The position numbers and the translations under genes are program-made. The notes beneath the pieces are model-generated. The model made no database searches. It saw only the letters and a list, made by a program, of their open reading frames with translations, and had not been told where the DNA came from. Positions 1-33,687 of a DNA stretch of 33,687 nt are shown one piece after another; the stretch's first letter is position 1; every line of letters begins with the position of its first letter. The stretch is taken from NCBI GenBank assembly GCA_019661945.1, contig JAIFWI010000007.1:1-33687 (forward strand), read 5' to 3'. The DNA comes from Candidatus Parcubacteria bacterium. Its GTDB lineage: Bacteria; Patescibacteriota; Minisyncoccia; Phycocordibacterales; JAKAEA01.

Positions 1-2
1 TG

Positions 3-137
3 GCAGCTGATGACGAAGCTCAAGCCGCAATTGATATGTATAATGGCAAGGAACTTGATGGCCGAAGATTAACAGTCAACGAAGCTCGGCCAAAAGAAGA
101 TCGTCCAAAACGCGACTTCAATAATCGAAACTATTAA
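3..137 (+). CDS. RRM RNA-binding protein, C-terminal part (truncated by window edge)
   Basis: Reading frame 3 is open from the window edge to a TAA and gives 44 residues. The stretch 'AIDMYNGKELDGRRLTVNEARP' in pieces matches the last helix and strand (RNP2-side end) of an RNA recognition motif, where 'A...NG..L.GR.L.V..A' is the classic ending. It is followed by a short Arg/Lys/Asp/Asn-rich tail ending RNRNY-like, as in the small single-RRM proteins of bacteria. These bind single-stranded RNA in the cytosol, often as cold-shock-type chaperones. The N-terminal half with RNP1 lies outside the window. The family call is firm; the specific RNA target is unknown. Confidence 0.85.
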   Translation, partial: AADDEAQAAIDMYNGKELDGRRLTVNEARPKEDRPKRDFNNRNY

Positions 138-148
138 ATTCAGCGTGC

Positions 149-154
149 TATAAT
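149..154 (+). promoter_or_regulatory. -10 box of leaderless promoter for the P-type ATPase
   Basis: A perfect TATAAT lies 6 nt before the ATG at 161, so transcription should start at or next to the start codon. No good SD is present. This is the same arrangement seen at many other core genes in the window. Confidence 0.7.
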
Positions 155-160
155 CGGAGC

Positions 161-2836
161 ATGGAGTGGCATGCGCTGACGAAAGAAGATGTCTTTGAAA
201 AATTTGAAACGACTGAACATGGTTTGAATCACGGACAGGTTGAAGAAAACATTCGCCTCTACGGTTTAAATGTTCTAGAAGAACCGCATCAGAAGAGTTA
301 TTTCAGAATTTTTTTCGAACAATTTGAAAGCCCGATAATTTATATATTGCTTGTAGCGGCAGTGATTGTTTTTGGTATGGGCGAAATTGCCGATGGGCTG
401 ATAATTCTGGCAGTTCTTATAGTTAATGCAGGTATAGGTGCCATCCAGGAAGGCCGGGCCAAAAATGCTTTTCAGGCTCTCAAACATTTTGTCAAAACCA
501 ATGCCACCGTCATCAGAAATGGAGTTGAGACTATTATTCCAGACTATGAAGTTGTTCCCGGCGATATACTTTTACTAAAGGAAGGGGATAAAGCTCCAGC
601 AGACGCTCGTCTTATTGAGGCTCAATCTTTAAAAGTTGATGAGTCTGCTTTGACCGGCGAGGCTGAACCTGTCCTTAAGGTCTCTGACATCATCGAAGGT
701 AAGGATATTCTTATCTCTGAACAAAAAAATATGGTGTTTAAAGGCACCTATAGTGTCGGTGGTTATGCTAAAGCTATTGCCGTAGCCACTGGTTCAGAGA
801 CATATATTGGCAAAATTTCAAAAGAACTTCAACATATTGACGCCGATGTGCCTTTGAAAGCAAGTATCAAAAGTCTTTCACGTCTCATTATTTTAATTGT
901 TTGTATTTTTTCTGCTCTTATTTTTATTCTTGGACTTTTGAAAGGTTTTGGTATTGAGGAAATGTTTACAATCGTTGTAGCTTTAGCTGTTTCAATTATC
1001 CCTGAAGGTTTGCCAGTAGTTGTGACGCTTATTCTTGCCACAGGAGTATATCGAATGAGTAAACGAAATGCCTTGGTAAAAAAATTACAGGCTGTTGAAG
1101 CTTTGGGGCAGGCAAAAATAATTGCTGTTGATAAGACTGGCACTATTACGTATAACCAGATGATGCTACGCTCTTTGTATGTAGATGATACCTTATACGA
1201 GGTAACAGGTGAAGGATATGAACCGCAGGGCGAAGTGAAACAATCAGGAAAAATTATTGAAAATCTCAATCACCCAGATATTATCCTTATGGGTAAAATT
1301 GCAGCTCTGACGGCTGTTGCCTCTGTAGCGTATTCTGATGAACATAAAGAATGGCGTCGGATCTCTGGTGATCCGACCGAGGCTGCTCTTTTGGTTTTCT
1401 CCCAAAAAATTGGTTTCAGTCGTGATGATTTATTACGTGAGCATCCTCAAGTGTTGGAAATTCCTTTTGATTCAAATCTAAAATATCATGCTTCAGTAAA
1501 TCTTGTTGATGAAAAGCCGTTTCTTTTTATAGCCGGTGCACCTGAGGCAATACTTTTACATACAACGCGTATCTGGGTTCAAGGCAAAGCTCTGCATTTT
1601 ACTGACCATGAGCATGAGAAAATTGATAAGGCTATGAAATCTATGTCTTCACGTGGCTTGCGGGTTTTGGCTCTGGGTATCAATACTCATGCTCCCCAAT
1701 CTCTTCAGCCTGGCATACTTCCGGATATTTGCTTGGTCGGACTCGTCGGTATTAGTGATAGTTTGCGACCGGAAGTTCATCAAGCCGTGGCTGATGCAAA
1801 AGAGGCTGGCGTAACGGTAGTTATGATTACGGGCGATCATGTTGAGACTGCGCGGGCTATTGGCCTCGAGGCTCAGATTTACAAAGAAGGAGGTGAAGTT
1901 ATTACCGGCCATGATTTACAGACGATGAATGATGAGACTCTTTTACCACATTTACCGGATGTCCGAATTTTTGCTCGAGTGACACCTGAACATAAATTAC
2001 GAATTATCAATTTATACAGAAAGCAGGGTGAAATTGTAGCTATGACTGGTGACGGCGTTAATGATGCATTATCACTGGCTGCAGCAGACCTCGGTATTGC
2101 TATGGGCAAAGGCGGTACCGAAGTGGCTAAGGGAGCAGCCGATATTGTTCTTCTTGATGATAACTTTGGCAGCATTGTGGCTGCTATTCGTGAAGGCAGA
2201 AATATTTACATGACCATTAAAAAAGTTCTGCTTTATTTATTTTCGACAAGTTTTGGTGAATTGTGCACCATCAGTGGCGCCTTGCTCCTTGGCTTTACTT
2301 TACCAATTACTGCCAGCCAAATTATTTGGTTGAATTTTATTACTGATGGATTTTTGGTTATTGCTCTGGCACTTGAGCCCCAAGATCCGGAATCTGTTTT
2401 GGCTAATAATAAAAATTACATAAAGCTTTTTGATAGGCGTATGTTTCGGCGGATGATTATTATTGGCTTAACTATGGCTATTGGCAGCCTCTTTGTCTTT
2501 AATTATTTTGAAGGTATAAGTTTTGTTAAAGCTTCAACTATGACTCTGACAGTGCTCGCGGTCATGCAGTGGTTTAACGCATTCAACTGTCGTTCAGAAA
2601 TTGAATCAGTCTTTAAACAGAATCCTTTTAGAAATTCTTACTTAGCTGGAGCAATAGTAGTTGTTATTCTGCTTCAGCTTGCAGCTTTATATGTTCCTTT
2701 TATGCAACAAATTTTACACACAACAGGTTTGACCTTAGGTGACTGGATCTGGGTGGTGGCGATAAGTAGTATTATAATTATTGTCGAGGAATTCCGTAAA
2801 TATTTTTGTCGAAATATATTTAAAGGGGACGCTTAG
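161..2836 (+). CDS. P2-type cation-transporting ATPase (Ca2+-ATPase-like)
   Basis: This is an 891-residue integral membrane P-type ATPase that couples ATP hydrolysis to cation export. In order it shows an N-terminal cation-ATPase domain, the actuator motif TGEAEP (usual TGES), membrane segment M4 with PEGLP (residues 281-285), the phosphorylation site DKTGT with Asp at about residue 324, the hinge TGDGVND (629-635), and six C-terminal membrane helices. M5 has 'SFGEL' and M6 has 'NFITDG', which keep the acidic and Asn/Asp positions used for Ca2+ in SERCA/PMR1 pumps, so a P2A calcium pump is the best guess; Mn2+ or Na+ is possible. Length is normal for the family. The 3' end overlaps rsmG on the opposite strand by 17 nt. 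Transcription is probably leaderless. Confidence 0.93.
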   Translation: MEWHALTKEDVFEKFETTEHGLNHGQVEENIRLYGLNVLEEPHQKSYFRIFFEQFESPIIYILLVAAVIVFGMGEIADGLIILAVLIVNAGIGAIQEGRAKNAFQALKHFVKTNATVIRNGVETIIPDYEVVPGDILLLKEGDKAPADARLIEAQSLKVDESALTGEAEPVLKVSDIIEGKDILISEQKNMVFKGTYSVGGYAKAIAVATGSETYIGKISKELQHIDADVPLKASIKSLSRLIILIVCIFSALIFILGLLKGFGIEEMFTIVVALAVSIIPEGLPVVVTLILATGVYRMSKRNALVKKLQAVEALGQAKIIAVDKTGTITYNQMMLRSLYVDDTLYEVTGEGYEPQGEVKQSGKIIENLNHPDIILMGKIAALTAVASVAYSDEHKEWRRISGDPTEAALLVFSQKIGFSRDDLLREHPQVLEIPFDSNLKYHASVNLVDEKPFLFIAGAPEAILLHTTRIWVQGKALHFTDHEHEKIDKAMKSMSSRGLRVLALGINTHAPQSLQPGILPDICLVGLVGISDSLRPEVHQAVADAKEAGVTVVMITGDHVETARAIGLEAQIYKEGGEVITGHDLQTMNDETLLPHLPDVRIFARVTPEHKLRIINLYRKQGEIVAMTGDGVNDALSLAAADLGIAMGKGGTEVAKGAADIVLLDDNFGSIVAAIREGRNIYMTIKKVLLYLFSTSFGELCTISGALLLGFTLPITASQIIWLNFITDGFLVIALALEPQDPESVLANNKNYIKLFDRRMFRRMIIIGLTMAIGSLFVFNYFEGISFVKASTMTLTVLAVMQWFNAFNCRSEIESVFKQNPFRNSYLAGAIVVVILLQLAALYVPFMQQILHTTGLTLGDWIWVVAISSIIIIVEEFRKYFCRNIFKGDA

Positions 2837-3518
2837 AAGGTAAGCCAGGCCGGCGGGGGTATTTTTCATCGGTCGCTCTCATTTTTTCAATAAGAACGAG
2901 ACAACGTCCTTGAAGTCCTGAGATGGTAATAGGCACTATTTTTTTAATTTTTCCTCCAAGAATTTCTAAAGCATCTTTAGCCTCGGTTATTTCTTCTGGA
3001 TTATTCATTTTTTGAGCAATACACAATCCTCCGACTCTAAGAAAAGGTAGAGCATATTCGATAAGTATTGAAAGGTGAGCAACAGCTCGAGCGGTAACAA
3101 CATCATACTGTTCCCGGTATTTTGGATCGTGACCGAAATCTTCAGCTCGTCCATGAACTGCCTGTATATCGTGAAGTTTGAGTTTAGCAATACAATATTC
3201 AAGAAAAGATACTTTCTTGGCCACTGCTTCAAGAAGGGTGATCTTAATTTCCGGTCGGACAATTTTCACTGGAATTCCGGGAAATCCAGCTCCCGAGCCG
3301 ATATCCAGAAGCATGTGAGTATTTGCAGCCAGAACTATGGCAACAGTTAATGAATCAAGGAAATGCTTAATTACGACATTTTCCTCCCCAGTAATATTCG
3401 TCAAATTAACATTTTTATTCCATGCTTCGAGATCATTGTAATATGTTTCAAATACTTTTATCTGAGCTTTTGTAAGCGAGATACCAAGGGTATGTGCTTC
3501 TACTTGAAGTTCTTTCAT
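2820..3518 (-). CDS. rsmG: 16S rRNA (guanine527-N7)-methyltransferase RsmG/GidB
   Basis: This 232-residue protein methylates N7 of G527 in the 530 loop of 16S rRNA with S-adenosylmethionine. The SAM-binding motif LDIGSGAGFPGIP lies near residues 70-82. Upstream is the typical N-terminal helix pair with 'YYNDLEAWNKNVNLTNI', and further on 'VTARAVAHLSILIEYALPFL' matches the family. The C-terminal tail is Arg/Pro-rich (RRPG) as in homologues. An AGGAG lies about 12 nt before the ATG, one of the few SD-like sites before a core gene, and a TATTAT -10 candidate overlaps the divergent promoter of the neighbouring hydrolase. The gene is convergent with the ATPase and overlaps its end. Confidence 0.95.
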   Translation of the reverse strand: MKELQVEAHTLGISLTKAQIKVFETYYNDLEAWNKNVNLTNITGEENVVIKHFLDSLTVAIVLAANTHMLLDIGSGAGFPGIPVKIVRPEIKITLLEAVAKKVSFLEYCIAKLKLHDIQAVHGRAEDFGHDPKYREQYDVVTARAVAHLSILIEYALPFLRVGGLCIAQKMNNPEEITEAKDALEILGGKIKKIVPITISGLQGRCLVLIEKMRATDEKYPRRPGLPSKRPL

Positions 3519-3540
3519 TGTGATGTTGCTATGCTCCTAC

Positions 3541-3546
3541 TATAAT
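3541..3546 (+). promoter_or_regulatory. -10 box, shared divergent promoter region
   Basis: TATAAT on the + strand points at the hydrolase. Its complement supplies a TATTAT -10 candidate (3548 to 3543) for rsmG on the - strand, so the two genes appear to share one AT-rich core. Confidence 0.5.
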
Positions 3547-3622
3547 ACATATGAGCAGGTATTGTAAGCCTTTTTGTAAGTTCAAAATTAATTTGACGTC
3601 ACCAACTATGTCTTCGTATATC

Positions 3623-4264
3623 ATGAAAAAAATAAGTTTTACCGTTGCCGATGGAGCCATAACCATTGCTGGAAATTATTGGCAAGGAAAAGGCGAACGA
3701 GCTCTGGTATTGCTGCATATGATGCCAGCAACAAAAGAAAGCTGGAATGTATGTGCCGAAGCATTCAATAAAGTAGGATATGATGTTCTTGCCATTGATT
3801 TACGAGGCCATGGAGAATCGGGTGGCGGAGTATATACCAATTTTAAAGATCAGGATCATCAGACTTCCGAACAAGATGTAGAAGGAGCGCGGATGTGGTT
3901 TGAGGATCGAGGTATACATCCAGAAAACATATATATTGGCGGGGCATCAATTGGCGCAAATCTCGCAATTCAGTATTTGGCTAAGCACTCTGAATGCAAA
4001 GCAATATTTTGTCTTTCAGCAGGACTCCGATATCGTGGGATTGAAACTCTTCCTTTGGTACGCAGACTTGAAGCTGCGCAGAAAATATTTCTTGCGGCTG
4101 CAAAAGATGATGAACGGGTGCCTGATGCTGCTATGCAGACAGAAGAGTTATATAGTGCTGCGACAGCCGAAAAACAACTGAAGATATTCGAAACAGGTGG
4201 TCACGGTACTGATATGTTCAATGAACATCCTGATCTCATCAATCTCATTATTAGTTATCTCTAA
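3623..4264 (+). CDS. alpha/beta hydrolase (lysophospholipase/esterase-like)
   Basis: This is a cytosolic alpha/beta-hydrolase-fold protein of about 213 residues. Visible are the oxyanion region 'LVLLHMMPATKESW', 'VLAIDLRGHGESGG', the nucleophile elbow G-G-A-S-I-G (usual GxSxG), a late acidic segment 'AAKDDERVP', and the final catalytic His in 'GGHGTDMF'. The triad Ser-Asp-His can therefore be assigned. The substrate is not predictable; relatives act as carboxylesterases or dienelactone hydrolases. I chose the ATG giving MKKISFTV because family homology begins there. The track's start at 3551 lies at or before the expected transcription start and adds a sequence without homology; the ATG at 3608 is also possible. 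The next gene starts 5 nt after the stop. Confidence 0.88.
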   Translation: MKKISFTVADGAITIAGNYWQGKGERALVLLHMMPATKESWNVCAEAFNKVGYDVLAIDLRGHGESGGGVYTNFKDQDHQTSEQDVEGARMWFEDRGIHPENIYIGGASIGANLAIQYLAKHSECKAIFCLSAGLRYRGIETLPLVRRLEAAQKIFLAAAKDDERVPDAAMQTEELYSAATAEKQLKIFETGGHGTDMFNEHPDLINLIISYL

Positions 4265-4269
4265 CTCTT

Positions 4270-4806
4270 ATGAAAATATCAAAGGCATTACCTCAATTCG
4301 AAGAAGAACCTTCGCTTTTTGTTGTAACAGGAAAGCAAGACGCGGCTTTTTACAAAGCATACGATGGCACTATTGAACAAATCGGAGAGATTAAAATTCC
4401 CACACCCCATTACTCAGACCGTGAAGGTCATTACCGGATGAAAGCCGGCGGTGCTGTGCCAAGTACCGGTGGATATGAGAGGCGAGATGATGTTGTAATC
4501 AGAGATTTCATTCATGAACTCAAATCACACCTGAAAAGTATGCATGCCAGCGATTATTCAAAAATGTATGTTTTCACACCATCCAAAGTAAAAAATACTA
4601 TTGCTGAGGCAGTGCCCGGACATTTACGCCGAAAAACGGCCGCGGTCATTGAGGGAAACTATTTTAAATCATCACCACTTGAGTTACTCCAAAAAGTAGC
4701 TTCAATCACAGCTGCTTCACAGATATTCATAAATCCTGAAGCGCGTAGAATTCTTGATCGTTCGCGTCAGGCTCGCCGTAGAATCCGAAGTCATTCGAAA
4801 GATTAG
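4270..4806 (+). CDS. bacterial eRF1-like / host-attachment-family protein
   Basis: This 178-residue protein has 'MYVFTPSKVKNTIAEAVPGHLRRK' followed by an 'LLQKV' helix. That pattern of an archaeo-eukaryotic release-factor-like middle domain is found in the Pfam 'protein required for attachment to host cells' (baeRF) group, where a strand 'l.v.aPp..l..lr..l...l...v' precedes 'l.k.lt..'. The N-terminal part carries a strand 'SLFVVTGKQDAAFYKAYDG', also usual for the family. Such proteins are proposed to act at the ribosome or in stress responses; no enzymatic function is established. The tail is Arg-rich. The gene follows the hydrolase by 5 nt without an SD, so it is probably in the same transcript. 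Assignment rests on remote similarity. Confidence 0.65.
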   Translation: MKISKALPQFEEEPSLFVVTGKQDAAFYKAYDGTIEQIGEIKIPTPHYSDREGHYRMKAGGAVPSTGGYERRDDVVIRDFIHELKSHLKSMHASDYSKMYVFTPSKVKNTIAEAVPGHLRRKTAAVIEGNYFKSSPLELLQKVASITAASQIFINPEARRILDRSRQARRRIRSHSKD

Positions 4807-4829
4807 ATCCATTACGCGTCATTAAGTGT

Positions 4830-5096
4830 ATGATGGCTATTCTGTCTCGATTTCAGCAGAAGCTCAGGAAGCTTGATGTATCTTCAAGCTATGCATTTTA
4901 TGTTGGTTTAGGTGCAATTACCGTCTCATGCATAGTTACCGTCGTCACTTTTTTTAAGTTGTGGATTTTAGAAGATACCAGTCTGTGGATTTCGCTGCTT
5001 ATCTCAATCATTGTTTTTTACATTTTCACTGAACTATATACATTTCTAGCATTATGGACATTACGATTTTTTGAGAATCAAGAAAATGAATTATGA
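4830..5096 (+). CDS. small two-TM membrane protein, unknown function
   Basis: This is an 88-residue protein with two hydrophobic segments (about residues 22-42 and 52-76), the first preceded by a basic N-terminus, so both ends probably lie in the cytoplasm. I do not recognise a family. Two in-frame ATGs occur back to back (4830 and 4833). Its stop overlaps the ATG of the KGG-repeat gene as ATGA, which suggests translational coupling and possibly a shared envelope-stress role. No SD is present. Confidence 0.7.
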   Translation: MMAILSRFQQKLRKLDVSSSYAFYVGLGAITVSCIVTVVTFFKLWILEDTSLWISLLISIIVFYIFTELYTFLALWTLRFFENQENEL

Positions 5097-5341
5097 AAGA
5101 CGATAATCATAAAGGAAAGATGACCGTATCCGAAGCGGGCCGAAAAGGTGGCCAGCGGACAGTTGAAACTCAGGGCCATGATTTCTATCATCATATTGGC
5201 AAAAAAGGCGGTGAAAGCAGGAAAAAAACCTTAGGACATGAAGGCTATGTTGAATTAGGCCGTCGCGGCGGCCAGACAGTTTCTCGCCGCCGCGGTCCAG
5301 AATTTTACCAGGAAATAGGCCGGAAAGGGGGCTCTTCATAG
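5093..5341 (+). CDS. KGG-repeat stress-induced hydrophilic protein
   Basis: This 82-residue very hydrophilic protein has four copies of a roughly 20-residue unit containing G-R/K-K/R-G-G: 'AGRKGGQ', 'IGKKGGES', 'LGRRGGQ' and 'IGRKGGSS', separated by acidic or aromatic segments such as 'HDFYHHI' and 'PEFYQEI'. This is the KGG motif family (Pfam KGG, related to Bacillus GsiB, fungal con-10 and plant LEA group-1 proteins). These proteins are thought to protect the cell during desiccation, starvation or osmotic stress. It is coupled by ATGA to the upstream membrane protein gene. Function at the molecular level is unknown. Confidence 0.88.
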   Translation: MKDDNHKGKMTVSEAGRKGGQRTVETQGHDFYHHIGKKGGESRKKTLGHEGYVELGRRGGQTVSRRRGPEFYQEIGRKGGSS

Positions 5342-5360
5342 ATTCTTAATCTTTGCCTTG

Positions 5361-5366
5361 TATAGT
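5361..5366 (+). promoter_or_regulatory. -10 box of leaderless promoter (sigma-region-2-like gene)
   Basis: TATAGT ends 6 nt before the ATG at 5373. It lies 20 nt after the stop of the KGG gene, so the sigma-like gene has its own start. Confidence 0.6.
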
Positions 5367-5372
5367 TAAGCC

Positions 5373-5630
5373 ATGCCAACAATACACAATAATTTTTTGA
5401 CCGCCTACGATTCATTTGTCAACGAAATTTTCCTTTATTTCTTTACTAAAACTCTTCAGCGAGATGCTGCCAAGAGTCTAACACAAGAGGTTTTTACTAA
5501 AACCTGGAACGATCTTTCAGAACAGTCTGAGATGCACACTGCCGGACTATCACTGCGAAATATCCATAAACTTTTAAAGCAGAACGCTGAATCGATCTGT
5601 CTCAATCAAGAACTTTCTTTCGCGATGTAA
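5373..5630 (+). CDS. sigma-70 region 2-like mini-protein (ECF type, lacks region 4)
   Basis: This 85-residue protein is covered for most of its length by an ECF sigma-factor region 2 pattern: 'FLTAYDSFVNEIFLYFFTKTLQRDAAKSLTQEVFTKTW' parallels the usual 'y..y...iy.y...r..d...AeDltQe.F...w'. Region 2 binds the RNA polymerase beta-prime clamp and the -10 element. Region 4, needed for -35 contact, is absent: the frame stops after a short helical tail. The 3' end overlaps the convergent CheY-like gene by about 29 nt. It may be a decoy or partner of core polymerase, or a degenerate sigma factor. The domain call is moderately sure; the function is inference. Confidence 0.6.
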   Translation: MPTIHNNFLTAYDSFVNEIFLYFFTKTLQRDAAKSLTQEVFTKTWNDLSEQSEMHTAGLSLRNIHKLLKQNAESICLNQELSFAM

Positions 5631-5976
5631 GAAAAGCTACCTTTCTATATAGTTCACTGAGATTAAATGGCTTGGCAATAAAACCTTGGACGCCCATTTC
5701 TTTGGCAACTTTTTTGGCAGTTGGATGGGCTGAGGTTAGAATAATGGGGATTGCAGAAAATGATTTATGCTTTTTAATGTCTCGAATTACATCCCGTCCG
5801 TCAACACCTGATAGGAGTAGATCAAGCAGGATAAGATCAGGCTTGAATTTTTTGATGGTCTCCATACATTTTTTGGCCTTTAAAATTGGTTGGACAGCAT
5901 AACCTTCCATCTCGAGTGCCAGAGACAGAGCGTCACTTATAGCTTCGTCATCCTCAATGATAAGAATTTTTTTCAT
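5602..5976 (-). CDS. CheY-like single-domain response regulator
   Basis: This is a stand-alone receiver domain of about 124 residues. It has the acidic pair in 'LIIEDDEA', the phospho-acceptor Asp in 'LILLDLLLSGVDG', the switch Thr in 'PIILTSAHP' and the conserved Lys in 'GFIAKPF'. No output domain follows. I start at the ATG giving MKKILIIEDD because receivers normally begin there. A GTG at 5988 overlapping the kinase stop (TAGTG) is an alternative that adds four residues. It lies directly downstream of the histidine kinase on the same strand and is surely its cognate partner, acting through protein-protein contact or as part of a relay. Confidence 0.92.
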   Translation of the reverse strand: MKKILIIEDDEAISDALSLALEMEGYAVQPILKAKKCMETIKKFKPDLILLDLLLSGVDGRDVIRDIKKHKSFSAIPIILTSAHPTAKKVAKEMGVQGFIAKPFNLSELYRKVAFLTSRKKVLD

Positions 5977-5987
5977 AAATTTTTTCA

Positions 5988-7646
5988 CTAACTTAGTGGT
6001 AAGGTAAAAATAAAAACTGAACCCTTGCCCCTGGCCTTTTCAACCCAAATTTTGCCTTTGTGCCGACTAATAATCTCTTGTGAAATATATAATCCCATAC
6101 CAAGTCCTGGATAAGTGTCATCTTTTTCCACCTGATAAAATCGTTCAAAGATTTTTTGTTCCTCTTCCTTTTTAATGCCAATTCCAAAATCACGGATAAT
6201 CACTCGGATGTCATGGTCATTTCTTTCAGCCCGAATGATAATTTTCTTGCCATCAGGCGAATATTTTATGGCATTGGTAATGAGATTTATCAATACCTGG
6301 CTCAGACGTTCTCTGTCCCCATAGACTATTATCTCAGCATTTTTGACCTTAATCTCAATTGTATGATCGGTCGTCGCGGAAAGTTCATGAACTGTTTCTT
6401 TGATAAGTTGAATAATATTAAAGTTGTCCATTCTGAAATCAAGCTTACCGGCTTGGATTTTCGAAATATTAAGAAGGTCAGCGATGAGTGTTCCAAGTTT
6501 ATGAATCTGATTTTCCATGACCGCCAGCATTTTGCTGAATTCTTTGTGACCTTTTTCTGTCAGCTGACGTTCTAAGAGGTCTCGATAAATTTTTAGACTT
6601 GTCACTGGTGTTTTTAATTCATGGCTGGCCATGCTGATAAAGTTGTCTTTACGTGATTCCATTTCTCGGAGCCGTGCTTCAATCTGTTTTCGCTCTTCAA
6701 TTTCATGAGAAGCATTTTGGTAGAGTAGGGAATTTTCTACAGCAATTGATGCCCGAGACGAAAGTTTCTCGGCAGTTTCCAAATCAAGTTGAGTATAGTG
6801 CCGTCGCGATTCTGATGAAACTAAGGTGATAGCGCCGATAGTCTTTTTATGAGCCATAATTGGCACCATGATGACTGATGTAAATCCGATCTTTCGAAGC
6901 AGTGCTAAATGGCGTGGATTTTTAGCAGCTTGAGCAATAGCTTTGTCGGGTATATAGGAATACAATTCTGACGTACCGTTCTGAATTACTTTACCTAATC
7001 CACTTGTGGTGTCTTTAATATTAGATGGATACTGTTTTCGTACCAAACGCGCCCACTTCACTTTTTTGGGGTCTTTATGAATGACAGCAATATTCTCAAG
7101 GGTAGTACCATCTTTAACAAGATCAATGACGCACCAGTCTGCAATACGCGGTACGGCTAACTGCGCAACCTTTTGCAATGTCGTACGGTAGTCAAGTGAT
7201 GATGAAAAAGCTTTCACTGCTCCTGAGAGGAAGCGGAGGTTGTATTCTATATGCTTATGCGTAGTGATATCTTTATTAAAACCAATAGTTCCAATAAGGC
7301 CGTCCTTTGAATTTCTGATTTGGCGGATAGAAGAAAGGACGAAAATTCTGGTGCCATCTTTTTTATATTGGACAATTTCACCTTCCCATTGACCTTTTGC
7401 CCTGATAATGTCACGATAGGCGTCAATAGTAGAGTTAAGTAGGCGAGATTTGAGAAGCTCGGTTTCTTTTTTGCCCAAAGCCTCGCTTTTTTTCCAGCCA
7501 TAAAGGCGTTCAGCGGCTTTATTCCAGACTAATATCTGACCTTTTGCATCGACCGCGATTACCGCGTCAGGAAGGTTTTCAATATCAAAACTATGGGTAA
7601 TGTCGTAAACCGCTAATTCTTGTGATGGTAAAAGTACTTTTTTCAT
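5988..7646 (-). CDS. PAS-GAF sensor histidine kinase (cytosolic)
   Basis: This 552-residue kinase has a PAS domain (about 22-130, 'LPDAVIAVDAKGQILVWNKAAE'), a GAF domain (about 145-305), a short coiled segment, a HisKA dimerisation domain with H-box 'MASHELKTPVTSL', and a HATPase_c domain with N-box 'LINLITNAIKYS', G1 'DFGIGI' and G2 'GLGMGLYISQEI'. No membrane segment is seen, so the signal is probably intracellular (small ligand, redox or a cofactor in PAS/GAF). It phosphorylates a His and passes the phosphate to a receiver. The CheY-like gene follows with a 1-nt contact, and an OmpR-type regulator is divergent across a 40-nt gap. Its own -10 is weak. Confidence 0.95.
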   Translation of the reverse strand: MKKVLLPSQELAVYDITHSFDIENLPDAVIAVDAKGQILVWNKAAERLYGWKKSEALGKKETELLKSRLLNSTIDAYRDIIRAKGQWEGEIVQYKKDGTRIFVLSSIRQIRNSKDGLIGTIGFNKDITTHKHIEYNLRFLSGAVKAFSSSLDYRTTLQKVAQLAVPRIADWCVIDLVKDGTTLENIAVIHKDPKKVKWARLVRKQYPSNIKDTTSGLGKVIQNGTSELYSYIPDKAIAQAAKNPRHLALLRKIGFTSVIMVPIMAHKKTIGAITLVSSESRRHYTQLDLETAEKLSSRASIAVENSLLYQNASHEIEERKQIEARLREMESRKDNFISMASHELKTPVTSLKIYRDLLERQLTEKGHKEFSKMLAVMENQIHKLGTLIADLLNISKIQAGKLDFRMDNFNIIQLIKETVHELSATTDHTIEIKVKNAEIIVYGDRERLSQVLINLITNAIKYSPDGKKIIIRAERNDHDIRVIIRDFGIGIKKEEEQKIFERFYQVEKDDTYPGLGMGLYISQEIISRHKGKIWVEKARGKGSVFIFTLPLS

Positions 7647-7686
7647 CGTACTATTGATATATTCGTCTTAAATCATAGCATGTTCC

Positions 7687-8379
7687 ATGAAGATACTTCT
7701 TATTGAAGATGACCAGGCACTCAATAGTTCTCTTAAAGCAAGCCTTGAACATGAAGGGTATGCCGTGACTCCGTTTTTGGATGGGGCTAAGGCCCTCAAG
7801 CACCTTCTTTTGAATTCCATGGATTATGACATGGTTATTGTCGACTGGATGCTGCCCGGAAAAAGTGGTGTGGAAATCTGTAAAGAGGCTCGGGAACGGA
7901 AAGTCCAGATTCCTATGCTCATGCTTACCGGCAAGGATGCTACGACCGATAAGGTAAACGCTCTCGATTCAGGTGCGGATGACTATCTGACTAAACCCTT
8001 TTCTTTGGATGAACTTTTAGCCAGGGTCAGAGCACTAATGCGACGTCCAAAACAAGCCTTAAAAAATGAACTCGCTTGCGGAAATATTATCTTAAATATA
8101 AGCACACGTAAAGTCTATTGTTCAAATAAAGAGGTACAGCTGACATTGAAAGAATTCAACATTTTGGAGTACTTTATCCGTCATCCCAATCAGGTCTTAA
8201 CTCGGGATGAAGTCTTGGATCATGTTTGGGATTATAATTTCAGCTCATTTTCAAATATTATGGATGTTCATATTAATAATTTACGAAAAAAGTTAAAAAA
8301 AGCCGGAGATAGTGCTAGTATTGAAACGGTCAGAGGAGTAGGATACAGACTTAAAGTGATTGAAAATAAAAATGACTGA
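7687..8379 (+). CDS. OmpR/PhoB-family response regulator
   Basis: This 230-residue DNA-binding regulator has an N-terminal receiver with 'LIEDDQALN', the phospho-Asp in 'MVIVDWMLPGKSG', Thr in 'MLMLTGKDA' and Lys in 'DYLTKPF'. After a linker comes a winged-helix Trans_reg_C domain with 'LTLKEFNILEYFIRHPNQVLTRDEVLDHVW' and the wing 'IETVRGVGYRL'. It is expected to dimerise on phosphorylation and bind direct repeats. It is divergent from the PAS-GAF kinase, and its end overlaps the start of the kinase-fragment gene, so all four genes probably form one signalling unit. Confidence 0.95.
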   Translation: MKILLIEDDQALNSSLKASLEHEGYAVTPFLDGAKALKHLLLNSMDYDMVIVDWMLPGKSGVEICKEARERKVQIPMLMLTGKDATTDKVNALDSGADDYLTKPFSLDELLARVRALMRRPKQALKNELACGNIILNISTRKVYCSNKEVQLTLKEFNILEYFIRHPNQVLTRDEVLDHVWDYNFSSFSNIMDVHINNLRKKLKKAGDSASIETVRGVGYRLKVIENKND

Positions 8380-8575
8380 AGAACGGCAAAAATTAATGGA
8401 TATGCTGCATGATATGCGCTCACCCTTGGCGGCACTCGTTTTGAGCCTCGATCTTCTGGAAACTCAAAAAGCCGGAACGCTCAATAAAATGCAGACTCAG
8501 CTCTTGTCCTCTATGCGTCAGTCTGTTGAAAAACTCCGGCATACTATTGATCAATCGGTACTATCTCAGGTATAA
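8372..8575 (+). CDS. stand-alone HisKA (DHp) domain, no ATPase domain
   Basis: This 67-residue protein matches only the dimerisation and phospho-acceptor part of a histidine kinase: 'MLHDMRSPLAALVLSLDLL' is an H-box (usual HELRTPL) with His at about residue 14, followed by the second helix 'MQTQLLSSMRQSVEKLRHTID'. There is no N-box or G-box sequence before the stop. It overlaps the OmpR-type regulator gene by 8 nt (ATG within the end of the regulator), so it is translationally linked. I prefer the ATG at 8372 over the TTG at 8360 used in the track. It may work as a phosphotransfer protein in the manner of Spo0B or Hpt, or as a kinase inhibitor. Confidence 0.75.
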   Translation: MTEERQKLMDMLHDMRSPLAALVLSLDLLETQKAGTLNKMQTQLLSSMRQSVEKLRHTIDQSVLSQV

Positions 8576-8576
8576 T
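8571..8576 (+). promoter_or_regulatory. -10 box before the Cys-rich membrane protein
   Basis: TATAAT overlaps the stop codon region of the DHp gene. The predicted leader is about 24 nt with a small AGAGT/ACTCT inverted repeat and no SD. Confidence 0.55.
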
Positions 8577-8606
8577 AGAGTCATTACTAAATAAAACTCT
8601 ACTTTA

Positions 8607-8876
8607 ATGCGATTAGGATTTGTTGTTATGCTTGTCGGTGTGCTCTTCCTCTTTAAAAATGTAGGATTAATGTCTGAACTGCAATGGGATATCATTTGGC
8701 CGGTGATTGTTTTGCTTATTGGTATCTCAATGGTTTTAAGGCACAGTTGCCGCTGTGGCCGCTTCGATTGCATGCATTGCCGAGGTGATGGATTTAAAAA
8801 GTGGAAAGGCACATGCAATTGTGATTGCGGTGTTTGCAAAAATTGTGTCAACGAGCCCAACCAGCCAATGCGATAA
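8607..8876 (+). CDS. LiaI/LiaF-TM-like protein with Cys-rich tail
   Basis: This 89-residue protein has two membrane helices (about 3-20 and 28-45) with the pattern 'G..ll..G.....WP.i.l.iG', typical of the LiaI-LiaF-like transmembrane region seen in cell-envelope stress proteins. The remaining ~40 residues hold nine cysteines in close pairs (CRC, CMHC, CNCDC, CKNC), a plausible metal-binding or redox tail on the cytoplasmic side. I know no family with this combination. It sits directly before an ArsR-family regulator, and the pairing suggests metal or redox sensing at the membrane. The first 45 residues are confidently assigned; the tail function is inference. Confidence 0.75.
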   Translation: MRLGFVVMLVGVLFLFKNVGLMSELQWDIIWPVIVLLIGISMVLRHSCRCGRFDCMHCRGDGFKKWKGTCNCDCGVCKNCVNEPNQPMR

Positions 8877-8880
8877 GTCA

Positions 8881-8909
8881 TTGACTTTTATATAAGTAAA
8901 TACTAATAT
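8881..8909 (+). promoter_or_regulatory. arsR-type promoter with embedded inverted-repeat operator
   Basis: TTGACT (8881-8886), a 17-nt spacer and TAATAT (8904-8909) lie 6 nt before the ATG at 8916, giving a leaderless promoter. The segment 8890-8909 reads ATAT-A-AGTA-AA-TACT-A-ATAT, an inverted repeat broken only at its centre and at one position in each arm. It covers the spacer and the -10. ArsR/SmtB repressors bind such AT-rich repeats, so autoregulation is likely. Confidence 0.75.
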
Positions 8910-8915
8910 AAGCAC

Positions 8916-9212
8916 ATGACTGACATGTGCGATAAAATTCAGCAATTAGGCAAAGGAATCTCCAGTCCTTCGCGTTATAAAATTTTAGAGCTTTTGATGA
9001 GCGGTCCAAAGACCGTAACCGAGCTCGTAGACAGTATTGGCTTAACTCAGCCTGCTGTATCACAACATTTAGCCACGCTCAAATCATGTGAGCTTGTTGA
9101 AAGTATCAAGAAGGGCCAGGAAGTGTATTATTCGCTCCATGCCAAACATATGCTTCATATTTTGCGTAGTCTAACGTCAGATGTAGAGAAGTGTAAGAAA
9201 GTTACAAGCTAA
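8916..9212 (+). CDS. ArsR/SmtB-family winged-helix repressor
   Basis: This 98-residue regulator has the ArsR HTH signature 'ISSPSRYKILELLMSGPKTVTELVDSIGLTQPAVSQHLATLKSCELVES' followed by the wing 'KKGQEVYYSLH'. ArsR proteins dimerise and leave DNA when metal or oxidant binds. The recognition-helix ELCVC metal motif is not intact; cysteines at positions 5, ~58 and ~93 could still form a site. Its promoter holds a readable operator. The next gene (LUD) starts 10 nt after the stop, so they are co-transcribed. Confidence 0.9.
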   Translation: MTDMCDKIQQLGKGISSPSRYKILELLMSGPKTVTELVDSIGLTQPAVSQHLATLKSCELVESIKKGQEVYYSLHAKHMLHILRSLTSDVEKCKKVTS

Positions 9213-9222
9213 TTATTTAAAT

Positions 9223-9834
9223 ATGGACTATAGAACTATTCCGGCAAGCGAAATTGTCACGAAGACTATCGAAGCATTAAAAGCTAATGGCATTAATGCC
9301 CAGGCTGTAAAAAACGGTGAAGAGGCTAAACAAAAAGTGTTAGAAATGATCCCTGAAGGCAGCCAGGTTATGACTATGACTTCGGTGACATTAGATACTC
9401 TGGGTATTTCGCAGGTGCTGAATGAATCTGGAAAATATGAATCAGTAAAGAAAATTCTTGGCACGCTTGATTCAAAAACTCAGGCCAGAGAAAAAAGAGC
9501 TTTAGGAGCAGTCCCTGATTATGCTGTCGGATCGGTTCATGGGGTGACAGAAGACGGGCATCTCATTATTGCTTCAAATACAGGTAGTCAATTACCGGCA
9601 TATGCCTACGGCGCTGGAAAAGTTATCTGGGTTGTCGGCACTCATAAAATTGTCAAAGACTTTGATACTGCCATGAATCGTCTCTATACCCACACTTTGC
9701 CGCTCGAATCAGAGCGGGCTAAAAAGGCATATGGTATGCCCGGCAGCAATGTCAGCAAAATGCTTGTCATAAATAAAGAAGTTGCTCCGGATCGGCTCCA
9801 CTTGATTTTTGTACCAGAAGCATTAGGCTTCTAA
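9223..9834 (+). CDS. LUD-domain protein (LutC/YkgG-like, DUF162)
   Basis: This 203-residue protein resembles the LUD domain: the N-terminal 'ALKANGINAQAVKNGEEAKQKVLEMIPEGSQVMTMTSVTLDTLGI', 'DYAVGSVHGVTEDGHLIIASNTGSQLPAYAYGAGKVIWVVGTHKIV' and the C-terminal 'LIFVPEALGF' are characteristic. Relatives LutB/LutC take part in lactate oxidation with LutA, but LutA and the Fe-S subunit are not here, and single LUD proteins of this kind are common in reduced genomes with no defined role. It lies behind the ArsR gene and 1 nt before the CapA-like gene. The family call is firm; the metabolic role is unknown. Confidence 0.88.
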   Translation: MDYRTIPASEIVTKTIEALKANGINAQAVKNGEEAKQKVLEMIPEGSQVMTMTSVTLDTLGISQVLNESGKYESVKKILGTLDSKTQAREKRALGAVPDYAVGSVHGVTEDGHLIIASNTGSQLPAYAYGAGKVIWVVGTHKIVKDFDTAMNRLYTHTLPLESERAKKAYGMPGSNVSKMLVINKEVAPDRLHLIFVPEALGF

Positions 9835-9835
9835 T

Positions 9836-10777
9836 ATGCGTCCGATAATCATATTTCTCCTTACCTTTATTACGTTAGGAATTGTGGCTATAGCTGGGCT
9901 TCTCGTAATGAGTCCCCGTAACACAACCTACATTGCTCAGGTAAAAAATGCTGTTGGGCTTGCATCCGAAGTGCCGACAAGCACCACTATACTTTTTGTC
10001 GGAGATATTATGCTTGGCCGAAATGTTGAGCTTTTAATGGATCAAAGAGGAGACAATTATCCCTTTGATAAAATCTCAGATTATTTAAACAGTGTTGATA
10101 TTGTAGTAGCAAATTTAGAGGGACCGGTGCTCACCAAGCATACTCGAACGCCATCAAATTCATTAAGTTTTAATTTTCATACCCGGATGCCTGACGTTTT
10201 GGCTGAGCATAATATTGGTATTGTATCGCTCGCTAATAATCACACTTTTGATTATGGTAAATCAGGATATGATCAGACGGTAACATATGCAACTCGGGCG
10301 GGTATTGATGTCGTCGGCCATCCATTTGCTTTTGCAGAACAGTATATCTTGCGAAAAACAATCAACAATCAAAAGTTCTTATTTATCGGTTTTAATATTA
10401 CCAATCCAAATTTTGATTTTAAAAAAGCTCGGGCTTTTACTCAGACATTGAAAAAAGAACCTGGGGAATTTATGATAGCTCTTGTGCATGGTGGGGAAGA
10501 ATACAAACTGAAATCAGGTACAAGACAGCAGACATTTTATCGAGGATTGGTAGATGATGGGGTTGAGATTGTCATTGCTCATCATCCCCATGTCACTCAA
10601 GAAGTAGAAGACTACAAGGGCAAGAAGATCTTTTATTCTCTTGGCAATTTTATTTTTGATCAATACTTTTCTAAAGATGTTCAACAAGGATTAATGGTTA
10701 AAGCTACTTTTAGTGACGGAAAAGTACAGTATGAAGAAGTGCCAATAAAAAGTGTTCGCAGCCAGCCCCAACTTTGA
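9836..10777 (+). CDS. CapA-family (PGA_cap) metallophosphatase-like protein
   Basis: This 313-residue protein has an uncleaved signal or anchor helix (residues 4-25) and an extracytoplasmic calcineurin-like CapA domain: 'LFVGDIMLGRNVE', 'DIVVANLEGPV', 'IVSLANNHTFDYG', 'ALVHGGEEY', 'IVIAHHPHV' and 'IFYSLGNFIFDQ'. These contain the Asp, Asn and His ligands of the metal site. CapA proteins are linked to poly-gamma-glutamate capsule anchoring or export; this role in the present organism is not shown, and no capBC is nearby. The start lies 1 nt after the LUD stop without an SD, suggesting coupling. The TGA stop sits inside the -35 box of the next gene. Confidence 0.92.
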   Translation: MRPIIIFLLTFITLGIVAIAGLLVMSPRNTTYIAQVKNAVGLASEVPTSTTILFVGDIMLGRNVELLMDQRGDNYPFDKISDYLNSVDIVVANLEGPVLTKHTRTPSNSLSFNFHTRMPDVLAEHNIGIVSLANNHTFDYGKSGYDQTVTYATRAGIDVVGHPFAFAEQYILRKTINNQKFLFIGFNITNPNFDFKKARAFTQTLKKEPGEFMIALVHGGEEYKLKSGTRQQTFYRGLVDDGVEIVIAHHPHVTQEVEDYKGKKIFYSLGNFIFDQYFSKDVQQGLMVKATFSDGKVQYEEVPIKSVRSQPQL

Positions 10778-10836
10778 CCGTATAGCATAAATGTGATAAT
10801 CTTATCAAAAGAGTTTCCTCCAGAGGATGGAGGAAA
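10774..10836 (+). promoter_or_regulatory. promoter and leader hairpin of orphan gene
   Basis: TTGACC (10774-10779) overlaps the capA-like TGA stop. After 15 nt comes GATAAT (10795-10800) preceded by TG (extended -10). The leader then has a perfect 8-bp hairpin, TTTCCTCC/GGAGGAAA with a 7-nt loop (10814-10836), which locks up a GGAGG distant from the start. The working AAGGAG lies at 10853-10858. Confidence 0.55.
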
Positions 10837-10863
10837 GGAGCAGGGTCTCAAGAAGGAGCATCT

Positions 10864-11307
10864 ATGCGTTTCTTGGTCACTGGGCCATGTACTAAGACGG
10901 TTAACCTGGCAGCTCAGGAACTCTCCAGGTTGTTAGGACAGTCCGTGGGAGTGATTCATTGTATCTCGTTTGATCCACGGAGGCAGACGTCAATCCGCGC
11001 TCAGCCGCAGCAGTACTGTGGCTATAAAGTCAGAGGTGATCGAATTCGCTTAGGACGCTGGACGAGCGTCATCGGCACCGGACCTTACTACATCACAATT
11101 TATCTGCATGACCCATCCGTTTCCAATGCCAAGTTCAAGCATTTCTGGGGTACAGGGACACGTGCCTATCTTCAGGAGAAGACAATCTTTAAAACCATTG
11201 AGCTCAAGGATGAGCCACTTGAGAAAGTTCTGAGGTTGCTCTTGAGTGAATTTGGTCTAGCGCCAATCACTCATGAGCTTGCAGCTGACTATGCATACGT
11301 ACATTGA
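10864..11307 (+). CDS. orphan protein, unknown function
   Basis: This 147-residue protein belongs to no family I can name. It begins 'MRFLVTGPCTKTVNL', is mixed alpha/beta in appearance with Arg/Gln-rich middle ('DPRRQTSIRAQPQQ') and has three cysteines. There is no signal peptide or membrane helix. It differs from its neighbours: higher GC, codons ending in C/G, an AAGGAG SD 5 nt before the ATG, its own extended -10 promoter and its own terminator, so it is a self-contained monocistronic unit. The 'TGPYYITIYLHDP' stretch is strand-rich. It could be a lineage-specific or acquired gene. Confidence 0.75.
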   Translation: MRFLVTGPCTKTVNLAAQELSRLLGQSVGVIHCISFDPRRQTSIRAQPQQYCGYKVRGDRIRLGRWTSVIGTGPYYITIYLHDPSVSNAKFKHFWGTGTRAYLQEKTIFKTIELKDEPLEKVLRLLLSEFGLAPITHELAADYAYVH

Positions 11308-11315
11308 CGGTATCG

Positions 11316-11342
11316 AGCGCGTTCAAAGGAACGTGCTTTTTT
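11316..11342 (+). terminator. intrinsic terminator of orphan gene
   Basis: A 9-bp stem AGCGCGTTC/GAACGTGCT (one G-U pair), a 4-nt loop AAAG, and a run of six T. It separates the orphan from the convergent pterin dehydratase gene. Confidence 0.85.
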
Positions 11343-11343
11343 C

Positions 11344-11688
11344 TTACTTTAAATTGTCCTGGATGATCTGATCAATTTTAGCCGCCATTATAAAATCATT
11401 TTCTGAAAGGCCTTTTATTGAATGAGTGCTGAGCGTTACGGTAACTTTATTCCAGTTGTGGAGATTGAGATCTGGATGATGACCTTCAAATTCGGCAACA
11501 TCCCCGACTTCATTAATGAACGTCAGAGCATGTCTGAAATCAATAAACTGAAAATTCTTCTCTATTTTTTTATTATCAACTACCTTCCAAGCTTTTACAT
11601 TTTTTACATACTCTTGAATTTGCTTAGAATCCAGAGGGGCTGTGCCTTTTTCACACGGGATGCATTTCTTACTCTGGAGATTCTCCAT
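11344..11688 (-). CDS. pterin-4a-carbinolamine dehydratase (PCD/DCoH-like)
   Basis: The protein has 114 residues when started at the ATG giving MENLQSKKC. The signature 'EFEGHHPDLNLHNWNKVTVTLSTH' holds the catalytic His-His-Pro and the later His typical of PCD. The N-terminal 'KKCIPCEKG' CxxC is common in small-genome homologues. In animals and some bacteria the enzyme dehydrates 4a-hydroxytetrahydrobiopterin; no aromatic hydroxylase is visible here, so the physiological substrate is open. The start overlaps the end of the LOG gene by 20 nt on the same strand, so the two form an operon. The track's upstream start (11715) lies deeper within the LOG gene. Confidence 0.93.
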   Translation of the reverse strand: MENLQSKKCIPCEKGTAPLDSKQIQEYVKNVKAWKVVDNKKIEKNFQFIDFRHALTFINEVGDVAEFEGHHPDLNLHNWNKVTVTLSTHSIKGLSENDFIMAAKIDQIIQDNLK

Positions 11689-12418
11689 ATCGTGAATGAT
11701 TAAATCGTACACCAACTCGAATAGGTACTTCCTGAATAATTTTTACAATCTCATCTTCATTATCCACTATGGTATATAATTGGATGTCGGTTTCATCAAT
11801 AGCCTTATTTTTGGCAAACATCTGCTCATGCATGAAGCTATCGAGCGCTTTCCAGAATTCACCGCCAATAAGAATAACCGGCACTTTTTCAATTTTGTTG
11901 GTCTGAACCAGAGTCAGGATTTCAAATAATTCATCAAATGTTCCTAAGCCTCCGGGAAAAAATACATAGGCCTCAGCTGAAAATGACAGCATGACCTTTC
12001 GGGTAAAGAAATAGTAGAATTCTACGGTGTCCGTAAGATAGGGATTTCGGACCTGCTCATTGGCTAATTTAATAGTCAGCCCAAGTGATCTGCCCTCTGC
12101 TTCGAAAGCGCCACGATTTGCTCCTTCCATAATACCTGGTCCGCCACCGGTAACAATTGAATAACCAAGGCTGGACAGCCTATGAGCCAATCGCCGAGCT
12201 GTTTGATAGTGTTCATTATCTTCAGTAAATCGAGATGAACCAAAAAAGGTCACCGTCTTGGGCTGATCTTTAATAAAATCAAAGCCTCGATTGAATTCCT
12301 TATCAATTAAAGAGACTCTTTTCTGGATTTCCTCCTCAACTTCATGGAGGGTAATTGGCTCAATCGGTAAATCCTTAGCGGGTAGATTAACAACGGGTTT
12401 CTGGGCTTCTTCATTCAT
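11669..12418 (-). CDS. LOG-family protein (TIGR00730-type Rossmann fold)
   Basis: This protein of about 249 residues carries the LOG signature PGGLGTFDELFE, preceded by 'VTGGGPGIMEGANRGAFEAEGRSLGL'. Members include cytokinin riboside 5'-monophosphate phosphoribohydrolases and nucleotide 5'-monophosphate nucleosidases such as PpnN, so cleavage of a nucleoside monophosphate to base and ribose-5-phosphate is plausible. The N-terminal extension with 'LHEVEEEIQKRVSLIDKEF' is helical. I start at the ATG giving MNEEAQKP, 7 nt behind a TATACT box. The 45 extra residues in the track run through the divergent promoter and the FKBP gene. It is divergent from FKBP with only 25 nt between start codons. 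Confidence 0.92.
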   Translation of the reverse strand: MNEEAQKPVVNLPAKDLPIEPITLHEVEEEIQKRVSLIDKEFNRGFDFIKDQPKTVTFFGSSRFTEDNEHYQTARRLAHRLSSLGYSIVTGGGPGIMEGANRGAFEAEGRSLGLTIKLANEQVRNPYLTDTVEFYYFFTRKVMLSFSAEAYVFFPGGLGTFDELFEILTLVQTNKIEKVPVILIGGEFWKALDSFMHEQMFAKNKAIDETDIQLYTIVDNEDEIVKIIQEVPIRVGVRFNHSRYGESPE

Positions 12419-12425
12419 GTAAAAT

Positions 12426-12437
12426 AGTATATCATAG
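12426..12437. promoter_or_regulatory. back-to-back leaderless promoters (LOG and FKBP genes)
   Basis: On the - strand TATACT (12431 to 12426) lies 7 nt before the LOG ATG. On the + strand TATCAT (12430-12435) lies 8 nt before the FKBP ATG at 12444. The two -10 boxes share two bases, so only one polymerase could occupy the site at a time. Confidence 0.55.
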
Positions 12438-12443
12438 ACTATT

Positions 12444-12914
12444 ATGAATATTTCAAAGCAAGAATGGATAACGTTAGCCGTCGGTTTAGTAATCATTATT
12501 GGTCTTATTTTTATTAATATTCGTGGGGCAGCATCTAATACCCTTTTAAACAATTCTATGGATTCACAAAATCAAGAACAAAGCTCAACTCCAGCACAAT
12601 TACAAATTACCGATGAGAAAGTTGGTACCGGTGCTGAGGCAAAAACAGGCAGTACTGTTTCTGTCCATTACACTGGCACATTCGCCAATGGCCAAAAATT
12701 TGATAGCTCTCGTGATGCCGGCAAACCATTTAGCTTTACATTGGGTGCAGGTAATGTTATCAAGGGCTGGGATCAGGGTTTGATTGGTATGAAAGTTGGT
12801 GGTAAACGTAAACTTGTCATTCCACCAGGGCTTGCCTACGGTCCAAATGACCATGGTCCAATTCCAGGAAATTCCACGCTTTACTTTGAAGTTGAACTTT
12901 TGGATGTAAAATAA
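12444..12914 (+). CDS. membrane-anchored FKBP-type peptidyl-prolyl isomerase
   Basis: This 156-residue protein has an N-terminal membrane anchor (about 9-28), a Ser/Gln/Asn-rich linker, and an FKBP domain from about residue 50: 'GSTVSVHYTGTFANGQKFDSS', 'FTLGAGNVIKGWDQGLIGMKVGGKRKLVIPPGLAYG' and 'STLYFEVELLDV'. The aromatic and Asp residues of the rotamase pocket are present. It probably assists folding of exported proteins on the outer side of the membrane. The stop is 2 nt before the TTG start proposed for tgt, so the two are co-transcribed. Confidence 0.94.
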   Translation: MNISKQEWITLAVGLVIIIGLIFINIRGAASNTLLNNSMDSQNQEQSSTPAQLQITDEKVGTGAEAKTGSTVSVHYTGTFANGQKFDSSRDAGKPFSFTLGAGNVIKGWDQGLIGMKVGGKRKLVIPPGLAYGPNDHGPIPGNSTLYFEVELLDVK

Positions 12915-12916
12915 CA

Positions 12917-14116
12917 TTGCAATTCTCGATCGAAAAAAAGTTACAGGCTCATATGGGTCGGGCAGGAACTATTAAAACTCAGCATGGGGTTATTGAAACT
13001 CCGGCTTTTGTGACGGTTGGGACTCAAGGAACGGTGAAAGCCCTGACACCTGAGATAGTAAAAGATGCCGGTGCACAGGTAGTCCTAGCAAATACCTATC
13101 ATCTTTTTCTGCAGCCGGGAGATGAGATCGTAAAAAAAGCTGGCGGTCTTGGAAAATTTATGAATTGGTCTGGACCAACCATGACAGACTCTGGCGGTTT
13201 TCAAGTTTTCTCTCTTGGTGCAGCTTATGGTAAGGGAATTAGTAAAGTTGTTAGTAAAAATAAAGAATTATTACTTCCTGAAGCAGGTTACGATACTGAT
13301 GAAAAAGAAGCAAAACCTCGGCTGGTCCACATTGATCACGACGGTGTAATGTTTCGCTCACATATAAATGGCGATGCACATTATTTTACGCCTGAGAAAT
13401 CAATTGAAATTCAGCATAATCTTGGTGCTGATATTATTTTCGCTTTTGATGAATGTACTTCGCCGACCGAATCTATTCATTATCAGCGTGAGGCACTAGA
13501 TCGAACGCATCGCTGGGCAAAAAAAAGTCTGATTCATCATAAGAAACTCGGGGGAGAGCAGGCTCTTTTTGGCATTGTCCAGGGAGGTAGACATGAAAAT
13601 CTCCGCAAAGAAAGTGCTGCGGTTATTGGAGCAATGGATTTTGATGGCTTTGGTATTGGCGGTTCATTTGCTAAAGAAGATATGAATACAGCAGTCCAAT
13701 GGGTCAACGAAGTTTTACCGGAAGAAAAACCCCGCCATCTTTTGGGTATCGGCGAACCACTCGATTTATTTAATGCTGTCGAGAGTGGCTGTGATCTTTT
13801 TGACTGTGTCATTCCAACACGGCTTGGGCGAAACGGCACTATTTTTACAAAGCGCGGCAAAATTCATATTGGCAACGCTGAGTATGTCACTGATTTTTCA
13901 CCAATCGATGAAGGTTGTGAATGTTATACCTGCAAAAATTACACTAAAGCCTATATTGCTCACTTATTTCGCGGCAAAGAAATGTTAGCTGGTACGCTTG
14001 CCTCAGCGCACAATCTCTATTTTATAATTCATATGGTCAAAGGCATGCGCCAAGCTATACTTGATGGCAATTTTGAGGAATATAAAGAAAGTTTTTTAAA
14101 GCATTACAGAATTTGA
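12917..14116 (+). CDS. tgt: queuine/preQ1 tRNA-guanine transglycosylase
   Basis: This 399-residue enzyme exchanges G34 of tRNAs with GUN anticodons for preQ1 in bacteria. Motifs include 'VVLANTYHLFLQPGDEIV', 'MTDSGGFQVFSLG' (catalytic Asp), 'GIVQGG', 'GFGIGGSF', the nucleophile region 'DCVIPTRLGRNGT' and the zinc ligands CxCxxC...H in 'CECYTCKNYTKAYIAHLF'. Homology begins before the first internal ATG, so translation must start at the TTG at 12917, 2 nt after the FKBP stop; there is no SD. Length is slightly above the usual 370-380 because of a segment near 'KNKELLLPEAGYDTDEKEAK'. Confidence 0.95.
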   Translation: MQFSIEKKLQAHMGRAGTIKTQHGVIETPAFVTVGTQGTVKALTPEIVKDAGAQVVLANTYHLFLQPGDEIVKKAGGLGKFMNWSGPTMTDSGGFQVFSLGAAYGKGISKVVSKNKELLLPEAGYDTDEKEAKPRLVHIDHDGVMFRSHINGDAHYFTPEKSIEIQHNLGADIIFAFDECTSPTESIHYQREALDRTHRWAKKSLIHHKKLGGEQALFGIVQGGRHENLRKESAAVIGAMDFDGFGIGGSFAKEDMNTAVQWVNEVLPEEKPRHLLGIGEPLDLFNAVESGCDLFDCVIPTRLGRNGTIFTKRGKIHIGNAEYVTDFSPIDEGCECYTCKNYTKAYIAHLFRGKEMLAGTLASAHNLYFIIHMVKGMRQAILDGNFEEYKESFLKHYRI

Positions 14117-14141
14117 AACACAGCATTATTTATGGTTAACT
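14113..14141 (+). promoter_or_regulatory. promoter of GAF-like orphan gene
   Basis: TTGAAA (14113-14118) overlaps the tgt TGA stop, then a 17-nt spacer and TTAACT (14136-14141). The gene has a GGAGGT SD at 14170-14175, 4 nt before the ATG. Confidence 0.45.
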
Positions 14142-14179
14142 ACCAGTAGTAGCACCTAGTCATTTTCACGGAGGTACTC

Positions 14180-14776
14180 ATGAGTCGACGGAGACGTGCC
14201 GCAGATCGCTTGAATCAGGCACAGAATACACTTGTAGCGATGTTAGGAAGCGCCCAAAATAGAGGGGATTTGTTGATGGACCTCATGTCGTGGCTGACGC
14301 ACTACTCGGGAGACAGCAATATTGTTGTCTGGATCACCGGAAAAGATGCCGAAGATAGTGATATGGCGTCTTTGCTTCACAGCAGTACTCCTGGCAGTGT
14401 GGAAGAATACGAGGTCTTGAAGCGTGTAGTGCTTCCGGCAATTCTCGAAGAAAAATTCATCAACTGGCCAAGCTTGTACTTGCCCAAGGTTATGTCATCA
14501 GGGGATAGGGGGCACTTCCCGGGTCACTGCTTCATCGGTGTGCGGTGTGATTACCAAGGTGTGCATCGCCTTGCAGTAACATCATACCGTCCTGCTGATC
14601 AAGGATTTTCAGGGTTTGATCAAAGCGCCTTAGAGATGATCAATCCACTTTTTGGGATAATGTTTCGCAGGCTTAGGCATGCAGTTGAGAATGATGGCCC
14701 AAAGCCTAAAACTCAACCTCCGCAAGACTCTTCAGAATGGTGGAGACGAGGTGGCTCGCCTCCCGCCTTCGGCTGA
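14180..14776 (+). CDS. GAF-like orphan protein
   Basis: This is a 198-residue soluble protein. It starts with a basic stretch (SRRRRAADR) and a long helix, then 'NIVVWITG', a variable centre, and 'HCFIGVRCDYQGVHRLAVTSYRPADQGFSGFDQSALEMINPLFGIMFRRL'. That order (strand, ligand pocket, strand ending in F-S-x-x-D/Q, long final helix) resembles a GAF domain, but no conserved signature proves it. The Pro/Trp/Gly-rich C-terminus looks disordered. It is another GC-richer single-gene unit with a strong SD and its own terminator, lying between tgt and uvrB. Ligand and role are unknown. Confidence 0.7.
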   Translation: MSRRRRAADRLNQAQNTLVAMLGSAQNRGDLLMDLMSWLTHYSGDSNIVVWITGKDAEDSDMASLLHSSTPGSVEEYEVLKRVVLPAILEEKFINWPSLYLPKVMSSGDRGHFPGHCFIGVRCDYQGVHRLAVTSYRPADQGFSGFDQSALEMINPLFGIMFRRLRHAVENDGPKPKTQPPQDSSEWWRRGGSPPAFG

Positions 14777-14801
14777 TCCGTACATGTACGGGTCTTTTTT
14801 T
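14775..14801 (+). terminator. intrinsic terminator overlapping the stop codon
   Basis: GATCCGTA/TACGGGTC stem (8 bp, one T-G pair) with a CATG loop and seven T. It begins inside the TGA stop of the GAF-like gene. Confidence 0.9.
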
Positions 14802-14848
14802 ATACGATAATTTAAGGTATGCTTTATATAGTTGAGCAAAGGAGGCCC

Positions 14849-15115
14849 ATGCCCCAAGACCCATCGTTCAAGAAAACGACTGCAGAAGAGACTTTTCGAA
14901 TACTTGAGAAGAGGATTAGGGAGTTGTTTATGGTGGTGTATCCCTCAACCCAAGAAACCTTGACTGGGACACTCACCCTTGAGGACCTTCTTGCCCGAAT
15001 GGATTATCTGCAACTCGGGCTGCAATACATACTCTTTGATAGTGAAGCAACCGGACGTGAAAACGCTCAGTTGCGGAAAATGCTAGAAAATACTGCGGAG
15101 GGGGATGATATATAG
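14849..15115 (+). CDS. small helical orphan protein
   Basis: This is an 88-residue protein of unknown family. It is strongly helical, with heptad-like stretches 'ETFRILEKRIRELFMVV' and 'LEDLLARMDYLQLGLQYILFDSEATGRENAQLRKML', so a coiled-coil dimer is plausible. I start at the ATG 3 nt behind AAAGGAGG, not at the track start 14819, which lies in the promoter (TATAGT at 14827-14832). It is a monocistronic unit with its own terminator, GC-richer than uvrB behind it. Confidence 0.7.
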   Translation: MPQDPSFKKTTAEETFRILEKRIRELFMVVYPSTQETLTGTLTLEDLLARMDYLQLGLQYILFDSEATGRENAQLRKMLENTAEGDDI

Positions 15116-15126
15116 TCCCCTTTTTT
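15101..15126 (+). terminator. intrinsic terminator overlapping the gene end
   Basis: GGGGA/TCCCC stem with a 10-nt loop containing the TAG stop, followed by six T. Confidence 0.65.
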
Positions 15127-15159
15127 ATTGCTCGAGCTGGAAAATTTTCAAATAAAAGA

Positions 15160-15165
15160 TATAGT
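15160..15165 (+). promoter_or_regulatory. -10 box of leaderless uvrB promoter
   Basis: TATAGT ends 7 nt before the uvrB ATG; no SD is present. No LexA-type CTG-N10-CAG or GAAC-N4-GTTC box is seen nearby. Confidence 0.65.
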
Positions 15166-15172
15166 GTAAGCC

Positions 15173-17200
15173 ATGTCTTCAGGTTTTAAAATTAAAAGTG
15201 AATACAAACCAGCGGGGGATCAACCAAAGGCTATCAAAGAGCTTGTGGAGGGTGTTAAGTCTGGAATGAGACATCAAACTCTGCTTGGTGTGACGGGATC
15301 GGGCAAAACCTTTAGTGCAGCCAATGTCATTCAGGCAATTCAAAAACCAACGCTTGTAATAGCTCACAATAAAACTCTAGCAGCACAACTTGCTCAAGAG
15401 TATAAAGAATTTTTTCCAGACAATGCCGTGCATTACTTTGTTTCATACTATGACTATTACCAGCCTGAAGCCTATTTACCGGTGACTGATACCTATATTG
15501 AAAAGGAAGCTCAAATAAATGAGGAAATTGAGCGATTGCGCCATGCCTCGACCCAAGGATTATTAACCCGCAAGGATGTCATTATTGTGGCTACTGTTTC
15601 GTGTATCTACGGTTTGGGCAGTCCGGTTGAATATGAGAAGGTAAATATGCGTATTGAAAAAGGCATGAAGATTTCTCGGGCTGAATTTATTCGGAAACTC
15701 ATTGATATTCATTATGAACGGACAACTGCTGATCTTGAATCAGGCTCATTTCGAGCATTAGGAAATTCTATAGAAATTATGCCGGTTAGTGACACTGTCA
15801 TTTATAGAATTGAATTATCTGGCGATACGATTGAATCTATTACAAAAATTGATGCCATTACTCGAAATATTATTGAAGAAATTACTTCATTCTTTTTATT
15901 TCCGGCAAAACATTTCATTACTGATCCATCCCAACTTGAGCGAGTTGTAAAAGGTATCCGAGCCGAACTCAAGGATCGGCTTGAGGAATTGAATAAAGCT
16001 GGGAAAATTCTTGAAGCAGAACGACTGAAGCGTCGCACCAATTATGATTTGGCTATGATTCAGGAAATTGGCTATTGTAATGGTATTGAAAACTACTCCC
16101 GTCATTTTTCCGGCAAGGCTCCAGGCGAGCCGCCAGATACACTGCTTTCATATTTTCCACGTAATTCAAAAGGTGAAGCAGAGTTTCTGACAATTATTGA
16201 TGAATCACACGTAACCGTACCTCAAGTTGGCGGAATGTATGCCGGGGATAAATCTCGCAAAGACACTCTTATTGAACATGGCTTTCGTTTGCCAAGTGCC
16301 AGCGATAACCGGCCACTGAAGTTTGATGAGTTTGAAAAGCGTATTGGTCAGACCATTTATACTTCAGCTACTCCTGGTAAATACGAAAAAGAAAAGAGCG
16401 AGCATGTTGCCGAACAAGTTATCCGTCCAACAGGATTAATTGATCCGGAACTTATTATTCGTCCTGTTGTAGAGAAAGGTGCTTTCAAGGGTCAGATTTT
16501 TGATTTTATTGCCGAAGCTGAGAAAGTTATTAAAAAAGGGGCCCGAGTTATTGCCACGACTCTTACCAAAAAGATGGCTGAGGATCTTTCGGAATATTTA
16601 AAAGAAAAAAAGATTAAAGCCGAATATTTGCATAGTGGCATTGGCACTATTGAACGAATTCAAATCCTAACAGATTTTCGAAGGGGAGTATTTGATATTA
16701 TAGTCGGAGTAAACCTTTTGCGTGAAGGTCTTGATCTGCCTGAAGTAGAGCTTATTGGAATTTTAGATGCTGATAAAGAAGGATTCTTGAGATCTGAAAC
16801 AGCCCTGATTCAAACTATCGGCCGAGCGGCCCGAAATGTGAATGGCCGAGTTATTTTATATGCTGATACCATGACTGGTTCAATGGAGCGAGCCATTGGC
16901 GAAACAAATCGCCGCCGAACACTCCAGGTTGAATACAATACAAAACACGGCATTACACCAAAGACAATTAAAAAGATGATTCACGATATTACTGACCAGA
17001 TTCGCAGTGATCATGAAAAAACCGTCAATGAATTACTGAAGTTTGATAAGGCTCGATTTGATAAGGATCCGAAGAAACTTATTAAAGAAAAGGAAAAGCA
17101 AATGTCTGATGCGGTCAAAGTATTAGATTTTGAAACTGCTGCCATCCTGCGCGATGAGATACGAGTACTTATTGACACGCTTGAAGCAAAAAGTAAATAG
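15173..17200 (+). CDS. uvrB: excinuclease ABC subunit B
   Basis: This 675-residue damage-verification helicase belongs to nucleotide excision repair. Walker A is 'GVTGSGKTFSAAN', the beta-hairpin is in 'YYDYYQPEAYLPVTDTYIEKEAQINEEIERLR', the DEAD-like box is 'TIIDESHV', and motifs V/VI are 'VGVNLLREGLDLPEVELIGILDADKEGFLRSETALIQTIGRAARN'. The C-terminal UVR domain 'MSDAVKVLDFETAAILRDEI' that contacts UvrC is complete. Length is normal. uvrA and uvrC lie downstream, each with its own promoter and separated by unrelated single-gene units, so the three repair genes are clustered but not an operon. Confidence 0.98.
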   Translation: MSSGFKIKSEYKPAGDQPKAIKELVEGVKSGMRHQTLLGVTGSGKTFSAANVIQAIQKPTLVIAHNKTLAAQLAQEYKEFFPDNAVHYFVSYYDYYQPEAYLPVTDTYIEKEAQINEEIERLRHASTQGLLTRKDVIIVATVSCIYGLGSPVEYEKVNMRIEKGMKISRAEFIRKLIDIHYERTTADLESGSFRALGNSIEIMPVSDTVIYRIELSGDTIESITKIDAITRNIIEEITSFFLFPAKHFITDPSQLERVVKGIRAELKDRLEELNKAGKILEAERLKRRTNYDLAMIQEIGYCNGIENYSRHFSGKAPGEPPDTLLSYFPRNSKGEAEFLTIIDESHVTVPQVGGMYAGDKSRKDTLIEHGFRLPSASDNRPLKFDEFEKRIGQTIYTSATPGKYEKEKSEHVAEQVIRPTGLIDPELIIRPVVEKGAFKGQIFDFIAEAEKVIKKGARVIATTLTKKMAEDLSEYLKEKKIKAEYLHSGIGTIERIQILTDFRRGVFDIIVGVNLLREGLDLPEVELIGILDADKEGFLRSETALIQTIGRAARNVNGRVILYADTMTGSMERAIGETNRRRTLQVEYNTKHGITPKTIKKMIHDITDQIRSDHEKTVNELLKFDKARFDKDPKKLIKEKEKQMSDAVKVLDFETAAILRDEIRVLIDTLEAKSK

Positions 17201-17209
17201 TGCTACTAT
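17181..17209 (+). promoter_or_regulatory. promoter of extended csrA
   Basis: TTGAAG (17181-17186) lies inside the end of uvrB, then 17 nt and TACTAT (17204-17209) with an upstream TG (extended -10). The leader would be about 70 nt. Confidence 0.6.
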
Positions 17210-17244
17210 CGGGCCAGACGTTCGTTCACCAGCGTAGGTGGACA

Positions 17245-17280
17245 TGGCACGGATGCCACGCATCCACGTACAACAAGGAG
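17245..17280 (+). promoter_or_regulatory. two candidate CsrA-binding sites in the csrA leader
   Basis: TGGCA-CGGA-TGCCA (17245-17258) is a 5-bp hairpin with GGA in the loop; CACGGATG is close to the CsrA consensus ACANGGANGT. ACAAGGAGC (17274-17282 region) overlaps the SD and gives a second GGA 26 nt downstream. A CsrA dimer could bridge both and block initiation. Confidence 0.6.
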
Positions 17281-17285
17281 CACCT

Positions 17286-17777
17286 ATGCTGGTTCTTTCA
17301 CGAGAACGTGATCAAACGATCACGATTGGTGATGAGATTGAAGTGACTGTCGTAGACATTCGCGGGGATAAGGTTCGTCTGGGCATAAATGCTCCAAAGC
17401 ACGTTCCTGTCCATCGCTATGAGGTGTACGACGCTATTCTTCGCGAAATGCAGGACATGGCCGCAGAAGCTCGGCAGACCAGGGAGATTCCGATTCCGTT
17501 TTGGATTGCCAACAGAAAGCCTGAAGAACTCGAGGATCCACTTCTATGGCAGTCGCTGACGTACTTTAGTCTGTGCAGGTCAATCAGGCATGCCAGGCAG
17601 TATGTCGACATCATCAAGCGGCGATATGGCATACCGCGAGATTTGGCCCGGCTGACACCAGAAGAAGTTTGGGGCGAGCTTAGGGCCGCCCAAAAGAAGG
17701 GCGATATTCCGCGTATGGAAGCATGCGTTCTCGAGCTTGAACAGCGTGGAAGTAGGACACAAGTGGCGTCCGGTTGA
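17286..17777 (+). CDS. csrA: CsrA-type RNA-binding protein with ~100-residue C-terminal extension
   Basis: Residues 1-55 are a clear CsrA/RsmA domain: 'MLVLSRERDQTITIGDEIEVTVVDIRGDKVRLGINAPKHVPVHRYEVYDAI' in pieces, with the RNA-contacting Leu4 region and the VHR..E motif (Arg44). CsrA normally ends near residue 60-70; here about 100 more residues follow, with 'PFWIANRKPEELEDPLLWQSLTYF', 'RHARQYVDIIKRRYGIPRDLARLTPEEVWGELRAAQKKGD' and a Glu/Arg-rich end, mostly helical and unknown to me. CsrA dimers bind GGA hairpins in mRNA leaders. I start at the ATG 5 nt behind AAGGAG, since the track start adds untranslated leader. The gene is GC-richer than uvrB and uvrA on each side and has its own terminator. 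Confidence 0.9.
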   Translation: MLVLSRERDQTITIGDEIEVTVVDIRGDKVRLGINAPKHVPVHRYEVYDAILREMQDMAAEARQTREIPIPFWIANRKPEELEDPLLWQSLTYFSLCRSIRHARQYVDIIKRRYGIPRDLARLTPEEVWGELRAAQKKGDIPRMEACVLELEQRGSRTQVASG

Positions 17778-17794
17778 TTACCGTACGCTTTTTT
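17766..17794 (+). terminator. intrinsic terminator of csrA
   Basis: GCGT-c-CGGT / ACCG-t-ACGC stem (8 bp with one internal mismatch); the loop contains the TGA stop, followed by six T. Confidence 0.8.
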
Positions 17795-17813
17795 CATTTA
17801 TTAAAAAATGTGG

Positions 17814-17903
17814 TATAGTCTATTTGTTTGGTAATACCCCTACGCGCAAAGCGAGGGGACGTTTCGCTATATGACTACCCCACTTCGCTAAAGCTACACG
17901 GGG
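17814..17903 (+). promoter_or_regulatory. uvrA promoter and structured leader
   Basis: TGgTATAGT (17812-17819) is an extended -10 and starts a leader of about 89 nt, unlike leaderless uvrB and uvrC. Segment 1 CCCCTACGC (17837-17845) pairs with segment 2 GCGAGGGG (17851-17858) around loop GCAAA. Segment 2 with the A before it can instead pair with CCCC-act-TCGCT (17878-17889) over 9 bp. GGGG at 17900-17903 can pair with the second CCCC. Confidence 0.5.
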
Positions 17904-17915
17904 CAAAGCAAAAAC

Positions 17916-20600
17916 ATGTCAAAAGTTGAATTACACAGCGATAATAAAGATAAAATCATCGTAAAGGGGGCGCGGACACATAACCTCAAGAATATTACAG
18001 TTGAAATGCCGCGCAACAAGATGGTGGTTTTCACCGGGCTTTCAGGATCAGGAAAGTCTTCTTTAGCTTTTGATACGATTTTTGCTGAGGGTCAGCGTCG
18101 CTATGTCGAATCGCTTTCTTCATATGCGCGGCAATTTTTACGTCAGATGCAAAAGCCGGATGTTGATGAAATCATTGGTCTCTCTCCTGCTATTTCCATT
18201 GATCAGAAATCTCGTTCAAATAATCCTCGTTCAAATGTGGCTACCATTACCGAGATCTATGATTATTTGCGTATTTTATATGCCCGCATTGGTAAACCTC
18301 ATTGTTTAGTGTGCGGTCGAGAAATAAAAAAACTCTCTCAAGAAGAAATTATGCACACGGTGCTCGACACAGTTTCAAAGATAGATATGTCAGGAAAGCA
18401 GAAACAAGTCATGGGCGTGAAATATGATGACATGAAACTCCAAATCTGGTCGCCGCTTGTGGTTGGCCGAAAGGGTGAATATTATCAAATGCTCTATGAT
18501 CTTTTAGGTAAAGGCTACACTCAGGTGAAAGTGGATGGCAAGGCTCAGAAACTTCGTGAGCAAATCATTTTAGATAAAAATAAGAAACATGATATTGATG
18601 TCCTCGTCGATGAAATCTATTTGAGTGAATTTAAGGATGCAAAGGCAAATTCTAAAGAGCGCTTGAGCGAAGCGGTTGAAAAAGCGCTTGAAGAATCAAA
18701 GGGATTATTGAAAATAGAAAGTCCCGAAGGGGAGAAACTCATTTCTTCAAAATTCATGTGTCCGTATGACGGTTTTTCATATCCAGAAATTGAACCGCGA
18801 CTGTTTTCATTTAATTCTCCATATGGGGCATGTGCAACCTGTAATGGTCTTGGCACAAAATATTTCTTCGGCGAAGAATTATGTCCAACCTGTAATGGCA
18901 CTCGGCTTCGCGAGGAAGCTTTACATGTTTTCTTGGGGGATAATGATGCGCTTCAGCTTCCTGAGAAAATTGCAAGGTCCTCGGGTCGGGTCACCAGACC
19001 ATTGCAATTTTCTCAGGAAGCCTCCGCGCAAAGGGGTCTCAACATCTCCAGTTTAGTTGGCCTCTCAATCAAGGATGCCTATACATTTTTTCAAAATCTA
19101 AAACTCAGTCCCAAAGACCGAAGCATTGCCAAAGTTGTGCTCAGGGAAATTGAGTCACGTCTCGTTTTCATGATTGATGTTGGCATTGAATACCTCACTT
19201 TGAATCGTCGGGCTAACACTTTGTCTGGTGGTGAAGCACAACGAATCCGTTTAGCATCACAGCTGGGCTCTGGTCTTGTCGGCGCATTGTATGTTTTAGA
19301 TGAACCGACAATTGGTTTGCATCAGCGCGATAATGATCGGCTTATTAAAACACTGCTCAATCTCCGTGATTTAGGAAACACTATTGTTATTGTCGAGCAT
19401 GACGAGGATACTATTTTTTCTTCTGATTATATAGTGGATATTGGACCAGGTGCAGGAGTACATGGCGGTGAAATTGTCGCTTCGGGATGGCTTGATAAAT
19501 TGCTGACTGCAAAAAAGAATGATTCGAAATCTGTAACTTTGGCATATTTGCGTGGTGAAAAGAAAATTGAAATTCCAGAAGAGCGCCGCACTCAGGACAA
19601 GGGTAAAATCATGATCCGCAACGGCAATATTTTCAATATTAAGAATATGGATGTAGATGTGCCGCTTGGCAGACTGATTACAATTACCGGTGTCTCTGGT
19701 TCGGGTAAGTCTACATTTATGTATGAAATTATTCATAAGAATGTTCAGGCCCGTTTTGACCGCCGTTACCGCTCAAATGAGACATACAATGCTTCAAGCT
19801 TTGTTGGTACTGAATATCTTGGCCGGGCAGTGTTGATTGACCAATCAGCCATTGGCCGTACGCCTCGCTCAAATCCAGCGACATATACCGGGGCATTTAC
19901 CTTTATTCGCGATATGTTTGCTACAACCTCTGAAGCCCGAGCTCGGGGTTGGAAAGCTAATCGTTTTTCGTTCAACGTAAAAGGTGGACGTTGCGAAGCA
20001 TGTCAGGGTAACGGCGAAATTGCTGTTGAAATGAGCTTCTTACCGACGGTGTATGTGCCGTGTGATGTTTGTGATGGCAAGCGTTTTATGAAAGAGACAC
20101 TTGAAATTAAATACAAAAAGAAAAATATTTACGAAGTCTTGAAGATGACGGTTGAAGAAGCTGTGGATTTTTTTGATGATATTCCGGCTATTTCTGATCG
20201 ATTGAAAACATTGAATGAAGTCGGACTTGGCTATCTTGAACTTGGACAGTCTGCTACAACCCTTTCTGGCGGTGAGGCGCAGCGAGTAAAAATTTCTTCA
20301 GAACTATACCGGCCACATGTTCAGAAAACTATTTATCTTTTGGATGAGCCGACTATTGGACTTCATTATGAAGATGTCAAAAAACTTATAGAAATTCTCC
20401 AGAAATTGGTGGATAAAGGCAATACGGTCATTGTCATTGAGCACAATATGGATTTGGTGAAGTCATCTGACTATATTATAGACATTGGACCGGAAGGCGG
20501 AGTCGGTGGCGGCAATATTGTGGCAAAGGGCACACCAGAGGAAGTGGCTAATAATCCCAAAAGCTATACCGGAAAATATTTGAAGAAAGTTTTGAAGTAA
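17916..20600 (+). CDS. uvrA: excinuclease ABC subunit A, with in-frame palindromic insertion
   Basis: This 894-residue dimeric ABC ATPase locates bulky DNA lesions and loads UvrB. It has two nucleotide-binding halves: Walker A '[16 protein letters not shown]' and '[10 protein letters not shown]', signatures '[19 protein letters not shown]' and '[17 protein letters not shown]', and Walker B '[12 protein letters not shown]' and '[12 protein letters not shown]'. The zinc module C-x2-C-x19-C-x2-C is in '[18 protein letters not shown]...CDVC'; another Cys set is in 'CATCNGLG...[13 protein letters not shown]'. Residues about 346-375 ([11 protein letters not shown] to SQEASAQRG) have no counterpart in ordinary UvrA, where a short 'GKNI'-like turn joins the zinc region to '[10 protein letters not shown]'. 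This insert is encoded by the palindrome at 18956-19021. Confidence 0.98.
18951..19025 (+). repeat. in-frame palindromic element, copy 1 (in uvrA)
   Basis: Arms 18956-18975 and 19002-19021 are perfectly complementary over 20 bp (GCTTCCTGAGAAAATTGCAA). After a single unpaired base (19001), GGTC (18976-18979) pairs with GACC (18997-19000), leaving a 17-nt loop beginning CTCGG. The unit is preceded by CGCTTCAGC. It is read in frame as [11 protein letters not shown]...[10 protein letters not shown] sister copy with the same plan lies in uvrC. It is not an IS or a terminator (no T run, inside a gene). Confidence 0.92.
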
Positions 20601-20626
20601 AAAAAAGCCACGATGGTGAGTCGGGC
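20599..20626 (-). terminator. intrinsic terminator of small membrane protein gene
   Basis: On the - strand GCCCGA/TCG-t-GGC (6 bp, one bulge) with a 7-nt loop is followed by eight T. The poly-A side abuts the uvrA stop. Confidence 0.65.
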
Positions 20627-20802
20627 TAGGCGTTATAGAGCTTTGCAAGGTGGTCAATCATGGCAGAAATGCTATACACAATTGTGATGATGCACAGTAT
20701 TACTGGCACAGTGTCGAGTCCGTCGATGAAGCTGCCGATTGCCTTCAGCGACTTGCTCTTCTGTCGCTTGATCCACGGGTCAGTGCAGTTGTTGTAACTC
20801 AT
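20626..20802 (-). CDS. 58-residue single-TM protein, unknown function
   Basis: The gene is too short for the ORF track. It begins MSYNNCTDPWIKRQKSKSLK, with a basic stretch, then 'FIDGLDTVPVILCIITIVYSISAMIDHL' giving one membrane helix, and ends LYNA. The ATG follows AAGGAGGAG by 3 nt, one of the strongest SDs in the window, and the gene closes with a hairpin-T terminator, so it is very probably expressed. It lies between uvrA and uvrC on the opposite strand. It belongs to the GC-richer single-gene class. No homologous family is known to me; the short cytosolic basic head and lone helix are compatible with a membrane-complex subunit or toxin-like peptide, but nothing proves either. Confidence 0.75.
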   Translation of the reverse strand: MSYNNCTDPWIKRQKSKSLKAIGSFIDGLDTVPVILCIITIVYSISAMIDHLAKLYNA

Positions 20803-20848
20803 TACTCCTCCTTGTGTGGTTGAAGTTGCTTCCGGTCCTCGAATACAT

Positions 20849-20854
20849 TACTAT
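20849..20854 (+). promoter_or_regulatory. -10 box of leaderless uvrC promoter
   Basis: TACTAT lies 4 nt before the first ATG and 7 nt before the second (20862). The spacing used at other leaderless genes favours the second. Confidence 0.55.
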
Positions 20855-20861
20855 CTAAATG

Positions 20862-22202
20862 ATGAATAGTCAAGTGCAGAGCAGAATAAAAGACCTTCCA
20901 GACACACCGGGTGTGTACTTTTTCCTCGGCTCGCCGAAGCATGGCGAAGGCGGCAAAGCCGAAATTCTCTACATTGGCAAGGCTACATCACTTCGAGACA
21001 GGGTTCGAAGTTATTTTGGTAATGATGTTATCAACACTCGTGGGCCTTTTATTGTCGATATGGTTACTCTGGCGCAGGATATTGATTTTACGAAAACTGA
21101 TTCGGTGCTTGAGGCGCTGCTGCTTGAGGCGAATTTAATTAAAAAGCATCAGCCAAAGTACAATACAAAAGAGAAGGATAATAAAAGTTATAACTATGTA
21201 GTTATTACCGATGAGGATTTTCCAAAAGTTTTGACAATTAGAGGAAGAATGTTACTAAGATCGCTTCAGCAGCCTGGGAAATTTTCAAGGTCCTCGGATC
21301 TCCCGTCTGCGCGGGCCAGACCATTGAAAATTTCCCAGGCTGCTTACGCTTCAGCCGAGTATAAATTTATATTTGGTCCATTTCCACACGGCGCTCAGCT
21401 GAAAGAAGCGATGAAGATTATTCGCAGAATTTTTCCATTTCGAGATGATAAGTGCACTCCAAATCAAGGCAGGCCTTGTTTTAATCGGCAGATAGGCCTT
21501 TGTCCTGGAGTATGCACTAGTGAGATTTCAAAAGAAGAATATGCTGAACAGATTCAGAATCTGAGACTATTTTTTGAAGGTAAGAAGAAAACCCTGCTCA
21601 AGAATCTTGAAAAACAGGTGAAGGAGTATGCCAAAAGACAGGAGTTTGAAAAAGCCGGTCAGACTCAAAAAACAATATTCGCCTTAAATCATATCCAAGA
21701 CATTGCTCTGCTTAAACATAAACTCGATCAGTCAGCTGGTGGTGAATTTGCTCGCAATGATAGATCAGGAGTATTCCGTATTGAAGCATATGATGTCGCT
21801 CATAGTTCCGGAAAAAATGTGGTTGGAGTGATGGTTGTAGTAGAAGATGGTGAAGTAAATAAATCTCAGTACAGAAAATTTAAAATAAAACTAAATCCTG
21901 GTGTGAATGATACCGGGGCACTTAAGGAAATTTTACGTCGGCGGTTAGGGCATCTCGAATGGCCAATGCCAAATCTTATTGCTGTTGACGGCGGCCAGGC
22001 TCAAATTAATGCTGCCGAAACAGTGCTTAAAGAACGAAATTTTAACATTCCTGTTGCTTCAGTTGTGAAAGATGAGCGTCACAAACCTCGAGAAATAATG
22101 GGCAATGGCACTAATCATGAGCAATCTATACTTCTGGCCAATAGCGAGGCCCACCGTTTTGCTATAACCTATCATCGAAAAAAGAGGGATAAGATAGCTT
22201 GA
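20862..22202 (+). CDS. uvrC: excinuclease ABC subunit C, short form with in-frame insertions
   Basis: This is the dual-incision nuclease subunit of nucleotide excision repair, about 446 residues. The N-terminal GIY-YIG domain has 'PGVYFF' and 'ILYIGKATSLRDRVRSYF'. The C-terminal RNase-H-like nuclease has 'IEAYDVAHSSGKNVVGVMVV', 'LIAVDGGQAQINAA' and 'VVKDERHKPREI'. A Cys-rich middle ('CTPNQGRPCFNRQIGLCPGVC') and a UVR segment ('LEKQVKEYAKRQEFEKAGQ') lie between. The HhH pair found at the end of long UvrC proteins is missing, as often in reduced genomes. Two segments look inserted: 'GSPKHGEGGKAE' in the first domain and about 32 residues 'LQQPGKFSRSS...SQAAYASAE' before 'FIFGPFPHG'. I start at the second ATG. 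Confidence 0.96.
   Translation: MNSQVQSRIKDLPDTPGVYFFLGSPKHGEGGKAEILYIGKATSLRDRVRSYFGNDVINTRGPFIVDMVTLAQDIDFTKTDSVLEALLLEANLIKKHQPKYNTKEKDNKSYNYVVITDEDFPKVLTIRGRMLLRSLQQPGKFSRSSDLPSARARPLKISQAAYASAEYKFIFGPFPHGAQLKEAMKIIRRIFPFRDDKCTPNQGRPCFNRQIGLCPGVCTSEISKEEYAEQIQNLRLFFEGKKKTLLKNLEKQVKEYAKRQEFEKAGQTQKTIFALNHIQDIALLKHKLDQSAGGEFARNDRSGVFRIEAYDVAHSSGKNVVGVMVVVEDGEVNKSQYRKFKIKLNPGVNDTGALKEILRRRLGHLEWPMPNLIAVDGGQAQINAAETVLKERNFNIPVASVVKDERHKPREIMGNGTNHEQSILLANSEAHRFAITYHRKKRDKIA
20926..20962 (+). repeat. small GC-rich palindromic insertion in uvrC
   Basis: TCGGC (20926-20930) pairs with GCCGA (20958-20962), and directly inside it TCGCC (20931-20935) pairs with GGCGA (20943-20947). It encodes GSPKHGEGGKAE where UvrC relatives usually have a two- to four-residue turn before ILYIGKA. 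It is GC-richer than the surrounding gene. Confidence 0.5.
21264..21345 (+). repeat. in-frame palindromic element, copy 2 (in uvrC)
   Basis: Arms 21268-21288 and 21324-21344 are perfectly complementary over 21 bp. As in uvrA a single unpaired base (21323) precedes GGTC/GACC (21289-21292 with 21319-21322). The loop is 26 nt, 9 nt longer than copy 1, and again starts CTCGG. It is preceded by the same CGCTTCAGC. The peptide LQQPGKFSRSS...RPLKISQAA aligns with copy 1 without frame change. Confidence 0.93.
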
Positions 22203-22292
22203 CGGTAGAGTTTAAATATGGAAAATAGATAGTTGGAAGTCACATCGCGTGCGCTGGAGCGCGCGCAGGTCTCAGCAGGTGAGGGCGTTTTT

Positions 22293-22454
22293 ATGATCGT
22301 TCACGTCTCGACGGAACGGAAGACTGGCTGGAGAAACCGGCGGAAGAAGCACAAACTCACACCACCGCACCAGGCGGAACGGGCAGAACTCGCAGTTCAG
22401 GATCAGCGGCACCAGGAGGAAGACCGGGAAGAAGAGGAGCACGACGACGAATAG
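22293..22454 (+). CDS. putative 53-residue charged peptide (doubtful)
   Basis: The frame starts at ATG (MIVHVSTERKTGWRNRRKKH) about 10 nt after a weak GGTGAGGG and ends in the acidic tail 'EEDREEEEHDDE'. A basic head with an acidic tail is unusual, but composition bias in GC-rich DNA can produce this. The track's longer version relies on a TTG at 22233. The surrounding unit has a terminator, as real single-gene units here do. No family is recognised, and the SD is much weaker than in the sister units, which is why I keep the confidence low. Confidence 0.3.
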   Translation: MIVHVSTERKTGWRNRRKKHKLTPPHQAERAELAVQDQRHQEEDREEEEHDDE

Positions 22455-22476
22455 CGCATACGCGCTCAGGACCTAC

Positions 22477-22509
22477 GCGGCGGACACAAGTGTCCGCCGC
22501 TTTGATTTA
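22477..22509 (+). terminator. strong intrinsic terminator before ddl
   Basis: GCGGCGGACAC/GTGTCCGCCGC, an 11-bp perfect inverted repeat separated by AA, followed by TTTGATTTAT. Confidence 0.8.
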
Positions 22510-22536
22510 TTGTTACAAAATCTCTCTCATCTTTGT

Positions 22537-22542
22537 TATACT
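22537..22542 (+). promoter_or_regulatory. -10 box of leaderless ddl promoter
   Basis: TATACT ends 8 nt before the ATG at 22551. TTACAA (22513-22518) with an 18-nt spacer is a possible -35. Confidence 0.65.
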
Positions 22543-22550
22543 ATATATAC

Positions 22551-23519
22551 ATGTCCAAGCTCCATGTCGGAATTTTGCGCGGTGGTCCATCAAGTGAATA
22601 TGAAGTCTCGCTTAAAACTGGCGCGGCTGTTTTAAAACATCTACCTGATCACTATCAAGCACATGATATTTTTATTTCCAAAGACGGTGTCTGGCATCGC
22701 GATGGTTTAGAAAAAAGTCCCGAACGGGCTTTGAAACATGTTGACGTTGTATTTAATGCCCTGCATGGAGAATTTGGTGAAGATGGCCAAGTTCAGAAAA
22801 TTTTAGATAGGCATGGTATTCCGTACACGGGTTCGGGAGCGCTCTCTTCGGCTATCGGCATGAATAAAGTTCTGAGTAAAAAAGCTTTTGAACACTATGG
22901 TGTTCGAACTCCATATTATGCTGCCATTCGTAAAAGTGATGATCGGGCTGAAAAAACAGAGTACATTTTTAAACATTTCATGGTGCCATTTGTAGTAAAG
23001 CCCGCATCGAGCGGCTCTTCTGTTGGTGTCACTATTGTAAAGAATTTTGGTCAATTTCCAGCCGCTCTCGATAAAGCTTTTGAAGTGGGTGATACAGCAT
23101 TAGTTGAAGAATTCATCAGAGGTCGTGAAGCAACATGTGGTGTGGTCAATCATTTCCGAAATCAAAAAACATATCCGCTTTTGCCCGTAGAGATTATTCC
23201 AGCTGATACCCAAGAATTTTTTGACTATGATGCGAAATACAATGGTCAGTCACAAGAAATTTGTCCGGGAAATTTTTCTGAGGAGGAGAAGGCTGAGATC
23301 CAGCGTTTGGCCAGACTTGTGCATGAAGCTTTGAACCTGAGACATTATTCCCGGACTGATATGATGGTGACACCTGGCCGTGGCGTTTATGTTTTAGAAG
23401 TAAATACATTACCTGGGCTTACACCACAATCTCTGGTGCCCCAATCTCTCGAAGCAATCGGCTGTTCATTTAAAGATTTTTTAGATCATCTCGTTCGATT
23501 GGCTCTAGATAGAAAATAA
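22551..23519 (+). CDS. ddl: D-alanine--D-alanine ligase
   Basis: This 322-residue ATP-grasp enzyme joins two D-Ala for peptidoglycan precursors. Motifs: 'RGGPSSEYEVSLKTG' (N-terminal substrate loop), 'ALHGEFGEDGQVQKILDRHGIPYTGSG', 'FVVKPASSGSSVGVTIV' (ATP-grasp), 'RTDMMV' and 'LEVNTLPGLTPQSLVPQ' (Mg2+ and D-Ala site). I start at MSKLHVG, 8 nt after the -10; the track's six extra residues include the promoter. The presence of ddl and a secreted amidase in the same stretch indicates a peptidoglycan wall. Confidence 0.96.
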   Translation: MSKLHVGILRGGPSSEYEVSLKTGAAVLKHLPDHYQAHDIFISKDGVWHRDGLEKSPERALKHVDVVFNALHGEFGEDGQVQKILDRHGIPYTGSGALSSAIGMNKVLSKKAFEHYGVRTPYYAAIRKSDDRAEKTEYIFKHFMVPFVVKPASSGSSVGVTIVKNFGQFPAALDKAFEVGDTALVEEFIRGREATCGVVNHFRNQKTYPLLPVEIIPADTQEFFDYDAKYNGQSQEICPGNFSEEEKAEIQRLARLVHEALNLRHYSRTDMMVTPGRGVYVLEVNTLPGLTPQSLVPQSLEAIGCSFKDFLDHLVRLALDRK

Positions 23520-23565
23520 AGACTCTTTGCATAAAGTGAAAAATAATGTAGAATAATCGTTGTTC

Positions 23566-23638
23566 GGGCCGGTAGCTCACCTGGTAGAGCGCCTCATTTG
23601 CACTGAGGAGGTAGGGGGTTCGAGTCCTCTCCGGTCCA
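23566..23638 (+). tRNA. tRNA-Ala (anticodon UGC)
   Basis: The 73-nt cloverleaf has a 7-bp acceptor GGGCCGG/CCGGTCC with the G3-U70 alanine identity pair, D-arm GCTC/GAGC, anticodon stem CCTCA/TGAGG around TTTGCAC, and T-loop GTTCGAG. The discriminator is A73. CCA is not encoded (ACAG follows), so it must be added by tRNA nucleotidyltransferase. The ORF over it is a shadow. Confidence 0.97.
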
Positions 23639-23642
23639 CAGC

Positions 23643-23668
23643 AAAAAATCGCCAAGCGGCGATTTTTT
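23643..23668 (+). terminator. intrinsic terminator of tRNA-Ala
   Basis: AAAAAATCGCC/GGCGATTTTTT, an 11-bp stem with a 4-nt loop, starting 4 nt after the tRNA. It would work on both strands. Confidence 0.88.
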
Positions 23669-23669
23669 C

Positions 23670-23795
23670 GTGGACCGGAAGCAAGCAAACTGCTTTGCTT
23701 GCGGGAGGACGAGAAAGCCGGAGCGCGACGGCGCGAGGCGGGGTCGCGCAAATTCGCAGTAGCGAATTATGTGTGACCGAGACTCTCCGGTCCAC
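23670..23795 (+). repeat. multi-hairpin element closed by tRNA acceptor copies
   Basis: A 10-bp closing stem GTGGACCGGA (23670-23679) / TCCGGTCCAC (23786-23795) encloses three perfect hairpins: GCAAGCAAA-CTGC-TTTGCTTGC (23681-23702), GCGCGAC/GTCGCGC (23723-23749, 13-nt loop) and AATTCGC-AGTA-GCGAATT (23751-23768). The closing arms match the tRNA-Ala acceptor end. The 3' arm is part of a direct repeat of the tRNA 3' end. GC is higher than in the surroundings. There is no convincing ORF. Confidence 0.8.
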
Positions 23796-23797
23796 CA
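23778..23797 (+). repeat. direct repeat of the tRNA-Ala 3' end, including CCA
   Basis: CGAG-A-CTCTCCGGTCCAC matches CGAG-TC-CTCTCCGGTCCAC at 23621-23639 of the tRNA, and continues CCA where the tRNA gene itself has ACAG. This layout fits an att-like duplication left by integration at a tRNA gene, or a mobile repeat that mimics the tRNA end. Confidence 0.6.
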
Positions 23798-23866
23798 ATT
23801 TGACTTAGTTTTTTGTATATTGCATTCTGTTTCGTAGACAGGTCCTTTTACCGCAAGGAGGTATCT

Positions 23867-24433
23867 ATGCGCAAGATTATACTGCTCGCTCTGGTCGGAA
23901 TCGTTTTCGCGGCTTTCACGGTCGAGGCGAACCAGCCAACGACCAAGCCGTCTCGACATCGTCCTACCAAGGCTGAGTGCAAGTACGGTGATGACCCCAT
24001 CTGGCAGGATCGTGCTGTGACCGAACTCATCGTTGTCCATCACAGCGCTACAAGTGGCGGCAATGTTGAGCGATTCGCTGAATACCACAAGGGAAAACCG
24101 GACAAGTTCAACGACATCGGCTATCACTTCGTTATCACCAACGGTAGCGGCGGACCAGATGGCGAAGTCCAGGAAGGCCGGTGGGAGTCTGCAGTTGGTG
24201 CCCACGATCCGAAGGAGAAGAGAAACTTTCGGTCGGTAGGTGTCTGCCTTGTCGGTGAAAATGTATTTACCGACAAGCAGAAGAGTGCACTCATCGATAA
24301 GCTTGCAGGGCTTTGCAAAAAGTACAAGATCAAGCCCTCTGCAGAAACGATCGTGCGCCACCACGATCGCTGCCCAGGTCGAGGTCTTGATCTTGATCAG
24401 ATAATCGCGGAGGTGAAGAAAAAGATTGGCTAG
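23867..24433 (+). CDS. secreted N-acetylmuramoyl-L-alanine amidase (Amidase_2/PGRP type)
   Basis: This protein of about 188 residues has a signal peptide (MRKIILLALVGIVFAAFTVEA, cleaved after VEA) and an Amidase_2 zinc domain: 'LIVVHHSAT', 'DIGYHFVI', 'RSVGVCLVG' and 'VRHHDRCPGRGLD' with the His and Cys zinc ligands of the T7-lysozyme/PGRP family. It should cleave the MurNAc-L-Ala bond in peptidoglycan outside the membrane, for remodelling, recycling or attack on another cell. I start at the ATG 5 nt after AAGGAGG; the track start adds 18 residues from the leader. It is a GC-richer unit with its own T run at the end (24461-24467). Confidence 0.93.
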   Translation: MRKIILLALVGIVFAAFTVEANQPTTKPSRHRPTKAECKYGDDPIWQDRAVTELIVVHHSATSGGNVERFAEYHKGKPDKFNDIGYHFVITNGSGGPDGEVQEGRWESAVGAHDPKEKRNFRSVGVCLVGENVFTDKQKSALIDKLAGLCKKYKIKPSAETIVRHHDRCPGRGLDLDQIIAEVKKKIG

Positions 24434-24450
24434 AGCTGCGACGGCATACC

Positions 24451-24467
24451 ACCGGGGCGGTTTTTTT
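24451..24467 (+). terminator. probable terminator of the amidase gene
   Basis: A short ACCG-GGG-CGGT hairpin followed by seven T, 17 nt after the stop. The stem is only 4 bp, so strength is uncertain. Confidence 0.5.
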
Positions 24468-24498
24468 ATGCTAGGGTATCCCACCTTGGGCTTGTTTA

Positions 24499-24507
24499 TG
24501 ATATTAT
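24499..24507 (+). promoter_or_regulatory. extended -10 of leaderless kinase operon promoter
   Basis: TGaTATTAT ends 7 nt before the ATG at 24515; no SD is present. Confidence 0.6.
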
Positions 24508-24514
24508 TAAACCC

Positions 24515-25621
24515 ATGTTTAGGACGTTTAAGAAACATAGTACACCTGCACAGACATCTAATACTGATATATCGGCATCCCAGCTTCAAACTGAAAAGGA
24601 AGAGCTTGAAATTATTGCTATGAATATGGAGGAAGGGGTGATTCTCCTTGATAACACCAAGAATGTTATTCTGGCCAATCGTTATATTAAAGAAATACTC
24701 AATATTGATATCGAATCTAAGGATAATTCCCAGGTCCTCAAAAAATTTTCGGAAGTATTGAATATTAATCCCCAGGACTATTTAGCGCCGCTTGATAAAT
24801 TTGTCCGTGTTACAAAAAAAGAATTTGATGCCGGTCGGAAAGTATATGATGTGTCATTTAGTTTAGCTCCTTCAGAAAGTACCCAGCATTATCTTATTTG
24901 GGTTCGAGATATTACTCAGCCTAAACTTCTTGAACGGGCTAAAACAGAATTCATTGCTTTGATTGCTCACCAGCTACGCACGCCTCTTACGGGAACAAAG
25001 TGGACACTCAATATGTTTTTAGATGGAGAAATTGGTGAAATTACTCCTGAGCAGAAAGGTTTTATTTCAAAATTGTATGACAGCAACGAACGTTTGATAC
25101 TTATTACCAACGATCTTCTCGAATCTCAGAAATTAGATTTGGCGGATACTCAATATTCCTTCAATTCCGTTCAGATATTCGATATCATTGATAATCTTGT
25201 CGGTGAGCTAAAAACAAATATTCAAAAAAAGCATATCACTGTTAATGTTCTAAGAAACACAGTTCCGATGCTGGAAATAGATCCGGATAAGATTCGCTTG
25301 GTTTTTCAGAATTTGCTGGATAATGCCGTTAAATATACAATGGAAGAGGGAACTATTACCATCGATGCTCATCCTGATAATGAGCAGGTAGTTATTAGTA
25401 TCACCGACACGGGAGTTGGTATTCCCAAAGATCAACAAGCTGATATTTTCAACCGATTTTACCGGGCATCAAATGCTCAGCATATTACCGGTTCTGGTTT
25501 GGGATTATTTCTTGTTAAGAAAATTATTGAGGGTCATGGAGGCAAGGTTTGGTTTGAAAGTGTTGAGTCGAAAGGGTCAACTTTTTATATAGCATTACCA
25601 TTACACAGAAAACATACATAA
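24515..25621 (+). CDS. PAS sensor histidine kinase (cytosolic)
   Basis: This 368-residue kinase has a PAS-like domain (about 25-135, 'MNMEEGVILLDNTKNVILANRYIKEIL'), HisKA with His152 in 'LIAHQLRTPLTGTKW', and HATPase_c with 'QNLLDNAVKYTMEEG', 'DTGVGIP' and 'GSGLGLFLVKKIIEGHGG'. No membrane helix is present. It is the first gene of a tight three-gene operon (gaps of 1 and 2 nt) with a receiver and a polyproline-coiled-coil protein, so the phosphate probably goes to the adjacent receiver. The following genes have no SD and depend on coupling. Confidence 0.95.
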   Translation: MFRTFKKHSTPAQTSNTDISASQLQTEKEELEIIAMNMEEGVILLDNTKNVILANRYIKEILNIDIESKDNSQVLKKFSEVLNINPQDYLAPLDKFVRVTKKEFDAGRKVYDVSFSLAPSESTQHYLIWVRDITQPKLLERAKTEFIALIAHQLRTPLTGTKWTLNMFLDGEIGEITPEQKGFISKLYDSNERLILITNDLLESQKLDLADTQYSFNSVQIFDIIDNLVGELKTNIQKKHITVNVLRNTVPMLEIDPDKIRLVFQNLLDNAVKYTMEEGTITIDAHPDNEQVVISITDTGVGIPKDQQADIFNRFYRASNAQHITGSGLGLFLVKKIIEGHGGKVWFESVESKGSTFYIALPLHRKHT

Positions 25622-25622
25622 T

Positions 25623-26012
25623 ATGTCAAATGAATTAAACGGAAAAAGAGTTCTATGGGTTGAAGATGATGAATTTTTGGGCACAATTGTTGAGAAAAAG
25701 TTACTTGCTAAGCAATGCATATTAACTCATGTCACTACAGGGGAACAGGCTCTTAAGTATCTGGACACAAATCTGGTTGATATCATTGTCTTGGATATTG
25801 TCCTTCCTGGTATGAGTGGTTTTGAGATTCTGAAGCATATTAAATCAGCCGAGAAACTCAAGGAAGTTCCTGTCGTACTTTTGTCGAATTTAAATCGTCC
25901 TGAAGACATGGAAATGGGCGTAAAGCTTGGTGCCGAAAGATTCTTAGTAAAGGCCACATTGTCATTGGATGACATTGTTGATCAGATTGCTGATACTCTT
26001 CACAAACAATAA
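25623..26012 (+). CDS. CheY-like single-domain response regulator
   Basis: This 129-residue receiver has 'VLWVEDDEFLG', phospho-Asp in 'DIIVLDIVLPGMSG', Ser at the switch position in 'VVLLSNLNRP' and Lys in 'ERFLVKATLS'. There is no output domain, so output must run through a partner, most simply the protein encoded 2 nt downstream. It lies 1 nt after the kinase stop and has no SD, so it should be translated by reinitiation. Confidence 0.94.
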   Translation: MSNELNGKRVLWVEDDEFLGTIVEKKLLAKQCILTHVTTGEQALKYLDTNLVDIIVLDIVLPGMSGFEILKHIKSAEKLKEVPVVLLSNLNRPEDMEMGVKLGAERFLVKATLSLDDIVDQIADTLHKQ

Positions 26013-26014
26013 GT

Positions 26015-27277
26015 ATGGATTCTCCTTTTCAAAATCCTATTAAGAAACTTCGTACCTATAAGGATGACATTATTTCCCTTATCCGGCAGCAGAAAATTTC
26101 TGAACAAGATTTGAAAAAAATGGACCCGATGCTTATTCGGGAAGCCAAGATGAGTCCTGTTGATGAACATATTAAAGTCAATATTCCTATTCCTACATCG
26201 AAGGCTAAAACTTCTATTGAAGGTCTGCAAAATGCAATTAATGCAAATTATAATGTAAAGCCTGCTCAACCTAAAAAAGAGCCATACATAAAAACAACAA
26301 GGGATGCACCGCGGCCTACGCCTCTGCCGGTGCCTAAACCAGTATCGCCTCCACCACCTCCAAAGCCAGCTCCACCTCCTCCGCCGAAGCCAGTTCCACC
26401 ACCGCCTCCACCTGCTCCTCCTAAAGAACTTTCACTGAAAGAAAAATTAGAAAATCAGGAAAGGGAATTAGCAGCAGAAGTTGATAAAGCTATGGCTGTT
26501 ATGCATGACCTCGAATCAAAGAAGGCATCGTTAAATGATCAGAAAGCCATGGTACAAGCTCAAGCTGAACCGATCAAAGCTCGTGAGAAAGATCTTGAAC
26601 GGGATGAAGCCTTAATTCGCAAAGAGGAAGGTGCGACAAATTACCAAACTCAATTAGGCGCATTAGAACAGCAACGCTGGAAGCTTGAAGACGAGCGTCA
26701 TGTCGTAGAAGGACAGCGTTTTACCATAGATCAGCAACTTGCTGGACTTCTCGAACAAGATAAAGCCTTGGAGACTTCTATTGAGCAGGCTAAAAAAAAT
26801 GTTCAGACGATAAAGAAAAAAATTGATCATGTTCATAAAATGTTGGCGGCGCTTGTAGCTGAAGAAGAAAAAAAAGAAGAACTAAAGCAGTTGGCTGCGA
26901 TTGAAGCAAAAAAAACAGAAGTAGAAAAAGAATGGTCTGCGATTAAAATACAAAAGCAGCTTCTTATGGGTAAACATGAGTCAGTTAGATCCAGAGAAAA
27001 ATCTATTGCCGATGAGATAATGAGAATCGAAGCAGAGGAGCAACGGCTGACCGATGCCGAGTCGAAGCATAAACAGGAAGAGCTGCGTTATACCAAGGAT
27101 CAACAGCTTCGAACCGTTGAGCAGGAGAGATTACAAGTTGAGGCTGAACTTAAACAAAATGAAGAGAAGCTTAACGTTCTTGAGCAGCAATCGGCTGATG
27201 TTATCTCACATGAGCATGCTTCTAAAGAAAAAATTAGAGAACTTGATCTTGCTATAAAAGCTGCGGAAGAGCACTAG
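26015..27277 (+). CDS. polyproline plus coiled-coil protein in two-component operon
   Basis: This is a 420-residue protein without enzyme motifs. Residues 1-90 form a charged N-terminal part ('NPIKKLRTYKDDIISLIRQQKISEQDLKK'). About 97-140 is a proline tract with PPPPP and PPPPPP runs separated by KP, similar in style to formin FH1 linkers. From about 143 to the end is an almost continuous Glu/Lys/Gln-rich coiled coil. Ribosomes need EF-P for such proline runs. It could be a scaffold or filament-like element that the upstream kinase and receiver control. No family is recognised; the coiled coil makes similarity searches unreliable. Confidence 0.8.
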   Translation: MDSPFQNPIKKLRTYKDDIISLIRQQKISEQDLKKMDPMLIREAKMSPVDEHIKVNIPIPTSKAKTSIEGLQNAINANYNVKPAQPKKEPYIKTTRDAPRPTPLPVPKPVSPPPPPKPAPPPPPKPVPPPPPPAPPKELSLKEKLENQERELAAEVDKAMAVMHDLESKKASLNDQKAMVQAQAEPIKAREKDLERDEALIRKEEGATNYQTQLGALEQQRWKLEDERHVVEGQRFTIDQQLAGLLEQDKALETSIEQAKKNVQTIKKKIDHVHKMLAALVAEEEKKEELKQLAAIEAKKTEVEKEWSAIKIQKQLLMGKHESVRSREKSIADEIMRIEAEEQRLTDAESKHKQEELRYTKDQQLRTVEQERLQVEAELKQNEEKLNVLEQQSADVISHEHASKEKIRELDLAIKAAEEH

Positions 27278-27369
27278 AACACATTATTGCTCTGCTTGCA
27301 AATATATCTCATAGTTTTATAATTGTCTTACTACCACCATGATAGTAGCCATAGTAAGCAATAAAAATT

Positions 27370-27861
27370 ATGAAATACACAATTCAACGATCTGTAAAAA
27401 AGATCACCCAAACGGGAAAACCTTTCATTAAGGCAACTCTTAAAGACGAGATCGGTCAGGAAATGGATAATGTTTCCATTTGGTCTGATTTCCCAAACTT
27501 TGAGAGTTTGCAGCCTGGTGTAGAGACCACAGGCGTAATTGAGACCAGTTCTCAAGGCTTTCGAAATCTGAAACCTGCAACAATGCAGAGAATGGTTCAG
27601 GCTGAGCAGCAGCCTCTACGTAATCCCGGATATGATCATCGAATGGAAATGATTCGACGTTCTCAGGAGAAAAAGTATGAAGCCATTGCATTCTTTAATG
27701 CTACTAATTCTGCAATTTCTCTTGTCTCCAATATGAAAGCAAAGCTCATGAATGGCACTGTTAACCGTTCGACCATGAAGCAGGAGATTACCTTCTGGCG
27801 GGATTGGTTTATTGATGAATGGAAAAGAAATCAAGGTTCTGGTGGCAAGGCCCAGCACTAG
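27370..27861 (+). CDS. OB-fold-like, phage-type ssDNA-binding protein (tentative)
   Basis: In this 163-residue protein the first ~70 residues alternate short strands ('KYTIQRSVKKITQTGKPFIKATLKDEIGQEMDNVSIWSDF', 'GVETTGVIET') in the manner of an OB-fold. The C-terminal half is helical with 'EAIAFFNATNSAISLVSNMKA...FWRDWFIDEWKRN', a layout seen in phage and plasmid proteins annotated as OB-fold or ssDNA-binding. Function is inferred only from this pattern. The gene stands alone between the coiled-coil gene and a strong terminator. The 92-nt gap in front holds only a weak -10 (CATAGT). It could be a domesticated phage gene. Confidence 0.5.
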   Translation: MKYTIQRSVKKITQTGKPFIKATLKDEIGQEMDNVSIWSDFPNFESLQPGVETTGVIETSSQGFRNLKPATMQRMVQAEQQPLRNPGYDHRMEMIRRSQEKKYEAIAFFNATNSAISLVSNMKAKLMNGTVNRSTMKQEITFWRDWFIDEWKRNQGSGGKAQH

Positions 27862-27868
27862 GATAAAG

Positions 27869-27893
27869 AAAAAAGGCCCCAAAGGCCTTTTTT
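27869..27893 (+). terminator. intrinsic terminator
   Basis: AAAAAAGGCC-CCAAA-GGCCTTTTTT, a 10-bp stem with a 5-nt loop and T run, 8 nt after the OB-fold-like gene; symmetric, so usable on both strands. Confidence 0.92.
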
Positions 27894-27895
27894 CG

Positions 27896-27904
27896 TGCTA
27901 TATT
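27896..27904 (+). promoter_or_regulatory. extended -10 of leaderless promoter
   Basis: TGcTATATT lies directly behind the terminator and 8 nt before the ATG at 27913. Confidence 0.6.
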
Positions 27905-27912
27905 CCTATACT

Positions 27913-28077
27913 ATGAGCGAACTGTGGATGTTTACTCTCAAATGGACGACCATAACCCTGACCGCTCTGGGGCTCTTTTACTATTTTTATCTCTGGTGGC
28001 TTATTTTCAGGCACCTATGGTTTATCGTTATAGCAGTTGTGGCATATATCTCTATGAAGAATTTTTTAAAAGAGTAA
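27913..28077 (+). CDS. 54-residue membrane protein
   Basis: This very hydrophobic protein has two aromatic-rich helices (about 10-29 and 33-48, 'LGLFYYFYLWWLIF' and 'LWFIVIAVVAYI') and a short basic end (KNFLKE). I start at MSELWMF, since the track's six further residues are promoter. No family is recognised. It is followed 49 nt later by the GlmU-like gene. Confidence 0.65.
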   Translation: MSELWMFTLKWTTITLTALGLFYYFYLWWLIFRHLWFIVIAVVAYISMKNFLKE

Positions 28078-28126
28078 AAATTTTCTATGAAACGTTTAGG
28101 TATAATCCAGAGTTACTACTAGTACA

Positions 28127-28867
28127 ATGTCACACATTATTATTCTTGCTGGCGGAAAGGGCAGCCGGATGCAGTCAAATACCCATAAAGTTCTTCACGA
28201 AGTTAAGGGAGTACCTATCATTTCCAGGCTTTTACAAAATATTTCTCCCATTTGTTCAACACCAACTATTATTATTGGTCATAAGGCAGACGAAGTCAGG
28301 GAGGCTACCCACTATGCCTATTCATATGTCGAACAGAAGGAGCAACGTGGTACTGGACATGCCGTCATGTGTGCGCGAGAGGCTTTGAAAGATAAACCTG
28401 ACGAGACTATTATTATTCTACCTGGGGATCACCCCTTAATTGAGGCTCGGACACTTTGGCAGCTGCAGTCACTTCACACATTGCATAATGCAACGGTGAC
28501 ACTGGCCACTAAAATTGTGCCACATTTTGAAGGAATACATTCAATTTTTAAACATTATGGCAGGGTTATACGCAATAAAGATGGCATGGTTCTAAAAATA
28601 GTTGAATATAAAGATGCTTCAGCAGAAGAACGAGAGTGCCTTGAAGTAAACCTGAGCTATTATTGTTTCAACGCGCAATGGCTTTGGCAGCATATTACAG
28701 CCCTTTCTTCTCATAATGCTGCCTCAGAGTATTATCTGACTGATATGGTAAAAATTGCCACTGACCAGGGCCTCAGAGTAGCGGCATATCCAATTCAACA
28801 AATGGCTGAATGCTTAGGTATTAATACGCCTGAACAATTATTGATGGTTGAGGAGGCTCTTGTCTAA
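28127..28867 (+). CDS. GlmU-like sugar-1-phosphate nucleotidyltransferase (N-terminal domain only)
   Basis: This 246-residue protein follows GlmU's uridylyltransferase half: 'ILAGGKGSRMQSNTHKVLHEVKGVPII' (nucleotide loop), 'EQRGTGHAVMCA', 'LPGDHPLI' (metal Asp), 'KIVEYKDAS', 'EVNLSYYCF' and 'ASEYYLTDMV'. The left-handed beta-helix acetyltransferase half that makes up the rest of GlmU is missing. It should form UDP-GlcNAc or a similar NDP-sugar from UTP and sugar-1-phosphate for cell-wall synthesis; acetylation must be done elsewhere or GlcNAc taken up. TATAAT at 28101-28106 suggests a leader of about 14-20 nt without SD. Confidence 0.9.
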   Translation: MSHIIILAGGKGSRMQSNTHKVLHEVKGVPIISRLLQNISPICSTPTIIIGHKADEVREATHYAYSYVEQKEQRGTGHAVMCAREALKDKPDETIIILPGDHPLIEARTLWQLQSLHTLHNATVTLATKIVPHFEGIHSIFKHYGRVIRNKDGMVLKIVEYKDASAEERECLEVNLSYYCFNAQWLWQHITALSSHNAASEYYLTDMVKIATDQGLRVAAYPIQQMAECLGINTPEQLLMVEEALV

Positions 28868-28880
28868 TTCTAATTTAGCC

Positions 28881-28922
28881 AATCAAAAACTGCCCGACCG
28901 GAAGGAGGGACAGTTTTTGATT
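28881..28922. terminator. bidirectional terminator between convergent genes
   Basis: AATCAAAAACTG/CAGTTTTTGATT (12 bp perfect) extended by CCC/GGG with one bulge. T runs appear on both strands, serving the GlmU-like gene and the convergent DUF4383-like gene. Confidence 0.85.
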
Positions 28923-28941
28923 AAGTAGAAGAAAGCTCAAA

Positions 28942-29331
28942 CTACATTGTCATACTTGGGTTTGAGTCCATCATCATGCTGCTCTTTCGTGCAGTAAAAC
29001 CGGCAATGAGAAGAACGATACCAAGGACAAGGTGAAAATAGGTATCATGGGTATTTTGTTTAACAAATCCCAAGAGCATGTCTCCTTCGATAAGACCGTC
29101 GACAAAGAGTACAAGATATACTACGCCGAAAATCTTAAGCCAAAGGGCAGATGCTCCTTCTCCAGCTCCTGCGCCGATAAGAAGTACAATACCGATAAGA
29201 AGGTGAACAACGTTATGAATGGTATCAGTAACAAAGTATCCATCTGTACCGACAATAGGATTGGAAAAAAATCCGAGAACTCCTACGAGTACAAAAACGA
29301 TACCAAATACTACTGCTAATTTTTTTGCCAT
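28942..29331 (-). CDS. DUF4383-like four-helix membrane protein
   Basis: This protein of about 129 residues has four hydrophobic helices: 'LAVVFGIVFVLVGVLGF', 'IHNVVHLLIGIVLLIGA', 'IFGVVYLVLFVDGLI' and 'FHLVLGIVLLIAGF'. The repeated 'H...HL..G..LL..G' pattern matches the DUF4383 group of bacterial membrane proteins of unknown function; histidines inside helices 2 and 4 could bind metal or haem. The C-terminus is Met/Ser-rich. I start at MAKKLAVV. The track's extra 29 residues overlap the promoter region. It is divergent from zwf. Confidence 0.78.
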   Translation of the reverse strand: MAKKLAVVFGIVFVLVGVLGFFSNPIVGTDGYFVTDTIHNVVHLLIGIVLLIGAGAGEGASALWLKIFGVVYLVLFVDGLIEGDMLLGFVKQNTHDTYFHLVLGIVLLIAGFTARKSSMMMDSNPSMTM

Positions 29332-29406
29332 ATGTTTTGTGTTTTTATAACAGTCTCGACCTTTGCCTATAATTATACACATATTGAAGAGCTTATAAAA
29401 ACCCCT

Positions 29407-29415
29407 TGTGGATAA
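29407..29415 (-). promoter_or_regulatory. perfect DnaA-box sequence upstream of zwf
   Basis: TGTGGATAA is the complement of TTATCCACA. It lies within CTTGT-ggata-ACAAG, a short inverted repeat, about 17 nt upstream of the zwf -10. Single 9-mers can occur by chance, and no cluster is seen. Confidence 0.4.
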
Positions 29416-29431
29416 CAAGCGAACTTTCAGC

Positions 29432-29437
29432 TATACT
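29432..29437 (+). promoter_or_regulatory. -10 box of zwf promoter
   Basis: TATACT ends 9 nt before the ATG at 29447; leaderless or nearly so. Confidence 0.6.
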
Positions 29438-29446
29438 TCGTTCATT

Positions 29447-30658
29447 ATGACTGCTTCCCCTATAACCTTTGTTCTTTTCGGTGCTACGGGCGATTTGGCT
29501 CAAAAGAAGATCGTACCAGCATTGCTCGGCCTTTTTAAGGCTGGAATAATGCCACAGGGTTCGCGGATTATTGCATTTTCGCGCCGGCCGTGGACGGATG
29601 ATGATTATCGGCATTTTATTGCACCTTCACTTGAATCGGTCAGAGATATTTCTGAGCAGGATAAAAAGATCTTTTTAAGCACTCTCTATTATGTTCAGGG
29701 AACTTTTGATGACAAAGCAGCGTATGAGAGATTGAAGAGTACCATTAACAATACTCAAGTACTTTTTCATTTGGCTATTCAACCAGAATTTTACGAAATA
29801 GTTTTCACGCAGCTTGGTCAATTGGGTGTAGTAAAGCAGGATTCAAAAATACTTATAGAAAAGCCATTTGGCTCTAATATAGAAACAGCCCTGCAGTTGG
29901 AAAAAGTACTTCAGAACTATTTTCATGAGGATCAGATGTATAGGATCGACCATTACCTAGCAAAGGATGGCTTATGGAATATTATTGAAACTCGAAAGCA
30001 AGACGAAGCCTTGGAATCACGACTTAATGCTCGATTTGTTCAATCTGTTGAGGTACGGCTTTTTGAGAAGATTGATATTCAGGGTAGAGGAGAGTTTTAT
30101 GAAACTATTGGAGCATTACGGGATGTTGGTCAAAATCATGTTTTAGAAATGCTTGCAGTTTCGGCTATGGATTTGCCTGAGACTATTATATCCATGCCTC
30201 AGGCCAGGGCAGATGCTCTTAAAAACCTTAAACCAGGCAAGCTTTTAATGCGAGGTCAATATGAAGGGTATCGACACGAGCAAGATGTAAAGCCTGAATC
30301 ACAGACTGAAACGTATTTTAAAATTGAAACAGAACACCACAATAAACGCTGGCTGGGGGTACCATTTATTATTGAAGGAGGAAAGGCCCTTGATGAGAAG
30401 AAGGCAGAAGTAGTCATCTCGTTTAAGAATGGCAATGAGAAGGTTTTTAACATCGATGATGGAAAAAGGCTTGTCCCGCGGAGCCTTAGCGGAGTGGGAG
30501 ATGCATATGAAATACTCATTGAAAAAGCTCTTGAAGGTGATAAGAACTATTTTGTAAGCATTGATGAGATTATAGCGTCATGGAAATTTATTGATGAAGT
30601 ATTGAAAAATGTTAGTACAGTCCCCTTAACATTTTACAAAAAGGGAAGCGCTTTATGA
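29447..30658 (+). CDS. zwf: glucose-6-phosphate 1-dehydrogenase
   Basis: This is a 403-residue enzyme, shorter than the usual 480-500. The NADP-binding motif is 'FVLFGATGDLAQKKIVPALLGLF' (usual GASGDLA), the substrate and catalytic segment is 'MYRIDHYLAKDGLWNIIETR' (usual RIDHYLGKE), and 'RGEFYETIGALRDVGQNHVLEMLAVSAM' matches the conserved 'Y.gR..yYe..GaiRDmvQNHllQ.l.l.aM'. It oxidises glucose-6-phosphate to 6-phosphogluconolactone. The stop overlaps the pgl start as ATGA, giving the first two steps of the oxidative pentose phosphate pathway; gnd is not in the window. I start at MTASPITF, not at the track's upstream start. Confidence 0.95.
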   Translation: MTASPITFVLFGATGDLAQKKIVPALLGLFKAGIMPQGSRIIAFSRRPWTDDDYRHFIAPSLESVRDISEQDKKIFLSTLYYVQGTFDDKAAYERLKSTINNTQVLFHLAIQPEFYEIVFTQLGQLGVVKQDSKILIEKPFGSNIETALQLEKVLQNYFHEDQMYRIDHYLAKDGLWNIIETRKQDEALESRLNARFVQSVEVRLFEKIDIQGRGEFYETIGALRDVGQNHVLEMLAVSAMDLPETIISMPQARADALKNLKPGKLLMRGQYEGYRHEQDVKPESQTETYFKIETEHHNKRWLGVPFIIEGGKALDEKKAEVVISFKNGNEKVFNIDDGKRLVPRSLSGVGDAYEILIEKALEGDKNYFVSIDEIIASWKFIDEVLKNVSTVPLTFYKKGSAL

Positions 30659-31371
30659 AAATCATTGTAGAAAAAGATACATTGGTTGAAAAGATTGGGC
30701 AGGCTTTAGATGAAATGATTAAGAGTCGTGGAAATAAACCATTACTTTTATTATTATCAGGTGGCTCATCACTCGAACTTCTTAACTATGTTCAAGAAGA
30801 TTCGCTTTCGGCTGATATAACTATCGGAATGCTCGATGATAGATATTCATACGATAGTTCAGTCAATAGTTATTCATTATTGCAAAGCCCAGGGTTTGCT
30901 TCTGATTTTTATAAAAAGGCAAGGAAAGCCGGAGTGAGGTTTCTAGATTCTACTCCTTTCCAATTTGAAACGTTAAATGAATATGCTAGCCGTTATGAAA
31001 AAACAATTGAAGAATGGATGATAAAAAATCCAGAGGGTATTATCCGAGCGACAGTTGGAATTGGCCCTGATGGACATACCTCAGGAGTTTTGCCCTATCC
31101 AGAAGATCCAGAGAAATTTAATACATTATTTAATGGTGAAAAGCTTATCATTGGTTATGATGTCGAAAATAAGAATCCATTTCGTTATCGTTTAACGAGT
31201 ACATTCACATTTATGCGTCAGTTTAATGAGGTTCTGACATATATGTCAGGAGAAAACAAAATGGAAGCTTTGAAAAAAGTTATAGCAGAAGAAGGAAGTT
31301 TGGCTGAAACACCTGGGCGAATTGTTCGAGAGCTCAAGAATGTAACCATATATACAGACATAGAGCTCTAG
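30655..31371 (+). CDS. pgl: 6-phosphogluconolactonase
   Basis: This 238-residue DevB-type lactonase hydrolyses 6-phosphogluconolactone. 'LLLLLSGGSSLELLNYV' is the N-terminal phosphate loop, 'IGMLDDRYSYDSSVNSYSLL' corresponds to 'DER.vp..d.dSN', and 'ATVGIGPDGHTSGVLPY' is the catalytic 'lGiG.DGHtaslFP'. It is translationally coupled to zwf by ATGA. Length is normal for the family. Confidence 0.93.
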   Translation: MKIIVEKDTLVEKIGQALDEMIKSRGNKPLLLLLSGGSSLELLNYVQEDSLSADITIGMLDDRYSYDSSVNSYSLLQSPGFASDFYKKARKAGVRFLDSTPFQFETLNEYASRYEKTIEEWMIKNPEGIIRATVGIGPDGHTSGVLPYPEDPEKFNTLFNGEKLIIGYDVENKNPFRYRLTSTFTFMRQFNEVLTYMSGENKMEALKKVIAEEGSLAETPGRIVRELKNVTIYTDIEL

Positions 31372-31373
31372 GT

Positions 31374-31379
31374 TATAAT
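31374..31379 (+). promoter_or_regulatory. -10 box of leaderless promoter
   Basis: TATAAT begins 3 nt after the pgl stop and ends 6 nt before the ATG at 31386. Confidence 0.65.
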
Positions 31380-31385
31380 GTGCCC

Positions 31386-31610
31386 ATGTCAATCAAACAA
31401 TATTTAATGAAGAAAATGCTGAAATCGAAGATGAAAGACATTCCCGAGGCTGAGCGGGATAAAATATTTACTGCTATAGAAAAGAATCCACAATTATTCC
31501 AAAAAATTGCTGAAGAAGTTCAACAGAAAATGAAAGAAGGTAAAGATCAGATGTCAGCCAGCATGGAAGTTATGAGCAAATATCAGAACGAACTTAAAGA
31601 CTTAATGTAA
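31386..31610 (+). CDS. small helical protein, unknown function
   Basis: This 74-residue protein is all-helical with many Lys and Met ('MKKMLKSKMKDIPEAERDKIFTAIEKNPQLFQKIAEEVQQKMKEGKDQMSASMEVM'). The segment 'IPEAERDKIFTAIEKNPQLF' is of the type found in many small CPR proteins, but I cannot name a family. It has its own leaderless promoter and ends 1 nt before the flavodoxin-fold gene, with which it is probably co-transcribed. The GTG at 31380 used in the track lies before the expected transcription start. Confidence 0.75.
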   Translation: MSIKQYLMKKMLKSKMKDIPEAERDKIFTAIEKNPQLFQKIAEEVQQKMKEGKDQMSASMEVMSKYQNELKDLM

Positions 31611-31611
31611 T

Positions 31612-32208
31612 ATGTTCGGCTTAGGTACACAAAAAAAGAAAAAGATTTATATTTTTCTCGGCCAAGAGGATAAGGAGACATTTTGTGGTGCTTTAGCTGA
31701 TGAGTATGAAAAAGGTGCGAAAGAAGGAGGACATGAAGTTCGCCGGGCAAATATTGGTGATCTCAAATTTGATCCACTTTTACACAAAGGCTACAAAGTT
31801 ATCCAAGAATTAGAACCCGATTTAAAAAAAGTTCAGGAAGATATGCGCTGGGCTGAGCATATTGTCGTCATTTACCCAACATGGTGGAGCATGATGCCGG
31901 CAATCTTGAAGGGATTTTTTGATCGAGTTTGGATTCCTGGTTTCGCTTTTCATTTTCATCCCCGCCTTGGCTGGGACAAACTGCTGAAGGGTCGTACTGG
32001 ACATGTCTTTATCACCATGGATTCCTGGCCACTCCTTTCACGAATGCTTTTTGGCGACTCAACCAACGAAATCGGCCGAGCCATTTTAGGATTTGCCGGC
32101 ATTCATCCGGTGAATATTCAGAAAATCGGACCACTGAAGCATGCTACAGATGCTCGTAAACAAAAAATAAAAGAAAAAATATATCATTTGGGCTTGAAAG
32201 GAAAGTGA
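31612..32208 (+). CDS. flavodoxin-fold NAD(P)H quinone reductase-like protein
   Basis: This 198-residue protein of the NQO1/KefF/MdaB flavodoxin-like fold has a first strand 'KKIYIFLGQED', 'EGGHEVRRANIGDLKFDPLL' and the family's FMN/FAD contact segment 'WAEHIVVIYPTWWSMMPAILKGFFDRVWIPGFAF', followed by 'LKGRTGHVFITMDS'. It should reduce quinones or similar acceptors by two electrons, protecting against oxidative or electrophile stress. The start lies 1 nt after the stop of the small helical gene, without SD. Confidence 0.92.
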   Translation: MFGLGTQKKKKIYIFLGQEDKETFCGALADEYEKGAKEGGHEVRRANIGDLKFDPLLHKGYKVIQELEPDLKKVQEDMRWAEHIVVIYPTWWSMMPAILKGFFDRVWIPGFAFHFHPRLGWDKLLKGRTGHVFITMDSWPLLSRMLFGDSTNEIGRAILGFAGIHPVNIQKIGPLKHATDARKQKIKEKIYHLGLKGK

Positions 32209-32272
32209 CTTTACTTTATAGTGTTTTTTAGGAAGTCATTTTTTCGACTGTTGAACTCGTGCAAGGAGGCAT

Positions 32273-32575
32273 ATGACCTACTTTCCTCGAATCATCCAGA
32301 AGTTGCCTATCGGTGATGATTGGTACATGCATTACGAAAGCTTGGCTCATTGCGGGCTTTCGCTCAGACGTCATGAGTCTCGGAGTAGAGCAGAGAATGC
32401 ATCTCTCAATGATTACGAGCAGAAACTGATGGACAAAGAAATAAAGGCAGAATTTGATGAGGCACGGCTTGTAAGTATTTGGCAAAAGGTTAACACCAAA
32501 GCCGGAATTACAGCCACTCATTACATTTTGCCGCACTGGCGCAGTCAAAAGTCCAAGCACAATGAGGTGGCATAA
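32273..32575 (+). CDS. orphan protein, unknown function
   Basis: This is a 100-residue soluble protein with 'DDWYMHYESLAHCGLSLRRHESRSRAENASLNDYEQKLMDKEIKAEFDEARLVSIWQKV' in several parts, rich in Arg, Glu and His. No family is recognised. AAGGAGG lies 4 nt before the ATG and a hairpin-T terminator overlaps the stop, so it is a self-contained unit. A TATAGT at about 32212-32217 may start a leader of roughly 50 nt. Confidence 0.7.
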   Translation: MTYFPRIIQKLPIGDDWYMHYESLAHCGLSLRRHESRSRAENASLNDYEQKLMDKEIKAEFDEARLVSIWQKVNTKAGITATHYILPHWRSQKSKHNEVA

Positions 32576-32591
32576 CAATGTCGCCTTTTTT
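32566..32591 (+). terminator. intrinsic terminator overlapping the orphan stop
   Basis: GGTGGCAT/ATGTCGCC stem (8 bp with two G-T pairs), loop AACA and six T. Confidence 0.82.
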
Positions 32592-32662
32592 CATTCATTA
32601 TTTTTTCATGAAAATATGATGTACTATGTACTAGGTATGTACACCTTGAAAGGAGGTGAACC

Positions 32663-32935
32663 ATGAAGGCCCAAGATGTACCTCGTCCGGCAGAAAAGCC
32701 TCAAACGTTTGAGGACCGGATGAGGGAGTTGGCCGAGCGCTATTTGCAGATCGAAGCCGCTGTGGCTGCAGAGCTGCACAAACCCCACGTTACTGAGCTG
32801 AACTGGCCGCCTCGGGCACATACGCTCTGGCGGAGGCTCAAGCTCTACGTTGAGGCAGAGGCTCAGGAGCGCGGGGAGAATTTTCGTAAGAAGTTGCAGG
32901 AAGCGATAACTGCAATTACTTCGCACAGGTCTTGA
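32663..32935 (+). CDS. orphan helical protein, unknown function
   Basis: This 90-residue helical, Ala/Glu/Arg-rich protein has 'FEDRMRELAERYLQIEAAVAAELHKP', then 'NWPPRAHTLWRRLKLYVEAEAQERGENFRKKLQEAI'. I know no family. The ATG is 4 nt behind AAAGGAGGTGA, an uninterrupted match to the usual anti-SD. GC is much higher than in the Nudix gene behind it. A TACTAT at about 32620 and repeated TGTAC/GTACA units lie in the leader. Confidence 0.7.
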   Translation: MKAQDVPRPAEKPQTFEDRMRELAERYLQIEAAVAAELHKPHVTELNWPPRAHTLWRRLKLYVEAEAQERGENFRKKLQEAITAITSHRS

Positions 32936-32971
32936 CCATGGAGGAATGATGCAGGTGAGGTCACATCTCGG

Positions 32972-33005
32972 AGCCGGCAACAAGAAGTTCGCCGGCTTAC
33001 TTATT
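32972..33005 (+). terminator. hairpin, possible weak terminator
   Basis: AGCCGGC-AAC/GTT-c-GCCGGCT stem (7+3 bp, one bulge) followed only by TACTTATT, so termination strength is doubtful. It stands between the orphan and the Nudix gene. Confidence 0.5.
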
Positions 33006-33032
33006 GGCTAATTGTTGTGTTAGGCTTATGGA

Positions 33033-33548
33033 ATGGACCCAAGTATTCCAGAGTTTGGAATTAAAAGGGAGAATGAAGAACGTCGAGATGGAGGATGTGG
33101 CATTGTCTTTGATCCAAAAAGTCAGAAATATGCTATCGGCAAGCACCATGATGGCAGTTTATTTCGGCTGTTTTCAGGTGGTGTTACTTCAAAAGAGGAT
33201 ATTAAAGAAGGAACATTACGTGAAGTAACTGAAGAAAGCGGTTTATATGATTTTGAATATGTTGAAAAAATAAGTCAGGCGTTCACTCATTATTATAATA
33301 GTTTGCGAAAAGTAAATCGTGTCGCTCTAGCTACGTGTTTTTTAATAATTTTAAAAAGTACTGACCTCAAACTTGTTGAATTGGAAGAGCACGAGAAATT
33401 TTCTCTTGCTTGGGCTACATCAGAAGAAATTTTAACTAACTGGCAGTCGCAAAATGAAAACCATGATCTCGATCACTGGATTTACTTTATAAAAAAAGCT
33501 GTAGCACGAGCTGTTGAATTGGGTTACGACAACGTGAGTAAAATATAA
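33033..33548 (+). CDS. Nudix hydrolase
   Basis: This 171-residue protein has a complete Nudix box G-x5-E-x7-REVTEESGL in 'GGVTSKEDIKEGTLREVTEESGL', preceded by 'GCGIVFDPKSQKYAIGKHHDGSLFRLFSGG'. Such enzymes hydrolyse nucleoside diphosphates linked to another moiety (oxidised dNTP, NDP-sugar, dinucleotide) with Mg2+ held by the box glutamates. The substrate cannot be told from sequence. It starts at ATG 33033 after a weak -10; its C-terminal 'WATSEEIL' is usual for the family. Confidence 0.93.
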   Translation: MDPSIPEFGIKRENEERRDGGCGIVFDPKSQKYAIGKHHDGSLFRLFSGGVTSKEDIKEGTLREVTEESGLYDFEYVEKISQAFTHYYNSLRKVNRVALATCFLIILKSTDLKLVELEEHEKFSLAWATSEEILTNWQSQNENHDLDHWIYFIKKAVARAVELGYDNVSKI

Positions 33549-33551
33549 AAG

Positions 33552-33578
33552 AAAAAACCGCGGCGGATTAGGCCGAGG
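33552..33578 (-). terminator. intrinsic terminator of the partial minus-strand gene
   Basis: On the - strand CC-t-CGGC/GCCG-c-GG (6 bp with one mismatch) around CTAATCC is followed by six T. Confidence 0.75.
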
Positions 33579-33592
33579 CATGCACTCCAATT

Positions 33593-33687
33593 TTAGCTTC
33601 CGTGCGACTTCTTTTCGATTTTGCTTACCCGGATGTTGGAGGTCGTTCCTCCATCAAGGTAGACGGTATCACCTGGATCGATCTTGT
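33593..33687 (-). CDS. partial protein, C-terminal 30 residues
   Basis: A reading frame enters from the right edge and ends at TAA (33595 to 33593): K-I-D-P-G-D-T-V-Y-L-D-G-G-T-T-S-N-I-R-V then SKIEKKSHGS. 'PGDTVYLDGGTTSNIRV' looks like a beta-rich hydrolase, transcription-regulator effector or capsid-like segment, but too little is visible to name a family. GC is high and a terminator follows directly, as in the other single-gene units. Confidence 0.6.
   Translation of the reverse strand, partial: KIDPGDTVYLDGGTTSNIRVSKIEKKSHGS

Follow-up and report, generated by a model that had tools for sequence, protein, structure and literature searches.

In a window of 33,687 nt from a Candidatus Parcubacteria bacterium (the whole stretch of DNA that was analysed), the gene for tRNA-Ala(UGC) is followed by a segment in which the end of this same tRNA appears twice more, once inverted and once in direct orientation. 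This raises the question of what the segment is and how it came to carry the end of its neighbour. It proves to be a copy of a repeat that is dispersed among the Patescibacteria, is conserved in structure and has the layout A-X-S-X'-core-X-B. Here X stands for the 3' end of the adjacent gene (in tRNAs, from C56 to the tail), X' is its reverse complement, S is a terminator-like or other hairpin, and the core consists of the hairpins H1 and H2 (Table 1).

Anatomy of the tRNA-Ala locus

Table 1. Features of the tRNA-Ala locus, in window positions
Feature	Position	Strand	Basis
tRNA-Ala(UGC), intact, without encoded CCA	23566..23639	+	ARAGORN; Rfam RF00005, 60.9 bits
Left copy of X: tRNA-Ala 3' block from C56	23621-23639	+	
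S spacer: perfect 11-bp hairpin followed by TTTTTT, terminator-like	23640..23669 (hairpin 23643-23668)	+	inverted repeats
X', outer part: GTGGACCGGA, reverse complement of the tRNA acceptor 3' strand	23670..23679	+	
H0: optional perfect 9-bp hairpin interrupting X'	23681..23702	+	inverted repeat and fold
X', inner part: reverse complement of the T-arm 3' strand, reaching T54	23704..23715	+	sequence and other copies
H1: GCC-GGA-GCGC-GACG-GCGC-GA-GGC hairpin, conserved, stems covary	23717..23739	+	pattern, alignment
H2: 15-bp hairpin with conserved G-U pair, conserved bulged A (23769) and CAGYAG loop	23743..23777	+	fold, alignment
Right copy of X: tRNA-Ala 3' end from C56 on, then CCA	23778..23797	+	direct repeat

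In the inverted-repeat listing the S spacer is the centre of a palindrome made with the end of tRNA-Ala. Its hairpin ends in TTTTTT, yet it was not scored by a simple terminator scan; no U run follows the core. In the outer part of X' an A, the exact complement, faces U70, whereas tRNA-Ala itself has a G3-U70 pair. That X' is an exact complement even at this position implies that it was copied from the complementary DNA strand. H0 is missing or altered in most other copies of the element, and H1 carries a conserved GGA/GA internal loop and a GNCG loop. The right copy contains a perfect direct repeat of 13 nt, CTCTCCGGTCCAC, at 23783-23795. RNA folding of 23669-23797 gave a minimum free energy of -68.5 kcal/mol, against -45.1 +/- 3.7 in dinucleotide shuffles (z = -6.3), and placed a multi-branch fold inside a closing stem of 10 bp. 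Of the Rfam families only RF00005, for tRNA-Ala, reached its gathering score; the best other match, RNAI over the element, had 18.4 bits against a cut-off of 47.

The initial annotation had described a 10-bp closing stem made of copies of the acceptor arm around three perfect hairpins. The tRNA-Ala gene and the closing stem made of its copied end were confirmed, but the acceptor arm is not the unit, which comprises nucleotides 56-76 plus the reverse complement from T54. Only the first hairpin, H0, is perfect, the second having an internal loop and the third a bulged A and a G-U pair. It was correctly noted that the outer copy ends in CCA (...CCACCA) and that the tRNA-Ala gene does not (...CCACAGC).

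The insert at tRNA-Ala, about 157 nt long, contains no gene, and inspection of the window's ORF list by eye showed no integrase. Two open frames, 23594-24589 on the minus strand and 23560-23808 on the plus strand, traverse the tRNA and the element and are likely spurious; such frames might become annotated as hypothetical proteins.

A conserved family within the Patescibacteria

The range of the element was determined with a pattern for H1 and H2 only, which is blind to the arms. It matched in 14 of 60 relatives, and the reversed pattern matched in none of the same 60. Of the 29 distinct core-pattern loci, 22 have a tRNA or tmRNA on the same strand no more than about 350 nt away. In an alignment of 26 of these copies the share of paired cells is 89% and 25 of the 30 base pairs have changes on both sides, a result equalled by none of 500 shuffles. 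H2 contains a fixed G-U pair (25 of 26 copies), and the strand that folds is therefore the gene-sense strand.

Of 148 genomes from the order, 115 were matched by a covariance model (R1) built on this alignment, with copy numbers of up to at least 31 per genome, and so were 25 of 192 genomes sampled across the phylum. R1 includes 8 bp of the arm and hence favours tRNA-type copies, which the core-only pattern does not. Among 84,980 species genomes the exact pattern matched 48 records, whose titles name Nomura-, Kaiser-, Taylor-, Yonath-, Taga- or Berkelbacteria, Parcubacteria, Paceibacterota, Patescibacteria or unnamed MAGs. The same pattern had no match in the IMG/VR viral contigs, and a phage origin was rejected on this ground. 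In the genome of the window itself, relatives of the element lie behind tRNA-Ser(GGA), at the junction of contigs C33 and C27, and behind tRNA-Lys(UUU). The core sequences show no grouping, either by genome or by type of tRNA. Searches of open-licence papers on repeats, structured RNAs and tRNA elements of the Patescibacteria/CPR turned up no account of the element, and the family of folded repeats has apparently gone undescribed so far.

The arms copy the end of the neighbouring gene

Within a set of 159 distinct copies, 85 have the 3' end of a tRNA or tmRNA at most 150 nt upstream on the same strand and only one has it on the opposite strand; a downstream tRNA is found on the same strand for 23 copies and on the opposite strand for none. 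Among the neighbours of these 85 copies are 15 isotypes of tRNA as well as tmRNA, from across the order. In 51 of the 85 the right arm and its own tRNA agree over at least 12 nt, compared with 0.17% for tRNAs of other isotypes, and the identity sets in sharply at C56 and falls to background from nucleotide 77. The left arm is the reverse complement of its own tRNA and reaches T54. At sites where the right copy and the tRNA differ, X' pairs with the tRNA in 21 of 22 cases, which indicates that the closing stem is not kept up by compensation. The distance from the left to the right C56 is narrowly distributed around a median of 148 nt (64 copies); in the window copy it is 157 nt.

This bears out the earlier suggestion of a structured repeat that travels with tRNA ends, as the core stands behind 15 isotypes and tmRNA, each time with the 3' end of that very tRNA. 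The association is not confined to tRNAs, however. The element is also present at the 3' end of rplK in nine families, at rplL and at other sites. In the nine families the X' of the rplK copies fits each gene's own codons and follows their synonymous changes, and at rplL in L079 a partial second unit stands in tandem. The CCA that had been taken as a clue proved to be no family feature across the 159 copies: it is encoded in few right copies and sometimes in the gene instead, and it was rejected as a signal.

Empty sites, dispersal and variants

The segment does not stand unchanged behind tRNA-Ala in all relatives, nor is it confined to this site. The tRNA-Ala(UGC) genes of two genomes of the same family are without it, and similar elements abound elsewhere. 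A further empty site was found at tRNA-Glu. In G069 this locus begins with a 5' fragment of the tRNA, followed by an element and the full tRNA; behind these come a terminator-like hairpin, another element and a 3' fragment of the tRNA. In G134, of the same genus, unrelated sequence directly follows the tRNA, with neither element nor terminator. Four loci of G019 (L294-L297) share a near-identical unit of roughly 300 nt that holds the element, with nested hairpins. This repetition is evidence of a recent spread. Other copies in G019 begin with a REP-like sequence of the GTCATTCC type.

Several variants accompany the family. A second type of element, with GTGAG-stem-GCAAG at its left, occurs within duplicated tRNA or gene fragments (L044, L045, L051 and L086). 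A sub-family with self-complementary arms of its own is dispersed in G217 and G273, which belong to the same phylum and lie outside the class. In the window's own genome, two sub-family copies with long self-complementary arms are present at L290 (G000:C21) and L291 (G000:C35), the former between two protein genes that resemble dnaB and recR. This genome also holds remnants of the element: behind tRNA-Val a copy that lacks H1 and X' and whose right copy ends in CCA (L289, G000:C17), and behind tRNA-Lys(CUU) H2 alone (L292, G000:C3).

In about a sixth of the S spacers the terminator-like hairpin is replaced by a common module, AATGATYCGCAAGA-stem-TCGAGCG..ATCATTGCG (e.g. L120, L127, L134 and L178), and for this reason the other cap, too, may be a conserved element. 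Another hairpin module, CGACCTTTTGAGA ... TATCCAAAAGGTGTACWGYTCCTGTAAGGAG, recurs at L049, L117, L132, L223, L231 and L284, often beside the core or replacing it, at rplK and tRNA sites. Where rplK lacks the core at its end (L236 and L242), different palindromes are present or part of the gene end is repeated. This suggests that the rplK 3' end is a hotspot.

Comparison with known systems

Prophages and ICEs that target tRNA genes have att sites consisting of an identity block of the tRNA 3' part from the T loop onward; they leave an intact tRNA and a displaced 3' fragment past the insert. As in the remnant of such an event, the element is flanked by the tRNA 3' block, has an intact tRNA on one side and faces an empty site in relatives. 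It differs in that the insert measures only about 110-170 nt and holds no gene, an extra inverted copy is present and most isotypes are used.

REP, CGTC-REP and BIME sequences are extragenic palindromes of 20-40 bp with GTAG or CGTC at one end of the hairpin (PMC3733652). Like these, the element is dispersed, extragenic and hairpin-forming, lies mostly downstream of genes and has G-T pairs in its stems. Unlike these, it is about 110-150 nt long, has a conserved multi-branch core and takes its arms from the neighbouring gene; the GTAG/CGTC tag is absent from the element ends in the 26-copy alignment and in the further copies inspected. In attC sites, R'' and R' boxes carry AAC and GTT at their boundaries (PMC2727003). 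The element shares with them a structure that is better conserved than the sequence and an extrahelical base, and a folded strand recombining with a double-stranded target would yield the observed layout. However, the foot of its stem lacks AAC/GTT R boxes, its closing stems follow the neighbouring gene, its arms match the target over about 20 nt, and neither an integron integrase nor cassette arrays were seen. REP-type palindromes and, in their logic, attC sites are the known kinds nearest to the element. As these defining features of both systems, the terminal tag and the boxes, are absent, the element would appear to be a new form of dispersed palindromic repeat with gene-copied arms that is a member of neither REP nor attC.

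With hairpin-capped inverted triplications (ODIRA; PMC10766183) the element has in common that one segment occurs in direct, inverted and again direct orientation. Its caps are instead a conserved imported core and a terminator-like hairpin, the segment is only about 20 nt long and its start is fixed at C56. TIGR-Tas systems are tandem stem-loop arrays of CPR with box C/D motifs and an adjacent Tas gene (PMC12045711). They resemble the element in their variable palindromic arms and in occurring in CPR genomes; the element consists mostly of single units scattered behind tRNA genes, no box C/D was recognized by eye and no neighbouring Tas gene was noticed. Identity with TIGR-Tas was rejected because of this different layout.

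Proposed insertion as a folded dumbbell and its alternatives

This conserved and dispersed repeat is best explained as a non-autonomous mobile element that would insert as a transient folded dumbbell, a reading to which we give a probability of roughly 0.4. In such a dumbbell, a folded strand, X and X' would pair to make the stem; the core would cap it on the side of the T loop and S on the side of the tRNA 3' end. If the dumbbell and a chromosomal tRNA gene exchanged one strand within X, X-S-X'-core would enter the chromosome as a unit, and the original gene end would remain as the right copy of X. The upstream gene would be intact because X is supplied by the element. Formally, such an insertion would resemble the integration of a folded single-stranded attC cassette, or small hairpin-capped intermediates that give inverted triplications. 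In a more specific form, which we propose more tentatively, a gene-free, hairpin-capped dumbbell of ~150 nt might exchange strands at the tRNA T loop and at the T-arm-like ends of ribosomal protein genes, bringing a replacement gene end with it. The proposal in the initial annotation that an insertion pushed the original end outward agrees with the layout and with the empty sites in relatives; the entity that moved, and its route, we infer.

Dumbbell insertion would account for the intact gene, the fixed border at C56, the exact complementarity of X' and gene and the partial second unit at L079. It is supported by the spread of the family, the conserved fold, the same-strand placement (85 versus 1), the agreement of right copies with their own tRNA and the narrow 148-nt period, as well as by the empty sites (tRNA-Glu in G134 and tRNA-Ala in the same family) and the dispersal in G019. 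A joint arrival of X and X' beside an older right copy would lead to the asymmetry at 21 of 22 sites, but drift of an unconstrained right copy would produce it as well. It also counts against this reading that the rplK X' following synonymous changes could mean a maintained structure, and that cores unclustered by genome or tRNA type give no pointer to how a core acquires each new X. No free dumbbell or circle was seen, and the viral contigs gave no match to the pattern. Nor does a Y1, reverse transcriptase or tyrosine recombinase gene follow the copy number of the element, as counted by hand. Y1 transposases occur in 16 of 26 high-copy genomes versus 90 of all 148 genomes from the order and reverse transcriptases in 14 of 26 versus 65 of 148. 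Genomes usually have a single tyrosine recombinase; G021 (20 copies) and G068 (13 copies) yielded none, and this lack of a recombinase correlation is a further point against dumbbell insertion.

Selection for an RNA structure at the 3' ends of highly expressed units (tRNAs, tmRNA, rplK and rplL), serving processing, termination or stability, with X' competing with the gene end and the right copy for pairing, would agree with the strong covariation and the G-U pair that marks the gene-sense strand as the folding one, with the placement behind genes on the same strand, and with the fit of X' to the codons of rplK in nine families. We nevertheless regard it as rather unlikely: the closing stem is uncompensated, X' being unpaired with the right copy at 21 of 22 changed sites; close relatives manage without the element; at many tRNA genes a terminator-like hairpin precedes it; and a second exact copy of the acceptor strand has no obvious RNA role. 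Host replication errors, by which template switching at hairpins would repeatedly create small inverted triplications at the ends of tRNA genes and rplK and trap the core at one switch point, seem unlikely too. The order X-X'-X is the signature of the inverted triplications that arise in yeast via hairpin-capped intermediates (PMC10766183), and coreless X-X' palindromes do exist at rplK (L224 and L242). Such errors fit poorly, however, with a core and an S that each occur singly rather than at both copies of their junction, with a C56 start common to many tRNAs and with a conserved core that needs imported sequence.

Mobilization of a REP-like palindrome by a transposase of the IS200/IS605 type (Y1, RAYT) is suggested by the dispersed and extragenic distribution, mostly downstream of genes, by the bulged hairpin and by the frequency of Y1 genes in the order. 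It is improbable, as the ends bear no GTAG or CGTC tag and the presence of Y1 shows no clear relation to copy number; Y1 transposition is not known to produce a target duplication or an inverted copy. The link to Y1/RAYT was rejected for want of a clear association. A retro-element primed by tRNA 3' ends, for which the X' block would act like a retroviral primer-binding site, draws on X' being complementary to the 3' part of the tRNA, beginning at the T loop. It is highly improbable, since CCA is rare on the right copies and neither the window's genome nor other high-copy genomes, e.g. G029, gave an RVT_1 match; a retro-mechanism was rejected on the missing match in the window's own genome.

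Significance

The genomes of Patescibacteria are very small, yet most of those sampled in the order carry the family, with up to at least 31 copies. The element may account for assembly breaks behind tRNA genes, as at the C33/C27 junction in the window's own genome, and for spurious ORFs there. In each copy the arms log the target gene and the start of the event, so that the chemistry of insertion can be read by genome comparison. The copying of the adjacent gene end into the arms points to an unusual route of insertion into tRNA genes, and the family may be a new mobile element. Should the dumbbell reading hold, it would be a mobile element without genes that makes use of single-strand folding and spares its target.
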